Both the position numbers and the translations under genes were made by a program. Positions 1-64,000 of a DNA stretch of 64,000 nucleotides are shown here, piece after piece. This stretch comes from Chloroflexota bacterium (GTDB lineage Bacteria > Chloroflexota > Dehalococcoidia > Lucifugimonadales > Australimonadaceae), in contig VXQP01000074.1 of assembly GCA_009838965.1 (NCBI GenBank), positions 1-64,000 on the forward strand, written 5' to 3'. The first letter of the stretch is position 1. Each line of letters begins with the position of its first letter. The notes beneath the pieces were generated by a model, which saw only the letters and a list, made by a program, of their open reading frames with translations, was not told the DNA's origin and ran no database searches.

Positions 1-194
1 CCCCAACCCCAACCCAGACCCCGCCGACGGCAACGCCAACTCCCACTCCGAGGCCCACGGCCACGCCGACGCCAACGGCGACCGCTACGCCGACGCCAAC
101 GGCAACCCACACTCCGACACCGACGCCAACGGCCACCGCGACGCCGGCGCCGACGGCCACTCCGACGCCAACGCCCACGGCTACTCCCGTTCCC
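1..194 (+). repeat. Low-complexity Thr-Pro codon repeat (coding)
   Basis: Short units such as ACGCCGACGCC and CCAACGGC recur, encoding an extended Thr-Pro-Ala stalk. A similar tract on the other strand lies at about 48770-49020. Confidence 0.8.
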
Positions 195-1112
195 ATGCTC
201 ACGCTGGAGGAGGCTGCGGCTCAGGCGAGCAGCGGGGTCGTCAAGCTCACGCTCGGCGAGACCATCTGGACGGGGACGGTCATCAGCGAGAGCGGTGAGA
301 TACTGACCGTATCCGGTCCGCTGGGGAACGCTCCGGAGGTGACCTTCACGCTGGCCGATGGCACCGAGGGCACCGCGTGGGTAACCGGCAGGAGTGACCA
401 GCAAGGACTGGCACTGCTTACGCCGCTCGGCGAGCCGCGCACCTACGATTTCGTGTCCCTCTCCGCTGACATTCCCGGCATCGGCGACCGTATGGTGCTG
501 GTGCAGTACGACCCGTTCAACGGACTGCTGGACCCGCGCCCGGTGACCGCCCGAGGGTTCATCTTTTCACAGCTCGGCTACGGCCTCATCCAACTGCACA
601 TCGGCGAGAGCTCAGCGTTCGACGGCGCGGCGCTGGTCAACGACGAGGCGAAGCTGCAGGGCGTACGGATGCCTGCGTCGTTGCTGACCCAGCGAGGGAT
701 CGGCGAGCCGAACGAGGCCTACGCCGCGACTGGCACCGACCTTGGAACCAGCATCATTCCGACACTGCGGGAAGGCTACACGCAGATCAGCCCGCCCGTG
801 CTGGACACCACCGGGCCGGTGGGCGCGCCGCCCCAGATCCCAATCGTGTTCCTCGGCGACGTCACCGTGGACGGCGAGCCGGCCCCCGTCGGCGTCCGGC
901 TGTACGCCAAGGTGATCAAGGAGGGACGTCCCACTCTCTGGTTCACCAGGGAGGTCACAACTGCGGGCGAGTACGACTTGCCGATATCCCTCAACGTCTC
1001 CACCTACCTCGGAGCGACCATCGAGTTCTGGATGAACGCGGAAGCCGCGCTCGTTACCGCCGAAGTTGTTCGTAGAAGCGACAACGTGCACTCGCTCAAC
1101 CTGACGTTCTAG
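3..1112 (+). CDS. Secreted trypsin-fold pseudo-protease with Thr-Pro stalk (5' partial)
   Basis: The reading frame is open from the window edge, so the start lies upstream. About 64 residues of Thr/Pro/Ala-rich linker run into a globular part near 195. That part resembles an HtrA/S1C trypsin-like domain: a GTVIS-ESGEILT strand pair, a GLALL segment and a GAALVN segment sit where the family has its His, Asp and Ser motifs. None of the three catalytic residues is present (TVSG for NAHV, GLALL for DLALL, FDGAALV for GNSGGPLV). The last 90 residues form a beta-rich domain (VTVDGEPAPVGV...) of a type that is common at the C-terminus of exported Chloroflexota proteins. It is probably surface-anchored and non-catalytic. 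The fold is an inference from motif spacing. Confidence 0.6.
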   Translation, partial: PTPTQTPPTATPTPTPRPTATPTPTATATPTPTATHTPTPTPTATATPAPTATPTPTPTATPVPMLTLEEAAAQASSGVVKLTLGETIWTGTVISESGEILTVSGPLGNAPEVTFTLADGTEGTAWVTGRSDQQGLALLTPLGEPRTYDFVSLSADIPGIGDRMVLVQYDPFNGLLDPRPVTARGFIFSQLGYGLIQLHIGESSAFDGAALVNDEAKLQGVRMPASLLTQRGIGEPNEAYAATGTDLGTSIIPTLREGYTQISPPVLDTTGPVGAPPQIPIVFLGDVTVDGEPAPVGVRLYAKVIKEGRPTLWFTREVTTAGEYDLPISLNVSTYLGATIEFWMNAEAALVTAEVVRRSDNVHSLNLTF

Positions 1113-1134
1113 CCCGCGCTCCAGCGCCCCGCTT

Positions 1135-2388
1135 TCAGCGTGCCGACGCCAGATCGGCCGCCTGCGCCATCAGCACTTCCCGCTGCTCGCTCGTCGCCAT
1201 GTCGCGGTACGTCACCGTGCCGTTCTCGAGTTCCGCGTCGCCCAGGATGAAGACCCCGCGCGCGCCGAGCGCCGACGCGTAGCGCAGCTGCGCCTTGAGG
1301 CTGCGCGGAGGCGCGACGACGACCGCTGTGTCCGAGGCGGCGCGGAGCGTCGCGGCGAGGCGGACCGCCTCCGCCTTGGCGCGCGGGCCGCGATAGGCCA
1401 TGACCAGTGGCGCTGAGGCCGTGTCGGGCGGCTCCGTCCCTTGGTCTCTCAGATTAAGGATGAGCCGTTCGATGCCGGCCGCGAAGCCGATCCCGGGCGT
1501 GGGGCGTCCGCCGAGCTGCTCGATGAGGCCGTCGTAGCGCCCGCCGGCACAGACCGCGCTCTGGGCTCCTTCACGCGACGGGTGCACCTCGAACACGGTG
1601 CGGGTGTAGTAGTCCAGCCCGCGCACGAGCGTGTGGTCGAGCCGGTACGCGATGCCGAGCGCGTCCAGGTACCCGAGCAACTCCTGCCAGTGCTCGCGCG
1701 CCTCGTCGCCGATGTAGTCGACGCTGCGCGGCGCCGAAGCCATGAACGACTCGCCCGCAAGCTCCTTGGAGTCGAGCAGCCGCAGGGGGTTGGTGTCGAG
1801 GCGGCGGCGGTCGTCCTTGCCCATGTGAGCGGCGTGCGGGCTGAAGTGCTCCCGGAGCGCCTCGACGTAGCGCGGCCTGTCGGCGGCGTCGCCGATGTTG
1901 TTGAGCACCAGCGTCATGCCGCCGAGCCCGAGCCGCTCCATGCTCTCCATCGCCAGCTGCAGCACCTCGAGGTCGACCGTCGCGTCCGGGTCGCCGATGG
2001 CCTCGATCCCGAACTGGTGGAACTGGCGGAAGCGTCCGGCCTGCGGGCGGTCGTACCGGAACATCGGGCAGAGGTAATAGAGCCGCACCGGCAGCGGCTG
2101 GTTGTGCAGGCCGTGCTCCAGGTACGCGCGGCAGACGGCGGCCGTCCCCTCGGGTCGGAGCGTGATCTCCTGCCCGCCCCGGTCCTCGAAGCTGTACATC
2201 TCCTTCTGGACGATGTCCGTCTCCTCGCCGACGGTGCGGGCGAACAGCGCCGTGTCCTCGAAGATGGGCGTGTCGATGCGCTCATAGCCGAACGCCCGGG
2301 CGGCCTCGGCGACCGTGCCGTATACGAACGACCAGTACCGCTGCTGCTCCGGCAGGATGTCGGCTGTTCCTCTGGGGGCCTGGTGCAT
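1135..2388 (-). CDS. hisS: Histidyl-tRNA synthetase
   Basis: This cytoplasmic class II synthetase charges tRNA-His with histidine using ATP. The 417 residues match the usual bacterial length. Visible motifs include the N-terminal PRGTADILPE, motif 2 (TLRPEGTAAVCRAY), the histidine-binding LVRGLDYYTRTVFEV, and motif 3 (PGIGFAAGIERL) before the anticodon-binding domain. The ATG at 2388 follows a GAGAGG Shine-Dalgarno and a good promoter. It is divergent from the stringent-response gene, so tRNA-charging and (p)ppGpp genes share one regulatory region. Confidence 0.97.
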   Translation of the reverse strand: MHQAPRGTADILPEQQRYWSFVYGTVAEAARAFGYERIDTPIFEDTALFARTVGEETDIVQKEMYSFEDRGGQEITLRPEGTAAVCRAYLEHGLHNQPLPVRLYYLCPMFRYDRPQAGRFRQFHQFGIEAIGDPDATVDLEVLQLAMESMERLGLGGMTLVLNNIGDAADRPRYVEALREHFSPHAAHMGKDDRRRLDTNPLRLLDSKELAGESFMASAPRSVDYIGDEAREHWQELLGYLDALGIAYRLDHTLVRGLDYYTRTVFEVHPSREGAQSAVCAGGRYDGLIEQLGGRPTPGIGFAAGIERLILNLRDQGTEPPDTASAPLVMAYRGPRAKAEAVRLAATLRAASDTAVVVAPPRSLKAQLRYASALGARGVFILGDAELENGTVTYRDMATSEQREVLMAQAADLASAR

Positions 2389-2418
2389 CGGACCTCTCGT
2401 TCAGATGGGGTGCGGTTC

Positions 2419-2446
2419 ATTATAGGCCCATGCATACAGGTCTCAA
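2419..2446 (-). promoter_or_regulatory. hisS promoter
   Basis: On the minus strand, TTGAGA (2446-2441) and TATAAT (2424-2419) are separated by 16 bases. The predicted start near 2412 gives a short leader containing GAGAGG before the ATG at 2388. Confidence 0.75.
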
Positions 2447-2463
2447 TTGGCGAAGGGAGCACG

Positions 2464-2469
2464 TATAAT
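2464..2469 (+). promoter_or_regulatory. -10 box of rel, implying a leaderless message
   Basis: A perfect TATAAT lies six bases before the GTG at 2476, so transcription would begin at or beside the start codon. No Shine-Dalgarno is possible. No good -35 is seen at 17 bases. Confidence 0.6.
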
Positions 2470-2475
2470 ACAGGC

Positions 2476-4755
2476 GTGCATAGCCTTCTCGACAAAGTGC
2501 GTGGCTACCTGCCCGGCGATCGAGCCGAGATGATCGGACGGGCGCTCGATTTCGCCGCCGCCGCGCACGAGGGGCAGAAGCGCAAGTCCGGCGAGGACTA
2601 CATCGAGCACCCCATCTCCGTCGCCGAGTACCTGGCCGACCTCAACCTCGACGCCCCGACCATAGCCGCGGCGCTCCTGCACGACGTCATCGAGGACTGC
2701 GACGTGACCGCCGACGACCTGCGGAAGGAGTTCGGCGAGGACGTGGCGAAACTGGCCGACGGCGTCACCAAGCTGACCCGCATGGACACCATCACCGGCG
2801 ACGCCATGCCGCTCGTCGCCCGGACCGACAGCGAGGCGGAGAGCCTGCGGAAGATGCTCGTCGCGATGGCCAACGACATCCGCGTCATCCTCATCAAACT
2901 GGCGGACCGGATGCACAACATGCGCACGCTCCACGCCCTGCCGCCGGACCGGCGCGTCGCCATCGCGCAGGAGACGCTGGACATCTACGCACCGCTCGCC
3001 CACCGGCTCGGCATGGGTGAGGTCAAGTGGCAGCTGGAGGACCTCGCCTTCCGCTACATCCAGCCGAACCAGTACCGGAGCATCTCCAGCCTGCTCTCCA
3101 CCAAGCGCACGGAGCGTGAGTCCTACATCAGGCAGGTGACCGACGTGCTGCGGGACGAACTCGCGAAGGCGGGCTTCGATGCCGAGGTGACGGGACGTCC
3201 CAAGCACATCTACAGCATCCACCGCAAGGCGCAGTCGTACGCCGCGCAGGGGAAGCAGATGAGCGAGATCTACGACCTCTTCGCGGTGCGCGTCCTCGTC
3301 CCCACGGTGCAGGACTGCTACGGCGTGCTCGGCCTCGTGCACTCGCTCTGGCGCCCCGTTCCCGGCCAGTTCGACGACTACATCGCCAGCCCCAAGGAGA
3401 ACATGTACCAGTCGCTGCACACGACGGTGCGCTCCATCGACGGCCTGCCGGTGGAGGTGCAGGTGCGCACACACGAGATGCACCGCATCTCCGAGTATGG
3501 CGTCGCGTCCCACTGGAGCTACAAGGAGGGCGGCGCGCGCAGCAGCCAGTTCGAGGAGCGGATGACGTGGCTGCGCCAGCTGCTGGAGTGGCAGCGCGAC
3601 GTGAGCATGACCGACGAGTTCCTCGAGAACGTCACCGGCGACCTCTTCCGCGACCAGGTGTTCGTCTACACCCCGAAGAACGAGGTCCGCGAGCTGCCGG
3701 CGGGCGCGACGCCCATCGACTTCGCCTACCGCATCCACACGCAGATCGGGCACAAGTGCATCGGCGCGAAGGTGAACGGGCGGCTCGTCGCCCTCAACAC
3801 GCCGCTGAAGAACGGCGACACCGTCGAGGTGCTGACCAGCAAGGTGGCGCGCGGACCGAGCCTGGACTGGCTGAACCCGCACCTGGACTACGTGAAGACG
3901 GCGAGCGCGCGGCAGGCCATACGCTCGTGGTTCCGGCACCAGGAGCGCGGTACGAACATCGAGCGGGGCCGCGCCATCCTGAAGAAGGAGCTGAAGCGCC
4001 TCTCCGCGCAGGTGGACGAGGCCGAGGTCGCCCGCTGGTTCCACTACGAGTCCACGGACGACCTGTACGCGGCGATCGGCTCCGGCCTCGTGACGATAGC
4101 GCAGATCGCCGGGCGGCTCTCCGCGGCGCAGGCAGCGGCGGAGCGCGCGCTGCCGCGGGAAGCGCCGGACACGCCCGAGGCGCCTGTGCTCGGCAGCGTC
4201 AGCGTCCTCGGCGTCGGCGACCTCCTCACCCGCATGGGCGAGTGCTGCAACCCGCTGCCGGGCGACGAGATCGAGGGCTTCATCACCCGCACGCGGGGCG
4301 TCACCGTCCACAAGGTGGACTGCCCCAACGTCCGCAGTGTGACGGAGACGGACCGCATCGTGCCAGTCACCTGGGGGCAGAGCCGCAACGTCTTCCCCGC
4401 CCGCATCGTCATCGAGTGCTTCGACCGCGTGGGGCTGCTGCACGACATCACCGGCGCGACGTCCGCCGAGCATGTGAACATCGCCGGTTCCACGACGGAG
4501 CCGACCGAGGGCGGTATGGTGGTCATCCACCTGAACACGCAGGTGACGAGCATCGAGCAGCTCTCGCGGCTCTTCACGCGGATCGAGGGCGTGCGCGGCG
4601 TGCGCAGCGTGAGCCGCACGGCGCACAAGCCGCCGCCCAGGTCCGCACCGCGCAACGGCGCCGCCGGGAAGAACGGCGCAGCCGCTCGCAACGGGGCCGC
4701 CGCACGCAGGGGCAAGGCCTCGGCACGCCGTGGCAGCCGCTCCTCGCGCAACTAG
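2476..4755 (+). CDS. rel: Bifunctional (p)ppGpp synthetase/hydrolase, RelA/SpoT family
   Basis: It makes (p)ppGpp from ATP and GDP/GTP and hydrolyses it in the stringent response. From GTG 2476 the protein has 759 residues. In order it has an HD hydrolase domain (HDVIED near residue 69, RMHNMRTL), a synthetase domain (RPKHIYSIHRK, YDLFAVRV, QSLHTTV), a TGS domain near residue 397 (VYTPKNEVRELPAGATPIDFAY), and a C-terminal ACT domain (FDRVGLLHDITG). An intact HDxxED motif argues for hydrolase activity. The frame is open far upstream, but homology begins with VHSLLDKV and the -10 box fixes the start. About 40 residues of Arg/Ala/Gly/Asn-rich basic tail follow the ACT domain. Confidence 0.95.
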   Translation: MHSLLDKVRGYLPGDRAEMIGRALDFAAAAHEGQKRKSGEDYIEHPISVAEYLADLNLDAPTIAAALLHDVIEDCDVTADDLRKEFGEDVAKLADGVTKLTRMDTITGDAMPLVARTDSEAESLRKMLVAMANDIRVILIKLADRMHNMRTLHALPPDRRVAIAQETLDIYAPLAHRLGMGEVKWQLEDLAFRYIQPNQYRSISSLLSTKRTERESYIRQVTDVLRDELAKAGFDAEVTGRPKHIYSIHRKAQSYAAQGKQMSEIYDLFAVRVLVPTVQDCYGVLGLVHSLWRPVPGQFDDYIASPKENMYQSLHTTVRSIDGLPVEVQVRTHEMHRISEYGVASHWSYKEGGARSSQFEERMTWLRQLLEWQRDVSMTDEFLENVTGDLFRDQVFVYTPKNEVRELPAGATPIDFAYRIHTQIGHKCIGAKVNGRLVALNTPLKNGDTVEVLTSKVARGPSLDWLNPHLDYVKTASARQAIRSWFRHQERGTNIERGRAILKKELKRLSAQVDEAEVARWFHYESTDDLYAAIGSGLVTIAQIAGRLSAAQAAAERALPREAPDTPEAPVLGSVSVLGVGDLLTRMGECCNPLPGDEIEGFITRTRGVTVHKVDCPNVRSVTETDRIVPVTWGQSRNVFPARIVIECFDRVGLLHDITGATSAEHVNIAGSTTEPTEGGMVVIHLNTQVTSIEQLSRLFTRIEGVRGVRSVSRTAHKPPPRSAPRNGAAGKNGAAARNGAAARRGKASARRGSRSSRN

Positions 4756-5135
4756 CGCCCCGTCGGATCCCTTCCCGCTCGACGGGGGAAGGTTAGGATG
4801 GGGGTGAAGACTCCCCTGCGCGGGCTGGTTTTTCACGCGACTGTCGGAAACTGAGGGTCCCGTACTGGAATTCACTCCTGAACGTGCCCTCCTCAGCCCG
4901 TCAATCGGCCTCCGCTGTCCCGCAGGCAATCCGGCAGAAACCGACAGCGATCCGACACTTTCCGACATATTCCGACACCCCTCTCGAAGAGATGCCCTAC
5001 CCAACCCGCAAACGAGCGCAGCCCAGCGTTACGCCGTCACAGGGACAGCGTATGCGGAGGCGGGGCAACCGCGTAAGAGGCGCGTGTCACATCTTGAGAA
5101 ACTGCGCTCACTCGTCGCAGTGCGTTAGTCCCGGA
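4756..5135. other. Intergenic region between convergent genes, with phased repeats
   Basis: No credible gene is seen; a 100-codon open frame here has Arg/Ser-rich shadow composition. Just after rel is an imperfect inverted element (CTTCCCGCTCGAC / GGGGGAAGG, about 4770-4808) resembling the intergenic repeats near 24635 and 27170. Phased repeats occupy 4931-4980. Confidence 0.5.
4931..4980 (+). repeat. 10-bp phased TCCGACA direct repeats
   Basis: Units start at 4941 (CCGACAGCGA), 4951 (TCCGACACTT), 4961 (TCCGACATAT) and 4971 (TCCGACACCC), preceded by a weaker CCGGCAGAAA at 4931. The period is exactly 10 bp, one helical turn. An inverted copy, TGTCGGA, lies at 4842-4848. Confidence 0.7.
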
Positions 5136-5984
5136 TCAATGGGATGGCCCGCTCTTACTCGCTTGGTCATTATGAGTGTCGAATAGGAATTGCACGAGAG
5201 TGGAAGCAGAACCAACGACCAATTGCGCATGGCGTGGTGAGAGAGTACGATTGCCTGTCCTCCCGTGGCCTGTGCCATACCAATTGCGCAAGTCATTGAC
5301 ACTGCTCGCGATAGAACCAAGATTACTCACAATTCGTCTAATGGTTTCAGCTCCTTGTCGTGAGTCAGGAATGTCGTCACGTGTCAATTTCAGTTCCTTG
5401 AGGGTGGCCTTAACTAGTTCACTCATATCAGTGTTCTCTCTAATTGCTATGCCCCTCTCGTCTAGAATCGTCTTACAGCAAGTTTCAATCAGTTCTTTGG
5501 CTGAGCCAATGGCCAGTTCGGGATCAGAGCTAACGGCACCCTCTATACGGCTGAGCTGGCGTTTGATGTCTGTTGCGTCTAGACGGTCAGCAGTTTCCGA
5601 AAGCTTCACCAAGTTTGGCCCCCCGGCGACTAATCTGTTCGCTATAGCCATACAATCATTTCGTAATTCTTCCTCTGGGTCTCGGGCGGAATCAATCAGT
5701 TCCAGTAGTACCCTCCCCACCAATCCATCAATTTCCACTTCCCAAAATGACCGAAGTCGGTTAGCTTTAGATGAACCACGTCTATCATACTTTTCTGCAT
5801 ATATCTCAACATCGAAATGATGGAAGAGAGACTCGAAAGAAGTATTGCTGAACCCAAGAACGTATCCGCCTTCCATGCAAAGCAATCGCTCTAGCTTGAC
5901 CTTTTCGCTCGGGGTAAGGGGGCTCACTTGATTGCTCCTGAGTTCTTCTTCAGCCCACTCGCTCAATCGATGTTGCTCTGACAA
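5136..5984 (-). CDS. Abortive-infection C-terminal (Abi_C) domain protein
   Basis: This is a putative phage-defence protein of 282 residues. The C-terminal half matches the Abi_C pattern: DPELAIGSAKELIETCCKTIL (about 153-173), then LRNWYGTGHGR and a closing helix (ARHAQLVVGSAS... VQFLFDT). The N-terminal half is helical and charged and I do not recognise it. The start appears to be TTG at 5984 with a weak purine-rich site. The gene is clearly AT-richer and uses different codons from its neighbours, suggesting horizontal acquisition. It stands alone, convergent with rel. The effector activity cannot be read from the sequence. Confidence 0.75.
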   Translation of the reverse strand: MSEQHRLSEWAEEELRSNQVSPLTPSEKVKLERLLCMEGGYVLGFSNTSFESLFHHFDVEIYAEKYDRRGSSKANRLRSFWEVEIDGLVGRVLLELIDSARDPEEELRNDCMAIANRLVAGGPNLVKLSETADRLDATDIKRQLSRIEGAVSSDPELAIGSAKELIETCCKTILDERGIAIRENTDMSELVKATLKELKLTRDDIPDSRQGAETIRRIVSNLGSIASSVNDLRNWYGTGHGRTGNRTLSPRHAQLVVGSASTLVQFLFDTHNDQASKSGPSH

Positions 5985-6038
5985 ACCCCTCTGTCCTTGT
6001 GGTCACTCCTCGAAGGCCAATTTAGCATCCCCCTACCC

Positions 6039-6860
6039 CTACCGGCCCTCCCTGCCGTACCCGGCGAGGCGCTCCTCCAGGCGGCGGAGCGTCTCCTGCG
6101 TCGTGCGCAGTTCCCGCAGCAGTTCCTCGCGCGAGGGCGGCGTCTCCAGCGTCATCAGCTGGTCGACCTTCGCCTTGTCCAGGTTGTTGATGACGACCGC
6201 GATGAAGAGGTTCGCCACCACGAACGTGCCGCCGACCACGAAGCTGAGAAAGTAGAGCCACGCGAGCCCGTGGTGCTCCATCGCCGCGTACATGATGTCC
6301 GTCCAGTCCTCCAGCGTGATGACCCGGAAGAGTGACAGCAGCGAGATGCCGAGGGTGCGCCAGTGGGTGGGGTCGGCCTCGTGGAAGAGGTGGTAGCCGA
6401 CAATGGCGTAGATGTACACGACGATGCTCATCAGCATCATGATGTTGGCGACGCTGGGGATGGAGCGCACCAGCGCGCCGACGATGAGCCGAAGCTCCTT
6501 GATCGCGGAGATGAGGCGCAGCACCCGCAGCAGGCGTCCGAGCCGGGCGACCATCGCGAACGAGCCGGTGGCGGGCACGAGCGCGAAGACGATGATGGCG
6601 AAGTCGAAGACGTTCCAGCCGTCGCGGAAGTAGCGCTGCGGGGTCGGAGCGAGCGCCAGCATCTTGAGCGCGGCCTCCACGATGAACACGCCGAGGATGA
6701 CCCGGTTGCCCATCGCGAGCGCGTCGCCATAGCGGTCGACGATGTCGGGCGAGGTGGCGAGTCCGAGCAGCGCGCCGCTCGCGAGGATGAGCGCGATGAT
6801 GGCGTACTCGAATATGCGCGCGCCAACGATGCGCTGCGCGATGTGGGCTGTGCGGTCCAT
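6039..6860 (-). CDS. Single-domain voltage-gated cation channel (NaChBac superfamily), likely Ca2+-permeable
   Basis: A six-helix ion-transport protein of 273 residues. S4 carries arginines at every third position (R106, R109, R112, R115). The pore filter is TLEDWTD (182-188), followed by S6 (GTFVVANLFIAVVINNL) and a C-terminal coiled coil (SREELLRELRTTQETLRRLEERL), which in this family holds the tetramer. Sodium channels such as NaChBac have TLESWAS, whereas added acidic residues in this loop confer Ca2+ selectivity in engineered NavAb. The start is ATG 6860, nine bases after GGAGG; a longer frame to 6947 lacks homology. Confidence 0.88.
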   Translation of the reverse strand: MDRTAHIAQRIVGARIFEYAIIALILASGALLGLATSPDIVDRYGDALAMGNRVILGVFIVEAALKMLALAPTPQRYFRDGWNVFDFAIIVFALVPATGSFAMVARLGRLLRVLRLISAIKELRLIVGALVRSIPSVANIMMLMSIVVYIYAIVGYHLFHEADPTHWRTLGISLLSLFRVITLEDWTDIMYAAMEHHGLAWLYFLSFVVGGTFVVANLFIAVVINNLDKAKVDQLMTLETPPSREELLRELRTTQETLRRLEERLAGYGREGR

Positions 6861-6953
6861 CGGTCTCGGCCTCCGTGCGAGAGTGCGTGGGGATGATAAC
6901 AAGGAGAGGGAACCAGACAGTGACACGCGGCGGTCGTTGGGCGCCACACCCGT

Positions 6954-6962
6954 TGCTATAAT
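6954..6962 (+). promoter_or_regulatory. Extended -10 promoter of the heptad-repeat gene
   Basis: TGC-TATAAT (6954-6962) is an extended -10 element. GGAGGA at 6973 then precedes the ATG at 6984. Confidence 0.6.
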
Positions 6963-6983
6963 CGCCGCGCACGGAGGAGTTGC

Positions 6984-7364
6984 ATGAGTTCACCGGAACG
7001 CATGGAGATGCACGCCAGGGCCATAGCCAACCTCGTTCAGGCGATGGACCGGATGGAGGCAGAGCAGCAGGTGCACGACAAGCGCCTGGAGGCGCACGGG
7101 GAGTTGATGCGCAGGCACGAGGAGTGGATGCAATCCCACAACGAGTGGATGCTGAGACATAACGAGTGGGTGCAAGAACACAACCAGTGGGTGCAGACGC
7201 ACAACGAGTGGATGCAGTCCCATGACGAGTGGATGCAGTCCCACGACGAGCGGGCACAGGACATCCAGACCGAGAGCCGGGAGAACCGGGCCCGCATCAG
7301 GGAAATCATCGCCGAGCTCACGAGTATCCAGGCCGACATCGCGCGGCTGGACGCGGCATCGTGA
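6984..7364 (+). CDS. Tryptophan-heptad coiled-coil protein
   Basis: A 126-residue soluble protein with no recognised family. Residues of about 40-92 are seven near-identical 7-residue units of the form (Q/R)(S/R/T)H(N/D/E)EW(M/V), for example QSHNEWM, LRHNEWV and QTHNEWM, placing Trp and Met/Val in the heptad core. Flanking segments (MDRMEAEQQVHDKRLEAHGEL and ENRARIREIIAELTSIQADIARL) are also predicted coiled coil, so it is probably a long parallel oligomer. GGAGGAGTTGC precedes the ATG. Its stop overlaps the next gene's GTG, so the two are translationally coupled; a scaffold or partner role for the oxidoreductase is only a guess. Confidence 0.8.
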   Translation: MSSPERMEMHARAIANLVQAMDRMEAEQQVHDKRLEAHGELMRRHEEWMQSHNEWMLRHNEWVQEHNQWVQTHNEWMQSHDEWMQSHDERAQDIQTESRENRARIREIIAELTSIQADIARLDAAS

Positions 7365-8365
7365 AGTTCGGACTCTCGCTCTCCGGCCTCCTCCAGCACT
7401 CCGGCGACGGCGACATGGTGCAGCGGTTCGCGGACGTGCTCCATCTCGTGCGCGTCGGGCGCGAGCTCGGCTTCGACTACATCTACGCCGGGCAGCACTA
7501 CCTTTCGCACCCGTTCCAGATGCTGCAGCCACTCATCGCGCTCGCCCGCATCAGCGCCGAGACCGGCGACATGGACATGCTCTCGACCGTCCTCATCCCC
7601 TTGCAGAACCCGGTGCAGATGGCCGAGGACATCGCGACGCTCGACGTGCTCACGAACGGGCGCGTCATCATCAACGCCGCGCTCGGCTACCGCGACGAGG
7701 AGTACGAGGCGTTCGGTGTCACGCACGAGGACCGCATCGCGCGGATGTTCGAGAACCTGCGCCTCGCGCGGCAGCTCTGGGCAGGCGGCGAGGTGACGTT
7801 CGAGGGCCGTTTCACGAAGGTCACCGGCGTGCACATCGGCGTGCGCCCCATCCAGCGGCCGCACCCGCGCATCTGGATCGCCGCGAACGGCGACGGCATG
7901 GTGCGGCGCATCGCCCGCACCGGCGAGACGTGGTACCTGAACCCGCACGCCCCTTTCGACACGCTGGCGCGGCAGGTGGAGCTGTACAAGACGGTGCGTG
8001 CCGAGCACGGCCACCCGCCCGTCGACACGCTGCCGATGTCGCGCGAGACGTTCGTCGCGCCCACGCGGGAGCAGGCTATCGCGACGGCGCGCCCGTTCCT
8101 GGAGGGGAAGTACAAGGCGTACGCCGCGTGGGGACAGGACAAGGCGCTGCCCGGCGAGGAAGACTTCACCGCGCCGTTCGAGGAGCTGGCCGCTGGACGC
8201 TTCATCGTCGGCAGCCCCGACGACGTCACCGCCGACCTGCAGCGCTTCGCCGACGTCGGCGTCACGCACGCATCCCTGCGCTTCGGATGGCCGGGCACGC
8301 CCCGCGAGGTGGTAGAGGGCGCGATACGCCTCGCGGCAGCAGAGGTGCTGCCCGCACTGCGGTAG
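7361..8365 (+). CDS. LLM-class flavin-dependent oxidoreductase
   Basis: A luciferase-like TIM-barrel monooxygenase/reductase of 334 residues using FMN or F420. Recognisable parts are KFGLSL at the start, the active-site strand FDYIYAGQHYLSHPFQ, the LSTVLIPLQNPVQMAEDIATLDVLTNGRV block, GYRDEEYEAFG, and the C-terminal GSPDDVTADLQRFADVGVTH. The GTG at 7361 overlaps the preceding stop as GTGA. The substrate is unknown. Such enzymes are strongly expanded in SAR202-type Chloroflexota, consistent with oxidation of recalcitrant organic matter. Confidence 0.9.
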   Translation: MKFGLSLSGLLQHSGDGDMVQRFADVLHLVRVGRELGFDYIYAGQHYLSHPFQMLQPLIALARISAETGDMDMLSTVLIPLQNPVQMAEDIATLDVLTNGRVIINAALGYRDEEYEAFGVTHEDRIARMFENLRLARQLWAGGEVTFEGRFTKVTGVHIGVRPIQRPHPRIWIAANGDGMVRRIARTGETWYLNPHAPFDTLARQVELYKTVRAEHGHPPVDTLPMSRETFVAPTREQAIATARPFLEGKYKAYAAWGQDKALPGEEDFTAPFEELAAGRFIVGSPDDVTADLQRFADVGVTHASLRFGWPGTPREVVEGAIRLAAAEVLPALR

Positions 8366-8380
8366 GGCGGCCAGCGAAGC

Positions 8381-8743
8381 ATGGAGCTCAGCGAGCACGA
8401 CCGCAGGGAACTGCAACTGCTCGAAGAGGGCCTGTGGCGCGCCGAGACGCGGTTCGACCGGGCATGGATGGAGCGCATCCTCGCGCCGGGCTTCTTCGAG
8501 TTCGGCAGGTCAGGCCGAATCTACAGCCGCGAGGACACGCTCGGGATCGCGGCGCGGCCAATCGAAGCCAAGATCGAGGACTCCAGCGTGCGCCTGCTGA
8601 GCCCTGACATCGCGCAGGTGACCTACACCAGCGTCGAGACGTACGAGGGCGAGGAGCAGGTGGCGAACCGCTGTTCGCTCTGGTCGCGGACCGAGGACGG
8701 GTGGCATCTGCTGTTCCACCAGGCGACGCCTGTCCCCGACTAG
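8381..8743 (+). CDS. DUF4440 / NTF2-like (SnoaL-fold) protein
   Basis: A 120-residue alpha+beta cone protein. The pattern LQLLEEGLWRAETRFDRAWMERILAPGFFEFGRSGRIYSRED, followed by strands and a closing RTEDGWHLLFHQATP, is typical of DUF4440. It lies 15 bases after the flavin oxidoreductase and probably shares its transcript. No catalytic residue can be assigned; members range from ligand-binding proteins to isomerases and cyclases. Confidence 0.8.
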   Translation: MELSEHDRRELQLLEEGLWRAETRFDRAWMERILAPGFFEFGRSGRIYSREDTLGIAARPIEAKIEDSSVRLLSPDIAQVTYTSVETYEGEEQVANRCSLWSRTEDGWHLLFHQATPVPD

Positions 8744-8749
8744 GCCCCC

Positions 8750-9115
8750 CTACCCGCCCCGCGCCTCGAGCTCCTTCACGAGCGTCTTCGGGGCGATGGC
8801 TCGGTAGCTCTCCTCGACGCACTCGAGCAGCAGGTCGAGCGGGGGAGCGTCGGCATCGTCCTCGGCGAACGTCATCTCCACCCAGCCGCTCCTGCCCAGG
8901 TTGTAGCCCGCCGGACGCGCGAACGGCATCGTAAGGAGCGCGCCAGCGGACTGCGGCAGCTTCACGCCCATGCCGAACCCCGTCCCCGGCACGCCGAGGA
9001 ACGCGAACACCTTCTTCCCTACCTTGATCGCGCTCTCGCCCCAAGGATGGTCCTCCCATGCTCCGGGCAGCCCGAGCGCATACTCGCGCACCGCGTCCTT
9101 CAGCGAGCGTTCCAC
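8750..9115 (-). CDS. MmcQ/YjbR family protein
   Basis: A small 121-residue protein of the YjbR (CyaY-like fold) family, often annotated as DNA-binding, with no established biochemical role. Matching features are LPGAWEDHPWGESAIKVGKKVFAFLG, the glycine-rich GFGMGVKLP, and the ending GYNLGRSGWVEMTF... ESYRAIAPKTLVKEL. The GTG at 9115 sits eight bases after GGAGG, which decides it over an open frame reaching 9214. It converges on the DUF4440 gene. Confidence 0.82.
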   Translation of the reverse strand: MERSLKDAVREYALGLPGAWEDHPWGESAIKVGKKVFAFLGVPGTGFGMGVKLPQSAGALLTMPFARPAGYNLGRSGWVEMTFAEDDADAPPLDLLLECVEESYRAIAPKTLVKELEARGG

Positions 9116-9212
9116 GTTCCGCGCCTCCGTACCGTCGTGCGGCAGGCAGCATAGCACCCCGCGCAGCGCGCTCCGCGTTATCCTATGCAGACACCGTGCG
9201 GAGGAGTTGCGC

Positions 9213-9851
9213 ATGACGCTCGTCTACGATGGTCCGCATCTCGTGTTCAAGGTCGCCGGCATGGGGCCGTACGACAACAACGGCTACGTCATCGCCGACC
9301 CGGCCACGAAGGAGGCCTACCTCGTCGACGCCCCCGCAGAGATCGAGCGGCTGCTGAGCGAGGCGGACGGCTTCCAGGTGAAGGGCGTCATCGTCACGCA
9401 CACGCACCCGGACCACGTCGCGGGCTACGCCGACCTCAAGCGGCTCACCGACCTGCCGGTCTCGGTGCACGAGAGCGACGCCCGCAGGCTGCCCGGCGCG
9501 CCGGACGCGCTGCTCGCCCACAACGACGAGCTCAGCATCGGGGCAACGCGCGTACGCATCCTGCACACGCCGGGGCATACGCCCGGCGCGCTCTGCCTCT
9601 TCACCGACGGTACGCTCGTCTCCGGCGACACGCTCTTCCCCGGCGGGCCGGGCCGCACGAACACGCCCGACGATCTGCGGCAGGTCGTGCAGAGCATCGA
9701 GGAGCGGCTGCTCACGCTCCCGGACGGCTCGCTCGTCCTCCCCGGCCACGGCGGGGACACGACCATCGGGACGTCGAAGGCGGAGTTCGCCGTCTTCAAG
9801 AGCAAGCCCCAACCCGACGACCTGCACGGCCACGTGTCGTGGACAGCGTAA
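9213..9851 (+). CDS. MBL-fold metallohydrolase (glyoxalase II-like)
   Basis: A 212-residue metallo-beta-lactamase-fold hydrolase. The metal-binding motif is THTHPDHVAG (HxHxDH), with further ligands in HTPGHTPG, SGDTLF and LPGHG, so a di-zinc site is complete. Length and motif order fit the small glyoxalase II-like hydroxyacylthioester hydrolases. The ATG at 9213 follows GGAGGAGTTGCGC. A longer upstream open frame has no homology and no ribosome site. Confidence 0.9.
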   Translation: MTLVYDGPHLVFKVAGMGPYDNNGYVIADPATKEAYLVDAPAEIERLLSEADGFQVKGVIVTHTHPDHVAGYADLKRLTDLPVSVHESDARRLPGAPDALLAHNDELSIGATRVRILHTPGHTPGALCLFTDGTLVSGDTLFPGGPGRTNTPDDLRQVVQSIEERLLTLPDGSLVLPGHGGDTTIGTSKAEFAVFKSKPQPDDLHGHVSWTA

Positions 9852-9878
9852 GTCGCTCCGCTCCTGTCACGCGTCCGT

Positions 9879-9884
9879 TATCCT
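9879..9884 (+). promoter_or_regulatory. Candidate -10 box of hisF
   Basis: TATCCT ends nine bases before the ATG at 9894, so the message would be leaderless or nearly so. The only Shine-Dalgarno-like bases are a weak TTAGG. Confidence 0.4.
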
Positions 9885-9893
9885 GTTAGGGCC

Positions 9894-10733
9894 ATGCTCA
9901 CCAAGCGCATCATCCCGTGCCTGGACGTCACCGGCGGGCGCGTCGTCAAGGGCGCGTCGTTCGTCAACCTGCGCGACGCCGGCGACCCCGTCGAGCTCGC
10001 CGCCTTCTACGACCGCGAGGGCGCGGACGAGCTCGTCTTCCTCGACATCACCGCAAGCTCGGACGGGCGCGACACCATCATCGACGTGGTCGAGCACGTG
10101 TCGGAGCAGGTGTTCATCCCGCTCACGGTCGGCGGAGGCGTGCGCACCGTCGAGGACGTGCGAAAGCTGCTGAACGCGGGCGCGGACAAGGTGTCGATGA
10201 ACACGGCGGCGGTGCTGGACCCGGAGGCGTTCGCGGCAGCGACGGCGGCGTTCGGCAACCAGTGCCTCGTCATCGCGATCGACGCTCGGCGCATCGCACC
10301 GGACAGTCCGGCAGCGGACCCGTCGCTGCTGGCGGACGGCCACCCCGGCAAGGGAGCGCTCGCCGTCGGCCCGGAGTCGCGGTGGGAGGTCTACATCCAC
10401 GGCGGGCGGACGCCCACGGGCATCGACGCCGTGCGATGGGCGGAGTACACGGCGGAGCTCGGGGCGGGCGAAGTGCTGCTCACGAGCATGGACGCCGACG
10501 GCCACCAGGACGGGTACGACCTCGATCTCACCCGCGCGGTGGCCGACGCCGTCCCTATCCCCGTCATCGCGAGCGGGGGCGCGGGCTGCATCGAGCACCT
10601 CGCGCAGGCGGTGACCGACGGCCACGCCGACGCGGCGCTCGCGGCGTCGATCTTCCACTACGGCCAGCACGTCATAGCGGACGTGAAGCGTTCGCTGGCG
10701 GCGCAGGGCATCCCCACGCGCGAGGTCCACTGA
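9894..10733 (+). CDS. hisF: Imidazole glycerol phosphate synthase, cyclase subunit
   Basis: HisF uses ammonia from HisH to convert PRFAR to imidazole glycerol phosphate and AICAR. The (beta/alpha)8 barrel is clear: [67 protein letters not shown] and [12 protein letters not shown]. Catalytic Asp residues are visible in CLDV and in VIAIDARR. At 279 residues it is longer than the usual ~250 because of an extra ~25-residue Pro/Ala/Gly-rich loop after IDARR and before [13 protein letters not shown]. hisH is not in the window. Confidence 0.96.
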
Positions 10734-10737
10734 GACG

Positions 10738-11478
10738 ATGGCAGGCCTCAAGCACATCGAAGTCGTCGCCTTCGACATGTTCAGCACGCTCGTGAAGAAC
10801 GACACGGCGGAATGGCAGATGGCGCACAAGGCGATCGTGGACGGGCAGCGCCTGCCGGTGGACGCCCTCGTCTTCTGGAAGGAGTGGGCCATCCGCGACG
10901 TGCAGTTCCGCAAGACGCGCACGAACATGGCCGATCCCGAGGCGAGCCCGCCGTTCAAGACGTACTGGGAGGCGTGGCGCGACGCCTTCATCGAAACGTT
11001 CGAGGCGATGGGGCTGACCGGCGACGCGGAGCAGGCGGCTTCCGACAGCGTGACCGCGCTCGCTGCCAGGGACGCGTTCCCGGAGACGAACGACGCGCTC
11101 GACGCGCTGGCGAGGACGCGGACGCTCGCCGTGCTCTCCAACGCGGACGACCGCTTCCTGTACGGGACGATCGCGCACAACGGCTGGGACTGCTTCTCCT
11201 ACGTCCTCTCATCGGAGGAGGCGTGCGCCTACAAGCCGGACCCGCGCATCTTCGCCCGCCTCGTGGACGAGATGGGCGTCGCTCCGGAGGCCGTGCTCTA
11301 CGTGGGCGACTCGCCCTATGACGACGCGCACGGGGCGAAGCTCGCCGGCATGCAGACCGTGCTCGTGCAGCGCACGCAGGACACGCCGGGGCGCACGCCG
11401 CCGCCGGAGAACGGCGCGCTGCTGCCGCCGGACCACATCGTGAGCGATCTGTCCGAGATCCCGGCGCTGCTGGACTGA
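10738..11478 (+). CDS. HAD-superfamily hydrolase between his genes
   Basis: A 246-residue haloacid-dehalogenase-like phosphatase. Motif I is AFDMFSTL (nucleophile Asp), motif II VLSNAD, motif III Lys in EACAYKPDPRIF, and motif IV GDSPYDDAHGAK; a helical cap lies between motifs I and II. Motif I resembles type II haloacid dehalogenases. It lies four bases after hisF and 23 before hisIE, so it is probably co-transcribed. This makes a histidinol-phosphatase role possible but unproven. Confidence 0.85.
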   Translation: MAGLKHIEVVAFDMFSTLVKNDTAEWQMAHKAIVDGQRLPVDALVFWKEWAIRDVQFRKTRTNMADPEASPPFKTYWEAWRDAFIETFEAMGLTGDAEQAASDSVTALAARDAFPETNDALDALARTRTLAVLSNADDRFLYGTIAHNGWDCFSYVLSSEEACAYKPDPRIFARLVDEMGVAPEAVLYVGDSPYDDAHGAKLAGMQTVLVQRTQDTPGRTPPPENGALLPPDHIVSDLSEIPALLD

Positions 11479-11501
11479 CGCGCCGCGAACGGAGGGACCC
11501 G

Positions 11502-12137
11502 ATGACGACCGCAGAGAACGCCCGGATACAACTCGACGCCCAGGGACTCGTGACGGCGATCTGCCAGGACGAGGCCACCGGCGAGGTGCTGATGGTCGCG
11601 TACATGAACCCGGACGCGGTCGCGCGCACGCTGGAGTCGGGCGAGATGCATTTCTACAGCCGCTCGCGCCAGGCGCCGTGGCACAAGGGCGAGACGTCCG
11701 GCGCGTTCCTGCACGTCTCGTCGGCGCAGGTGGACTGCGACGGCGACGTGCTGCTGTTCAAGGTGCGCGCGGACGGGCCGGCGTGCCACACGGGCAAGCG
11801 CTCGTGCTTCTTCACGCCGCTGCCGGAATCGCCGGAGTACGACCGGAGCGACGCAGGCCCCGGCGTGCTCTCCGAGGTCTTCCAGGTCATACGCCAGCGC
11901 CAGCAGGAGCGCCCCGAGGGCAGCTACACGACGTCGCTGTTCGAGAGCGGCACGGCCCGCATCGCGCAGAAGGTCGGCGAGGAGGGCGTGGAGGTCGCAC
12001 TCGCCGCGACCACGAAGGCGACGACGGACCTCCCGGGCGAGGTCGCCGACCTCCTCTACCACACGCTCGTCCTGCTCGCCGACGCGGGGGTCTCGCCGGA
12101 CGACGTCTGGGCGGAGCTGCGCAAGCGCCGCGGGTAG
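11502..12137 (+). CDS. hisIE: Bifunctional phosphoribosyl-AMP cyclohydrolase / phosphoribosyl-ATP pyrophosphatase
   Basis: It catalyses steps 2 and 3 of histidine biosynthesis. The N-terminal HisI domain (about 1-115) shows FYSRSRQAPWHKGETSG, the metal-binding DCDGDVLLFKV and CHTGKRSCFF. The C-terminal HisE domain (about 120-211) shows SYTTSLFESGTARIAQKVGEEGVEVALAA and DLLYHTLVLLA. The 211 residues fit the fused form. GGAGG precedes the ATG. Confidence 0.96.
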   Translation: MTTAENARIQLDAQGLVTAICQDEATGEVLMVAYMNPDAVARTLESGEMHFYSRSRQAPWHKGETSGAFLHVSSAQVDCDGDVLLFKVRADGPACHTGKRSCFFTPLPESPEYDRSDAGPGVLSEVFQVIRQRQQERPEGSYTTSLFESGTARIAQKVGEEGVEVALAATTKATTDLPGEVADLLYHTLVLLADAGVSPDDVWAELRKRRG

Positions 12138-12157
12138 CCCTGCACCCCACGCGGGGG

Positions 12158-12193
12158 TAGACTGCGCCTCACCCAGGGCGCTCCCTGAGCGCC
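12158..12193 (+). promoter_or_regulatory. Promoter -10 and leader hairpin of the GlcG/RidA operon
   Basis: TAGACT at 12158-12163 is a candidate -10. The predicted leader then contains a perfect 7-bp hairpin, GGCGCTC (12177-12183) / GAGCGCC (12187-12193), with a three-base loop, directly before the GGAGGAGGA ribosome site. It could protect the 5' end or modulate translation. Confidence 0.45.
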
Positions 12194-12207
12194 ACGGAGG
12201 AGGACGC

Positions 12208-12978
12208 ATGGCGCTGACCGCGACCGCAGACCGTCCCTACGGCTGGCGCGCACGGTGCGGGTTCATCACCCCGTCGCCCGCGCACGAGAACAACTCGTAC
12301 GAGTTCTACCTCATCGCGCCGGAGGGCGTGACCATCGTCATGACCTCGCTCGGCGTCGTCCTCTCGGAGGGCGAGCGCTCGTACGCGGCGGGCATCGAGC
12401 GCCTGCCGGCTGCGACCGAGGAGATCATGACCCGCCGGCCGCAGTCGATCATGCAGGCGGGGGTGCCGATCATCGCCGGGCGCGGCTGGAAGTTCGAGGA
12501 CGAGATCCTGGCCCGCATCGGCAGCGTCACCGACACGCCCGCGGCGACGGACCTCGGCTCGTGCATCAAGGCGATGAACGCGCTCGGCATGAGCCGGGTG
12601 GCGATGCTCACGCCGTTCGACGACAAGACGCACGCGCAGCTGGCCGAGTACGTCGCGAACGCGGACATCGAGGTCGCGAACGCGGGCTCGGTGGTCGGCG
12701 AGGTCGCTGGCGGCGAGCTGCGCGCGTACGAAGTGTCGACGATGGACCTCGGCATCGTGCGGCGGATGGCGGCGGACCTGTTCCGCGCGACGCCGAACGC
12801 CGACGGCGTGTGGATCACGGGTGCGCTCATGCCGAGCGTCGCCGTCGTCGAGACGCTGGAGCAGGAGCTCGGCGTGCCGGTCGTGAGCAGCATGCAGGCG
12901 ATGGCGTGGCAGTCGCTGCGCCTCGCGGGAGTGGACGACGAGATACCCGGCTTCGGCCGGCTGCTGAGGGAGCTGTAA
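12208..12978 (+). CDS. Asp/Glu racemase / maleate isomerase-fold protein, catalytic cysteines apparently absent
   Basis: A 256-residue protein with the two-lobed fold of maleate isomerases, arylmalonate decarboxylases and Asp/Glu racemases: RCGFITPSPAHENNSYEFYLIAPEGV, ALGMSRVAMLTPFDDKTHAQLAEY, ADGVWITGALMPSVAVVETLEQELGVPVVSSMQAMAWQSLRLAG. The family normally uses one or two Cys at the ends of equivalent strands. Here those places read SIMQAG and WITGAL. The only cysteines are in the N-terminal RCGF and in LGSCIKAM. It is the first gene of a tight operon. The reaction is unknown and may differ from racemisation. Confidence 0.75.
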   Translation: MALTATADRPYGWRARCGFITPSPAHENNSYEFYLIAPEGVTIVMTSLGVVLSEGERSYAAGIERLPAATEEIMTRRPQSIMQAGVPIIAGRGWKFEDEILARIGSVTDTPAATDLGSCIKAMNALGMSRVAMLTPFDDKTHAQLAEYVANADIEVANAGSVVGEVAGGELRAYEVSTMDLGIVRRMAADLFRATPNADGVWITGALMPSVAVVETLEQELGVPVVSSMQAMAWQSLRLAGVDDEIPGFGRLLREL

Positions 12979-12981
12979 GCC

Positions 12982-13401
12982 ATGTTCGAGACGAAGAGCA
13001 TCGGCCTCGAGGAGGCCCTGAAGGCGAAGGAGGCGATATTCGCCGAGTTCGCCGCCGGCACGGACAATCCCGGCGCCCTCTGCATCACCGACGCCAGCGG
13101 CGCGGAGGTGCTCTGCGCCCGCGTGGACGGCGCTCCCGCCCGCATGCTGGGGCGCGCCCGGGCGAAGGCGTACACCGCCGCGCGCGTCGGCATGAACACC
13201 GTCGACTTCCGCGACCACGTCGTGAAGGCGAACCGGCGCACGCTCGACGACTGGGGCGACCCGAAGCTGACGACGCTCCAGGGCGGGCTCGCCATCGTCT
13301 CGGGCGGGCAGGTCGTCGGCGGGATAGCGATGAGCGGCAACTCGACGATACGGGACGAGGCGCTGGCGCGCATCGGACTCGAAGCGATGGGGGTGGAGTG
13401 A
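12982..13401 (+). CDS. GlcG/HbpS family (DUF336) protein
   Basis: A 139-residue haem-degrading/HbpS-like domain protein. The pattern runs GALCITDASGAEVLCARVDGA, RARAKAYTAARVG, DDWGDPKLTTLQGGLAIVSGGQVVGGIAMSG and RDEALARIGLEAM. Family members bind haem, cobalamin or corrinoids, or assist neighbouring enzymes. It starts three bases after the preceding stop. It is paralogous to the N-terminal domain of the fusion protein at 13692. Confidence 0.88.
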   Translation: MFETKSIGLEEALKAKEAIFAEFAAGTDNPGALCITDASGAEVLCARVDGAPARMLGRARAKAYTAARVGMNTVDFRDHVVKANRRTLDDWGDPKLTTLQGGLAIVSGGQVVGGIAMSGNSTIRDEALARIGLEAMGVE

Positions 13402-13688
13402 TGCCCGCATACCTGATAGCAAACGTCGACGTGCAGGACGCCGAGTCGTACCAGGCGTACGGGGCGCAGGTGCCCGGAACGCTGGAGGCGTACGGCGGGC
13501 GGTTCGTCGTCCGCGGCGGCGCGAGCGAGGTGCTCGAGGGCGAGTTTCAGCCGAAGCGTGTCGTCGTCCTCGAGTTCCCGGACATGGAGACGCTGAAGGC
13601 CTGGTACGACTCCGACGCGTACCAAGGCATCGTGGGCATCCGCTGGGAGGCCGCGACGGCCTCCGTGATCGCGGTGGAGGGAGTGTAG
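13401..13688 (+). CDS. DUF1330 protein
   Basis: A 95-residue dimeric alpha-beta-barrel (ferredoxin-like) protein. MPAYLIANVDVQDAESYQAYGAQVPGTLEAYGGRFVVRGG and VVVLEFPDMETLKAWYDSDAYQ match DUF1330 throughout. Its ATG overlaps the previous stop as TGATG, so translation is coupled. The function is unknown. DUF1330 often appears beside catabolic enzymes. Confidence 0.9.
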   Translation: MPAYLIANVDVQDAESYQAYGAQVPGTLEAYGGRFVVRGGASEVLEGEFQPKRVVVLEFPDMETLKAWYDSDAYQGIVGIRWEAATASVIAVEGV

Positions 13689-13691
13689 GCC

Positions 13692-15341
13692 ATGCCCGCA
13701 AAAGAGACGATCACCCTGGAAGACGCCGAGCGTGCGATAGGAGCAGCGATGGCCGCGGCGCGGCCCAACGAGCGCCCGTTCGCCCTGGCGGTCGTCGACG
13801 AGAGCGGCGCGCTCGTCTACTCCGTGCGGCGCGACGGCGCATCGGCGACCGACGTGCGGAACGCGGAGCGCAAGGCGTACACCGCCGCCTACATCGGGCG
13901 CGACACCCTCATCTACCGTCAGCAGATCTCGCACGACGGCCGCACCGTCGCCGACTGGTCGAACGACGGCGTGACGACGCTGCACGGCGGGCTGACGCTG
14001 CACCGGGCGAGCGAGGTCATCGGCGGCATCGGCGTGAGCGGCACCGGCGACGAGGACCGCGACGAGCGGCTCGCGCTCGCGGGCGCCGAGGCGATGGTCA
14101 AGCCCGCGGGCGACGCGCGGCTCGCGAACGCCGCGCTCCGTCCGAAGTTCCGCAGCGCGCCCGGCCCCGCGCTGAGCGACAAGGGCGCGCCCGGCAGGCC
14201 GAACAAGCGCACGACGACGCGGCTGCCCGGCCTCAGCGCGCCGGACGCCGCCACGCCGGACCTCGTGCAGGTCGGCGGGCTCTTCTTCACCTCGGGCGTG
14301 CGCGGCATCGACCTCGAGACCGGCATCATGCCGGACGACCCCGCGGAGCAGTTCCTGAACGCGTGGCGCAACCTGCGCACGCTCGTCGAGGCCGCCGGGC
14401 ACTCGACCGACAACATCGGCATCGTGACGAACTTCATCGACAGCCAGGACTTCCGGCCGCACATCAACACCGGCTGGCTGGAGCTGTTCCCGGACGCCGA
14501 CAACCGGCCCGCGCGCAAGACGACGTCCTACCCGCTGCCGCCCGGCGAGGGCGTCGAGCTACAGGCGATAGGCGTTGCCGGACAGCAGCGGCAGTGCATC
14601 GAGGTCGCCGGGCTGACGCACCGGGACCCGCTCCCGAACGGCGCGCGGCTGGGCGACTACGTCTTCTCGTCGGTCATCGTGCCGTGGGACCTGTCGACCT
14701 CGCTGCCGGTCATCGGTGAGGACGCGCAGACCGACCAGTGCTTCGACAACATGCGGGTGTTCATGGAGCACGCGGGCGGCACGGTGGACGACGTGGTGCT
14801 GCAGTGGGTGTACCTGAACGACTTCGCGTACCAGCCGTACATGGTGGACGTGTACCTGGAGGCGTGGCCCATCGGCCAGTACCAGGCGGCGCGCAAGACG
14901 TACCGCTACCCCATGGGCGGGCAGATCCAGCTGCAGGTGATCGGCAGGATAGGCGGCGAGCGGACGAACCACGAGATCGAGGGGCACGGGCACCACGACC
15001 CCATCCCGATGGGAGCGCGCATCGGCGACCTCTTCTGCTCGGGCGGCGTCTCCGGCGTCGACACGGCGGGGCCGGACAAGCTGGAGCCGGTGCCGGGCAT
15101 CGAGGGTCAGGCGCACCACGGCATCCGCAACATCCGGTCGCTGGTGGAGTCGGGCGGCGGCACGATGGACAACGTGGGCCTCATCACGCTGCTCATCCAG
15201 GACTACGCCGACCTGCCCGCGATCGACGCGGCATGGGATGCGATGTTCCCGGACCGCGACGACCGCCCGGCGCGGCAGGTGATGAAGATGGGGGTGCAGC
15301 GCGCCAACCGCGTCCAGCACCACATGATGGCGGTGCTCTAA
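13692..15341 (+). CDS. Four-domain fusion: GlcG-like domain plus three RidA-like domains
   Basis: A 549-residue cytoplasmic protein. Residues 1-137 form a GlcG/DUF336 domain (AERKAYTAAYIGR, TTLHGGLTLHRASEVIGGIGVSG). After a basic Gly/Pro linker come three RidA/YjgF-like domains at about 176-298, 303-421 and 427-549. Each has the strand-helix order of RidA and ends in an Arg-containing segment (PARKTT, AARKTY, PARQVM) equivalent to the substrate-binding Arg of RidA. In RidA the following strand holds a catalytic Glu; here it reads VELQAI and IQLQVI. RidA works as a trimer with active sites between subunits, so three fused copies may fold as one pseudo-trimer. It is last in the operon, three bases after DUF1330. 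Confidence 0.85.
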   Translation: MPAKETITLEDAERAIGAAMAAARPNERPFALAVVDESGALVYSVRRDGASATDVRNAERKAYTAAYIGRDTLIYRQQISHDGRTVADWSNDGVTTLHGGLTLHRASEVIGGIGVSGTGDEDRDERLALAGAEAMVKPAGDARLANAALRPKFRSAPGPALSDKGAPGRPNKRTTTRLPGLSAPDAATPDLVQVGGLFFTSGVRGIDLETGIMPDDPAEQFLNAWRNLRTLVEAAGHSTDNIGIVTNFIDSQDFRPHINTGWLELFPDADNRPARKTTSYPLPPGEGVELQAIGVAGQQRQCIEVAGLTHRDPLPNGARLGDYVFSSVIVPWDLSTSLPVIGEDAQTDQCFDNMRVFMEHAGGTVDDVVLQWVYLNDFAYQPYMVDVYLEAWPIGQYQAARKTYRYPMGGQIQLQVIGRIGGERTNHEIEGHGHHDPIPMGARIGDLFCSGGVSGVDTAGPDKLEPVPGIEGQAHHGIRNIRSLVESGGGTMDNVGLITLLIQDYADLPAIDAAWDAMFPDRDDRPARQVMKMGVQRANRVQHHMMAVL

Positions 15342-15346
15342 CCCTC

Positions 15347-15390
15347 CGACCAAGGATGCCAACGCCCCGGAATTCTGGCATCCTTGGTCG
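15347..15390. terminator. 15-bp perfect palindrome, likely bidirectional terminator or repeat
   Basis: CGACCAAGGATGCCA (15347-15361) pairs perfectly with TGGCATCCTTGGTCG (15376-15390) around a 14-base loop. It lies six bases after the RidA-fusion stop. There is no T-tract, so it may act as a transcript-stabilising hairpin. Confidence 0.55.
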
Positions 15391-15403
15391 CCGGTCCACG
15401 AGT

Positions 15404-15500
15404 ACCAAGAATGCCAATCCGACGCCTCCTGGCATCCTTGGTTTGGGGCGTTTGCAAGGCCGTGGCCTGCTTCCCGCGACCAAGGATGCAAGGATGCCAA
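15404..15500. repeat. Second and third copies of the CCAAGGATGCC element
   Basis: ACCAAGAATGCCA (15404-15416) pairs, with one mismatch, with TGGCATCCTTGGT (15430-15442). A third unpaired copy, GACCAAGGATGC followed by AAGGATGCCAACG, starts at 15478. CAAGGATGCG at 24741 is a related fragment. Confidence 0.6.
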
Positions 15501-15660
15501 CGAATTCACAACTTCGCGCCGGACCCATAGACCGTATCTATGGTTGGACCCCGAGCTATAGGCTCTGTCTATAGGTCGTGCACGGTCGACGGTCATGCAA
15601 CCAGCGTACGCGGGCACCCTCCGACCTCGATAGGGGCGCGTGTCAGTGGTTGGGGGGAGG

Positions 15661-16386
15661 CTATCTTTGTCGTCGCGAACTGCGGTGTAGCCCATTGCCA
15701 AAGGCACAAACCGCGAGAATTGGGCAACTGCGGCAATCAGGCTTTCGTGAGTGACAATGCGCTGCACTAATATCGATGAGGCCTAAGTTGAACTCGCGGG
15801 CATGGCTGCCAGGACGAAACTGCTCCCAAGACGCTGCGAGGCGAACGTCAGAGTAAGCCGCGCCGGTGTCTGAGAGTCCCAGAACTCGTCGTAGCACCCG
15901 CCCTGCTCCTTCGTCGATCATGGGCAATGGATGGTTGAAGGCCATGCAGAGAGTTGCCCTGGCACTGTATCGCCCGATTCCTGGCAGGGATTGCAGGTCT
16001 CGTAAGTTGCGTGGCACTTGTCCTTGGTAGTCTTCTACGAGGCGACGTGAGCACTCGACGAGTCTGTCCGCACGCTGAACAAGGCCGAGGGGCTTGAACC
16101 ACTTGCGGAGGTCGTCGACATTGCATTCAGCTAGTGAAGCAGGATCCGGATACGCGGCAACGAGATGGGTGTATGTTCCAACCACTCTCGCTGACTGGGT
16201 CTGGCGGAGCAGCACCTCCGCAATGAGAACATGGAACGGGTCCAGGGTCTCTCGCCAAGGGAATTCCCGCCCATTGCTGCGGAACCAACTCACTACAGAG
16301 GTCAGTAACTCATTCCTGACCCTCTGAATACGGCCTCTCTTCGGCTGTCGGTCGAGTGGAAACAAGCGCTCACCTAGCGATTGCAC
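15661..16386 (-). CDS. HhH-GPD Fe-S DNA glycosylase, thymine-DNA-glycosylase (Mig-like) type
   Basis: A MutY/Nth-superfamily glycosylase of 241 residues. The helix-hairpin-helix is LPGIG at 134-138, the catalytic Asp is D158 (MIDEG) and a 4Fe-4S loop has C211-x6-C218-x2-C221-x5-C227. It lacks the MutY C-terminal domain. Position 140, after GIGR, is Tyr; Nth has its catalytic Lys there and MutY a Ser, while the plasmid-borne Mig.Mth thymine glycosylase, which accompanies a 5mC methyltransferase, has Tyr. I infer removal of T from T:G mismatches formed by 5mC deamination. It is the last gene of the defence operon, overlapping the nuclease gene by 17 bases. Confidence 0.85.
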   Translation of the reverse strand: MQSLGERLFPLDRQPKRGRIQRVRNELLTSVVSWFRSNGREFPWRETLDPFHVLIAEVLLRQTQSARVVGTYTHLVAAYPDPASLAECNVDDLRKWFKPLGLVQRADRLVECSRRLVEDYQGQVPRNLRDLQSLPGIGRYSARATLCMAFNHPLPMIDEGAGRVLRRVLGLSDTGAAYSDVRLAASWEQFRPGSHAREFNLGLIDISAAHCHSRKPDCRSCPILAVCAFGNGLHRSSRRQR

Positions 16387-17362
16387 TGGACAAGGCCTCG
16401 GGTGACCAAGAACCTAGCCACTGATCGAGCTCTACTGCCGCGATACGAGGTGCCGTAGACAGGTCCACCTTGTAACTCGTCTCCGTAACGCCTGGCGGCT
16501 CCGGCACGCGAAAGTGAGGGATATCCACGGAACGGAACCAAGCAAGGCTCTGCTCTGCTTCAGCAACGCCGATTACCGGTCCGACGTCTGCTGAGGACTC
16601 CATACCAGCATGACGAACTGCCTTCTCCAGCTTTAGGTAGTCGAGCGTTCCGGTAAGGGCGCTCCTGCATTCATCGATGAGTTCCCGCAAGCTGAGGCCA
16701 GCATCGTCCTCAACCGCGACTATGGATGCGACGACGACCTCTTGGCCTTCAGCCGCGTAGATTTGCCTATGGGAGAAATAGTGCATGCGCTCCGGTCGCG
16801 TCGTGAGCTTCACTTCAACGCGATGGTGGCCTAAGGAGAAATCAAAGCGGCGAGTGACTTCGCTATGCCAGAAAGGGGCCCAGAATCGAAAGCCCCGCAC
16901 ACGGCTCATCAAGAACAATTCACCCCACAGGCCAAGTCGCTCTGCTTGGAGATCTTTGGCCGGGGTAACTGCAAATAGCCGAACCATCGCTCGAAAGAAT
17001 GACGTTAGAGCATGCCGGTCTACGTCACCTGTCTCGTAGCGTGCCAAGAAGGCCTCCGCAAGCAGGAGAAAGGTGTCTACGTCTGCCGACTCGGATGTCT
17101 CGCAGTGCAGAGCGTGCAGCAACTCAGTCCTCGGAGATTCATCCATTCCTGCCAAGCTATAGCTTTGCCCAACGTGCAGAGAGACCTTGTTTGTTCGCAG
17201 CGGAGGCTCGACGGCGGTTGCTTCAGCCTGAACAAAGAGAACGGGGTGACCGGTCACATCGACACCCAGGAGGACCCCCCGGCTTCCTGGTACCGGAGCC
17301 ACGGTAAATACATGGCCAGATGGTCTGTCCTTCAACTCTGAGAGCAATTCTAGGAGGCTCAC
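16370..17362 (-). CDS. PD-(D/E)XK nuclease family protein (DUF4420)
   Basis: A 330-residue putative restriction endonuclease. The active site reads E148 (LWGELFLM), D174 (RRFDFSLG), then E183 and K185 in VEVKLTT, a full PD-(D/E)XK set. The rest follows DUF4420: an N-terminal ligand-type domain (PVLFVQAEA) and a C-terminal SYKVDLSTAP segment. It overlaps the Z1 gene by four bases and the glycosylase gene by 17, so it belongs to the same transcript. In such systems it is the expected DNA-cutting subunit. Confidence 0.85.
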   Translation of the reverse strand: MSLLELLSELKDRPSGHVFTVAPVPGSRGVLLGVDVTGHPVLFVQAEATAVEPPLRTNKVSLHVGQSYSLAGMDESPRTELLHALHCETSESADVDTFLLLAEAFLARYETGDVDRHALTSFFRAMVRLFAVTPAKDLQAERLGLWGELFLMSRVRGFRFWAPFWHSEVTRRFDFSLGHHRVEVKLTTRPERMHYFSHRQIYAAEGQEVVVASIVAVEDDAGLSLRELIDECRSALTGTLDYLKLEKAVRHAGMESSADVGPVIGVAEAEQSLAWFRSVDIPHFRVPEPPGVTETSYKVDLSTAPRIAAVELDQWLGSWSPEALSSAIAR

Positions 17363-19527
17363 GGATTGTCGTCCCGCACAACATATCTAAGGTCGAAGCG
17401 TGGGTCGTCCTTCGGAATAAACAGTGCAAGAGCTGTGGTTTCAACAGGCCGATCTAACCCATCCCCCTTAACCCTGACTACGTGAACTTGGAACTGTACC
17501 CTACCTTCATGGATGTTTTCATCCCCCGGATAGTAACGAGGGTCAGATGAATCTCTGCCCGGCGTTCGACCCTGCATTGGGTTCACTCGACCCTTCCGCT
17601 TGGTTCGCTCTCGTATGCCGCCCTTCACCATGAACATAACATTCAAGGAGGGTAACACCCCAGCAAGCAGCAGTCGTGCCAAGTACTCGCTTGTATAGGA
17701 AGCATCCCAGCCGGTCCCTTCAGTTTCGATGTTAGCTAGTAGCCCTGATATGACGTCTTCGGTGGGGCAATCCTCAATCACAAGGTGCTCAACGTTCCCA
17801 AAGCGTCTGGCGTACGCCTCGGTATGCTGGGCAAGGAATAGCCTTACACTCTGGAGGTTACGCGCGGCGACGGCCTCGTCTTCTATGGGGTGTTCCTGCA
17901 CGTCCCATCCTACGGCTCCAAACCTCCGAAAGCTCGCTACACTCGACCTGGTTGGCTTCAGGCCCATGTTCGAATCCAGGGACAGCATCCGAGGCCACTC
18001 TCTGATGGATAGCTGCTGCCGTTGGTTTCGACGGAGCGCTTCCCAGAAGTCGTCTTCGTGCCTCAGAAGCTCAGTATAGTCGTCTCGCAGTCGAGCGCTT
18101 ACATATATGCGGCAGACATCAAGATAGTCATTCTTGTAACCGAACCATCGTGCTCTTTGCTCCATGGTGTCGGCGTTTGTGTCGTTCTTCGCGCGACGGG
18201 TGATATATGTGACCGCCAGACCCTCGATGGTTACGCCCCGACCCAGCATGTTTCCGCCGACAAGGATGTTATTCTTCAGTCTGAGTGGCGTCCCAATGGG
18301 GTCACGGCCTAAGCGCAAGCTGTTGACCATCCATACCTCCACGAGCCAGGCCTCATGAAGCAACTGTGCACGAACCTCCTCCCAGGTTGGGGGTTGTTGC
18401 GCCGTGGAGCACAGGTCGTCATAGGCCACCCGCATCAGTAACATCAACTCATGCTTTGCGGGGTCATTATCCGACAGTCTGAGGCTGTCACGCCAGAGTT
18501 CCATGAGGTTCTTGATTGCCGCTTGAAGTCTCTCGTGGCTTGCGCGTGAGTCGCTGTTGTGGATGAGCATCGAGTGCCGTACGTTAGACTCGCGCAAGTG
18601 CCGGATGGCACCGCCGACAAGAAAGGTTGCGATAGCCTGCCTAAGGCCATCTGGTACTCCTTGGACTTGTTCATCCTCGGCTTCTGCTAAAGACACCAGC
18701 TTCACATATCGATCACGATTTGGCCCAAAGAAAGTCGCTCCACCACAATACCCTTTCCCCGGCTCAACCAGAACTCCAAAATCAGGTGACAAACCATCGA
18801 TGCCAGAGATCAGTAGATTTGCCTGAGGCGTCGCTGTATACGCCACATATGCGTGAACTTGGAGTGCGCCCCGTAGGGCAAGGATGTTCCTATATATGGC
18901 AGAACTCCTTCCACGGCGGAACTGGGTGTTGAGGGATGCCTCGTCTCCTTCGTCATCAATGATAAGCGTTGGGAATCCTCTGAGTTCGGGCGTCGACAGC
19001 ACACGCCGAGTGTCGTCCAGTCGTCCGCGGTGTTTCAACACAACAATTAGAGCATGGCCACCACTGTAGAGCACGCTTCGGACGACATCCGCATCTTGGG
19101 GAGTTGGATTCTTGAAGGGTGTGAGGCTCGGTCGTCCTGCTTCCAAGTCGTTGTAGAGCCGAGTGTAGTTCTGCTCCAGCAGCGGGTTCTTCGTGCCAGC
19201 CAGCACCACCGTAAGCCGGTAGCCATTGTCTATAGCCAGGGCGATTAGGGATGTGTAGGAAAGGGTCTTGCCGCTCTGCACTTTGCCAAGCGCAAGTCCC
19301 GTGACCCTCCGCTCCCTGTCGGTTGGATTCGGGCACTGCCCGAGAATCGACGCGGCAGTCTGTACAACATCGTCCCACTCGTCATCGTCGACGCGTTCTA
19401 GGTACCGGCTCCTGAGGCGTTGTATCTCCTCGCCATCGATAGACGGCCCCCACAGCCTCAAGGCCGTCGACAGAGGATCGACTCCCATAGCCCCGCTAGG
19501 ACTGACCATGATCGACCTCGATTTCAC
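17359..19527 (-). CDS. Z1-domain superfamily II helicase/ATPase
   Basis: A 722-residue Z1 protein found in MORC/MutL-linked restriction systems. Walker A is GKVQSGKT (81-88) and the Walker B/DExx-like box is TLIIDDEGDEAS. Later helicase motifs include LLISGIDGLSPD, GGNMLGRGVTIEGLAVTY and TMEQRARWFGY, the motif VI Arg finger. It probably couples ATP hydrolysis to DNA translocation for the nuclease. Its start overlaps the end of the GHKL gene by about 32 bases; ATG at 19509 is an alternative start. Confidence 0.9.
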   Translation of the reverse strand: MKSRSIMVSPSGAMGVDPLSTALRLWGPSIDGEEIQRLRSRYLERVDDDEWDDVVQTAASILGQCPNPTDRERRVTGLALGKVQSGKTLSYTSLIALAIDNGYRLTVVLAGTKNPLLEQNYTRLYNDLEAGRPSLTPFKNPTPQDADVVRSVLYSGGHALIVVLKHRGRLDDTRRVLSTPELRGFPTLIIDDEGDEASLNTQFRRGRSSAIYRNILALRGALQVHAYVAYTATPQANLLISGIDGLSPDFGVLVEPGKGYCGGATFFGPNRDRYVKLVSLAEAEDEQVQGVPDGLRQAIATFLVGGAIRHLRESNVRHSMLIHNSDSRASHERLQAAIKNLMELWRDSLRLSDNDPAKHELMLLMRVAYDDLCSTAQQPPTWEEVRAQLLHEAWLVEVWMVNSLRLGRDPIGTPLRLKNNILVGGNMLGRGVTIEGLAVTYITRRAKNDTNADTMEQRARWFGYKNDYLDVCRIYVSARLRDDYTELLRHEDDFWEALRRNQRQQLSIREWPRMLSLDSNMGLKPTRSSVASFRRFGAVGWDVQEHPIEDEAVAARNLQSVRLFLAQHTEAYARRFGNVEHLVIEDCPTEDVISGLLANIETEGTGWDASYTSEYLARLLLAGVLPSLNVMFMVKGGIRERTKRKGRVNPMQGRTPGRDSSDPRYYPGDENIHEGRVQFQVHVVRVKGDGLDRPVETTALALFIPKDDPRFDLRYVVRDDNP

Positions 19528-21055
19528 CAGCTCGCCTGAGCACCTTGTTCATGTACATGCGAAAGTCACTAGGGCTTACGAGTCCGTTCGAAGAGATCTG
19601 AAGAGCCATACGCTCTGCCAGAGCTAAGGACAGGACAAACTTCTGCAGCAGGGCAAGTGAATCTCTGTTGCCCAAGTAGGGGGCTAGGAAAGGGTGGGCG
19701 GTGTTCAGGAAGATGTCTATCTCGTTATCGCGTGGGACATTCAGTTGCATCCAATGGGCATCACTGAGTTGATCCTGCCAGTGGAGTCGAAAGAGCCAGA
19801 TCTCAGTCCCGACATCAAGGCGATACAACACTGGTCCATTGCTGGCGGCCCGTATCTTGTCGGTGTCGGCCCGCTCAGCCTCCACAGTCTTCGGAGGGTC
19901 GGGCAGCCGAAGCTCGTCATGCACTGCATTGCCGAACCGCTGGTCAGAGAAGACCCTTCTGAGGGGCTCGGAAACTACCTCCATTACCGGCTGCGTTATT
20001 GGCTTGCCGCGCTCTCGGTAGCCCTCGGCCTTATCCATATAGTCTTGGCATGCTCGCTTCAGTTGCTCTATGAAATCATCCTCTAGTCCACCGGACCAGT
20101 CGAAAGCGTCTTTCGCTTGCGTGACCGGCCAAGCATCCATTCTAATTTCACCAACGAGACGCTGTGCGCGGAAGGTATTACCTTGACCGAATATCTCCGC
20201 CGGCTTGTACCCTTCCCCTGGCCCACCGACAATGACTCGTCCGCGCCTTAGCAAGGCGAAGCCGGCGTCCCTCTGACTTCCAGGCGTCCTTACTCCAACC
20301 CAGCCCTCGGCACGTAGAGTGGTTCCTTCAGACTCCCACGGGACGGCTATGGCGAATCCCTTTCGCCATACATTCTTGACGCCGTTGTGCAGATTCTCTT
20401 CGAGAAAGCTGGGCTCCTCGAATGAGATGGGCTCGCCATTCCATAGAATCTCGATCTCTCCAGAGCGTAGATCCTCTCGGTACATGCTGCCGAGTTGGTC
20501 TTTCACCCGGCCTGGTGTCCTGCCCCGAATCGGCTTGTAGAGCCCCTCGATAGTAATGGATGTGTAGTGAGTCTCCGGCTCCGTAGGTGCTACCCCAACA
20601 GCGACGCTATCTACAAGTTCCGGCACATGTACACGGGCAGTGTACTCAGCACTGGAGCCAAGCTTGCTGGTGCGAATCGTCCAAGTCGTACCAAACCAGC
20701 ATGCAGCTGTTTTGAGTCCCATGCCGTACTCACAGCGCCCTGTGGGGTCTGGTGGTGGTCTGTCTAGCACGACGGCCCTGGTCAGTTCCTCTGTGTCCAT
20801 GCCGTGCGCGTTGTCCAGGATGGTCAGGATGTTTTGCTCGCTATCGTACGCCACCTCGACTCGCAAGTTTCCAAGGTTTCCTTCAAGTCTGTACGCCGCA
20901 ATGAGGTCTGCTCGATGGTCGTAGTAATTCTGAGTAGAGTTGTCCACAAACTCAGCAATGGCATACCAAGGTTTGTAGCTCAATCGCCTGTAAGTCGCGT
21001 ACACACTGGCGGCTGGTCGAATGTCTATCGTCACCTCAATGTCGGAAGCCACCAT
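19496..21055 (-). CDS. MORC/MutL-like GHKL ATPase of restriction system
   Basis: A 519-residue Hsp90-fold ATPase. The GHKL motifs are complete: EFVDNST (E35, D38, N39), LDNAHGMD (D81, G85) and EYGMGLKTA (G111, G113, K115). A transducer-like second domain follows (VGVRTPGSQRDAGFALLRRGRVIVGGP). ATP-driven dimerisation probably forms a clamp on DNA that signals to the Z1 helicase and nuclease, as proposed for prokaryotic MORC relatives. It starts ten bases after the methyltransferase stop. Confidence 0.9.
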   Translation of the reverse strand: MVASDIEVTIDIRPAASVYATYRRLSYKPWYAIAEFVDNSTQNYYDHRADLIAAYRLEGNLGNLRVEVAYDSEQNILTILDNAHGMDTEELTRAVVLDRPPPDPTGRCEYGMGLKTAACWFGTTWTIRTSKLGSSAEYTARVHVPELVDSVAVGVAPTEPETHYTSITIEGLYKPIRGRTPGRVKDQLGSMYREDLRSGEIEILWNGEPISFEEPSFLEENLHNGVKNVWRKGFAIAVPWESEGTTLRAEGWVGVRTPGSQRDAGFALLRRGRVIVGGPGEGYKPAEIFGQGNTFRAQRLVGEIRMDAWPVTQAKDAFDWSGGLEDDFIEQLKRACQDYMDKAEGYRERGKPITQPVMEVVSEPLRRVFSDQRFGNAVHDELRLPDPPKTVEAERADTDKIRAASNGPVLYRLDVGTEIWLFRLHWQDQLSDAHWMQLNVPRDNEIDIFLNTAHPFLAPYLGNRDSLALLQKFVLSLALAERMALQISSNGLVSPSDFRMYMNKVLRRAGEIEVDHGQS

Positions 21056-21065
21056 CTATCTCCCG

Positions 21066-22619
21066 TTAGCTCGCACCGACGCCAGCTAGATTTCTTGTTT
21101 CGTTAGCTTCGATTCCTTCAGTCGGAAGAAGCCTCTTGGCAATTTCGTGCACTACTTCAACGTGGACAGCGTTTCCCAATGCCTTGAAAGTTGCCGTCCT
21201 AGAGTCTGGAACGCGGAAGTCGGGGGGGAACCCTTGCAATCGCAGGCCTTCGACTCGGGACAGGTGTCTCCGCTCCGGACCAAGGATAGGAATCTGTGTA
21301 CTTGTCATAGCTACCAAAGATGGGCTATTCGTGTATCTCTTCGCACGTAGCCCAGAGGGTCGGAACTGAAGTATGTGCTTCCAGAGATTCCTCTCCTCGC
21401 CTTGGCAATTCCATTCAAGTTTGCGGAGGGAAGGTGGGAATGACCGAAGTTCGCCTATCCAGTCAATCGGAAGTGCATTCCGAATCGATGTCAACCAGTC
21501 ACGATTTGATCGAATAAACCGTATCTTCCATTCTGGAAATGCGTCAACTTCTTTCCGAGCGTAGCTTGGCAGTGCTTTGAAGCTATCCCAAACAGCAGCC
21601 TTCCCGTTGTTGGAGTGCAGGGAGTCAAACGTGGAAGCTAGTGCTTGAGCCCAAGGAGTGGTATCCTCATAGCAGTATGTTGCATCAATCTCGTCTCCCC
21701 AAATGGGGAACGACGGCAGGTTAAATCTCTCCTCAGGTAAGGCTTGAAGGAAGGCGTTCCAGTGCTCAATACAACGATAGTGTTGGTCTACGAGTCGCGT
21801 CTCCTTTCGGTCACGCTCTGATAGTTCCTCTTGGTCTTGAACTATGGTAGCTATTGAGGTACGTGCCTTTCGGTTTACCTGAGGGAAGACCTCTTGGGGA
21901 AGACCCAAGAGGGATGCTACAGCGAAGAAGCGCTCTCGGTGATGAGGAGAGTCGAGATGGTGTGGGGACAGTAAGCCCTGGCCACCGCTAGCCACATGCT
22001 CTGTACCTTTAACGTCATAGCCAAGTTCTTGTAGGCTGGCCTTGACGATCTGCCAAGTCCGCCCTTCATCGTGGCGCTCAAAGTTCCCGACATTCTCCAG
22101 AATCACGTATGTTGGTTTCTGTGCCCGTAGGACCTCTAGAATCTCATGAAAGAGTGTCCCTGAGGTCTTGTCTTTCAGACCAGCCTGAGTGCCCGACTTG
22201 GAGAACGGTTGACAAGGAAATCCGGCGCAGAGCACGTCATGAGGCGGCACGAGGCCCTTTGAGAGCCTGATGTCTCCGTGAATCGCAGGTCCATCCGGAA
22301 AGTTGAGCGCGTAAACCTTCTGTAGTTCACTATCTATCTCTGAGGCAAAAACGCACTCGTGGCCGAGTCTCTCAAGGGCTTGGCGGAAACCTCCAAGGCC
22401 GGCGAAGAGGTCGATAAACCTCACGGGAGGCGCTCTCTTCGGCGACAGGTAACTGGGAGTCGAATGTCCTCCTGTGTCAACCCCCGCCTCGCTGTGGAAG
22501 TGCTGGTCAACTGCTCCCTTCCTTCTGCCGTACAGAGCTTGCAGCCACCTTATCGCCTTACGGTAACATCCGGCAAGAGTAGCTGACAGCGCGCAGCACT
22601 CCGTCTGGAAGGAGGACAT
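21066..22619 (-). CDS. DNA cytosine-5 methyltransferase
   Basis: It transfers methyl from SAM to C5 of cytosine in a recognition site. Motif I is FIDLFAGLGGF (68-78), motif IV FPCQPFS with catalytic C136, motif VI ENV (175-177) and motif VIII DSPHHRERFF. A target-recognition region precedes motifs IX-X (RLQGFPPDF... KALGNAV). The open frame starts at ATG 22619 (517 residues) with no Shine-Dalgarno. A GTG at codon 66, just before motif I, is an alternative giving ~452 residues. It is the first gene of the five-gene defence operon. The recognition site cannot be deduced. Confidence 0.93.
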   Translation of the reverse strand: MSSFQTECCALSATLAGCYRKAIRWLQALYGRRKGAVDQHFHSEAGVDTGGHSTPSYLSPKRAPPVRFIDLFAGLGGFRQALERLGHECVFASEIDSELQKVYALNFPDGPAIHGDIRLSKGLVPPHDVLCAGFPCQPFSKSGTQAGLKDKTSGTLFHEILEVLRAQKPTYVILENVGNFERHDEGRTWQIVKASLQELGYDVKGTEHVASGGQGLLSPHHLDSPHHRERFFAVASLLGLPQEVFPQVNRKARTSIATIVQDQEELSERDRKETRLVDQHYRCIEHWNAFLQALPEERFNLPSFPIWGDEIDATYCYEDTTPWAQALASTFDSLHSNNGKAAVWDSFKALPSYARKEVDAFPEWKIRFIRSNRDWLTSIRNALPIDWIGELRSFPPSLRKLEWNCQGEERNLWKHILQFRPSGLRAKRYTNSPSLVAMTSTQIPILGPERRHLSRVEGLRLQGFPPDFRVPDSRTATFKALGNAVHVEVVHEIAKRLLPTEGIEANETRNLAGVGAS

Positions 22620-22620
22620 A

Positions 22621-22664
22621 TCGTGCTTGCACGCTTGAGCAGGGGCGAGTATGTTTAAGCACGA
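22621..22664. promoter_or_regulatory. Inverted repeat next to the methyltransferase start
   Basis: TCGTGCTT (22621-22628) and AAGCACGA (22657-22664) form 8-bp arms 28 bases apart, immediately upstream of the ATG at 22619. This is a plausible operator or leader hairpin controlling the operon. Confidence 0.4.
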
Positions 22665-22717
22665 CGAAGGGCCACCTTAGCCCGTGAAGCAACAGGTGAC
22701 CCAACGTCTTGAAGGCA

Positions 22718-22740
22718 CGAGGGGGTTTGATCGCCCCTCG
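22718..22740. promoter_or_regulatory. Hairpin in the divergent intergenic region
   Basis: CGAGGGG (22718-22724) pairs with CCCCTCG (22734-22740) around nine bases, midway between the divergent methyltransferase and winged-helix genes. No convincing -10 box was found for either gene. Confidence 0.35.
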
Positions 22741-22864
22741 TAAAGGCGGTGGACGCGCCTAGGCGCTGTCTACGCTGATGACTCGTCCGCCGCTGCCTTC
22801 ACCATACCCCGGCTAGCTGTCTCTCGAACATAGGGAACAACGCGCCGAGAACTGGGAGAGGGTG

Positions 22865-23452
22865 ATGGACAAGCAGGCTGTACACGCGGGGGTGCGCGAG
22901 CGGGTCGCTAGCCTTTCGGCTGAACTCGATTACCACATTCGAGAGGCAGACCGCATCCGCGGTGCTCTGGACGCGGCGGAAGTGTTTCTGCAGTGCGACG
23001 TGGACTCTCCACCGGATTACTCCGGCGTCGATTTCCTCGGCCAATCCATGCACCGCAGCCTATTACAGATTGCAGAACGCAACGGCGGAACGGTTGTGAC
23101 CCGAGATGTAACCGGGGTGTTCGTGGAGGCTGGGCTTTACACATCCAGAGACGACGCGAACATAGCGATCCACGACACTCTACAGAAGAGCCGGGAGTTC
23201 ACCAAGGTGGGGGTCGGAGTCTATGCGAGGGTCGACCGTACGCCGATCACTGATGGACCCGCCGCGTCGAGGCGTCCGTCGGAGATCCTCAAGGCACTCC
23301 TCCTTCAGGGAAAGCAGATCAACAAGGGCTTGGCAGTTGACGCCCTGCACGAGGCTGGGTACGACTTCGGTTTGAGAAACCCGCAACGAGTCGCCGGTGG
23401 GGCATTGAGACAGGCGATGAGGGCCTTGGACAAAGGCAGGCGGACAGTTTAG
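22865..23452 (+). CDS. Coiled-coil/winged-helix-like protein beside the defence island
   Basis: A protein of about 195 residues that I cannot place in a family. Residues 10-45 are helical and charged (RERVASLSAELDYHIREADRIRGAL). Two segments look like winged helices: LLQIAERNGGTVVTRDVTGVFVEAG... VGVGVYARV (about 65-125) and PSEILKALLLQGKQINKGLAVDALHEAGYDFG (about 138-170). It starts at ATG 22865 (or GTG 22862) after GGGAGAGGG and diverges from the methyltransferase. A regulator of, or accessory specificity factor for, the island is possible but not shown. Confidence 0.6.
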   Translation: MDKQAVHAGVRERVASLSAELDYHIREADRIRGALDAAEVFLQCDVDSPPDYSGVDFLGQSMHRSLLQIAERNGGTVVTRDVTGVFVEAGLYTSRDDANIAIHDTLQKSREFTKVGVGVYARVDRTPITDGPAASRRPSEILKALLLQGKQINKGLAVDALHEAGYDFGLRNPQRVAGGALRQAMRALDKGRRTV

Positions 23453-23510
23453 CAGTGGGAACACTGCCCGAGACCCCGCGCTCAGACTGAGGAACTGCCG
23501 GGCTTTTCTT
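23452..23510 (+). terminator. Possible terminator
   Basis: GCAGTG/CACTGC (23452-23467, loop GGAA) starts at the stop codon. Further on, CCGGGC followed by TTTTCTT (23498-23510) can pair with GCCCG at 23466-23470. Confidence 0.35.
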
Positions 23511-23617
23511 CAGGATGGACACCTACTATAGAACTCTGAGTCGCCTAGGGGTTGTGCATCGAGTCAGCGCCCCCGCCCCCACTGAGACCCCCGCCTAGGA
23601 ACGACGGGCCGACCTCG

Positions 23618-23623
23618 TACAAT
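23618..23623 (+). promoter_or_regulatory. -10 box of the SDR gene
   Basis: TACAAT lies 22 bases before the ATG, with GGAGAGG between them. No clear -35 was found. Confidence 0.45.
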
Positions 23624-23644
23624 AGGATTGTGGAGAGGAATCGG

Positions 23645-24550
23645 ATGGCCGCTCCTCGAACGATCCTGGTCACCGGCGCTACGGGGTACATCGGCGGAAG
23701 GCTGGTGCCCCGTCTGCTGGAGGACGAGCGCCGCGTTCGCGTCCTCGTCCGCGACCGGGAGCGCGTGCGCTCGCGTCCGTGGTCCGAGCAGGTCGAGGTG
23801 GCGGTCGGCGACGTGCTCGACCCCGCGACGCTGTCCGAGGCGCTGGACGGCGTCGACACCGCGTACTACCTGGTCCACAGCATGGGGAGCGGCCCCGGGT
23901 TCCACGAGCTGGACGTCCAGGCGGCCCGTACCTTCGGCCAGGCCGCGGCAGAGGCGGGCGTCGGGCACGTCATCTACCTCGGCGGGCTGGGGTCGGGCGC
24001 TGACCTGTCGCCGCACCTGCGCTCGCGACAGGAGTGCGGGCAGGCGCTGCGCGCGGGCGGGGTCGCGGTCACGGAGTTCCGGGCCGCCGTGGTCGTCGGG
24101 GCGGGCAGCATCTCGTTCGAGATGATCCGCTACCTCGTCGAGCGTCTGCCGGTCATGGTCTGCCCCCGATGGCTCTACTCGCACGTGCAGCCGATAGCGG
24201 TCGACGACCTGCTGGACTACCTCGTCGCGGCGCTGGACACGCCGGCGTGCCGGGGCCGCATCATCGAGGTGGGCGGGAAGGACGTCACGACCTACGAGGG
24301 GCTGATGCTCGACTACGCGAGAGCGCGGGGGCTTCGCCGGCTGCTGCTTCCGGTGCCGGTGCTGACGCCGCGCCTGTCGTCGTACTGGGTGCACTGGTTC
24401 ACGCCGATCCCCACCGCCATCACGCGGGCGCTCGTGGAGGGTCTGCGCAACGACGTGGTGGTGACCGACGATCTGGCGCGGTCGCTCTTCCCGCAGATCG
24501 AGCCTCGGGACTATGCGTCGGCGCTCGGGAGCGTGATGGGGGAGGGGTAG
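23645..24550 (+). CDS. NAD(P)-binding atypical SDR / NmrA-like protein
   Basis: A Rossmann-fold protein of 301 residues. It begins with the dinucleotide motif TILVTGATGYIGGRLVPRLL and VRVLVRDRERV, continues with DTAYYLVHSMGSG and ends in VQPIAVDDLLDYLVAAL and GGKDVTTYEGLMLDYA. This matches the atypical SDR group often called NAD(P)H-binding or NmrA-like, acting as oxidoreductases or sensors. The ATG at 23645 follows GGAGAGG. A TACAAT box at 23618-23623 is a likely -10. It stands alone. Confidence 0.85.
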   Translation: MAAPRTILVTGATGYIGGRLVPRLLEDERRVRVLVRDRERVRSRPWSEQVEVAVGDVLDPATLSEALDGVDTAYYLVHSMGSGPGFHELDVQAARTFGQAAAEAGVGHVIYLGGLGSGADLSPHLRSRQECGQALRAGGVAVTEFRAAVVVGAGSISFEMIRYLVERLPVMVCPRWLYSHVQPIAVDDLLDYLVAALDTPACRGRIIEVGGKDVTTYEGLMLDYARARGLRRLLLPVPVLTPRLSSYWVHWFTPIPTAITRALVEGLRNDVVVTDDLARSLFPQIEPRDYASALGSVMGEG

Positions 24551-24879
24551 CCCTCACCCGCCGCAGCGGGGTACCTCTCGTGGGTACCCAGGGCGCCCAC
24601 AAGGGACGCCCCTACACCAGGCGGCGCCGGGCAACCCTCACCCGCCGCTGCGCGGCTTCCCTCTCCCAGGGGGCGAGGGGGGAGAACACACCCGAGAGAG
24701 ATGTTTCGACTTCGCCTGCGGCTCCGCTCAACATGACAATCAAGGATGCGAGGTTCCTGCCTCCGCAGGAACGACGGAGCTCCGCTCCTGCTCAACTCCC
24801 CTCTCCCCCCGGGAGAGGGGGTGCGTGCCATGCACGCGGGGGTGAGGGTTGCTGGTTGGCCGAGGGCGCCCGCGCCCGT
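24551..24879. repeat. Composite intergenic repeat cluster
   Basis: No gene is seen. CCCTCACCCGCCGC occurs at 24551 and 24635-24648, and its inverse (GCGGGGGTGAGGG) at 24836-24848, bracketing nested inverted CCTCTCCC/GGGAGAGG arms (24799-24820). Inside is a TTCCTGC-CTCC-GCAGGAA hairpin (24754-24771). Related blocks recur at 27170-27260. This looks like several MITE- or REP-like elements inserted together. Confidence 0.65.
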
Positions 24880-24885
24880 TACACT
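24856..24885 (+). promoter_or_regulatory. Promoter of the biotin carboxylase gene
   Basis: TTGGCC (24856-24861), an 18-base spacer and TACACT (24880-24885) end eight bases before the ATG at 24894. The message would be essentially leaderless. Confidence 0.5.
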
Positions 24886-24893
24886 AATCTCCC

Positions 24894-26381
24894 ATGTTCG
24901 ACACCGTGCTCATCGCCAATCGCGGCGAGATCGCCTGCCGCGTCATCCGCACCTGCCAGCGTCTCGGCATCGAGGCCGTGGCGGTCTACTCGTCCGCCGA
25001 CGCGAAGGCGAAGCACGTCGGCATGGCCGACCGCGCCATAGAGATCGGCGGGGCGCCGGCGTCGCAGTCGTACCTGAACGGCGAGTCGATCATCAAGGCT
25101 GCGAAGAAGGCGAAGGCGCAGGCCATCCACCCCGGCTACGGCTTCCTCTCCGAGAACCCGTCGTTCGTCGAGGCGGTCGAGAAGGAAGGGCTCACGTTCA
25201 TCGGGCCGTCGTCGAAGGTCATCGCGCAGATGGGCGACAAGATCATGGCGCGCAGGCTCGCGCGCGAGGCCGGGGTGCCCATCAGCCCGGGCGCGGAGGG
25301 CGAGATAGACGACGCGCAGGCGGTGGCCATCGCCCGGGGCATCGGCTTCCCGCTGATGATCAAGGCGGCGGACGGCGGCGGCGGCATGGGCATCCGCGTC
25401 GTCAACAGTATCGAGGAGGTGCCGGAGGCGGTGACGCGCGCTCGGTCGCAGGCGCTGAACGCGTTCGGCAGCAGCCGCGTCTACATGGAGCGCCGCATCC
25501 AGAACGCGTCGCACGTCGAGGTGCAGGTCATCGCGGACCACCACGGCAAGGCGCTGCACCTGTTCGAGCGCGACTGCTCGGTGCAGCGCCGCAACCAGAA
25601 GGTGGTCGAGGAGACGCCGTGCGCCAAGCTGACGCCGGAGATCCGGAGCGCGCTGCTCGAGTCCGCGGTCCGGCTCGTGAAGAGCATCGGCTACACGAAC
25701 GCGGGCACCATCGAGTACCTGTACGACGCCAGGGAGGAGAAGTTCTACTTCCTGGAGATGAACACGCGGCTGCAGGTGGAGCACCCCGTCACGGAGATGG
25801 CCACGGGGCTGGACCTCGTCGAGCTGCAGCTGCGGGTCGCGGCGGGCGAGCGTCTGCCGCTCTCGCAGAGCGACGTCCACCAGCACGGGGCGGCCATCGA
25901 GGCGCGCATCTACCCGGAGGACCCGGTGATGCTGCTGCCGACCGCGGGGACGGTCTCAGTGCTCGTCGAGCCGGAGGGGCCGAACGTGCGCGTCGACAGC
26001 GCGCTGTACCAAGGCTACGAGGTGTCGCCGCACTACGAGTCGATGATGGCGAAGCTGATCGTCCACGGCGAGACGCGGGAGGAGGCGATCGCGCACATGC
26101 TGGCGGCGCTCGACCAGTACGTCATCGAGGGGCCGGTCGTGAACATCCCGCTCGTGCGGCGGGTGATGGAGCACAAGGACTTCAGGAACGGCGCGTTCGA
26201 CAACGCGTTCCTTGAGCGGATGCTGAACGAACCGGCGCGCAACAGCGCGCTCGCCGCCGCGATAGCGGTCGCGATGGCGCTGGAACAGGAGTCCCCGCAG
26301 GAGATACAGTTCAGCAGGTGGCGGATGCACGGCCGGCGCATGGCGATGGCGAACCGCCTCAGCAGCGGAGTGTTGCAGTGA
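24894..26381 (+). CDS. accC: Biotin carboxylase (acyl-CoA carboxylase-type)
   Basis: An ATP-grasp enzyme that carboxylates biotin with bicarbonate and ATP. The 495 residues begin FDTVLIANRGEIACRVIRTCQRLGIEAVAVYS. They show the Gly-rich ATP loop KAADGGGGMGIRVV, HVEVQVIAD, ERDCSVQRRNQKVVEETP, and the active-site FLEMNTRLQVEHPVTEMATGLDLV. It is slightly longer than E. coli AccC, with a C-terminal Met/Ala-rich tail. It overlaps the biotin carrier gene (GTGA). No carboxyltransferase gene is nearby, so the acceptor substrate is unknown. Confidence 0.95.
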   Translation: MFDTVLIANRGEIACRVIRTCQRLGIEAVAVYSSADAKAKHVGMADRAIEIGGAPASQSYLNGESIIKAAKKAKAQAIHPGYGFLSENPSFVEAVEKEGLTFIGPSSKVIAQMGDKIMARRLAREAGVPISPGAEGEIDDAQAVAIARGIGFPLMIKAADGGGGMGIRVVNSIEEVPEAVTRARSQALNAFGSSRVYMERRIQNASHVEVQVIADHHGKALHLFERDCSVQRRNQKVVEETPCAKLTPEIRSALLESAVRLVKSIGYTNAGTIEYLYDAREEKFYFLEMNTRLQVEHPVTEMATGLDLVELQLRVAAGERLPLSQSDVHQHGAAIEARIYPEDPVMLLPTAGTVSVLVEPEGPNVRVDSALYQGYEVSPHYESMMAKLIVHGETREEAIAHMLAALDQYVIEGPVVNIPLVRRVMEHKDFRNGAFDNAFLERMLNEPARNSALAAAIAVAMALEQESPQEIQFSRWRMHGRRMAMANRLSSGVLQ

Positions 26382-26794
26382 AACGGATGCGCGTGCGAGT
26401 GAACGACGATTGGTACGACGTCGAGATCGCCGACCTCTTCCAGAACCCGGTCGAGGTCGTCGTGGACGGCGAGACGTACATGGTCGAGGTCGGCAACCCG
26501 GGAGACGTTGGCGTTCCGGCGCGGCGTTCCGCGACCCGCAAGGCGGAGCTGCCGGGTCTGCGCGGCATGACGCAGGGCGACGAGCGCGTCATCCGCTGTC
26601 CGCTGCCCGGCAAGATCGTCTCGGTCACGGTCACGAAGGGGCAGGAGCTGGAGGCGGGCGACGAGATATGCCTGCTGGAGTCGATGAAGATGGAGCAGAG
26701 CGTGCGCATGGCGCGCAGCGGGGTCGTGAAGGGCGTGAAGATCAAGAAGGACCAGGCCGTCGAGGCCGGTCAGCCGCTCCTGGAGATCCAGTAG
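26378..26794 (+). CDS. Biotin carboxyl carrier protein
   Basis: A 138-residue protein carrying biotin for the preceding carboxylase. The C-terminal biotinyl domain has the motif ESMKMEQ with the modified Lys at K104, within IRCPLPGKIVSVTVTKGQ and LEAGDEICLLESMKM. The N-terminal part (RVRVNDDWYDVEIADLFQNPVEVVVDGETYMVEV) resembles carrier subunits of decarboxylase/propionyl-CoA-type enzymes more than AccB. The start is GTG 26378, overlapping the accC stop. Confidence 0.92.
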   Translation: MKRMRVRVNDDWYDVEIADLFQNPVEVVVDGETYMVEVGNPGDVGVPARRSATRKAELPGLRGMTQGDERVIRCPLPGKIVSVTVTKGQELEAGDEICLLESMKMEQSVRMARSGVVKGVKIKKDQAVEAGQPLLEIQ

Positions 26795-26797
26795 CCG

Positions 26798-27163
26798 ATG
26801 TTCAGCCAGGCCCCCACAACCCTGAACGAGTACTACCTCTGCCCGCTGAGCGAACTGCAGGAGAAGGGCGTGCTCGCCATCGAGATCGAGCATCCGAAGT
26901 ACCGCGGGTGGGAGATCGCCGTCTTCTGGGACGGTGAGCGCATCGGCACGCTGGAGAACTTCTGCCCGCACCAGGGCGCGATGCTCTCGTGGGGCACGAT
27001 CGAGCCGGGGCAGGTCATCTGTCCGCTGCACTCGGCCATCTTCGACATCGTCACCGGCGAGTGCCTCGACCGCTACACGTACGACGCGACGGCCTTCGAG
27101 ACGTTCGTGCGCGGCGACGAGGTCTGGGCGCGCCTGCCGGGGCGTCCGCTGCACCAAAGGTAG
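26798..27163 (+). CDS. Rieske [2Fe-2S] ferredoxin-like protein
   Basis: A 121-residue stand-alone Rieske domain. The cluster ligands are C56-P-H58 and C75-P-L-H78 (ENFCPHQGAMLSWG, VICPLHSAIFD). It resembles electron-transfer ferredoxins of aromatic dioxygenases and the NirD family. It lies three bases after the biotin carrier, so it is probably in the same operon, an unusual pairing with a carboxylase. Confidence 0.9.
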   Translation: MFSQAPTTLNEYYLCPLSELQEKGVLAIEIEHPKYRGWEIAVFWDGERIGTLENFCPHQGAMLSWGTIEPGQVICPLHSAIFDIVTGECLDRYTYDATAFETFVRGDEVWARLPGRPLHQR

Positions 27164-27169
27164 GGGGCA

Positions 27170-27260
27170 CCCTCACCCGCGCGCGCTCCGTGCGGCGACC
27201 TCTCCCAGAGGGCGAGGTGGGCTGCGAGATTCCTGCCTGCGCAGGAATGACGGAAGGGGA
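27170..27260. repeat. Intergenic repeat block related to 24551-24879
   Basis: CCCTCACCCGC (27170-27180) and CCTCTCCCAGAGGGCGAGG (from about 27199) are followed by GAGATTCCTGCCT/GCGCAGGAATGACGGA (27227-27254), nearly identical to 24751-24777. Confidence 0.65.
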
Positions 27261-27274
27261 GGGCGTGGTTCGAC

Positions 27275-27343
27275 AGGCTCACCATGAGCGGATAATAAGG
27301 CTCACCATGAGCGGACATTAAGGTGCGCCACGAGCGGAGCCTA
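27275..27343 (+). repeat. Three 23-bp tandem repeats upstream of uvrA
   Basis: Units start at 27275, 27298 and 27321, each beginning AGG. The first two share AGGCTCACCATGAGCGGA and differ only near their ends; the third is diverged (AGGTGCGCCACGAGCGGA). Each intact unit contains the palindrome GCTCA-CCA-TGAGC. They end 23 bases before the uvrA -10 box. Confidence 0.7.
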
Positions 27344-27363
27344 TCCCCCAGCCCAGCGGCAGG

Positions 27364-27372
27364 TGATACCAT
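27364..27372 (+). promoter_or_regulatory. Extended -10 promoter of uvrA
   Basis: TGA-TACCAT (27364-27372) ends eight bases before the ATG at 27381, implying a leaderless or near-leaderless message. Confidence 0.45.
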
Positions 27373-27380
27373 CTAGCCCC

Positions 27381-30347
<2,967 letters not shown>

Positions 30348-30350
30348 GGG

Positions 30351-30692
30351 CTACTCCCAAGGCTCGTCCCGCCACTGGACTGGCTGACCTTCCTCGAATA
30401 TCGCCTCGTACAGCCCAGGAAGCGTCGCCTGGTACTTGTCGTCTGTGATGTAAGACATCTCCATGAACTCATATGGGTCGATGAGCACCAACTGGATGAA
30501 GACTGGTCTCGACTGGCCAAGCAAGGCAACCTTGGCCAAGTAGCCGTGCTCGTTCGTGTTGTCGAGGAATTCTGCCACGTCTACACCAACGACACCGTCC
30601 AAGCTCTCCCAGTTTGAGACAGCCTCCTGCACGAGTTGGAACCCGTCGCGCGTCATGCGCGGATCGTTGATCGGGGTGGCGGGAAGTGTCAA
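30351..30692 (-). CDS. Small hypothetical protein downstream of the DpnI-like nuclease
   Basis: A 113-residue acidic, soluble protein that I do not recognise. It has a helical N-terminal half (DGFQLVQEAVSNWESLDGVVGVDVAEFLDN) and an acidic C-terminus (YEAIFEEGQPVQWRDEPWE). It starts eight bases after the nuclease stop, so it is probably co-expressed. In pneumococcus the DpnI gene is followed by a small gene (dpnD) of unknown role, but I see no sequence likeness. An inhibitor or accessory role is possible. Confidence 0.65.
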   Translation of the reverse strand: MTLPATPINDPRMTRDGFQLVQEAVSNWESLDGVVGVDVAEFLDNTNEHGYLAKVALLGQSRPVFIQLVLIDPYEFMEMSYITDDKYQATLPGLYEAIFEEGQPVQWRDEPWE

Positions 30693-30699
30693 GAGTCGG

Positions 30700-31479
30700 T
30701 CAGGCTACAACCCTGTAGCGTCCCCGCCTGTCGACAAACAGGAGCACTCCACCTTTGGCGAGCACCTGCATCTGCTGACGAATCTTCGCCTGTACGTTTC
30801 GGTTGTCCGCGTGCCGCGAGGCGAGTTCAGATTCGAACCGCGCGTAGAAGTTCCGGAGGGTGAAATCCTTGCTCTGTGTCTCCCGCTCCAGCACGCGGAT
30901 GCACGACAACACGTCAGCGGCCCAGCCTCCCTTCTTACCGGCAAGGAACCCGTAGCGCTGCCATTCGTCACGGACTTGGACAGGGCTGCGAGAGACACCG
31001 GCCTTCACAACATCCACGCGGCCTTCTTCGGGCAGTTGTCCCAGCAGGATGTTGGAGCCTACCCAGCCCTTCCTTTGTGCATCAGCCGACAACTCGGCTC
31101 TACGCTCCACCACCGCCGAGCTCAGGAAATGGCCCGGTACAACAAACAGGTCGGTCACGGCTTCGGCAGGAATCGAGTATTGGAGAAACGCGTAGTGCGG
31201 CGCTCGCCCTGCGGCGATGGCCTGCATTTTGGTGTAGTACTCGGAGTTGCTGACTCTCCGCCCGAATGGCTTGTTCTGACCCTTGAGTTGATAGAGAGCA
31301 CCACAACTCGAGCACGAGTAATCCCAAACGGCAGTATTCGCTCGCGCAGCATCAAGGTGAGCGGAAGTACAAGCGAGGCAATAGAGGTTTCGCGTCGCCC
31401 AATCTTCCGTCAAACGCCGAGCGATTTGACTCGGATTCTTGTACCCCTCAGCGACGGTCAGGTCTAGGCGTAAGTCCAT
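30700..31479 (-). CDS. DpnI-family methyl-directed restriction endonuclease, Gln at the catalytic Glu position
   Basis: A 259-residue homologue of DpnI, which cuts GATC sites carrying N6-methyladenine. Similarity spans the whole protein: EGYKNPSQIARRLTEDW at the N-terminus, a zinc site C34-x2-C37 / C56-x2-C59, and a C-terminal winged helix that reads methylated DNA (DFTLRNFYARFESEL, NVQAKIRQQMQVL, GRYRVV). DpnI catalysis uses D53, E64 and K66. At identical numbering this protein has D53, Q64 and K66. Activity may be altered. Longer upstream open frame is not homologous; ATG 31479 is chosen from homology and a -10 box. Confidence 0.9.
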   Translation of the reverse strand: MDLRLDLTVAEGYKNPSQIARRLTEDWATRNLYCLACTSAHLDAARANTAVWDYSCSSCGALYQLKGQNKPFGRRVSNSEYYTKMQAIAAGRAPHYAFLQYSIPAEAVTDLFVVPGHFLSSAVVERRAELSADAQRKGWVGSNILLGQLPEEGRVDVVKAGVSRSPVQVRDEWQRYGFLAGKKGGWAADVLSCIRVLERETQSKDFTLRNFYARFESELASRHADNRNVQAKIRQQMQVLAKGGVLLFVDRRGRYRVVA

Positions 31480-31488
31480 GGGGCGCGG

Positions 31489-31494
31489 ATTATA
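31489..31494 (-). promoter_or_regulatory. -10 box of the DpnI-like gene
   Basis: A perfect TATAAT on the minus strand (31494-31489) ends nine bases before the ATG at 31479. No Shine-Dalgarno is present. Confidence 0.55.
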
Positions 31495-31528
31495 GACACC
31501 CCCACCCGCCCCCGATAGCCTCGGTTTC

Positions 31529-31972
31529 ATGCGCACGCTCAGGCTCGGACTTGCGCGGTGGATGGTGGGGACGGCCATCCCCGCCGTATTCCGCCGCGTC
31601 AACGCCATCACTGCGTGGGTTGTGCGCTCGCGGCTGCACTTCCTGCTGCTCGGAAGCGTGCTCGTCGTGCGCTGCGAGGGACAGCGCACCGGGAGGACAT
31701 ACCTTGTGCCGGTGACGTGCCGCCCGGCCAACGGCGGGGCGCTCCACGCGATGACGAGCGCCCGTGCTCTCTGGTGGCGCAACATCGCAAGCGGCGCACC
31801 GGCGACGGTGTACTACCGGGGCCGCGAGCGCGAGGCGCGCATCGAGATCGTGCGCGGCGTCGACGATCCGTCAGAGGTTGAGCGCGCGCTGGCGTCGCGG
31901 GGCGTGGTCGCGCGGTCGCTCGTCGCGCTGCCCGCGTCGGAGACGGTGCTGCTTCGGGTGTGGCTGTTGTAG
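31529..31972 (+). CDS. Deazaflavin-dependent nitroreductase family protein
   Basis: A 147-residue protein of the DUF385/Ddn-like flavin/F420-binding split-barrel family. The family signature appears as VLVVRCEGQRTGRTYLVPVTCRPANGGALHAMTS, followed by WWRNIASGAPATVYYRGR. Relatives reduce quinones or nitro compounds with F420H2. A TAGCCT box at 31516-31521 lies seven bases before the ATG, another near-leaderless arrangement, and the gene is divergent from the DpnI-like gene. Confidence 0.82.
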   Translation: MRTLRLGLARWMVGTAIPAVFRRVNAITAWVVRSRLHFLLLGSVLVVRCEGQRTGRTYLVPVTCRPANGGALHAMTSARALWWRNIASGAPATVYYRGREREARIEIVRGVDDPSEVERALASRGVVARSLVALPASETVLLRVWLL

Positions 31973-31974
31973 AA

Positions 31975-32751
31975 CTAGAGGTTCGGGTTCTGCGCCGACA
32001 CGCCGGTGCCGCCCGCGAGCGAGCCTCCATCGACCAGCAGGTCCGCCGCCGCGATGAAGTCGGCGTCGTCCGATGCGAGGAAGACGACCGCCTTTGCGAT
32101 GTCCGGCGGCATGCCCTGACGTCCCACGAGGTTCGACACGCCCCGGCCCTCGGTCGGCATCTCCTCCCGCCCCACCGGCGAGCCGATGCGGTTGGGCGTC
32201 AGGGAGTTCACTCGTACGCCGAACGGCGCGAACTGGATGGCGAGCGAGCGGGTGAGGTTGAGCACGCCGCCCTTCGCCGCCGAGTAGGCCGTCGCGTCGG
32301 CGCGGCCCCGATGGCCGGACGTGGAGGCGATGTTGATGATCTTGCCGCCGCGCCCCTGGTCGCGCATCTGCCGCCCCGCGTACTTGCACGTCAGGAACAC
32401 GCTCTTGAGCGTCACGTCGATGATGCGGTCCCACTCGTCCTCGGGCAGGTCGAGCGCAGGGGTGTGGTCGGTGATGGCGGCGTTGTTCACGAGGATGTCC
32501 ACGCCACCGAACGCCTCGACGGTCGCGCTCACCATGTGCTGCACGTCCTCGCTCGACGATACGTCCGCCTGGACCGCGATGGCGCAGCCGGGGTGGTCGG
32601 CGTTGATGGCGTCGGCGACAGCCTGCGCGGCCTCCAGCCGTACGTCGACGAGCGCGACCTTCGCGCCCTCCCCGACGAAGTAGTGGCCCACCGACTCGCC
32701 GATGTTCCGTCCCGCGCCCGTAACGATAGCTACCTGGTTCTCCAGTCTCAT
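31975..32751 (-). CDS. Short-chain dehydrogenase/reductase
   Basis: A classical SDR of 258 residues: cofactor motif VTGAGRNIGESVG, NNAAITD, and the catalytic YSAAK with an upstream Ser (ASTSG). An acidic Asp after the second strand (LVDVRLE) suggests NAD(H) preference. The substrate is unknown. It lies downstream of the ABC operon on the same strand (20-base gap), so it may be co-transcribed. Confidence 0.93.
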   Translation of the reverse strand: MRLENQVAIVTGAGRNIGESVGHYFVGEGAKVALVDVRLEAAQAVADAINADHPGCAIAVQADVSSSEDVQHMVSATVEAFGGVDILVNNAAITDHTPALDLPEDEWDRIIDVTLKSVFLTCKYAGRQMRDQGRGGKIINIASTSGHRGRADATAYSAAKGGVLNLTRSLAIQFAPFGVRVNSLTPNRIGSPVGREEMPTEGRGVSNLVGRQGMPPDIAKAVVFLASDDADFIAAADLLVDGGSLAGGTGVSAQNPNL

Positions 32752-32770
32752 GCGTCTGCTCCTGTTGGGG

Positions 32771-33916
32771 TTAGCCCGCCTGCTCCGCCGCCGCGACGGC
32801 CACGCCGACCGGCACGACCCGGGAGGCCGATACCTTGAACGATAGCGTAACCGTGTCGCTCTCGTTCACCGGTTCGCCCGGATGCACGTCCGCCTTCACC
32901 AGCGCGCCGTTGACGTCGACCGCGCAGTCGAGCGTGTTGCCGAGGTAGACGACGCTCCGCACCGTGCCGGAGAGCACGTTGACGTCGTCTCCGGCAGGAG
33001 ACGCGCCCGCATGCAGCATGACGTTCTCTGGCCGTACGGCCACGGCGACCCGCGTCCCCCTGGCCACCGCCTCTGCCGTCGTGCAGCGCAGCACGCCGTG
33101 CTCCGTCTCCACGCCGGTCACACCGCCCGTCTCCACGGCATCCGTAACGGTGCCTTCGAAGAAGTTGGCGGAGCCGATGAACTCCGCGGCGAACCGGTTG
33201 CGCGGGGCCTCGTATATCTCACGCGGCGGTCCGTACTGGACGAGGCGTCCGCTGTCCATGACCGCGACCTGGTCGGAGAGCGTCAGCGCCTCCAACTGAT
33301 CGTGCGTCACGAACAGCGTGGTTATGCCGAGCGTGGACGTGAGCAGCTTCAGCTCGTTCCGCATCTCCTCGCGCAGCTTGGCGTCGAGGTTGCTCAGGGG
33401 TTCGTCGAGCAGAAGCGCCTTCGGTTCGTTCACGAGCGCTCTCGCAAGCGCGAGCCGCTGCTGCTGGCCTCCGCTCAACTGCGGCGCGGGGCGCTTCTCC
33501 AATCCGTCCAGGTGGACGAGCGCGAGCGAGCGCATCACGCGGTCCTGAGTCTCCGCATTGGAGAACTTCTGCGGCCCCTGCTTCAGTGGGAACGCCACGT
33601 TGTCGAAGACGTTCATATGCGGCCAGATGGCGTACGACTGGAAGACCATCCCCATCGGACGCTTGTGCGGCGGCGTCCACATGCCCCGGCTCGATGACAC
33701 GAGCACGGCGTCCTCCAGCGTGATGTCGCCGTCGTCCGGGCGCTCGAGCCCCGCGATGCAGCGAAGCGTCGTGGACTTGCCGCAGCCGGACGGACCGAGC
33801 AGCGTGAAGAACGCGCCCGCCTCGACGTCGAACGTCACGTCCTCGACCGCGCGCACTTCGCCCTGATCGGTGTCGAACCGCTTGAAGAGGTTTCTGACCT
33901 GAAGCGCTACCGCCAC
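32771..33916 (-). CDS. ABC transporter ATP-binding protein (FbpC/PotA-type)
   Basis: The energy-coupling subunit of an importer, 381 residues. Walker A is LLGPSGCGKST, the signature is [16 protein letters not shown], Walker B is ALLLDEPLSNLD and the H-loop is FVTHDQ. A C-terminal TOBE-like domain (VAVRPENVMLHAG) is present, typical of Fe3+, polyamine and sugar importers. It is third in the operon with permease and binding protein. Confidence 0.94.
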   Translation of the reverse strand: MAVALQVRNLFKRFDTDQGEVRAVEDVTFDVEAGAFFTLLGPSGCGKSTTLRCIAGLERPDDGDITLEDAVLVSSSRGMWTPPHKRPMGMVFQSYAIWPHMNVFDNVAFPLKQGPQKFSNAETQDRVMRSLALVHLDGLEKRPAPQLSGGQQQRLALARALVNEPKALLLDEPLSNLDAKLREEMRNELKLLTSTLGITTLFVTHDQLEALTLSDQVAVMDSGRLVQYGPPREIYEAPRNRFAAEFIGSANFFEGTVTDAVETGGVTGVETEHGVLRCTTAEAVARGTRVAVAVRPENVMLHAGASPAGDDVNVLSGTVRSVVYLGNTLDCAVDVNGALVKADVHPGEPVNESDTVTLSFKVSASRVVPVGVAVAAAEQAG

Positions 33917-33928
33917 GTTGACCTCCCC

Positions 33929-35677
33929 TTACTGTTGCCTGCTGAGCCGCTGACCCACGATCCGCGTGAGCACCACAAGCAGGATGATGAGTATCACGAG
34001 CAGTACACCTGCCGCCGCCGCAAGGTTCAGCCGCCCGCCGAAGAACTGCTGCCAGACGTAGGCCGAGATGATGCGGTTGGAGCTGGACTGCAGCAGCAGC
34101 GCCACCGTCAGCTCGCGTCCGCTGTGGATGGCGACCCACAGCCAGCCCGCGACCAGCGACGGCATGAGCAGCGGCAGGATGATACGGCGGAACGTGCTGA
34201 ACCACGCAGCCCCGCTCATCGCGCCGGCCTCCTCCAGCTCGCGGTGTATCTGGAACATCGCCCCGTTCGTCGTCCGCGTGCCGTAGGCGATGAACAGCGA
34301 GATGTGGGCTATGACGATGAGCCATATCGTCCCGTAGGTGGGTACGAGGACGAACAGCCCGATGATGAGCCACGCAAGCCCCATGACGATGCCCGGGACC
34401 GTGTGCGGCATGAACGCCAACATGTCCAGTATCGACTTCCCGCGCGCCCTGCTCCGCACCACGAACCACGAGACGACCGCGGAGAGGAGCATCGTCAGCG
34501 CGGGCACCACGAGGATGAGCAGCAGCGAGTTCCGCAGGCCCTGCATGAACTCGTGCCTGCCCGGCCCGGTGAGGATGAAGCGGTACGCGTCCAGGCTGAC
34601 GAACTCCAGCGCCTTCGGCAGTGGCGCCTGGTAGAACGGGATGAGGCTCGCCCAGAGGAGAATGAACATCGGCAGGCCGAACGTGAGGATGAAGAAGAGG
34701 ATGATGAGGCCCGCGCTGATGAACCGGCCCGTCGGCCCCAGCTCGATGCGCCTCGGACGGTAGCCCTTGCCGGTCACCGTGGCGAACCGCTGCTGTATCC
34801 GCGTCACGCGGTGGTAGATGAAGATGCCGACCACGCCGAGGATGCCGGCGATCGTGGCGAGGCTGGTGGCGAAGCCGTAGTCCGGCGGCGTCTGGCTCGT
34901 CGCGAGGTAGATGCGCGTCGCGAGTACGTGGATATCCGCAGGCATGCCCATCACGCCGGGGATCTCGAACACGCCGACTGTCGACGTGGCGATATAGACC
35001 ACCACGCCGAGGATGCCCGGCGTCATGATGGGCAGCGTGATGTGGCGCGCCGTCTTGAACGTACCCACCTGCGACATGGAGGACGCTTCTTCCAACGACG
35101 GGTCCATGCTGCGGAAGAGGCCGATGACCATGAGGAAGATGGTGGCCGCAAGCCGCAAGCCCTCCACGAAGATCAACGCCCACATCGTGTTCGGGTTGAA
35201 CGGTCCCTTGTCCCAGTCCAGCCATGCCGTGAACGGCAGGTTCACCAGGCCGGTGCGGGGGTTCAGCACGAGCACCCACGCGATGGCGAACATGGCCGCG
35301 GGCATCGCGCTGTTGATGACGATTGATACGAAGCCGAAGTTGCGCAGCGGCGTGTTGGTGCGCTCGATGAGCCACGCGAACCCGACGCCGATGATGAGGC
35401 CGACGATGATCGAGCCGACCGAGAACCAGAACGTGTTGATGAGCAGCTCGTACGTGAGCGGATTGAGGAAGGTGTCCACGTAGTTGCTGATGGTGAACGT
35501 GCCGCCGCGCTCACCAGGCCCCGCCGTGCGGAAGCTGAACCACAGCACGAGCACCAGAGGCACGACAACGAGGAACGCCAGCAGTGCCCCCAGGGAGCCG
35601 ATGACGATCAGCACCTGCGGGTCCGTCCGCATCCCCCGGCGCAGAGTGCGCCCCACGGTTGTCTGCTGCCCGATCAT
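33929..35677 (-). CDS. Two-domain ABC transporter permease (FbpB-type)
   Basis: A 582-residue membrane protein with about 12 helices in two homologous halves, each with an EAA-like cytoplasmic loop (DPSLEEASSMSQVGTFKTARHITLPIM and HRELEEAGAMSGAAWFSTFRRIILPLL). This fused arrangement is typical of iron(III) and related importers. Twelve bases separate it from the ATPase gene. Confidence 0.93.
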   Translation of the reverse strand: MIGQQTTVGRTLRRGMRTDPQVLIVIGSLGALLAFLVVVPLVLVLWFSFRTAGPGERGGTFTISNYVDTFLNPLTYELLINTFWFSVGSIIVGLIIGVGFAWLIERTNTPLRNFGFVSIVINSAMPAAMFAIAWVLVLNPRTGLVNLPFTAWLDWDKGPFNPNTMWALIFVEGLRLAATIFLMVIGLFRSMDPSLEEASSMSQVGTFKTARHITLPIMTPGILGVVVYIATSTVGVFEIPGVMGMPADIHVLATRIYLATSQTPPDYGFATSLATIAGILGVVGIFIYHRVTRIQQRFATVTGKGYRPRRIELGPTGRFISAGLIILFFILTFGLPMFILLWASLIPFYQAPLPKALEFVSLDAYRFILTGPGRHEFMQGLRNSLLLILVVPALTMLLSAVVSWFVVRSRARGKSILDMLAFMPHTVPGIVMGLAWLIIGLFVLVPTYGTIWLIVIAHISLFIAYGTRTTNGAMFQIHRELEEAGAMSGAAWFSTFRRIILPLLMPSLVAGWLWVAIHSGRELTVALLLQSSSNRIISAYVWQQFFGGRLNLAAAAGVLLVILIILLVVLTRIVGQRLSRQQ

Positions 35678-35728
35678 GACGCGCCGCTCACTCCCGGGGC
35701 AGCACTGTGCTGCCCCCTCAGGTCACAA

Positions 35729-35762
35729 GGCGCCGGGACGACCCTGTCGTCATCCCGGCGCC
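35729..35762 (-). terminator. Hairpin between binding-protein and permease genes
   Basis: GGCGCCGGGA (35729-35738) pairs with TCCCGGCGCC (35753-35762), with CGAC/GTCG continuing the stem after a small bulge. It sits between the binding-protein stop (35786) and permease start (35677). It is probably a partial terminator or 3'-end-protecting structure. Confidence 0.65.
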
Positions 35763-35785
35763 CTGGCTGCATGAGACTTCGAGCT

Positions 35786-36919
35786 CTATCCGGTCGGGAT
35801 GCCGATAGCCTCGAGGTACTTGTCCGTCAGTCTGCTGAAGTGGTCGTTCAACTCGGTCCCCGGCGGAACGATCTTCGAGCCCTTGGACTTGACCAGGTTG
35901 GCGTACGGCGTGTCCTCGGCAAGGGCCAGGTCGGACGTCGGGCGTACCTCCGTCCACAGCGCCCTGCCCTCAGGCCCCATCAGGAACGCCGCGAACAGCT
36001 TGGCCGCGTTCGGGTTGGGCGAGTTCTTCGGCACGAAGTGGTGCACCGGCTCCACGGAGATGGTCTCGACCGGAACGATGTCCAGCGGCGCGCCCTTCGA
36101 CCAGAGGTTCTGGAAGGAGCTGAGGTTGATCTCCAGCGCACAGGAGACCTCGCCGGACGCCACCAGGTCGCCGACGACGCCGTTGCCGCGTTGCGCCTTC
36201 AGGTTGTTCGCCTTGACGCCGGACAGGTACTCCGCAACATCGTCCTCCTCCCAGAGGCCGGGACGCGAGTCGCCGTACTCAGGAAGGTTGGTCAAGTAGA
36301 TGAAGCCCTTGAGCCGGTTCTCGACGACGATCTCCCCATCGAACTTCGGGTCGAGCAGGTCCGCGTAGGACTGCGGGAACTCGTCGCCGGGGAGCCTGTC
36401 GGTATTGCAGATGGGCGCGTGCGGCACACCCACCTTGAGCCAGATGCGGTTGTCCGAGTAGACGAGGTTCGGGTCGACGCCGAGCTCCTCGACGATGTCC
36501 GTGAGGTCTTCGGCGAGGTCCTCCTCGATCACGCGGTTATCGCGTCCGGGGTCGGTAACGTCAACGGTGATCCTGCCGGCCTGCGCCTCCAGGAAGAGAC
36601 GCTCTCGCAACTCGGCGCTGTTGGCAGTGATGAGGCTCACCTTGACGCCGGGGTACTTCGCCTCGAAGGCGCCGATTATGGCGGTCGTGCGTTCCTCGGT
36701 GTCGGTCGTTGCCCAGACGATCCCACCTTCCTGCTGCGCCGCCGCGTACAGCTGGTCGAGCAGGCCGGGCACCGGCGTCGGCGTCGCCTGGGGCGCGGGC
36801 GTCGCAGTGGGGGTGGGCGTGGGATCGCTGCCGCAGGCAGCGAGCGACGCCACTGCCAGCAGCGCAACCAGCGTTGCCAGAACGGCGCGCGAACAGATGC
36901 CGATAAGCTTCCGGTTCAT
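35786..36919 (-). CDS. ABC transporter substrate-binding lipoprotein (iron/polyamine class)
   Basis: A 377-residue extracellular binding protein. The signal peptide ends in the lipobox SLAAC, followed by a Thr-Pro-Ala linker. The mature part (DQLYAAAQQEGGIVWATTDTEERTTAIIGAFEAKYPGVKV... DVTDPGRDNRVIEEDLAEDL) is FbpA-like. No ligand residue set is clear enough to name the substrate. The ATG at 36919 follows GGGAGGA; the open frame begins 36 bases earlier without a ribosome site. Confidence 0.92.
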   Translation of the reverse strand: MNRKLIGICSRAVLATLVALLAVASLAACGSDPTPTPTATPAPQATPTPVPGLLDQLYAAAQQEGGIVWATTDTEERTTAIIGAFEAKYPGVKVSLITANSAELRERLFLEAQAGRITVDVTDPGRDNRVIEEDLAEDLTDIVEELGVDPNLVYSDNRIWLKVGVPHAPICNTDRLPGDEFPQSYADLLDPKFDGEIVVENRLKGFIYLTNLPEYGDSRPGLWEEDDVAEYLSGVKANNLKAQRGNGVVGDLVASGEVSCALEINLSSFQNLWSKGAPLDIVPVETISVEPVHHFVPKNSPNPNAAKLFAAFLMGPEGRALWTEVRPTSDLALAEDTPYANLVKSKGSKIVPPGTELNDHFSRLTDKYLEAIGIPTG

Positions 36920-37051
36920 GTCATCCTCCCTCTGACCGGATGAAGGGTTTGCCAAGTGGCGTCACCCACCGCGGGAACCTAACACCGCGTATGCCGAGCG
37001 TCAACGCTCACGCACCGAATTAGAAGAAGCGGAGTCGGCTGGTGCCCGGGG

Positions 37052-38320
37052 CTATGCGCTCACGAGCGAGGGGTCCATGCGCGGGATGAGGTCTGTGCGC
37101 CAATCATCGTCCGCCGGGAGGATGCTCTCCGCGGCGCGCAACTCGTAGTAGCTGGGAGCGACGCCCTGCGGGTCGCCGCCGTCCTGCACGGTGCGCACCG
37201 CCTCTTCCAGCAACTTCCGCGCCGCGATGATTGCCTTGTCAGCAGGGCCAAGGTGCTCACGGGAGCGGTCCACGATGGGGCCCATCATCTCCTGCACTGC
37301 GCGGTCCTGCGTGTTGATGCCAACGATGCCGGTGAAGGTGTCTGTCTTCTGCACGGCCCTGTCTATCAGCCAGCTGTTGGAGCGATTGCGGATGGAGCGG
37401 AAACCGTTCTCCGCGTCCACGTCCACACCGAAGATGTTGCCGGTCTCCTCCGGCCCGGCCTTGCCCTTGTCCAGCGGCATAGCCTCGTTGTAGTACCAGT
37501 TCCATACGAGGCACTTGTAGTCGTCTATCGGCACCCAGTGGTGCCCGTGGACCTGGTTCTGGATGCCCCGTCCCGCCGGGCGCAACTGCGTCCACGGCAT
37601 GATGAAGTGGTAGCCCCGCACGTACTGCCGGTCCGTGCCGAGCGGACGGATGCCGAAGTAGCGGTAGCCGTAGTCCGTGACATCCACCTCCAGCGACGGC
37701 GCGGCGCCCTGTACGAAAGCGTCGTTCACCGGCAGACCGGGCTGCGAGGGATTCGGACGCAGCGCCCGGTGCATGATGGGCGCGTGGGACGTGTCGATGC
37801 CGCCCTCGAGCGCCTGGAGCCAGTTGCACTCCTCCACCACCTTCGTTACCACGCGATGCTCCGCAGGCACTCCCGTCCATGCGAAATTGGGGGGAGGGGG
37901 CTGCTTCTCCTTCGGCCCCATGTATACCCACAGCACGCCTCCGACCTCGGCAACGGGGTAGGAAACGGTCTGGATCTTGGACGCGAACTGCTTCGGCTCG
38001 TTCATCTGGTCGACGCACTGGCCCGTCACGTCGAACTTCCAGCCGTGGTAGACGCAGCGCAGGCCGTTCTCCTCATTCCGGCCCAGCCAGAGCGACGTGA
38101 GCCGGTGCGGGCAGTACTCGTCGAGCACGCCAACACGTCCGCTCGTGTCGCGGAACGCCACGAGGTCCTCGCCGAGGAGGCGCAAGCGCACAGGGGTGCA
38201 GTCCGGCTCCGGCAGTTCCCAATCGAGCAGCGCCGGCAGCCAGTAGCGCCGGAGCGTCTCCCCCATCGGGGTGCCCGGCCCAACCCGGGTGAGCAGTTCA
38301 TTCTGCTGAGCAGTGAGCAT
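37052..38320 (-). CDS. Rieske-type non-haem iron oxygenase, alpha subunit
   Basis: A 422-residue aromatic ring-hydroxylating or demethylating oxygenase. The Rieske ligands are C70-x-H72 and C89-x2-H92 (DEYCPHRLTSLW, LRCVYHGWKF). The mononuclear iron site is D176-x2-H179-x4-H184 after N166. It is like phthalate 4,5-dioxygenase/VanA-type enzymes. No reductase adjoins; the ferredoxin at 26798 is a remote candidate partner. The start ATG 38320 (MLTAQQNELLTRVGPGTPMG) is the usual family start. Confidence 0.93.
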   Translation of the reverse strand: MLTAQQNELLTRVGPGTPMGETLRRYWLPALLDWELPEPDCTPVRLRLLGEDLVAFRDTSGRVGVLDEYCPHRLTSLWLGRNEENGLRCVYHGWKFDVTGQCVDQMNEPKQFASKIQTVSYPVAEVGGVLWVYMGPKEKQPPPPNFAWTGVPAEHRVVTKVVEECNWLQALEGGIDTSHAPIMHRALRPNPSQPGLPVNDAFVQGAAPSLEVDVTDYGYRYFGIRPLGTDRQYVRGYHFIMPWTQLRPAGRGIQNQVHGHHWVPIDDYKCLVWNWYYNEAMPLDKGKAGPEETGNIFGVDVDAENGFRSIRNRSNSWLIDRAVQKTDTFTGIVGINTQDRAVQEMMGPIVDRSREHLGPADKAIIAARKLLEEAVRTVQDGGDPQGVAPSYYELRAAESILPADDDWRTDLIPRMDPSLVSA

Positions 38321-38483
38321 CGCCTGATGCGCCTCCAACGTGCGGACTCTCCCGCAAGATACTCCCAGCCCCACGGGCGGGCAAGCCTTCACGATGCTGC
38401 GAACAGCAACCCAAACGACACCGGATGCGGTAGGATGAACCGGTACTCTTCTACCATCCTCCCCAGCCTCCGAGCAGCCTCGC

Positions 38484-40298
38484 TTGAACACCATCTGCCC
38501 GCAATGCGGCACTGCGAACGCCGTCCACCACCGCTTCTGCTTCTACTGCGGCCACGCGCTCATGCCTGCCGGCGTTCCTTCCGCCTCAACTCCTTCACGA
38601 ACAGCTCCATGGCACACGTCCACGGAAGCGGTCAGCAAGGGTATCGGGGCAGGGTGGAGAACAGCACAGGGACTCAGCCGGCAGACCGCACGAGCGCTGG
38701 CTCCCCTGGCGGGTGCGTTCGCCGCTCTCCCTGTGTCCGCCGAGCAGAACACACGCGCAGGCAGCCGGATACGACTGTGGGAGATAGCGGTCATCGCCGC
38801 ACTGACCTTCGTCGCAGCGGTCATCCGTACGCAGAACCTGGAGACCGTCCCGCCCGGTATCGCGAACGACGAGGCTGAGTTGGCGCTCGAGGCGCTACGC
38901 GTCTCTCGAGGCGAGGTATGGCCCGGCGCCTGGACCGGCGTGACGCTGGGCACACCTGCGGGGCTCGTCCACCTGCAGGCGCTGCTCCTGCTCTTCCGGG
39001 ACGCCAGCATCGCCACGGCCCGATGGAGCGCCGTGCTCCCCGGCGTCGCGCTCATACCCGTCGCATACTTCCTGATGCGGCAGCTCTTCCCCGCGCGGAC
39101 GGCCATCCTCACCGCGGCATTCCTCACCTTCCACATCTGGCTCCTCGTCTTCAGCCGCATCGCGTTCCCGGCCATGCCTGCCGTCTTCTGCTTCGCGGCG
39201 AGCATCTGGCTGCTCATCGCCGGCGTACGGTCGAACCGCTGGTGGACTGCCGGACTCGGCGGCATCCTTTTCGGACTCGGGTGGTACACCTACAAGTCCT
39301 TCCCTCTCTATGCGGTCGCGGTGTGGGGGGTGCTCGTCCTCTTCCTGCTGCTGCGCCCGGAAACGCGACGCAGGGAGGTCTACTGGTTCCTCGGCGCTTC
39401 CGTGGCGGTCAGCGCGCACATGGTCTTCTTCTATCTCGCGTCCGACGTTATCGAGGCGTCCCTACGCCTGTACGACAGGACGCCTCTCTCCCCTTCAGCA
39501 CTCATCAGCCGAGGGTGGGAGGTGGTCACGTACGTCCATACGCCCATGCCGCGCGAGGGGAACGTCGGGACCGGCGGGATACCACTGCTGCACTTCAGCA
39601 CGGAGGTGTTCTTCTGGACAGGCCTGGCAACACTCCTCCTATCCTTCAGGAAACGCCCCAGCCAGCTGCTGCTCGCAGGCTGGCTCATCTCGCTCGTACC
39701 CGCCGTTCTGACACCCGACGCGGAGAGTCGGCGCTACCTGCTCGGCATCTTCTTCGTCCTCGCGATCGCAGCGGTCGGGCTGGACACCATCGTCTCGCTG
39801 GTGCACAACCGCTGGAACCGGTACACGCGTGCGCTCCCGATCCCCATCCTCGCCGGGTGGTTCGGGAACGCAATAGCCGCGGTCGCGCTCGCCGCATTCG
39901 TGCTCCTCTTCGCCGGACAGCAGGCTCGCGACTACGACAACTGGCTCGTGGAATCGGAGTGGGCCCTGGCCCGCAAGGAGGTGGAGGCGGTGCGGTTCGC
40001 GCAGTCGCTGGGCGCCGGATACGAGGTGCGCCTCTACAACGACCGCCTGCCCCGGACGAATGCCGTCGTGCAATGGTTCCTCCGCGACACGGAGACCACC
40101 AACGGCAGCCCGATCTTCGGGGGGAGCGGCGCGATAGACGCGGAGACGGTGAGCGAACCGACGGTGTGGCTGTTGGCCGAAAACTACCTGACGCTCATCC
40201 CGCAGTTGGAATCGGCCTTCCCCGAGGGGAACCTCTCGTTCGAGAACAACGAGCAGGGAGAGTTGCTCTACGCGGCGTACGTGCTGGATACCTCGTAA
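38484..40298 (+). CDS. Membrane glycosyltransferase (ArnT/PMT-like, GT-C fold) with N-terminal zinc ribbon
   Basis: A 604-residue protein. Residues 5-22 form a zinc ribbon (C5-x2-C8 ... C19-x2-C22). After a ~70-residue linker come about 10-12 membrane helices of the GT-C class. The extracytoplasmic loop after the first helix has the acidic motif GIANDEAELALEA, the usual metal/sugar-phosphate site, and NLETVPPG. It probably transfers a sugar from a polyprenyl-phosphate donor. The start is TTG 38484, needed to include the ribbon. A C-terminal soluble domain follows the last helix (about residue 480). Confidence 0.85.
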   Translation: MNTICPQCGTANAVHHRFCFYCGHALMPAGVPSASTPSRTAPWHTSTEAVSKGIGAGWRTAQGLSRQTARALAPLAGAFAALPVSAEQNTRAGSRIRLWEIAVIAALTFVAAVIRTQNLETVPPGIANDEAELALEALRVSRGEVWPGAWTGVTLGTPAGLVHLQALLLLFRDASIATARWSAVLPGVALIPVAYFLMRQLFPARTAILTAAFLTFHIWLLVFSRIAFPAMPAVFCFAASIWLLIAGVRSNRWWTAGLGGILFGLGWYTYKSFPLYAVAVWGVLVLFLLLRPETRRREVYWFLGASVAVSAHMVFFYLASDVIEASLRLYDRTPLSPSALISRGWEVVTYVHTPMPREGNVGTGGIPLLHFSTEVFFWTGLATLLLSFRKRPSQLLLAGWLISLVPAVLTPDAESRRYLLGIFFVLAIAAVGLDTIVSLVHNRWNRYTRALPIPILAGWFGNAIAAVALAAFVLLFAGQQARDYDNWLVESEWALARKEVEAVRFAQSLGAGYEVRLYNDRLPRTNAVVQWFLRDTETTNGSPIFGGSGAIDAETVSEPTVWLLAENYLTLIPQLESAFPEGNLSFENNEQGELLYAAYVLDTS

Positions 40299-40331
40299 AG
40301 GGACGAACGGCTGGCGGTCAGAATGCGCTGC

Positions 40332-40360
40332 TTGCACGGTTTACTACTTTCCGGTAATAC
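40332..40360 (+). promoter_or_regulatory. Promoter of the 40376 membrane-protein gene
   Basis: TTGCAC (40332-40337) and TAATAC (40355-40360) have an ideal 17-base spacing, ahead of the ATG at 40376. Confidence 0.6.
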
Positions 40361-40375
40361 AGAGTTGAGGCTCCC

Positions 40376-40783
40376 ATGGACCCATCTTTCTCTGACATAA
40401 CCCGCGAAGCCTGGCTCCTCTTCGGTGGTGTTCAGCTAGCTGCAGTGGTTGTATTTCTGACCGTCCGGCCCGTCAGCAGATGGGCGACACGCGAGTTGAG
40501 AGGCTACAGCGCCACCTCGTGGACGGTTCCCCCCCTCTGGGTGGGGATCGGGAACGGCATCATCGAACGTCTGCTGATAGCAGGGGTCGTCTTCCTGTCG
40601 CCGGAGGATGCCGTACTGGTGGGCATCGCCTGGCTCACGCTGAAGACGGCACTCTCGCTGCGCGGGTTCTGGGGTGAAGACACGGCACGGCGGGTGAACG
40701 GCATCATCTTCCTCTGGACGTCCGTCGCCTCCATGCTCGTCGGCGTGGCTTCCGGCTTTCTCCTGCGCGCTCAGGCGGCCTGA
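40376..40783 (+). CDS. Small hypothetical membrane protein
   Basis: A 135-residue protein with three hydrophobic segments (about 14-31, 64-92 and 112-130) and a short N-terminal cytoplasmic region. No family is recognised. It ends two bases before the MATE start and probably forms a two-gene transcript with it. Confidence 0.7.
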   Translation: MDPSFSDITREAWLLFGGVQLAAVVVFLTVRPVSRWATRELRGYSATSWTVPPLWVGIGNGIIERLLIAGVVFLSPEDAVLVGIAWLTLKTALSLRGFWGEDTARRVNGIIFLWTSVASMLVGVASGFLLRAQAA

Positions 40784-40785
40784 CA

Positions 40786-42213
40786 GTGAGCCGCATGCGG
40801 CACAGACGCATGGTGCGCTCCGCTTACGCGACGCGCGACCTCACGACCGGCGGAGTGCGGCGCAACCTCTGGTTCATCGCGTGGCCGCAGATGGTCGCCG
40901 GCGTCTTCAATGCGTCGGACCAGCTCGCTGACATCTTCTGGGCTGCGAAGGTCGCCGGGTTCAACGCGATAGGCGGCATCGGCGTCGCTCAGGCATACGG
41001 CCAGCTCATCATGATGGCTCGGATGGGGCTCGACGTGGGGATGCAGGCCATGATCGCCCGCGCGGTCGGCGCGCGGCGGATCGACCTCGCGAATCACGCG
41101 ATGCTGCAGGCATTCACGCTCACCTTCCTCCTCTCACTCGTGCTGGCCATCTTCGGGATCGTGTTCGCGCCGTTCCTGCTCAGCATCGTGGGCGTAAGCC
41201 AGGCGGTGGCAGACGTGGCGGTCGTCTACCTGCAGTTCCAATTCGCCGCAGCCGGCGTACACAGCTTCCGGCAGACGACGGGCGCAGCGCTACAGGCCTC
41301 CGGCGACACGCTGACCCATATGAAGTCCACGATAGCGTCGCGGGTGCTGCACCTCGTCATCAGCCCGTTCCTCATCTTCGGCTGGTTCGGACTGCCGGAC
41401 ATGGGAATCGCCGGAGCGGCGGCGGCTAACGCGGTTGCGCACGTCGTGGGCATCGTCTGGAACCTGTACGCGCTCAGTTCGGGCTCCTCGCGGCTCAAGC
41501 TTTCACTGCTCGACTACCGCGTGGACCTGCCGATGATGTGGCGCATCATCAGGATCGGCGCCCCGGCCACGGCCACGCAGATGGAGCGCGGCCTCTCCGA
41601 GATGGTGCTGATCAGGCTCGTCTCCCCATTCGGAGACATACCGCTGGCGGCGTACTCCCTCACTCGAAGGCTGGAGCGGATGACGAACATCGGCAGCCAG
41701 GGCATGGGACGGGCCTCCGGCATCCTGGTTGCGCAGAACCTCGGCGCTGACCAGCCGGACCGGGCACGGGCCACGGTCAAATGGGCTGTCGGCTACGTCA
41801 TGGTCATACGCGGCGCAGCCGGCCTCCTGCTCATCGTATTCCCGGAGTTCTTCATCGGCCTGTTCAGCAGCGACCCGGAATTCGTCGATACAGCCGTAGT
41901 CTGGTTACGTATCCAGGCGGTGGCAGGGACCCTGCTGGGCGGCGGACAGGTCTTTCAGCAATCGTTCAACATAGCGGGCGATACTCTCGCGCCCATGCTC
42001 GTGACGTTCATGAGTATGTGGGTCATGGAGATCCCTATCGCGTTCGTGTTGTCGCGATGGACGTCCGCCGAAGCGCTCGGCATCGCCATCGCCATCGCTA
42101 TCGCGATGCTCATACGCTTCGCACTCTACGGAGGCTACTACTTCACCGGCAGATGGCTGAACGTGGACGTGCTGCCTCAGTCTGCTCCCGTCGAAGAGGC
42201 ACGTTCGCCCTGA
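40786..42213 (+). CDS. MATE-family efflux transporter
   Basis: A 475-residue antiporter with about 12 membrane helices in two related bundles. It matches the MatE pattern: LWFIAWPQMVAGVFNASDQLADIFWAAKVAG, GLDVGMQAMIARAVGARRIDLA, FRQTTGAALQASGDTLT, and in the second half NIGSQGMGRASGILVAQNLGADQPDRA. It probably exports drugs or organic cations in exchange for Na+ or H+. The start is GTG 40786. Confidence 0.93.
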   Translation: MSRMRHRRMVRSAYATRDLTTGGVRRNLWFIAWPQMVAGVFNASDQLADIFWAAKVAGFNAIGGIGVAQAYGQLIMMARMGLDVGMQAMIARAVGARRIDLANHAMLQAFTLTFLLSLVLAIFGIVFAPFLLSIVGVSQAVADVAVVYLQFQFAAAGVHSFRQTTGAALQASGDTLTHMKSTIASRVLHLVISPFLIFGWFGLPDMGIAGAAAANAVAHVVGIVWNLYALSSGSSRLKLSLLDYRVDLPMMWRIIRIGAPATATQMERGLSEMVLIRLVSPFGDIPLAAYSLTRRLERMTNIGSQGMGRASGILVAQNLGADQPDRARATVKWAVGYVMVIRGAAGLLLIVFPEFFIGLFSSDPEFVDTAVVWLRIQAVAGTLLGGGQVFQQSFNIAGDTLAPMLVTFMSMWVMEIPIAFVLSRWTSAEALGIAIAIAIAMLIRFALYGGYYFTGRWLNVDVLPQSAPVEEARSP

Positions 42214-42220
42214 CGCAGCG

Positions 42221-42787
42221 CTAGCGGTTCAACTCCATCGGCTGCGAGCATTCGCCCGTGGCCTCGTCTATGTGCTCCAGCCGTTGACCGCGGCCCTTCA
42301 TCAGCACGAGTTCCACGGCGCCTTCGGCCTCCGCGGCCTGCCGGTGCACGTTGAACGGCCCGTCGTACAGGTAACCGAACTCCCCCGGCATGATGTGATG
42401 GTCCTGCACCAGCTCCAGCGTCGCGAGGGGCGTTGAGCCGTCGTCGACGCGGCGCCAGGACGTGTAACGTTCGCTGCCTTCGAGCAGGCCGATGACGACC
42501 CACCCCTCGTGGCTGTGGATAGCCGTGGGCGTGTTCGGCGGATACTGCGCAAGCAGCAGGCGGAACAGGCCATCCGGGTCGTCGTACAGTTTCTGCCCGG
42601 GGAGGCCTGAGCTGATGGTGGCGGGTTCGCCGATGCTCCAGAAATAGTCCCGGCTGTTCTCCCCACCGAAGCGCTGCAACAGATGCCCGAGCTGGAGGAT
42701 CGACTCCATGCCGGCTTCATTGGCATCGAGCGATTGCCGGACATCATGGCCGAACTCTTCAACGGTGTAGCGGCTGACGATGTTCAC
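42221..42787 (-). CDS. Cupin-fold, cysteine-dioxygenase-like metalloprotein
   Basis: A 188-residue double-stranded beta-helix protein. The metal site looks like H-x-H (AIHSHEGWVVIGLLEGSERYTSWRR) with later H residues (FNVHRQ), as in the predicted metal-dependent group related to cysteine dioxygenase. The substrate is unknown. It is convergent with the MATE gene, with eight bases between. Confidence 0.78.
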   Translation of the reverse strand: MNIVSRYTVEEFGHDVRQSLDANEAGMESILQLGHLLQRFGGENSRDYFWSIGEPATISSGLPGQKLYDDPDGLFRLLLAQYPPNTPTAIHSHEGWVVIGLLEGSERYTSWRRVDDGSTPLATLELVQDHHIMPGEFGYLYDGPFNVHRQAAEAEGAVELVLMKGRGQRLEHIDEATGECSQPMELNR

Positions 42788-42941
42788 GCAGGCCTCCTCG
42801 TGCAGGTTGGATCACGTCGAACAGGACGATGAACGGGAGAATCCTACTACTATCGGCCCTTCAGAGACCCCCGAGCCGCACCTAACCTGGCACGCGGCAC
42901 CAGGGCGGATTGTGTCTGTAGTCATTGACTGTCGTATGCAC

Positions 42942-42947
42942 TATAAT
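42942..42947 (+). promoter_or_regulatory. -10 box of the amino acid ABC operon
   Basis: TATAAT lies about 74 bases before the ATG at 43021. The predicted leader contains a perfect CGGCGG/CCGCCG hairpin (42957-42962 / 42969-42974) and GGGAGGG before the start. Confidence 0.5.
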
Positions 42948-43020
42948 CCGTCATCGCGGCGGCACAATCCGCCGTCGGTTCCAACCATGGGAACGAAACG
43001 AACCTTGGGAGGGTCATCGA

Positions 43021-44175
43021 ATGAAAGTGCGAATGCTACTGGTCATATCCGTTCTTGCCGTGGCCTTGACCGCGGTGGTCGCCTGTGGCGACTCAGGGGA
43101 GTTGGATGACGCCAACGCCCGAATCGCGGAACTGGAGAGTGAGCTTGGCGACACCAAAGCGATGCTGAGCGAGGCTGAGGCTGCCGCAGCCGCTACCACG
43201 GGCAACCGCATCCAGCGCATCCGCGACCGCGGCGTGCTCATCTGTGGCAGCCGCATCGACGTCGCCGGATACGGCGCACTCGACGACGCCGGCCGCAACA
43301 TCGGCTTCGACATCGACCTCTGCCGCGCGGTGGCCGCAGCCGTCCTCGGCGATGGCGAAGCCATTGAGGTCCGCCCCTTCACCGCCGCCGAGCGCGGCCC
43401 GGCCCTGCAGGCCGCCGAAATCGACATGATGGCCCGCACCGTAACCTGGACCACCTCCCGCGACGCGCAGTGGGGCGACTACACCTACACGACGTTCTAC
43501 GACGGGCAGGGCTTTATGGTCCCGGATGACCTCCTGGCGGCGGACGGGAGCCCCGTTGACTCCGCGCATGACTTGAGCGGCGCGGCGGTGTGCGTCATCG
43601 CCGGCACAACGACCGAATTGAACATGGCCGACTTCTTCCGCCAGAACAACTACGACTACAACCCGAACGTGTTCGAGGAGAACGATGCGGCCCGGGCGGC
43701 ATACCTCTCCGGTGCATGTGACGTCTTCACCAACGACCGCTCGCAGTTGGCCGCCATCCGCAGCACGTTCGACAACCCCGGCAACCACGTCATTCTCCCG
43801 GAGACCATCTCCGAGGAGCCCCTCACTCCCGTCGTCCCCCACGGCGACACCCAGTGGTTCGACCTGGTCAAGACCATCATGGCCGGCCTCATCTACGCCG
43901 AAGCCTACGGCATCACCAGCGGCAACATCGACCAGGTGCTCGCAGGCGAGAACGCAAAGGCTCAGCGGCTCCTCGGAGCGCCGGACACGAGTTTCGGACA
44001 GGAATCGCTCGGCCTCAGCCAGACCGTGATGCAGGACGTGCTCCGCGCCGTCGGCAGCTACGGCGAGATCTACGACCGCAACCTCGGCCCGGACACCCCC
44101 ATCAACCTCCCGCGGACCGGGCGCAACCGCCTCTGGATCGACGGCGGCCAGATCTACGCTCCGCCGCTGCGCTAA
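43021..44175 (+). CDS. aapJ: Polar amino acid ABC transporter, substrate-binding lipoprotein (AapJ-like)
   Basis: A 384-residue extracellular protein. The signal peptide ends in a lipobox (TAVVACGDS), and a short coiled coil (DDANARIAELESELGDTKAMLSEAEAA) acts as a spacer from the membrane. The binding domain (NRIQRIRDRGVLICGSRIDVAGYGALDDAGRNIGFDIDLCRAVAAAVLG... SAHDLSGAAVCVIAGTTTELN) matches general L-amino acid binding proteins. The open frame extends upstream to 42925, but ATG 43021 starts the signal peptide. Confidence 0.93.
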   Translation: MKVRMLLVISVLAVALTAVVACGDSGELDDANARIAELESELGDTKAMLSEAEAAAAATTGNRIQRIRDRGVLICGSRIDVAGYGALDDAGRNIGFDIDLCRAVAAAVLGDGEAIEVRPFTAAERGPALQAAEIDMMARTVTWTTSRDAQWGDYTYTTFYDGQGFMVPDDLLAADGSPVDSAHDLSGAAVCVIAGTTTELNMADFFRQNNYDYNPNVFEENDAARAAYLSGACDVFTNDRSQLAAIRSTFDNPGNHVILPETISEEPLTPVVPHGDTQWFDLVKTIMAGLIYAEAYGITSGNIDQVLAGENAKAQRLLGAPDTSFGQESLGLSQTVMQDVLRAVGSYGEIYDRNLGPDTPINLPRTGRNRLWIDGGQIYAPPLR

Positions 44176-44210
44176 CCCGCAGACCGATACGACGCACACA
44201 CGCATGCGCG

Positions 44211-44244
44211 GAACGCCCCCTCCCTTTCGCGGGAGGGGGCGTTC
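44211..44244 (+). terminator. Perfect 14-bp hairpin between aapJ and the first permease gene
   Basis: GAACGCCCCCTCCC (44211-44224) pairs with GGGAGGGGGCGTTC (44231-44244) around TTTCGC. There is no long T-tract, so it may attenuate rather than end transcription. Confidence 0.75.
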
Positions 44245-44280
44245 TCATGTAGCCCGGCGCAGTTCCCGCGCAGATTGAGC

Positions 44281-45474
44281 ATGGAGTACACTGCTCGCGC
44301 CATGATGCGGCTCCTGCAATACCAGGGAATCCCCCTTTGGCGGAACGTCGTCTTCCTCCAGTTCACCCTGCAGATAGTCTCCGCCGTCCTCGTCGTCTCC
44401 TTCCTCACCATCGTCTTCACCAACCTCTTCCGTGAGATTGACCAGCGCGAGATACCCTTCGGATTCTCCTTCCTCGACCGCTCCACCGGCATTCCCATCG
44501 GCGAGACGCTTATCGACTACACTCCGGAGGACTCCTACCGCTACACCCTCTTCGTCGCGTTCCTCAACACCGTCAAGGTCGCCTTCGTAGGCGTGGTTTT
44601 CGCCACGATCGTCGGCATCATCGTCGGCGTTGCGCGCCTTTCGCCGAACTGGCTGGTCAACCGCCTCGCTCTCGTCTATATCGACGTCTTCCGCAATATC
44701 CCGCTTCTCGTCCAACTGCTCTTCTGGTTCTTCATCGTGCTCGCCCTTCCCCCCATCAGAGAAGCCTACGTTCTGGGCGACGCCTTCTTCCTCAGCAACA
44801 GCGGTTTCGCCATGCCGTGGGTTGCTCCCCAAGGCTCGTTCTGGCCGTGGGTTCTCGTCTGCGCTCTGGGGCTGGGCGCCGCCTTCTACGCGGCGCGGGT
44901 CATGGAGCGCCGGGAGACAGAGTCCGGTAGAGCAAGCCATTCGCTGCTCGCGTTTCTGGTTATCACGTTCGGAGTAGGGACTGCGGCGTTCTTCGCATTC
45001 GGCGGCCCGCTCGACGTCACCATGCCGGAGCGTGGCGCTTTCGAGCGGCTGAGCGGCGGAACGCAAGTAAGCGGCAGTTTCCTCGCCCTACTGATCGGCC
45101 TCGTCGTCTACACGTCGTCGTTCATCGCTGAGATCGTCCGCGCCGGCATCCAGTCCGTCAGCAAGGGGCAGACCGAAGCCGCGCGCTCCACCGGACTGAA
45201 CGGAACGGCGTCCCTCAGGTTCGTCATCTTCCCTCAGGCGCTGCGGGTCATCATTCCTCCGACCATCAGCCACTACTTGAATCTCACCAAGAACTCGAGC
45301 CTTGCCGCGGCCATCGGCTACCCCGACATGGTGAGCGTCGCCACCACCCTCACCCAGACCGCGCCTGCCGTCTCGCTCATCGGCATCGTCATGGTCTCCT
45401 ACCTGGGCCTCAGCCTGTTCTACGCGCTGATAGGCAACATCTACAACCGCCTTATCCGCTACAAGGCCCTGTGA
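44281..45474 (+). CDS. aapQ: Polar amino acid ABC transporter permease (AapQ-like)
   Basis: A 397-residue HisM-type permease. An N-terminal helix and a large insert precede the transport domain. The EAA loop is SKGQTEAARSTGLNGTASLRFVIFPQALRVIIPP, with ending NLTKNSSLAAAIGYPDMVSV. Starts at TTG 44275 or ATG 44281 are possible; the hairpin just upstream leaves little room for a ribosome site. Confidence 0.92.
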   Translation: MEYTARAMMRLLQYQGIPLWRNVVFLQFTLQIVSAVLVVSFLTIVFTNLFREIDQREIPFGFSFLDRSTGIPIGETLIDYTPEDSYRYTLFVAFLNTVKVAFVGVVFATIVGIIVGVARLSPNWLVNRLALVYIDVFRNIPLLVQLLFWFFIVLALPPIREAYVLGDAFFLSNSGFAMPWVAPQGSFWPWVLVCALGLGAAFYAARVMERRETESGRASHSLLAFLVITFGVGTAAFFAFGGPLDVTMPERGAFERLSGGTQVSGSFLALLIGLVVYTSSFIAEIVRAGIQSVSKGQTEAARSTGLNGTASLRFVIFPQALRVIIPPTISHYLNLTKNSSLAAAIGYPDMVSVATTLTQTAPAVSLIGIVMVSYLGLSLFYALIGNIYNRLIRYKAL

Positions 45475-45481
45475 CGCGCTG

Positions 45482-46717
45482 ATGAGCACCACCACCGCAG
45501 AACGCTTCGGGCCCGCGCCGCCTCCCCCGGCATTCACCGTCGGCTGGCAGGGTTGGCTCCGCATGAACCTCTTCAGCTCCTGGTCCAGCGGCATCGTGAC
45601 CATCGCTCTTGGCGTCGCGCTCTTCTTCGCCGCACTAGGAGGCGTCCGCTGGCTGATCTTCACCTCCGACTGGGCGGTCATAACCGACCGCGTCCCGCTC
45701 TATATCGTCGGAACCTATCCGCGGGAGTACTACTGGCGGCCGGAGATCGCGCTCCTTCTGGTCAGCGGCCTGATGGGGATGGCCTGGCGCACCTGGGGCG
45801 GGCCCGCGCGCGGCTTTGCTGCAGCCTTCGGTGCGCTCGTCTTCGTCGTAGCCCTCATCCCCTATCAGATGGACGTTCTCTACCGCGCCCTTCTGCTCGC
45901 CGTTCCCGCCGCCATGGCCGGCGGCTATTACTGCGCGCACTTCATCCCCGAACAAAGCCGCACCAAGTGGTTCGGCATCACCGGGGCTGGAGTGCTCATT
46001 GCCTCCCTCCTCGTGATAGCCGGGTTCAGCCTCCCCGGCATCGGCTCTCCAGCCGGTCTCCACCCTGTAACCGAGTCCGAGGTCGGCGGCCTGATGCTGA
46101 ACCTCCTCCTCGCGGCCTTTGGCATCATCGCTTCGCTGCCCATCGGCATCGCCTTGGCACTCGGACGGCGCAGCCGCCTTCCCGTCCTCAAGTTCGCCTG
46201 CGTCGCCTTCATCGAGACCATCCGCGGCGTCCCCCTCATCACCCTCCTCTTTATGTCGCGCCACCTCCTCCCGCTCACCTTTCCCGAAAACATCGACGTC
46301 AGCCTGCTCTACCTCTCAGGTATCACCATCACCATCTTCAGTTCCGCCTACATGGCCGAAAACGTGCGCGGAGGAATGGCCGCCGTCTCCCCCCAGCAGT
46401 CCCAGGCGGGGGAGGCGCTCGGCCTCAAGCAATGGCAGACCACCCTCTTCATCACCCTCCCGCAGGGGCTCCGGAACATCATCCCCGCCATCGTCGGCCA
46501 GTTCATCTCTCTCTTCAAGGACACCAGCCTCGTGTTCATCATCGGGATGCTCGACCTCGTCGAAATCGGGCGTGCCGGGCTCTCCGGGAAGATCGAGTAC
46601 TCCGACAACGGCATGGAGGTCTACCTCTTCCTCGCCCTCGTGTTCTGGGTGTTCACCTTCAGCATGGCCTACATCAGCCGGCGTATCGAACGAACCCTCG
46701 GGGTCGGTCGGCGGTAG
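45482..46717 (+). CDS. aapM: Polar amino acid ABC transporter permease (AapM-like)
   Basis: A 411-residue partner permease with several N-terminal helices before the conserved domain. The EAA-type loop is [38 protein letters not shown], followed by [21 protein letters not shown]. The start is seven bases after the aapQ stop. Confidence 0.92.
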
Positions 46718-46734
46718 GGCCCAAGGAGACAGCA

Positions 46735-47538
46735 ATGCAGGACGACCAGCCCGCCGCCGCTAACGGCATGAGCAAGAGCGACATCCTCCAACTGCCCCTC
46801 GAACAGCGCGACGACATCATCATTTACGAGGGCGTGCACAAATGGTTCGGCACCTTCTGCGTGTTGAGGGACATCAACGTGCGGATCAAGCGCGGGGAGG
46901 TCGTCGTCGTGTTCGGTCCTTCCGGCTCCGGCAAGTCGACCTTCCTGCGGACCATCAACCGTCTCGAACAGCACCAGCGCGGGCGCATCGTCGTCGACGG
47001 CATCGAAATGACCAACGACATCCGCAACCTCGACGCCATCCGCCGCGAAACCGGCATGGTCTTCCAGCAGTTCAACCTCTTCCCTCACATGACCGCCCTC
47101 TCCAACATCACGCTCGCCCCCATGCGCGTGCGGCACATGCCCCGTAGGGAGGCCGAAGAGGCCGCCATGCAACTCCTCGAACGCGTCGGCATCCCCGAAC
47201 AGGCCGCCAAGTACCCCGCCGAGCTCTCCGGCGGCCAGCAGCAGCGCGTCGCCATCGCCCGCGCGCTCGCCATGCAGCCGCAGATCATGCTCTTCGACGA
47301 GCCCACGTCCGCGCTCGACCCGGAGATGATCAAGGAAGTGCTGGACGTCATGCGCGAACTTGCGGCCACCGGCATGACGATGGTCTGTGTCACGCACGAG
47401 ATGGGCTTCGCGAGGGAGGTCGCCGACCGCATGGCGCTCTTTGACGAAGGCATGCTGCTCGAGACCGGCACGCCTGAGCAGATCTTCAACAACCCACAGG
47501 AAGAGCGCACCAAGACCTTCCTGGACCAGATCCTCTGA
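46735..47538 (+). CDS. aapP: Polar amino acid ABC transporter ATP-binding protein (AapP/GlnQ-like)
   Basis: A 267-residue ATPase: Walker [12 protein letters not shown]-loop [22 protein letters not shown], signature [16 protein letters not shown], Walker [16 protein letters not shown] and [16 protein letters not shown]. The start ATG 46735 follows AAGGAG. It completes the four-gene importer. Confidence 0.96.
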
Positions 47539-47552
47539 TATTCAACGGCGTC

Positions 47553-49142
47553 TCACCAGTACAGCGGGCTGTTCTTCAGCCACTCCAACTGATGGTGCTC
47601 CAAGAAGGTGACGAGTGCGTAGCGCCGTCCCCCGTTGTCGGTCCAGCCGAAGCCGTCCACATCTCGAACGTTCGGTGTGATGTGCGCAGCCATGAGGGCG
47701 TTGTAATTCCACAGCAGCCTGCCGGCTTCTCGCAAGCGCTGGTGATTTACACCCCCCGCGATGCGCGTGCCGCTACCCACCACCTCGTTGTACACGCCCG
47801 TTGCTGCAAGACCGTCTACATCGAACGCGTCGTCTACGTGCGTCTCATACAGATGGTCCAGCCCCGAGGTGTAGTGCAAGAGTTCGTGCATGGCGGAATA
47901 CAGATACCAATCGTCCTTACTTGTCGCGAGCTCCACACCAAGATTGAAATGGGTGTTATGGGGTATCTTGAGTGCGATGCCCGTTCCCGGACTCCACCAG
48001 CTGCCCGGCTCCGTGATTAGCGCAACCGCTTCGTCCGATGAGCAGAACCGCTCGCAGAAGTCACCGGGGAGAGCGTGCGGGTTGGCCAGATGGGGAATCT
48101 TCTCGATAGCACTGATCTCCATGTTGACTCCCAAGCGCTCGGCGAGTTCCACAAGCCGGTCGAGCCGCTGTGTAAACGCTTCGTTGGGCTGAGAAGTTGC
48201 ATTGACGAGCCTCAGCCGCACCTTGTCGTCGGCATCGTTACGCGTCTTCACCACTACCACTGCGGGCTCCGACGGGTTGTAACGCAACGACACTTCAACG
48301 GTCCATTCTCCAGGTACAACTACGTCTTCATAGGAGTGCCCCCAATCTGAAGTAGCCTCCGTAGAAGCGGACCGATACGGATATCCTCCTCGGAATGCAA
48401 CAACCTGCTGCTTGATGGTCACGAGCGCCCTGTAGGTCTCCTCCCTCCGAAGAGAGACTTCGCGGAGTTGCTCTCGTTCGTCCGCGCTCAAATTGGCAGC
48501 ACCCGTCAGCATTCGGTGCCTCTCTTGCAGAACCTGGAACTCGCGGTCCAACTGTCTGATGGTAGGAGTCGGGTCGCGGTACTCTCTCCCGCTGGGGTCG
48601 ATCAACCTCATTCCGTCGCTGTTGCCTGCTACCACCAAGTGGAATGAGCGGGCACCCTCCGGCACAACGAACGAACCTCTGTACGCATCGGGATGCCTAA
48701 CCAGCAGCACCTCGTTTCGAAGGATCTGGTCATCGTCCAACGACGCCGACGAATACCGAATCGGATAGCGGGGTGTGGGAGTTGCCGTTGGTGTCGGCAA
48801 CGGTGTGGCAGTCGCAGTTGGAGCAGGCGTCGGGGTGGGGCTGGGAGTCTCGGTCGGAGTAGCCGTTGGGATGGCAGTAGCCGTCGGCGTCAGAGTGGCC
48901 GTTGCGGTAGGGGTAGGTGTCAACGTGGGCGTAGGCGTCGGCGTTGGGGTGGGAGTCGCTGTGGGTGTAGGCGTCAGCGTTGGAGTGGGTGTCGCCGTAG
49001 GCTCGGGAGTGGGTGTAGGTGACGGCTGGCACGCCTGGGCAGCAAGCGCAACGGCTGCCAGCAGCCCTATCGCCCCGGCCAGACCCCAACCTTCAGCGCT
49101 GCCTAGCCGGATCGGGCCTCCTCCTCTTGCCGTCCTCATCAC
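47553..49142 (-). CDS. Secreted Thr-Pro-stalked putative zinc metalloprotease
   Basis: A 529-residue exported protein. An N-terminal hydrophobic segment ends near C38 (ALAAQAC), a weak lipobox. About 85 residues of Thr-Pro repeats follow, then a beta-rich region and a coiled-coil stretch ([19 protein letters not shown]). A zincin-type motif lies at 419-430 ([13 protein letters not shown]419, E420, H423, then D429 or H430). The spacing is one residue longer than the metzincin HExxHxxGxxH if H430 is the third ligand. I know no close family. GTG 49142 overlaps the upstream gene's stop (GTGA). Confidence 0.72.
48775..49025 (-). repeat. Low-complexity Thr-Pro stalk repeat (coding)
   Basis: Alternating Thr-Pro/Ala codons produce tandem 6- and 12-base units within the putative metalloprotease. 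Composition matches the stalk at 1-194. Confidence 0.8.
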
Positions 49143-49717
49143 TCCAGCGACCGCCGCATGACGTGCCGCCGCTTCCCCGCGCGCCCGACCTCCGAGAACC
49201 CATGCGCCGCGAAGACCGGGATGAACCCGCAGAAGCGGTAGCTCGGGCCGTCGGGCGGAACGGGGTACGCTTCGATGACCTCCGCTCCGTTCTCACGAGC
49301 GTGCCGCGCCGCCTCCTCGATGAGACGGTCCATCAGCCCGCTATGCCGGAATGCATTCCGCACGTAGAAGCAGGTCAGCGACCAGACAGCAGCGGGGTTC
49401 TCACCCGGCTCTTCCACCCCACCGAGGCCCACGAACGTCTCTCGAGGCGCCACCGAGCACCAGGCGGCGGGTTCGCCATCCACGTACGCAAGCAGGCCGA
49501 CGCGACCCCCGCCCGCGATCCTCCGCCGCATCGACTCCTTCATGTGGACGGGGTCGTGCGGCATCCTGCCGTCGGCGTCCCTGCGCCACATCCGGCACCA
49601 GCACCACTTGGGCCCGCCGCGCGACTCGAACAGCAGCTCGAAGTCGGGCCAGCGCGCGGCGTCCACCTCGCGCACCTCGACTGTGTCCGAACCGCTCGTT
49701 GGGGGAGTCGCCGTCAT
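49139..49717 (-). CDS. GNAT-family N-acetyltransferase
   Basis: An acetyltransferase of about 192 residues. The GNAT core shows an acyl-CoA site region ([43 protein letters not shown]) with V/I-x-x-x-x-R-x-x-G-like spacing. The N-terminus has a Cys/Trp-rich WCWCRMW segment seen in a subgroup of unknown substrate. ATG 49717 is preferred because a TATATC box lies nine bases upstream; GTG 49744 is an alternative. Confidence 0.82.
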
Positions 49718-49726
49718 AAGATGAGG

Positions 49727-49734
49727 GATATACT
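49727..49734. promoter_or_regulatory. Overlapping divergent -10 boxes
   Basis: TATACT (49729-49734, plus strand) serves the amidohydrolase at 49755, and TATATC (49732-49727, minus strand) serves the acetyltransferase. They share bases, so the two transcripts probably compete. Confidence 0.45.
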
Positions 49735-49754
49735 CCTCTCTCACGGAGGACGCA

Positions 49755-50927
49755 ATGCTGAACGGTCAGAGAGTCTTCGACGCAGACACGCACATCCACC
49801 CGTCGGTGGAGGCGCTGGAGCCGTACTTCGACAGCGAGTTCCGGAAGCGGCTCCCTGAGCTGGAGCAGTACAAGGTCGGAGCGCGCTCCGACCAGACGAC
49901 CACGCCCCGCGAGGACCCGTCCCGTCACCACTACGCCGTAAGCCTCAGCCCCTACCGGAGGCATCTGGGCGACGCGGAGCCGCGCGAAGTTCCGAAGGAC
50001 GCACATTCCCGCCTCCACTTCGGCGAGTACACCGGCGAGAAACTCCCCGGAGTGGGCGTCATCGACGACTCGTTCGAGCAGCGCGTCGCAGACATGGACG
50101 AGGAAGGCACGGACGTGCACATGATGGTGCCGGACGTGGCCATCGGCGTCTCGCTGCTCGGAGACCCCGCGCTGGAGATGGGGCTGATCCGCGCCTACCA
50201 CCGCCTGGTGGACGACCTCGCCGTCGCTCATCCGGGACGGTTCAAGGCGCTCCTCGCCGTCTCCGGCACCGACGTCGAGGGTTCGGTCGCGGAGGTCGAC
50301 CGGTGGGGGCAGACACGCTGGGCCGCCGGCGTCCTGCCGTTCGCGGGCGTCGGCGAGCCGATGGACCACCCGCGGATGGAACCTATCTGGGCAGCGGCCG
50401 CCAACCGGGGGCTCGGCGCGGTGCATCACAGCATGACCTGGGCGCCGCCCTACTTCCCCGGTTACAAGGACATGGACAACAACCGCTTCCTCGCGCGCCT
50501 CTGCTCGCACCCGTGGGGTGCGATGAAGACGATGGCCGCGTTCATCGGCGCCGGCATCATGGACCGCTACCCCATCAACTTCGGCGTCCTCGAATCAGGC
50601 GTCGGGTGGCTCCCGTTCTGGGTGCGCCGCATGGACGTGAATGCCGCCTACGTGGGCTTCACCGCCGACCTGCAGCACAAGATGAGCGAGTACGTCGCGA
50701 ACGGGCGCTTCTTCGCGAGCATCGAGATGACGGAAGAGGAGGACATGGTCCGCATGGTCATGGACTTCCTCGGCGACGACATCCTGATGTACGCGTCGGA
50801 CTATCCGCACGCGGAGTGCCAGTTCCCCAACTCGCCATCCATCGTGCAAGCTTGGCCGAGCATCGGGCCCGACACGATGCGCAAGTTCATGTGGGACAAC
50901 GCCGTCCGCTTCTTCGGCGAGCCCTAG
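49755..50927 (+). CDS. Amidohydrolase-2 family protein, paralogue A
   Basis: A 390-residue TIM-barrel metal hydrolase/decarboxylase of the ACMSD-related group. It starts RVFDADTHIHPSVEALEPYF, has GAVHHSM for the mid-barrel His, and ends YASDYPHAECQFP with the catalytic Asp. It is longer than the other four copies and most like the subgroup with a GILESGVGWLPFW-type strand (GVLESGVGWLPFWVRRMD). GGAGG precedes the ATG. It is convergent with paralogue B, overlapping four bases. Confidence 0.9.
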   Translation: MLNGQRVFDADTHIHPSVEALEPYFDSEFRKRLPELEQYKVGARSDQTTTPREDPSRHHYAVSLSPYRRHLGDAEPREVPKDAHSRLHFGEYTGEKLPGVGVIDDSFEQRVADMDEEGTDVHMMVPDVAIGVSLLGDPALEMGLIRAYHRLVDDLAVAHPGRFKALLAVSGTDVEGSVAEVDRWGQTRWAAGVLPFAGVGEPMDHPRMEPIWAAAANRGLGAVHHSMTWAPPYFPGYKDMDNNRFLARLCSHPWGAMKTMAAFIGAGIMDRYPINFGVLESGVGWLPFWVRRMDVNAAYVGFTADLQHKMSEYVANGRFFASIEMTEEEDMVRMVMDFLGDDILMYASDYPHAECQFPNSPSIVQAWPSIGPDTMRKFMWDNAVRFFGEP

Positions 50928-51988
50928 TCGATGCCGTAGAGCGCGGCTGGGTTGGCGGTGAGCACCTTCTCCGCGAGACTCGCGGGGATCTCCTCGCGCT
51001 CGCCCTTCTCGCGGAGGATGCTCAACGCGTTGATCTCGGCCGACTGGTCGGCGTGGCCGTAGTCCGTCCCGATGACGAGGTTGTCGCTGCCCGTCCGCGA
51101 AGCGATGTAGTTCAGGTCCTCGTGCGTCTGGCAGGCGACGTAGAAACGGCACTCCCTCAGCAGGTCTTCCTGAAGATGGACGTCCGTGAACCAGGCCATG
51201 CGCTCCTTCCGCGCCTCCAGCTCCGCGAGCGCGAACGGCACCCATGACGACATCGCCTCCACGAATCCGACCCGCAGCCGTGGAAACTTCTCCGGGACGC
51301 GCTCCAGCACGAGCGAGACGAACGCATCGATCGGCGGCAGCCGGTGCTGCCAGATGGGGTTCGTCATCCCCTCCGTTACTTCACCCGCGCCGATGTGGAT
51401 GCACATCGCCATGTCCAGCTCTTCCGCCTGCCGGTAGAGGGGGTAGAAGTACGGGTCGCCCGCTGACCGCTGCCCTGCCTCGACGCCGCGCTTGATGGCG
51501 CCCGCCGCGCCGTGCTCCTTCGCCCACGCCATCTCTTCGACCGCAGCGTCGATGCTCAACACGGGCATCGACGCGACCCACCGGAGACGCCCGCCGGACT
51601 CGGCGCAGCGGCTGGCTATCCAGCGGTTGTAGGAGCGGCAGAGCGCCAACTCCACCTCCGGCTTCTCGCTCACGGCGCTCAGCATCGTCGTCGGGTAGAG
51701 CACCTGTACGTCGACGCCGAGCTCGTCCATCTGGCGAAGGCGCGCGGGAACGTCCTTCAGCTCGCGGGTGGCCTCGGTGGTGCCGGTGCGAACGTCGTCG
51801 CGCATCCGGCGAAGGCGCATCCGGCCGTCGATGTTCCAGTAGCGCAGGAAGTTCTTCGCGATGCCGGCGGTCGCCGCATCTTCCACCGCAACCGCGGTGA
51901 TGGGGCGTAGCTTCACGTGCTCCTGGTCCAGGAAGTCCCACGTGGCGTCGGTCTCGTCGATGTGCGCGTCAGCGTCTATGACCTTCAT
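50924..51988 (-). CDS. Amidohydrolase-2 family protein, paralogue B
   Basis: A 354-residue TIM-barrel enzyme. The N-terminal metal site reads VIDADAHIDETDATW (DxH type), the mid-barrel His is in CIHIGAGE, and the final Asp is in IGTDYGHADQSAEI. VGFVEAMSSWVPFALAELE marks the same subgroup as C and E. It is last in the operon C-molybdenum hydroxylase-B (19-base gap). Confidence 0.92.
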   Translation of the reverse strand: MKVIDADAHIDETDATWDFLDQEHVKLRPITAVAVEDAATAGIAKNFLRYWNIDGRMRLRRMRDDVRTGTTEATRELKDVPARLRQMDELGVDVQVLYPTTMLSAVSEKPEVELALCRSYNRWIASRCAESGGRLRWVASMPVLSIDAAVEEMAWAKEHGAAGAIKRGVEAGQRSAGDPYFYPLYRQAEELDMAMCIHIGAGEVTEGMTNPIWQHRLPPIDAFVSLVLERVPEKFPRLRVGFVEAMSSWVPFALAELEARKERMAWFTDVHLQEDLLRECRFYVACQTHEDLNYIASRTGSDNLVIGTDYGHADQSAEINALSILREKGEREEIPASLAEKVLTANPAALYGID

Positions 51989-52007
51989 CGCGTTGCTCCT
52001 TCCCCGC

Positions 52008-54179
52008 TCAACTGTCGCGCAACAGCCCGAGGACGTACTCCGCGGTGACCGGCAACTGGAGGACCGGCTTCCCTATCGCGTCGCTGACCGCATTGGCGAC
52101 CGCCGCCGCAGTGGGCACATTCGCCGACTCCGCTATCGCCCCGCTGTTGAAGGGCCCGGGCCCATCGTCCCGGCTGACCAGCACCGTTTCGAGCGTGGGA
52201 ACGTCCATGATAGTCGGGATCTTGTAGTCGGCGAGGTTCAGGGCAACAGGCTTGCCATCGTCCAGTACGAACTCTTCCATCATCGCCATGCCGAAGCCCT
52301 GGACAGCCCCGCCGGCGATCTGCCCCTGGTGGCCCGCCGGGTTGATGATCGTGCCGACGTCATGCGAGGTGATGACGCGGAGAACCTTCACCTGTCCGGT
52401 TTCAGGGTCGACCTCCACCTCCGCCGCCTGAGCGGTGAACTCGGTCGTGGCGGGTTCGGGGATGAAGGGAGTCTTGCGATAGACCTCGATGGTGACGTCG
52501 CCGCCTTCTGCCGCCACGAGCGCTGCAGCGGCCTCGTCGAAGGGGGCATCGCCGGCAGTCTCCTTGAGGCGCGCCATCAGCGTCTCCGCCGCCTGGGCGA
52601 CCGCCACACCCACAGCAAAGGTCGTGCGGCTTCCTCCGACACCCATGTCGAAGGGCAACTGGTCGGTCGGCACCAACCGCACGGCAACGCGGTCCGAACC
52701 GACGCCGAGGTGCTCTGCCGCGATCTGCTGCATCACCGTGGGGCCGCCTTGCCCGGGGTCGGGGATCGGCAGGATCAGGCTCAGCGAGCCGTCGGCGTGC
52801 AGGACGAGCTTACAGCTGGAGTCGCCGCCGATCGGGCCGCGCTCGTACATGGCCAGGCCACGACCCACGAGCGGCGCCTTGGGCTCGTCCCAGCCGACCG
52901 CGTCCAGGGCGGCCTGCAGCGTCTCGACCGCCTTGATGTTGACCCACTGCTCACCGTTCGGGGCGGTGTCCCCGGGCTGTACGAGGTTCTTCAGACGCAG
53001 CTCTGCCGCGTCCATCCCGAGTTCGGCGGCCACGATATTCAACTGCGACTCGACAGCGAAGGTGATCTGGGGGCCGCCGGGCGAGCGCATGTGGCCGGAG
53101 GGGATAACGTTCGTATACGCCACGTAGCTCTTCACGTCGAAGGCCGGGACCCGGTAGCAGCTTGCGGTCTGCTCCATGGCATGGAGGTTGATGTTCGGGA
53201 CCGCCTTGAATGCGCCGTACGCGCCGCTGTCGAAGCAGGCGCTGGCCTCCAGCGCGGTCAGCATACCGTCGTTGGTGACGCCGGTGCGGACCGTGATCTC
53301 GCTCGGATGCCTCGTGTTCGCGGCAAGGAGTTCCTCGTCATAGCCCATGACGATCTTGACCGGTCTTCCGGCAACCTGCGAAAGCAGGTAGGCGACCGGC
53401 GTATCCATGGGCGAGCCCTTGCCGCCGAAGTCGCCGCCCACCGCCATGGGGTAGATCTTGATCGATGCAGGCTCGACGCCGAGCGAGAGGGCAAGCTGGC
53501 CCCGGAGCGCGTACGGGCTCTTGTTGGATGCCCACACTTCGGCGGAGCCGTCCTCCTGTACCGAGACGACACAGGCGTGCGTCTCCATGTAGACGTGATG
53601 CTGCTTCTGCGTACGGAAGGTGTTTTCGAAGATGTGGTCTGCCGCCGCGAAGCCTGCGGCGAGGTCGCCGCGCGACCAGCGGTCGAACGAGCAGAGGTTG
53701 GGCAGGTCCGGACGTTCCGGATGCACGAACGCGCCCGTATAGACCGTCGGGTCGTCGTGGACGATGGGCGCGCCGGGAGTGATTGCGTCCTGCATGTCGA
53801 AGACCGGGGTCAACTCCTCGTACTCGACCTCGATGAGGTCTACTGCCTCCTTCGCGGCTGCGGCTGTCTCAGCGGCCACAGCAGCGACCCGCTCACCGAT
53901 GAACCGCACCTTCTCGTAGGCCAGCACGGGGAGGTCTTTCACCGCCCGGCCGATGAGGCGGGGATAATCGGCCCCGGTGATGACGGCGTGTACGCCGGGA
54001 ATCTCCCTGGCTCTGGACGCATCGATCCGAACGATCCGCGCATGAGGATACGGACTGCGGAGTATCTTGCCCCAGAGCAGTCCCTCCATCTCCATATCGG
54101 CGGAGTACTGCTGTCGGCCGGTCACTTTGTCCGGCCCCTCGACGCGCCTCGTCGGCGTTCCAACGACCCGGTTCGTCAT
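52008..54179 (-). CDS. Molybdenum hydroxylase large subunit (xanthine dehydrogenase family)
   Basis: A 723-residue molybdopterin-cytosine-dinucleotide-binding subunit. The N-terminal domain reads RVEGPDKVTGRQQYSADMEMEGLLWGKILRSPYPHARI, followed by AVGGDFGGKG and HMRSPGGPQITFAVES. The catalytic Glu is probably in IAESANVPTAAAVANAVSDA. It lacks the AYxCSFR loop of form I CO dehydrogenase, so it hydroxylates another substrate. FAD and 2Fe-2S subunits are not in the window. It lies between amidohydrolases C and B in one operon. Confidence 0.93.
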   Translation of the reverse strand: MTNRVVGTPTRRVEGPDKVTGRQQYSADMEMEGLLWGKILRSPYPHARIVRIDASRAREIPGVHAVITGADYPRLIGRAVKDLPVLAYEKVRFIGERVAAVAAETAAAAKEAVDLIEVEYEELTPVFDMQDAITPGAPIVHDDPTVYTGAFVHPERPDLPNLCSFDRWSRGDLAAGFAAADHIFENTFRTQKQHHVYMETHACVVSVQEDGSAEVWASNKSPYALRGQLALSLGVEPASIKIYPMAVGGDFGGKGSPMDTPVAYLLSQVAGRPVKIVMGYDEELLAANTRHPSEITVRTGVTNDGMLTALEASACFDSGAYGAFKAVPNINLHAMEQTASCYRVPAFDVKSYVAYTNVIPSGHMRSPGGPQITFAVESQLNIVAAELGMDAAELRLKNLVQPGDTAPNGEQWVNIKAVETLQAALDAVGWDEPKAPLVGRGLAMYERGPIGGDSSCKLVLHADGSLSLILPIPDPGQGGPTVMQQIAAEHLGVGSDRVAVRLVPTDQLPFDMGVGGSRTTFAVGVAVAQAAETLMARLKETAGDAPFDEAAAALVAAEGGDVTIEVYRKTPFIPEPATTEFTAQAAEVEVDPETGQVKVLRVITSHDVGTIINPAGHQGQIAGGAVQGFGMAMMEEFVLDDGKPVALNLADYKIPTIMDVPTLETVLVSRDDGPGPFNSGAIAESANVPTAAAVANAVSDAIGKPVLQLPVTAEYVLGLLRDS

Positions 54180-54203
54180 CCTGCCCTCCTGAACGTAGGC
54201 TCC

Positions 54204-55250
54204 CTACAGGCCGTAGAATGCCTTGGGGTTGTCCTCCAGTATCTTCCCGGCCGCCTCGTTGCTGATCATGCCGGAGTCGGCCCAGCGGCGGACCTCGTTC
54301 AACGCACTGACGTTTGCGGATACGTCGGAGTGGCTGTAGTCCGTGCCGATCATGAGATTGTCCTCGGTCCCGAGCGTGAGCAGGTACTCGACGTCGTCCA
54401 CGGGATCGATGGAAACGTACAAGCGGTTCTCCCGGAACAGGTCTCCGGACGTTGCCAGTTTGACGGTCCGCTCATGGAGCGTGTCCGAACGCTCGTTCAT
54501 GGCGATCTGAGACAGGACGTACGGGATCCACGACGCCCCGGCCTCGATGAACCCGAACCGGAGATTGGGGAACCGCGCGGGCAGTTTCGACCGCACCACC
54601 GAGAGGAAGGCGGACATGATGGGGAACCCGCGGTCCCCGTCGCTGCCTGGGTGGCCGGTGTGCACGCAGAGCGGCATGTCCAAGTCGTTCGCTGCCTCGT
54701 ACACCGGGAAGAAGTGCGGGTCGCCCACCGGCTTCAAGAGGTCAAGCCCCCGCTTGAAGATGCCGCAGGCGCCGTTCTCTTTCGCCCAGCGCAACTCCCT
54801 GATGGATGCGTCGGTGTCGAGCCACGGCAGCACCGCCGCCCAACGCAGGCGCCCGCCGGTCTGGGCGCATCTCTCGGCCACCCAGCGGTTGTACGCGCTC
54901 GCCAGCGCAGCCTCCGGTTCCGGATTGAGCGAGATGTAGCGGATGAAGAAGGTGGGGAAAAGCACCTGGACGTCGACGCCCATCCGGTCCATGTCTTCCA
55001 GCCGCCCCTCGAGGTCTTCCAGCTCCCGCCGGGGTCGCGCCGGGTGATGTTCATCGTCGCGGACCGCGCGGACCTGCAGGCGGCCCTCCACCAGCCAGAA
55101 CCGGCTCCGGTGAGGGTCGAGACTCGCATGCTCGATCGCCTCCTCGGGTGGCGTCATCGTGGTGGGGGTGTACCTGGCAAGAGCGCCTTCCAGGGCCTGC
55201 CAGGTGGCCTCGCTCTCATCTACGTGCGTATCGGCGTCGATAACCGGCAT
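54204..55250 (-). CDS. Amidohydrolase-2 family protein, paralogue C
   Basis: A 348-residue paralogue: VIDADTHVDESEATW at the start, CVHTGHPGSDGDR for the barrel His, FGFIEAGASWIPYVLSQIA, and IGTDYSHSDVSANV with the final Asp. The start is ATG 55250 after GGAGG, not the open-frame end at 55271. It is the first gene of the minus-strand operon with the molybdenum hydroxylase. Confidence 0.92.
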   Translation of the reverse strand: MPVIDADTHVDESEATWQALEGALARYTPTTMTPPEEAIEHASLDPHRSRFWLVEGRLQVRAVRDDEHHPARPRRELEDLEGRLEDMDRMGVDVQVLFPTFFIRYISLNPEPEAALASAYNRWVAERCAQTGGRLRWAAVLPWLDTDASIRELRWAKENGACGIFKRGLDLLKPVGDPHFFPVYEAANDLDMPLCVHTGHPGSDGDRGFPIMSAFLSVVRSKLPARFPNLRFGFIEAGASWIPYVLSQIAMNERSDTLHERTVKLATSGDLFRENRLYVSIDPVDDVEYLLTLGTEDNLMIGTDYSHSDVSANVSALNEVRRWADSGMISNEAAGKILEDNPKAFYGL

Positions 55251-55377
55251 CGTCTGCCTCCTGTCCTGCAACGTGCCCCAATCATACGCCGCTCAGTGCG
55301 AACTGTACGACGGGAACCCCCAGGATATGTAAATCGTAGCGGTTCTACTCTCCAGCGCAGATTATCGTATCCGTAAC

Positions 55378-55406
55378 TTGACACTCCTGTTGAAGGCTCG
55401 GATACT
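55378..55406 (+). promoter_or_regulatory. Promoter of the catabolic/TRAP operon
   Basis: TTGACA (55378-55383), a 17-base spacer and GATACT (55401-55406) form a near-consensus promoter before the alcohol dehydrogenase at 55475, leaving a ~60-base leader with GGAGGGAGG. Confidence 0.6.
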
Positions 55407-55474
55407 CCGCGCACGCTGCAACGGAATCGAGCATCGGTCGCTCCGTCAGCAGCCCTACAGGAGGGAGGCTTGAT

Positions 55475-56572
55475 ATGAGCGACTGCCTCGCTGCGGTAGT
55501 GACGGGTGTCCTCGCCCCGGTGGAGTTGCAGCGCGTCCCCCTCCCCGACCTCGACGACCAGGGCATCATCGCGCGCGTCGACGCTGCGACGCTCTGCGGC
55601 ACGGACGTCCACTACTGGCAGGGCGACCTCATCCCGCCCGGCACCACCCCGTATGTGCCCGGGCACGAGACCGCAGCCATCGTCGAGGAGGTCCGCGGCG
55701 ACCGCCGGGACATACTCGGCCAGCCTGTGGCGAAGGGTGACCGCATCATCGTCAGCTACCCTTACTGCGGCCACTGCTACTTCTGCACCGTGGCGCATCA
55801 GACCAACCTCTGCATGAACAGCTACGCCTTCGGTCGCCACCGCACCGACACGTTCCCCTACCTGCTGGGCGGCTGCGCGGAGTACCACTACTACCCGCCG
55901 CTGAGCGATGTCGTGAAGGTGCCCGAGGAGGTTTCCTCGCCTCTCGCCGCGTCTGCCGCCTGCGCGTTGCGGACCGTCGTGCACGGCTTCGAGCGGCTCG
56001 GCGCTATCGAGCCGCACGAGACGGTCGTGGTGCAGGGATGCGGGCCGCTGGGGTTGTACGCCAGCGCGCTGGCGCGCGACCGTGGAGCGGCGAAGGTCAT
56101 CGTCATCGGCGCGCCCGCCGAGCGGCTCGCCGTGGCAACGGACTGGGGCGCCGACGAGGTACTGAACATCGACGAGGTCACCGAGGCCAGCGACCGCATC
56201 GAGTGGGTACGCGAGCGAACCCGAGGCATCGGGCCGGACATCGTGGTGCAGTGTGCGTCGTCCTCAGCGAACCCCGAGGGCCTGATGATGGTGCGCCGGG
56301 GCGGACGGTTCCTGGCCATCGGGGTCGAGGGCAAGGACATAACGCTGCCCGGCGGCTTGATCACCGTGAAGTCGCTCCAGGTGAACGGGGTGATCGGCGC
56401 GGTTGGGCGGCACTTCTACAAGGCGCTTCAGTTCCTCGCCACGCGCAGCGGCCGCTTCCCGTTCGAGCGCCTCATCAGTGGCACGTACACGCTGGACAAA
56501 GTGACCGACGCGCTGCAGGCGATGTCGGAGTTCCGGGAAGTGAAACCGGTCGTGCTCCCCCGCACAGGGTGA
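55475..56572 (+). CDS. Zinc-dependent medium-chain alcohol dehydrogenase
   Basis: A 365-residue NAD(P)-dependent dehydrogenase. Catalytic zinc ligands are in LCGTDVHYW and PGHETA. The structural zinc loop is C-x2-C-x2-C-x7-C (YCGHCYFCTVAHQTNLC). The Rossmann motif is VVQGCGPLGLYASALA. It resembles threonine/sorbitol dehydrogenase-like enzymes. It is first gene of the operon with amidohydrolase D and the TRAP transporter. Confidence 0.94.
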   Translation: MSDCLAAVVTGVLAPVELQRVPLPDLDDQGIIARVDAATLCGTDVHYWQGDLIPPGTTPYVPGHETAAIVEEVRGDRRDILGQPVAKGDRIIVSYPYCGHCYFCTVAHQTNLCMNSYAFGRHRTDTFPYLLGGCAEYHYYPPLSDVVKVPEEVSSPLAASAACALRTVVHGFERLGAIEPHETVVVQGCGPLGLYASALARDRGAAKVIVIGAPAERLAVATDWGADEVLNIDEVTEASDRIEWVRERTRGIGPDIVVQCASSSANPEGLMMVRRGGRFLAIGVEGKDITLPGGLITVKSLQVNGVIGAVGRHFYKALQFLATRSGRFPFERLISGTYTLDKVTDALQAMSEFREVKPVVLPRTG

Positions 56573-56615
56573 TTCGCGGACGGTTCAGGCATAGCACCAC
56601 AAAGGAGTGGAGGGC

Positions 56616-57662
56616 ATGGCGGACAACGAGTACCTGATCATCGACGGTGACGGGCACATACAGGAACACGACGACGAGATACGGGAGTACCTCGACGAGC
56701 CTGTCAGGAGCGGCATCAAGGACGGGCCCAACTTCCCGTTCTTCCCCACGCTGGACGGCTATCAGCGCGACGTCTTCCGTGCCGCGGCGGGCATGCACCC
56801 GGGCTACGTCGGCGCCGAGGAGTGGCTCAGCTTCATGGACGAGACGGGCATCGAGTCCACCGTCCTCTACCCGACGGCCGGGCTGTCGGTCGGCATGATC
56901 CAGGACACCGACTGGGCCGTGCTGCTCTGCCGCGCCTACAACAACTGGTTCCACGACCGCTACTCCCGCAGGAGCCCCCGGTTCAAGGGCGTGGCGCTCC
57001 TCCCCCTCCAAGACGTAGACGAGTCCGTCAAGGAGTTGCGGCGCAGCGTCACGGAACTCGGCATGGTCAGCGCCATGCTCCCGGCCAACAGCGCGGACAT
57101 GGGCGTGCGCAGACCGCTGGGCGACACCTGCTTCTGGCCGATCTACGCCGAGGCGGAACGGCTGAACATTCCGCTCGCGGTCCACGGAGCACCGTCCATC
57201 GGGCTCGGCACAAACTTTCTCGCACGCACCGAGGCGGTGCTGCTGGAGCATCCCCTCGCCCAGATGATCCAGGCGAGCAGCATGATGATGTCCGGCCTGT
57301 TCGACGAGTACCCCAAGCTGCGTATGGCCTACCTGGAAGCCGACACGGGCTGGGTCCCGTACCTCATCGACCGGTTCACCGGACGGACTCGTGAAGGCGT
57401 TACCGATCCGATAGACCTCTTCACGAGCGGCCGCATCTTCCTGAGCTGCCAGAGCGGCGAGCAGAGCCTCCGCTACGCCATCGACCGTCTCGGCGATCAG
57501 GTCGTCCTCTACGCCAGCGACTACTGGCACGAGCACCCGGCCGAGATCGTCGAGGACATCGAAATCCTCCGGAACCGGGGCGACCTCTCCGAAGATGAGA
57601 AGCGCAACATCTTCCGGAACAACACCATCCGCTTCTACGAACTCGATGAGGCGGTGGCCTGA
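56616..57662 (+). CDS. Amidohydrolase-2 family protein, paralogue D
   Basis: A 348-residue paralogue: IIDGDGHIQEHDDEI, AVHGAPSIG, RMAYLEADTGWVPYLIDRF and YASDYWHEHPAEIVEDI. The start ATG 56616 follows AAAGGAG. Co-transcription with the dehydrogenase and the TRAP genes suggests it acts on the imported compound. Confidence 0.92.
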   Translation: MADNEYLIIDGDGHIQEHDDEIREYLDEPVRSGIKDGPNFPFFPTLDGYQRDVFRAAAGMHPGYVGAEEWLSFMDETGIESTVLYPTAGLSVGMIQDTDWAVLLCRAYNNWFHDRYSRRSPRFKGVALLPLQDVDESVKELRRSVTELGMVSAMLPANSADMGVRRPLGDTCFWPIYAEAERLNIPLAVHGAPSIGLGTNFLARTEAVLLEHPLAQMIQASSMMMSGLFDEYPKLRMAYLEADTGWVPYLIDRFTGRTREGVTDPIDLFTSGRIFLSCQSGEQSLRYAIDRLGDQVVLYASDYWHEHPAEIVEDIEILRNRGDLSEDEKRNIFRNNTIRFYELDEAVA

Positions 57663-57708
57663 TCAGGGGCCGCTCGCGACCCCACGCACAATCGAAAGGG
57701 AGGACACC

Positions 57709-58770
57709 ATGCTCCGAAGACTGCAACTCGTGACCGGACTCGTACTGTCCCTGGCGCTCTTTGCCGCATGCGGCAGCGACGATCCTACGCCCACGCCGGT
57801 GCCTGCGCAGCCGACCCCCACACCGGAACCGGAGGTGATCGAGCTGGAGATGATCAGCGCCTGGGCCGAGGGCATCGCCCTCGAGACAGTGGGCGACCAG
57901 ACCATCATCGACGCCGTCGCAGACGCCTCGAACGGTCGTATCCGCGTGGTCCGTGCGGGAGGCCCGGAGGCCGTACCGACGTTCCAGCAGCTCGTACCGA
58001 CGAGGGACGGTCTGTTCGATTGGAACTCCACGACCTGTGCCTACCACCCGGACTTCACCTCGCTTGGATGCGGGTGGGTCGGCATCAAGGGCTCGCTCGA
58101 CAGCCGCGTAGCCTGCGGCATGTACGACCTGATGGAAGAGATCTACGAAGACCTCGCGGGCGTGAAGTTCATCGGCGGTGTGAGCGTACGTGTCGGTAGC
58201 AGGACCTACCTGACCAAGCCGGTCGATCCCGCTACCGGTCGGCTCGACGGGATCAAGCTCCGGGCAGCAGGCCCGACGGCGACGGCATGGGTCGAGGCGC
58301 TCGGCGGCACCGCGGTTGCGATGCCGATCCCCGAGCTCTACGAAGCGCTCGACCGCGGCCTCGTCGAGGGCGGCACGATAGGCGGCGGCGCTCAGCTCGC
58401 GGTGCAGTTCGGCTGGCACGAGCACTTCAAATACGTCGTCGAACAGCCCGTCGGCTCCGGATTCCTGACGCACCTGATGAACCTGGACACCTGGAACAGC
58501 CTGGAGCCTGACCTGCAACAGGCCGTGATAGACGGCATGACGCTTGCCAACCACAAGACGGCGGCGGAGTTCTACCGGCTGGACCAGGAGGGGCTCCAGA
58601 CGATGATCGACACGGGCGTGGAGCTGATCACGCTGACCAATGAGGCAGCCCAGCAGGTGGACAGCACGTTCGCCAACATCCAGCTCGACTTCATGGAGGA
58701 GTCCGAGCCTGCGGAATACGTCCAACGGCTGCGTGAGACCACCACCTGCGTGCAGAACGCGACAGGATAG
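57709..58770 (+). CDS. dctP: TRAP transporter substrate-binding lipoprotein (DctP-like)
   Basis: A 353-residue extracellular binding protein for organic acids. The lipobox is LFAACGSDD, followed by a Thr-Pro-Ala linker. The DctP fold shows DGIKLRAAGPTATAWVEALGGTAVAMPIPELYEALDRGLVEGG, containing the expected Arg that binds carboxylates, and LMNLDTWNSLEPDLQQAVIDGM. The start ATG 57709 follows GGGAGG. Confidence 0.93.
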   Translation: MLRRLQLVTGLVLSLALFAACGSDDPTPTPVPAQPTPTPEPEVIELEMISAWAEGIALETVGDQTIIDAVADASNGRIRVVRAGGPEAVPTFQQLVPTRDGLFDWNSTTCAYHPDFTSLGCGWVGIKGSLDSRVACGMYDLMEEIYEDLAGVKFIGGVSVRVGSRTYLTKPVDPATGRLDGIKLRAAGPTATAWVEALGGTAVAMPIPELYEALDRGLVEGGTIGGGAQLAVQFGWHEHFKYVVEQPVGSGFLTHLMNLDTWNSLEPDLQQAVIDGMTLANHKTAAEFYRLDQEGLQTMIDTGVELITLTNEAAQQVDSTFANIQLDFMEESEPAEYVQRLRETTTCVQNATG

Positions 58771-58798
58771 GCGTCAGGCGAGTAACGGGGCATGAGCA

Positions 58799-58833
58799 TC
58801 CGGCGGCTGTGGCATCGGGCCACGGCCGCCGGA
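58799..58833 (+). terminator. 15-bp hairpin between dctP and dctQ
   Basis: TCCGGCGGC (58799-58807) pairs with GCCGCCGGA (58825-58833), and TGTGGC/GCCACG extends the stem with one G-T pair around a five-base loop. There is no T-tract. Confidence 0.7.
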
Positions 58834-58889
58834 ACGCCCGGCGAACGGAACCCAGAACGGCCACAACCGTTCGCAAGGAGACGCAGCCG

Positions 58890-59456
58890 TTGAATCGAGC
58901 GCTTCATCTAGTGGGCAGGGCCTTCCATATCGCGGGCAGAGCCTTCGACGGCGTGGTGGACGCTGGAGCGTTCGTGGCCACCTGGCTGGTCGCGGTCATG
59001 GCCTTGACCATCGGGCTGGAAGTGCTGATGAGGCGCGTCTTCAACAATTCCTTGCCCTGGGTGATCCAGATCAACGAGTACTTCGTGATGGCCATCCCGT
59101 TCCTCGCCGGGGCATGGCTGCTCAAGCATGACGGGCACACGCGCCTGACGCTGATCATGGAGCGCGTCAGCCCGCAAAAGGCCAACCTCATGCGCGTGGG
59201 CACCTCCGTTCTCGCAGCCGCCATCTGCGCAGTGCTCGTGTGGAAGACGGGCAGCAGAGTGTGGGAGGGCTTCGAGGCGGACACCATCATCCGAGGGGAC
59301 TCCTTCAACATCCACCAGTGGCGTATCTGGTGGGTGCTGCCGTTCGGTTTCGCGTTGCTCTGCATCCAGTTCCTGCGCGACGCGTACAGCGGGATCCGCA
59401 ACCCAATCCGCGACACGAGTGAGGTGACCTCGGCATCGGAGTTCGCCGAGATATGA
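58890..59456 (+). CDS. dctQ: TRAP transporter small permease (DctQ-like)
   Basis: A 188-residue, four-helix membrane protein. The DctQ signature is visible in LEVLMRRVFNNSLPWVIQINEYFVMAIPFLAGAWLLKHDGHTRLTLI. The start is TTG 58890, nine bases after AAGGAG; upstream codons in the same frame are Arg-rich, fall in the hairpin and have no homology. Confidence 0.9.
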   Translation: MNRALHLVGRAFHIAGRAFDGVVDAGAFVATWLVAVMALTIGLEVLMRRVFNNSLPWVIQINEYFVMAIPFLAGAWLLKHDGHTRLTLIMERVSPQKANLMRVGTSVLAAAICAVLVWKTGSRVWEGFEADTIIRGDSFNIHQWRIWWVLPFGFALLCIQFLRDAYSGIRNPIRDTSEVTSASEFAEI

Positions 59457-59517
59457 CGCCTACCCTTCGCACGGCGCCCTCAAGAAACGCCAACCCGGTT
59501 GAGGCAGGAGGCTAGCC

Positions 59518-60831
59518 ATGGAGTGGTGGGCCGTCCTGATGATCGGTTTCACGCTGCTCATCCTGCTGCTGCTCTCCGGCATACCGGTCGCGTTCGCATT
59601 CGCCGGACTGAACATCGTCGGGCTCATGTGGGTGACGGGCGGGGCGCAGGGACTGCTGCTGATCACCGGCAGCGTCGTCGACTCGGTCGCCAACTTCCGG
59701 TTCATCGCCGCTCCCATGTTCTTCCTTATGGGAGCCGTGCTCTACCGCTCGGGTGCGTTCGGACTGATCATCGACGCCGTCGACAAATGGATCGGCGCGG
59801 TCAGAGCACGCCTCCTCTACGTCACGATGGGCTCCGGCACCATCCTGGCCACGCTGAGCGGCGCCGGCATCGCCGACACAGCCCTGCTCGGTTCAACGCT
59901 CTACCCGGAGATGGAGAAGCGCGGCTACTCGCCCCGCCTCGCCCTGGGAACGATCTTCAACTCCGGCCTGCTCGCCGCCATCATCCCGCCCAGTGGCCTC
60001 GCGGTGCTCACCGCGACGCTTGCCCAGATACCCGTGGGCAAACTGCTCGTGTCCGGCTTCTTCCCCGGGCTGATGATGGCCACCACGTATGTCATCTTCG
60101 TGTTCATCCGCGTACGGCTGAACCCGAGCCTCGCCCCGGTCTACGATGAGCCCCCCGCTCCCATGAAGATCAAGCTCTACTCGACGGTGAAACTCGCCCC
60201 CTTCTCCGTGGTCTTCTTCATGGTCATGGGGTTCATCCTGCTCGGCATCACGACGCCGAGCGAAGCCGCCGCCACCGGGGCCATCGGCGCCGTGATCGTG
60301 GCGCTCATCTACCGGCGCTTCTCAATAGGCGTCCTCAACGATGCACTCCGAGACGCGATGCGCATCGCGGGGATGATCCTCCTGATCATCAGCGGGTCGA
60401 TCGCCATGAGCCAGACACTCGCGCTGAGCGGGGCCACGCAGGGTTTCCTGAACCTGCTGGTAGGCCTCGACCTGCCGCCGACGCTGCTCCTGCTCGCAAT
60501 GCTGGGGGCGATAATCCTGCTGGGCCTCTTCCTCGACCAGATATCGATGATGATGGTCGCGATCCCGATCTTCTCGCCGATCATCGGACCGTTGGGGTTC
60601 GACCCGATCTGGTTCTGGATGCTGTTCCTGGTGGCGATATCCATCGGCGCCGAGACGCCGCCCTTCGGCCTCGTCCTGTTCGCGCTCAAGGGCGTCATCC
60701 CGACCGCCAGCATCACCGAGATCTACAAAGCTGCGATCCCGTTCGTCCTGCTCGACCTCGTGTCGCTGGGTATCCTCGTCGCCTTCCCCCAGATCGTCCT
60801 CTTCCTGCCGAACCTGGCGCTGGGGACCTGA
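59518..60831 (+). CDS. dctM: TRAP transporter large permease (DctM-like)
   Basis: A 437-residue membrane subunit with about 12 helices. Typical segments are GIPVAFAFAGLNIVGL, APMFFLMGAVLYRSGAF, GSGTILATLSGAGIADTALLGSTLYPEMEKRGYSPRLALG and IIPPSGLAVLTATLAQIPVGKLLVSGFFPGLMM, then ETPPFGLVLFALKGV. It imports the substrate with Na+ or H+. Confidence 0.95.
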   Translation: MEWWAVLMIGFTLLILLLLSGIPVAFAFAGLNIVGLMWVTGGAQGLLLITGSVVDSVANFRFIAAPMFFLMGAVLYRSGAFGLIIDAVDKWIGAVRARLLYVTMGSGTILATLSGAGIADTALLGSTLYPEMEKRGYSPRLALGTIFNSGLLAAIIPPSGLAVLTATLAQIPVGKLLVSGFFPGLMMATTYVIFVFIRVRLNPSLAPVYDEPPAPMKIKLYSTVKLAPFSVVFFMVMGFILLGITTPSEAAATGAIGAVIVALIYRRFSIGVLNDALRDAMRIAGMILLIISGSIAMSQTLALSGATQGFLNLLVGLDLPPTLLLLAMLGAIILLGLFLDQISMMMVAIPIFSPIIGPLGFDPIWFWMLFLVAISIGAETPPFGLVLFALKGVIPTASITEIYKAAIPFVLLDLVSLGILVAFPQIVLFLPNLALGT

Positions 60832-60863
60832 ACGCGTTCACTACCAGGAGAACGACGCTACGC

Positions 60864-60894
60864 GTAAAGGGGCGCCCGGTGGGCGCCCCTTTAC
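60864..60894. terminator. Bidirectional terminator hairpin
   Basis: GTAAAGGGGCGCCC (60864-60877) pairs perfectly with GGGCGCCCCTTTAC (60881-60894) around a GGT loop, between convergent dctM and amidohydrolase E. Confidence 0.85.
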
Positions 60895-60918
60895 AGATCG
60901 TTTGCGGCGAGTTCCCGC

Positions 60919-61992
60919 TCAGTTCTGGATCGTGTACAGCTCTCGCGGGTTGTCCCAGAGGATACGTTCGCGGCTCTCCACGGGCATCCGTTCGTCGTTC
61001 TCGAACGTTTTGAGCGCGTAGATCTCAGTCGCGGAGTCGGCGTGGCCGTAGTCGGTGCCGATGACGAGCCGGTTGCCGCCCACGTAGCGGTGTATCTGCT
61101 CCAGGTCGTCATTCAATTGCACCGTCACCCAGATGTTGTTCTCAGTCAACGGGTCGGCGCTCAGGCCGTCGCCGCGCCGTTCCATGCGACGGGCGAGGTC
61201 GTTCAGCAGATAAGGGATCCAGTCGGCGCTGAATTCGATGATGCCCCACTTCGTGTTGGGGAACCGCTCCGGCAGGCCGGACATCAACAGCGTGTGGAAC
61301 GCAGAGAGGCCGCTGAACTTGTTACGCTCGAACTGCGTCTCCCGGCTGCCGAAGATGGCGTCCAGTTCGAAACTCCCGGTGCCGGAGTGCGGGCAGATGG
61401 GCATCTCCAGTTCCGCTGCCCACTCGTAGACCGGGTAGAAGTACGGGTCGTTGATGAGCCGGTTGCCGACCTCGATGCCGCGCAGGTTGATTGCGACCGC
61501 GCCGTTGTCCTTCGCGAACCGCAGCTGGCGCTCCGCCTCCTCCAGGTTCAGCACGGGCATCGCCGCTGCCCAGCGGAAGCGACCCTTGCCTTCCGCGTAG
61601 ATGTCGGCCATCCAGCGGTTGTAGCTCCGGCAGAGCGCGACCTCCTCCGCGGGGTTGGTGGTGATGGGTCCTGTCCACATGGAGGGGTAGAGCACCTGCA
61701 GGTCGGTGCCGAGCTCGTCCATGTGAGCGATGCGCGCCTGCACGTCCAGCATGAACTTGGAGTCGGTCGGCAGTACGACGTTGCCGATGAAGAGGCCGAA
61801 CTCGCCGCGCGGACCGCCGCCCGGCCACGCCGTCCTGATGGCGCGCCCGCCGATGATCCAGTACTTCATCACCTCGCCGTTCTCGAGCGTCTGGTAGGCC
61901 GTGCCCGGCCTGTAGTGACGCTCGGACGGGTCCATGTAGTCCCAAGTCTGGTCTATCTCTATGACGTGCGCGTCCGCGTCGATGATGCCCAT
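60919..61992 (-). CDS. Amidohydrolase-2 family protein, paralogue E
   Basis: A 357-residue paralogue: IIDADAHVIEIDQTWDYMDPSERHYRPG, CPHSGTGSFELD, WGIIEFSADWIPYLLNDLA and IGTDYGHADSATEI. It is last in a minus-strand operon with the thioesterase, orphan molybdopterin domain and CMD-like genes (17-base gap to the CMD gene). Confidence 0.92.
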   Translation of the reverse strand: MGIIDADAHVIEIDQTWDYMDPSERHYRPGTAYQTLENGEVMKYWIIGGRAIRTAWPGGGPRGEFGLFIGNVVLPTDSKFMLDVQARIAHMDELGTDLQVLYPSMWTGPITTNPAEEVALCRSYNRWMADIYAEGKGRFRWAAAMPVLNLEEAERQLRFAKDNGAVAINLRGIEVGNRLINDPYFYPVYEWAAELEMPICPHSGTGSFELDAIFGSRETQFERNKFSGLSAFHTLLMSGLPERFPNTKWGIIEFSADWIPYLLNDLARRMERRGDGLSADPLTENNIWVTVQLNDDLEQIHRYVGGNRLVIGTDYGHADSATEIYALKTFENDERMPVESRERILWDNPRELYTIQN

Positions 61993-62009
61993 CGCTTGCC
62001 TCCTCTGGA

Positions 62010-62567
62010 TCAGACCGGCAGCACCGGCTCCGCCGTCTCCGGCAAAGGTACCTCAAACGCGTTCAGGAAGCACGCATTGGTCATGTACTGCCCTGCCAGC
62101 GCGATGAGGTCTACCGTCTGCCGCATCCCGAACTGAGCGATGGCCGCATCATACGCCTCCTGCGATACGCGGTGCCCGCTCAGCATCTCCGTCACGAACG
62201 TCACGACCGCCGACTCGTCGTCCGCCATCGCGGGGAGCGGCGCACGCTCGCGCATCGCGTCCACCAGCTCGGCGCTCACACCGGCATTTCGGGCCATGGG
62301 CGCGTGCGCGTTCCACACGTAGGGGCAGTCCATCTGCCGCGCTGTCGCGAGGATCGCCAGCTCCTGCACGTTCTGGGGAAGCGTCAGCTCCCAGCGCACG
62401 TAGTTGCTGAGGGGACGGCGCCGCAGCGCCATCTCCGGGCTCAGCGCCGCGACGGCTCCCGGCCCGAGCGGGACGTTCCCCCCGCTGTCAGCGATGAGGG
62501 CGTCGAACGCACCGCGCAGCTCCTCAGCCACCGACTCCCGTGTTACCTCCTCCAAACGAGCCATCAC
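62010..62567 (-). CDS. Carboxymuconolactone decarboxylase (CMD/AhpD-like) family protein
   Basis: A 185-residue all-helical protein. The CMD core appears as LPQNVQELAILATARQMDCPYVWNAHAPMARNAGVSAELVDAM. It lacks the CxxC of AhpD, keeping a single Cys followed by Trp and His (CPYVWNAH), as in decarboxylase- or lactonase-type members. It overlaps the upstream gene by four bases. Confidence 0.85.
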   Translation of the reverse strand: MMARLEEVTRESVAEELRGAFDALIADSGGNVPLGPGAVAALSPEMALRRRPLSNYVRWELTLPQNVQELAILATARQMDCPYVWNAHAPMARNAGVSAELVDAMRERAPLPAMADDESAVVTFVTEMLSGHRVSQEAYDAAIAQFGMRQTVDLIALAGQYMTNACFLNAFEVPLPETAEPVLPV

Positions 62568-63043
62568 GCGCCTCCTTCCTGCCGGCGCTCCGCCTCATGC
62601 AAGGCCTCGTGCGCCCGCAGCGTGGTCGGACGTACGTCACGTCCGCGCTCGATGCTCAGGCTTATCGAGTTCAGCCACTTCACGTTCGCGCAGGTGTCCA
62701 CATCCTCAGTACCGCACGCGGCGGGGTTCGGGATGAGGAAGCGCACCGGGCCGCCCTTGTCATGCGGCAGCGGCTCGCCGTCCAGCGCGTACAGCAGCAA
62801 CGCCTGGTCGATGACGGCCGCCAGCGGGATGCTCGCTGCGAAGCCGCCCTCCGCTTCCAGCGTGAGGAACTCCGCGCCCGACTGCGCCGACGCCGCTTCC
62901 AGCACCGACGTGAAACGCACGGCCGACCCCTCGCGCCCGGGCGCGAGCACCGACACGTCGTCCACCTGCCCGGGCAACGCCGCAAGGTCCGCGTAACCCA
63001 ACTCCAACGGATGCCCCACCAGTCCTGAAACGCTTACTGTCAT
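62564..63043 (-). CDS. Orphan sulfite-oxidase-type molybdopterin-binding domain protein
   Basis: A 159-residue protein matching only the last part of the oxidoreductase molybdopterin-binding domain: VSGLVGHPLELGYADLAALPG, FTSVLEAASAQSGAEFLTLEAEGG, ASIPLAAVIDQALLLYALDGEPLPHDKGGPVRFLIPN, VKWLNSISL. The upstream part that carries the molybdenum-coordinating Cys is absent, so it is probably not catalytic by itself. The start is four bases after the thioesterase stop. Confidence 0.78.
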   Translation of the reverse strand: MTVSVSGLVGHPLELGYADLAALPGQVDDVSVLAPGREGSAVRFTSVLEAASAQSGAEFLTLEAEGGFAASIPLAAVIDQALLLYALDGEPLPHDKGGPVRFLIPNPAACGTEDVDTCANVKWLNSISLSIERGRDVRPTTLRAHEALHEAERRQEGGA

Positions 63044-63047
63044 CGCC

Positions 63048-63530
63048 TCACTCTCCTTCCTGCTGGTCCTCGAACCACTCCGGCGGGACCCGCACCGCGA
63101 CCATCTCGCCTGTCGCCGTCTCGACGCCGCCGGACTCGAGCGAGCAGCTCACCAGCGCCTTGCGCCGCACCATCTCCGTCACCCGCGCGCGCATCGTCAG
63201 CGGCTGGTCTATCGGCGTCGGCTTCCGGTACGTCACGTGCAGCGATGCCGTCGCGTACCAGATGACGGGCCCCGAACCGACCTCCCGCTCCTCGACCCTG
63301 TACGCTTCCGCGATGGCCGTCCAGATGCTGTGGCAGTCGATGACGCTGCCGATCATGCCGCCGTAGAGGATGTGGCGCGGCCCTGCGGCGAACTCGGGAC
63401 GGGGCATCCAGGTGCACACCGTCTCGTCGCCGTCCCAGTAGCTCCGCAGCTTCAGGCCATCCTTCGCGTCCGGCCCGCAGCCCCAGCAATGGTTGCCGGC
63501 CAGCATGTCTTGAAACGCAACGTCGCCCAC
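63048..63530 (-). CDS. PaaI-like hotdog-fold thioesterase
   Basis: A 160-residue acyl-CoA thioesterase-like protein. It begins NHCWGCGPDAKDGLKLRSYW, a frequent start in this group. The hotdog helix segment is AGPRHILYGGMIGSVIDCHSIWTAIAEAY, followed by ASLHVTYRKPTPIDQPLTMRARV. It is the first gene of the operon and probably releases a CoA-linked intermediate. Confidence 0.88.
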   Translation of the reverse strand: MGDVAFQDMLAGNHCWGCGPDAKDGLKLRSYWDGDETVCTWMPRPEFAAGPRHILYGGMIGSVIDCHSIWTAIAEAYRVEEREVGSGPVIWYATASLHVTYRKPTPIDQPLTMRARVTEMVRRKALVSCSLESGGVETATGEMVAVRVPPEWFEDQQEGE

Positions 63531-63620
63531 GAATGCTGCTCCTTACGTCGGTCGAGGGTCGCCCATAGTCTAAGGCAGTTGACGCCGGAGCGGGCGCGCC
63601 GGCCGGCAACCCGTCTGCGC

Positions 63621-63626
63621 TAGAAT
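63621..63626 (+). promoter_or_regulatory. -10 box of the terminal MBL gene
   Basis: TAGAAT ends 11 bases before the ATG at 63638, with no Shine-Dalgarno in between. Confidence 0.4.
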
Positions 63627-63637
63627 GGCGCCACGAC

Positions 63638-64000
63638 ATGGAACTGGAACCGGGGATACACCAACTCACTTTCGGACGGGAGCCGCTGCCCGGTTTCCCG
63701 CCGCCCAACGCCTACCTCGTGTTCGGCTCGGACACCGCCGTCCTCATCGATACCGGCTGGGAGAACGAGGACGACCACCGCGCCCGCGCCTCCTACATCC
63801 GTGAAGTCAGCGCGCCGCCCGTCTCCGAGATCATCATCACGCACCGCCATCCCGACCACGGCGGCGGTGCGCTCCACATGCACCGCGAGACCGGCGCGCC
63901 GCTCGCGTGCCACCCCAACGATCGCGAGGCCATCGAGAACGACCGCCTCCACGGCGAGTTGCACGTCGCAGATGACCTCCAGCACGGCGACCGCCGCGAG
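63638..64000 (+). CDS. MBL-fold metallohydrolase (3' partial)
   Basis: The first 121 residues run off the window edge. The fold begins GIHQLTFGREPLPGFPPPNAYLVFGSDTAVLIDTGWE and has the metal motif THRHPDHGGG. It is divergent from the thioesterase operon. The remaining metal ligands lie outside the window. Confidence 0.88.
   Translation, partial: MELEPGIHQLTFGREPLPGFPPPNAYLVFGSDTAVLIDTGWENEDDHRARASYIREVSAPPVSEIIITHRHPDHGGGALHMHRETGAPLACHPNDREAIENDRLHGELHVADDLQHGDRRE

Follow-up and report, generated by a model that had tools for sequence, protein, structure and literature searches.

A horizontally acquired methyltransferase-MORC-Z1-DUF4420 operon with a predicted MIG-type glycosylase in a Chloroflexota bacterium

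The locus and its genomic site

The window, by which we mean the whole analysed stretch of 64,000 nucleotides, contains five co-directional genes at 15661-22619 (Table 1), and all five open reading frames lie where the original prediction had placed them, with family assignments that are borne out by Pfam. From the methyltransferase to the glycosylase the genes are spaced by +10, -32, -4 and -17 bases, so that the predicted 10-base gap and overlaps of 4-32 bases are present, but the value of 32 for the MORC/Z1 overlap requires the first GTG, alternative ATG starts being found at 19509 and 19488. The methyltransferase frame does extend to 22619 as had been proposed, but translation of the gene probably begins with the GTG at 22424, giving 452 residues, since the first 65 residues of the long frame are without conservation, the other family members start after them, and the methyltransferase of one relative (L031) is likewise 452 residues long.

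Table 1. Features of the locus, with positions in the window.
Feature	Position	Strand	Assignment	Evidence
MTase	21066..22424	-	C5 cytosine methyltransferase (M subunit); longest ORF extends to 22619	Pfam DNA_methylase (PF00145) 2.8e-62; TIGR00675 above cut-off
MORC-type GHKL-S5 ATPase	19496..21055	-	putative ATP-gated DNA clamp	Pfam HATPase_c_3 (PF13589) 5.2e-14
Z1-type SF2 ATPase	17359..19527	-	putative dsDNA translocase	Pfam Z1 (PF10593) 2.4e-47
DUF4420 PD-(D/E)XK nuclease	16370..17362	-	putative cutting subunit	Pfam DUF4420 (PF14390) 4.2e-18
MIG-type HhH-GPD [4Fe-4S] glycosylase	15661..16386	-	putative T:G / U:G mismatch repair	Pfam HhH-GPD 5.2e-12
Variable insertion hotspot with cassette inside	15342..24891	.		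blastn vs G405, G407, G403, G402

The DNA is AT-richer than its flanks, as originally stated, the genes having a G+C content of 0.53-0.57 against about 0.67-0.71 on either side. Promoter and terminator scans of the locus performed no better than on shuffled sequence. The cassette is horizontally acquired, and comparison of the sequences marks its insertion site as a restriction-modification (R-M) hotspot within the genus, which is a new observation: congeners carry other R-M-like systems at the same place, and in sister genera the site is empty, 15347 being followed directly by 24892.

The encoded proteins

The methyltransferase is the only C5-methyltransferase in the host genome. Its best PADLOC model is DruM2, but a Druantia reading was dropped since no other Druantia protein is present.

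In animals and plants, MORC ATPases function in transposon silencing and DNA condensation. The job of their prokaryotic counterparts has been a prediction since 2008, when Iyer, Abhiman and Aravind proposed, as the third of their MORC operon types, a combination of a Z1-type SF2 helicase, a novel restriction endonuclease and a DNA cytosine methylase with or without Vsr. The citation of this work in the original prediction is correct, and the motifs named in the paper occur in the operon. The MORC-defining GhXhhpXXRhl motif of the S5 domain is found as GFALLRRGRVI, and the GHKL residues E35, D38, N39, D81, G85, K115 and K315 are conserved in 42 relatives, so that at the level of sequence the cassette ATPase is confirmed as a true MORC. 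The motif DThhQXuRhFG, in turn, appears as DTMEQRARWFG in the Z1 protein, which at 722 residues belongs to a shorter Z1 family and matches the PADLOC model Helicase_II (3.1e-55). The key motifs had been described as intact, and in the Z1, MORC and DUF4420 proteins they are indeed invariant or nearly so among relatives, those of Z1 being QSGKT, DDExD, TATPQ and QRxRxxG.

Neither the Z1 nor the DUF4420 protein has a usable PDB homologue by sequence or profile, and their folds were instead approached through AlphaFold models. The Z1 model (pLDDT 89.6) resembles dsDNA translocases and HsdR, with structural matches to Mfd (Z 19.4) and FANCM (Z 18.7), and the models newly indicate that the Z1 domain forms the second RecA lobe of a translocase-like ATPase. 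In the DUF4420 protein E148, D174, K185 and Q200 are invariant among 78-79 sequences, and these include the E-D-ExK signature of the restriction endonuclease fold (E148, D174, K185, with E183 within ExK). Foldseek alone gave no significant match for its model (pLDDT 92.8), and nucleases appeared only in a second look with VIA-align, by which residues 142-314 align with Hjc (Z 6.7) and then with SwaI, EcoRV and RecU; an Hjc/EcoRV-like nuclease fold is thereby indicated, again for the first time. The N-terminal domain has weak matches only (MotA DNA-binding domain, Z 4.0), which are not interpretable.

The fifth protein was predicted to be the system's own mismatch-repair enzyme, and this notion is well supported by sequence, since its best PDB match is 1kea (1.2e-40; next MutY, 3e-28), that is MIG.MthI, a plasmid-encoded thymine/uracil-DNA glycosylase adjoining an NgoPII-type R-M system. 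Y140 and D158 correspond to Y126 and D144 of MIG, a leucine occupies the L187 position, and the [4Fe-4S] cysteines follow the pattern C-x6-C-x2-C-x5-C, all as in a MIG-type T:G glycosylase. Both its sequence and these residues set the protein apart from MutY and Nth of the host. A MutY identity was rejected, since serine and leucine stand at the equivalents of the MutY specificity residues V45/Q182 (PMC2714593) and the protein has 241 residues and no extra C-terminal domain; the host MutY (L129) has V and Q at these positions and 349 residues.

Distribution and relation to known systems

Had the families rarely co-occurred, the original prediction would by its own account have failed, but their co-occurrence is far beyond chance. 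Z1 is immediately preceded by MORC in 85 of the 87 loci that could be assessed and immediately followed by DUF4420 in 78/83, and a C5-methyltransferase immediately precedes MORC in 76/82. This fixed-order cassette of the first four genes is found in many bacterial phyla, on a plasmid and in prophage-like contigs; a megablast search of complete E. coli genomes with the homologue from Enterobacter revealed no near relative.

The operon matches the third type of Iyer et al., sharing with it the MORC with S5 motif, the Z1 helicase with its motif, the restriction-endonuclease-fold protein with E-D-ExK and the cytosine methyltransferase, and its four-gene core was predicted in 2008 and is common. 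The DNA methylase is usual in that type and Vsr frequent yet dispensable, and here the C5-methyltransferase is present and Vsr absent. The consulted passages of Iyer et al. do not describe a fixed four-gene order, host range or methyltransferase replacement. The cutting machinery is of a widespread, predicted kind, and the unusual part is the glycosylase, which by sequence is a MIG-type T:G-mismatch enzyme standing in place of the usual Vsr, a substitution that is new here. We found no experiments on a methyltransferase-MORC-Z1-DUF4420 system in the literature.

Vsr is missing from both cassette and host genome but present in cassette relatives, and its replacement by a glycosylase recurs convergently in Chloroflexota: of 30 Chloroflexota loci, 9 have a MIG-like gene in the vicinity of Z1, the expectation being about 0.036 per locus, and three Chloroflexota loci of the larger-Z1 family, that of MZA and the system of Miller et al. 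(L018, L188, L193), combine a MIG-like glycosylase with a methyltransferase. MIG-like genes also adjoin cytosine methyltransferases on unrelated plasmids, in 8/10 plasmid records; no glycosylase relatives were confirmed in viral contigs. MIG.MthI of plasmid pFV1 has the same subfamily residues and linkage to cytosine R-M, but its partner is a simple type II system, whereas the cassette glycosylase is linked to an ATPase-rich one. The arrangement is also reminiscent of Dcm-Vsr very-short-patch repair in coupling a C5-methyltransferase to an enzyme repairing 5mC deamination, but Vsr nicks in sequence context, whereas a glycosylase of the cassette type would remove the base and has an unrelated fold.

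The operon is furthermore distinct from CglI/NgoAVII. Those ATP-dependent R-M systems likewise possess a C5-methyltransferase and a Z1-containing SF2 ATPase, there needed for cleavage, and the PADLOC Helicase_II and type II methyltransferase models identify both in the cassette, but their nuclease is a PLD-B3 protein in place of DUF4420 plus an added MORC, and Pfam detects no PLD domain among the five cassette proteins. It is likewise distinct from MZA (mzaABCDE), whose curated models it fails. A kinship with MZA as an abortive-infection or signalling system, in which the methyltransferase would be incidental, is improbable. MZA and the related system of Miller et al. (2022) do share a GHKL ATPase, a Z1 protein and a DUF4420-type protein with the cassette, and Z1 and DUF4420 weakly match MzaC and MzaD, but the scores are far below the cut-offs (135.5 vs 1500 bits and 19.3 vs 420) and MzaB gives no match. 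MZA-type loci have MzaB/C/D with AIPR, a Z1 of about 900 residues and an MzaB-type GHKL protein, whereas the cassette has the shorter Z1, a MORC-type GHKL protein and no AIPR protein (MzaE), there being no Pfam AIPR match among the island proteins and no further ORF of such size. Moreover, the methyltransferase is the first gene in nearly all loci. The core described by Miller et al., a 925-residue Z1 protein, a DUF4420-type protein and a cytosine methyltransferase, comprises three kinds of protein that the cassette also has, differing in Z1 length.

A putative restriction system with predicted repair of its own mark

In our view the operon probably constitutes an ATP-dependent R-M system that brings along an enzyme to repair the mutations arising from its own methylation, and most likely the cassette cleaves DNA that enters the cell without the host's methyl mark. 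From gene content and order, catalytic residues, models, conservation and mobility we infer the activities, the complex, its target and the role of MORC as follows. The methyltransferase would methylate a sequence in the host genome, and on unmarked DNA the Z1 ATPase, the DUF4420 nuclease and MORC would come together in a complex, in which Z1 may translocate dsDNA, MORC may, by analogy with MutL and its partner nuclease, act as an ATP-gated clamp that couples or synapses complexes, and DUF4420 would cut. Where 5mC deaminates to T, the glycosylase would excise T from T:G and base-excision repair restore the site, keeping the cell from accumulating mutations or unprotectable sites.

The R-M function is supported by the fixed gene order across phyla, prophage-like contigs and a plasmid, by the conserved catalytic residues of Z1, MORC and DUF4420, by the translocase/HsdR-like and Hjc/SwaI/EcoRV/RecU-like models, and by the other R-M-like systems at the same site in congeners. 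It is also in agreement with the related Z1 protein N.CglI, whose ATP hydrolysis takes place on DNA carrying unmethylated sites and which is required together with R.CglI for cleavage (PMC4267653). Against it counts that no DNA-recognition domain by which the cutting complex could find unmethylated sites was identified in Z1, MORC or DUF4420, and that VcSduA, in which a GHKL ATPase domain is joined to a nuclease, can provide defence in the absence of a methyltransferase (PMC12137116), so that the methyltransferase could be accessory here.

The repair part is supported by the MIG-like glycosylase, the MIG-like genes beside methyltransferases, the lack of Vsr and the sole C5-methyltransferase. 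In plants, HhH-GPD enzymes that excise 5mC exist, and a glycosylase in a defence operon with overlapping genes might instead be an effector, a restriction glycosylase directed at modified phage bases. We regard this as very unlikely, since among solved structures its nearest relative is MIG.MthI, a T:G enzyme that has the corresponding tyrosine and aspartate, since 5mC excision would hit the host's own mark, and since relatives adjoin cytosine methyltransferases in systems with quite different nucleases, as repair predicts.

The methyltransferase can be exchanged while no segment of the three remaining proteins was found to co-vary with it, a further new point. The loci L090 and L102 are 88% identical in Z1, 88% in MORC and 71% in DUF4420, but 46% in the methyltransferase target-recognition region (TRD), and in L079 a very divergent C5-methyltransferase (25%) occupies the same operon position. 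Once core similarity is removed, no region of MORC, Z1 or DUF4420 consistently tracks TRD similarity, whereas the methyltransferase catalytic part does (r = 0.85), and no specificity domain co-varying with the TRD stands out in the three. These observations would suit a methyltransferase that serves as sequence reader, with a MORC-Z1-DUF4420 core that lacks intrinsic specificity and is directed to or away from DNA by the methyltransferase or the methylation that it leaves behind. We hold this only tentatively, since 20/192 TRD columns are conserved at 90% or more across the family, and members may thus share one target that the core could read directly, and since the MORC N-terminal part does reach r = 0.33 among close pairs. 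Such a reader, for which any C5-methyltransferase would be pluggable, is a version of the R-M system and not exclusive with it.

A somewhat more doubtful extension is a platform in which an unspecific MORC-Z1-DUF4420 engine is combined with self/non-self set by the methyltransferase and a sequence-tolerant T:G glycosylase, which, not being sequence-bound like Vsr, would permit free methyltransferase exchange with repair of 5mC deamination kept. Such a link suggests a testable reason for two enzyme kinds, and the glycosylase variant itself implies that R-M systems can bear two unrelated enzymes against the same 5mC problem. The MORC prediction can be tested directly with the compact, fixed four-gene cassette, homologues of which occur in prophages and in culturable bacteria such as Enterobacter cancerogenus M004 (L115). 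Vsr and glycosylase occur together in 0 loci, but chance alone would yield only about one such locus, and mutual exclusivity was dropped because the counts are too small for significance; the idea that Vsr travels with the methyltransferase rather than with the core was likewise set aside, the signal in 16 loci being weak.

Composition of the operon and known systems

The five genes of the operon lie where the original prediction placed them, all on the minus strand (Table), and the overlaps and 10-base gap described there are confirmed, with +10, -32, -4 and -17 bases separating successive genes. The family assignments hold as well, the proteins matching Pfam DNA_methylase, HATPase_c_3, Z1, DUF4420 and HhH-GPD above the curated cut-off in each case, and the genes are indeed AT-richer than their surroundings (G+C 0.53-0.57 versus about 0.67-0.71 in the flanks). 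The C5 cytosine methyltransferase (MTase) most likely starts at the GTG listed in the Table, since the longest open reading frame begins with 65 unconserved residues and relatives start at this position. A divergent gene beside the operon has no relatives among plasmids or the loci compared, and the window holds a second low-G+C stretch.

Table. Coordinates of the operon and other features
Feature	Position	Strand	Remarks
Five-gene operon	15661-22619	-	
MTase start	22424	-	GTG
Divergent gene	22862-23452	+	196 aa; weak AbiEi match (E 0.0062)
Second low-G+C stretch	4-7 kb		G+C about 0.58-0.60
ORF in this stretch	5136-5984	-	282 aa; C-terminal half resembles Abi_C-type abortive-infection protein (judged by eye only)
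Repeat cluster	15362-15498		short inverted and direct repeats, CCAAGGATGCC-type unit
AspBHI_N + Mrr_cat fifth gene	L045:12026-13279		homologues in L039, L047, L052
Haloarchaeal plasmid blocks	L136:5161-8239; L139:5211-8292		MIG-like glycosylase, cytosine MTase, large ATP-binding protein
Congener locus L158	G403:C19:184400-193400		Vsr, C5-MTase, UvrD/PD-(D/E)XK helicase-nuclease, AAA_21 ATPase, HNH_2 protein

When co-occurrence of the families was checked, as had been suggested, in 94 non-redundant loci with a Z1 of this kind from representative genomes, viral contigs and plasmids, the order MTase-MORC-Z1-DUF4420 was found to recur. Counting only loci whose contig permits each test, MORC is the immediate upstream neighbour of Z1 in 85 of 87 and DUF4420 its immediate downstream neighbour in 78 of 83. 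MORC itself directly follows a C5-MTase in 76 of 82, and the remaining six have a C5-MTase elsewhere in the locus. The hosts include Bacteroidota, Pseudomonadota, Clostridia, Actinomycetota, Chloroflexota, Acidobacteriota, Planctomycetota and Nitrospirota as well as the archaeon Methanoperedens, whose contig stops within Z1; a Rathayibacter plasmid carries exactly the four genes, which are also found on prophage-like contigs. We conclude that these four genes form a stable system with a variable fifth gene. On four viral contigs (L118, L119, L120, L124) the operon sits at the extreme contig end, where DUF4420 finishes, as if it were cargo at a prophage border.

The most frequent companion is the repair enzyme Vsr (16/94 loci); other fifth genes encode an AspBHI-N/Mrr_cat endonuclease, an HNH_2 protein or an MTaX1 protein, and in the window an HhH-GPD glycosylase. 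Vsr and glycosylase occur together in none of the loci, the counts being too small for significance. The AspBHI_N/Mrr_cat protein of the L045 type seems to resemble a 5mC-dependent endonuclease, yet directly follows a system that should itself make 5mC.

The window's system shows all the features that were tested for the third type of MORC operon in Iyer et al. 2008 (PMC2292703); Vsr is named there as a frequent companion, with no mention of a glycosylase in the parts consulted. The system falls outside the definition of MZA, whereas loci with a 900-aa Z1 do match MzaB, MzaC and MzaD, and the system predicted by Miller et al. 2022, with a 925-aa Z1 protein (PMC9523054), looks like this 900-aa family and not like that of the window. 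PADLOC models match parts only (Helicase_II, and 'Type II nicking endonuclease' for the glycosylase), none matching the MORC or DUF4420 protein, and we found no paper with an experimental test of the four-gene system in the open-access collection searched. Systems of this kind are already known from prediction; the new details are the glycosylase variant and the replacement of the MTase, and the proposed restriction-modification (R-M) system with its own repair enzyme is supported as far as computation reaches.

A MIG-type glycosylase associated with cytosine methylation

The top solved relative of the glycosylase is MIG.MthI (1kea, E 1.2e-40), the T:G-mismatch glycosylase of plasmid pFV1, far ahead of MutY (3e-28) and Nth. 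MIG Y126, D144 and L187 are matched in it by Y140, D158 and a leucine, and it has all four iron-sulphur cysteines. In the host's own enzymes, MutY (L129) carries V and Q where adenine specificity is decided, and Nth (L130) carries lysine where MIG-type enzymes have tyrosine; the residues of the window glycosylase and host MutY fit the statement that V45/Q182 of EcMutY are conserved among MutY enzymes and absent from Mig.MthI (PMC2714593). Given that the genome has a single C5-MTase and a MutL, and that no Vsr was found in it, the glycosylase is the only dedicated candidate found there for repair of deaminated 5mC.

MIG-type glycosylases track cytosine methylation in plasmids and in Chloroflexota Z1 loci. 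A cytosine MTase lies within about 2 kb of the MIG-like gene in eight of the ten plasmid records whose surroundings were read: pFV1 carries mig itself and an NgoPII-type system, while MIG-like gene and cytosine MTase are found on a Thermus plasmid, five haloarchaeal plasmids and a Caldicellulosiruptor plasmid, the last also having a PLD restriction enzyme. The short blocks on haloarchaeal plasmids L136 and L139 may represent a reduced form related to these systems. In Chloroflexota, a MIG-like glycosylase is present at 9/30 Z1 loci, whereas the glycosylase density across the window's genome predicts 0.036 per 18-kb locus (binomial P about 7e-7, kinship between loci ignored). These glycosylases split into separate clades, namely the window with L030, L031 and L186 (support 100/100), L188 with L193, L189 with L197, and L018. 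In the MZA-like loci with larger Z1 the glycosylase adjoins the MTase and, in L018, L188 and L193, overlaps it, whereas in the window's group it is joined to the end of DUF4420. Since both clades and attachment points differ, more than one origin of the association is probable.

Core proteins and target recognition

The best structural match to the DUF4420 model (pLDDT 92.8) is Hjc, aligned within residues 142-314 (Z 6.7, rmsd 3.6, 107 residues), and SwaI, EcoRV and RecU come next; the top nine matches are all PD-(D/E)XK nucleases, at modest Z values, and the invariant polar residues are those expected of a PD-(D/E)XK active site. In the Z1 model (pLDDT 89.6) the two RecA lobes, up to about residue 514, can be aligned with those of Mfd (Z 19.4), RIG-I and FANCM, from which we infer that the Pfam Z1 region (295-512) is the second RecA lobe rather than a separate add-on domain; the 'DThhQXuRhFG' motif would then be helicase motif VI. 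Foldseek ranked the EcoR124I HsdR motor first. The MORC protein has conserved GHKL residues and carries GFALLRRGRVI, the S5 motif defining MORCs in Iyer et al.

In CglI and NgoAVII a B3 DNA-binding domain is part of the nuclease subunit, and only in complex with this subunit does the Z1 ATPase act on DNA with unmethylated sites (PMC4267653); no B3-like domain was recognised in the window's system. Operons with a near-identical core (MORC, Z1, DUF4420) but different MTases served as a natural experiment. Between L090 and L102 identity is 88% for Z1, 88% for MORC and 71% for DUF4420 but only 46% in the MTase target-recognition region (TRD), and no MORC, Z1 or DUF4420 segment has a matching drop; L093 and L102, with like MTases, have TRD windows at 83-97%. 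L030 likewise has a different MTase from the window's (42%), with core proteins at 57-68% and the glycosylase at 53%. In an exploratory analysis of 74 related loci, no core region consistently tracked the TRD once core similarity was removed, whereas the MTase's catalytic part tracked it with r = 0.85. Either the core would have no specificity by itself or the cassette MTases share one target, the latter being allowed by the TRD being partly conserved among them.

The insertion site

In two sister genera (G405, G407) the site is empty, with no more than about 55 to 70 bases between the gene that ends at 15341 in window coordinates and the one starting near 24894. In the congener G403 it holds L158, a different predicted R-M system in which a 5mC system would again carry its own T:G repair enzyme, and in the congener G402 one protein that combines HSDR_N, N6_Mtase and Methylase_S domains. 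With R-M-like systems of three different kinds within one genus, the site is an R-M hotspot. Just beyond the 3' end of the window's operon, a repeat cluster (Table) may mark the insertion border.
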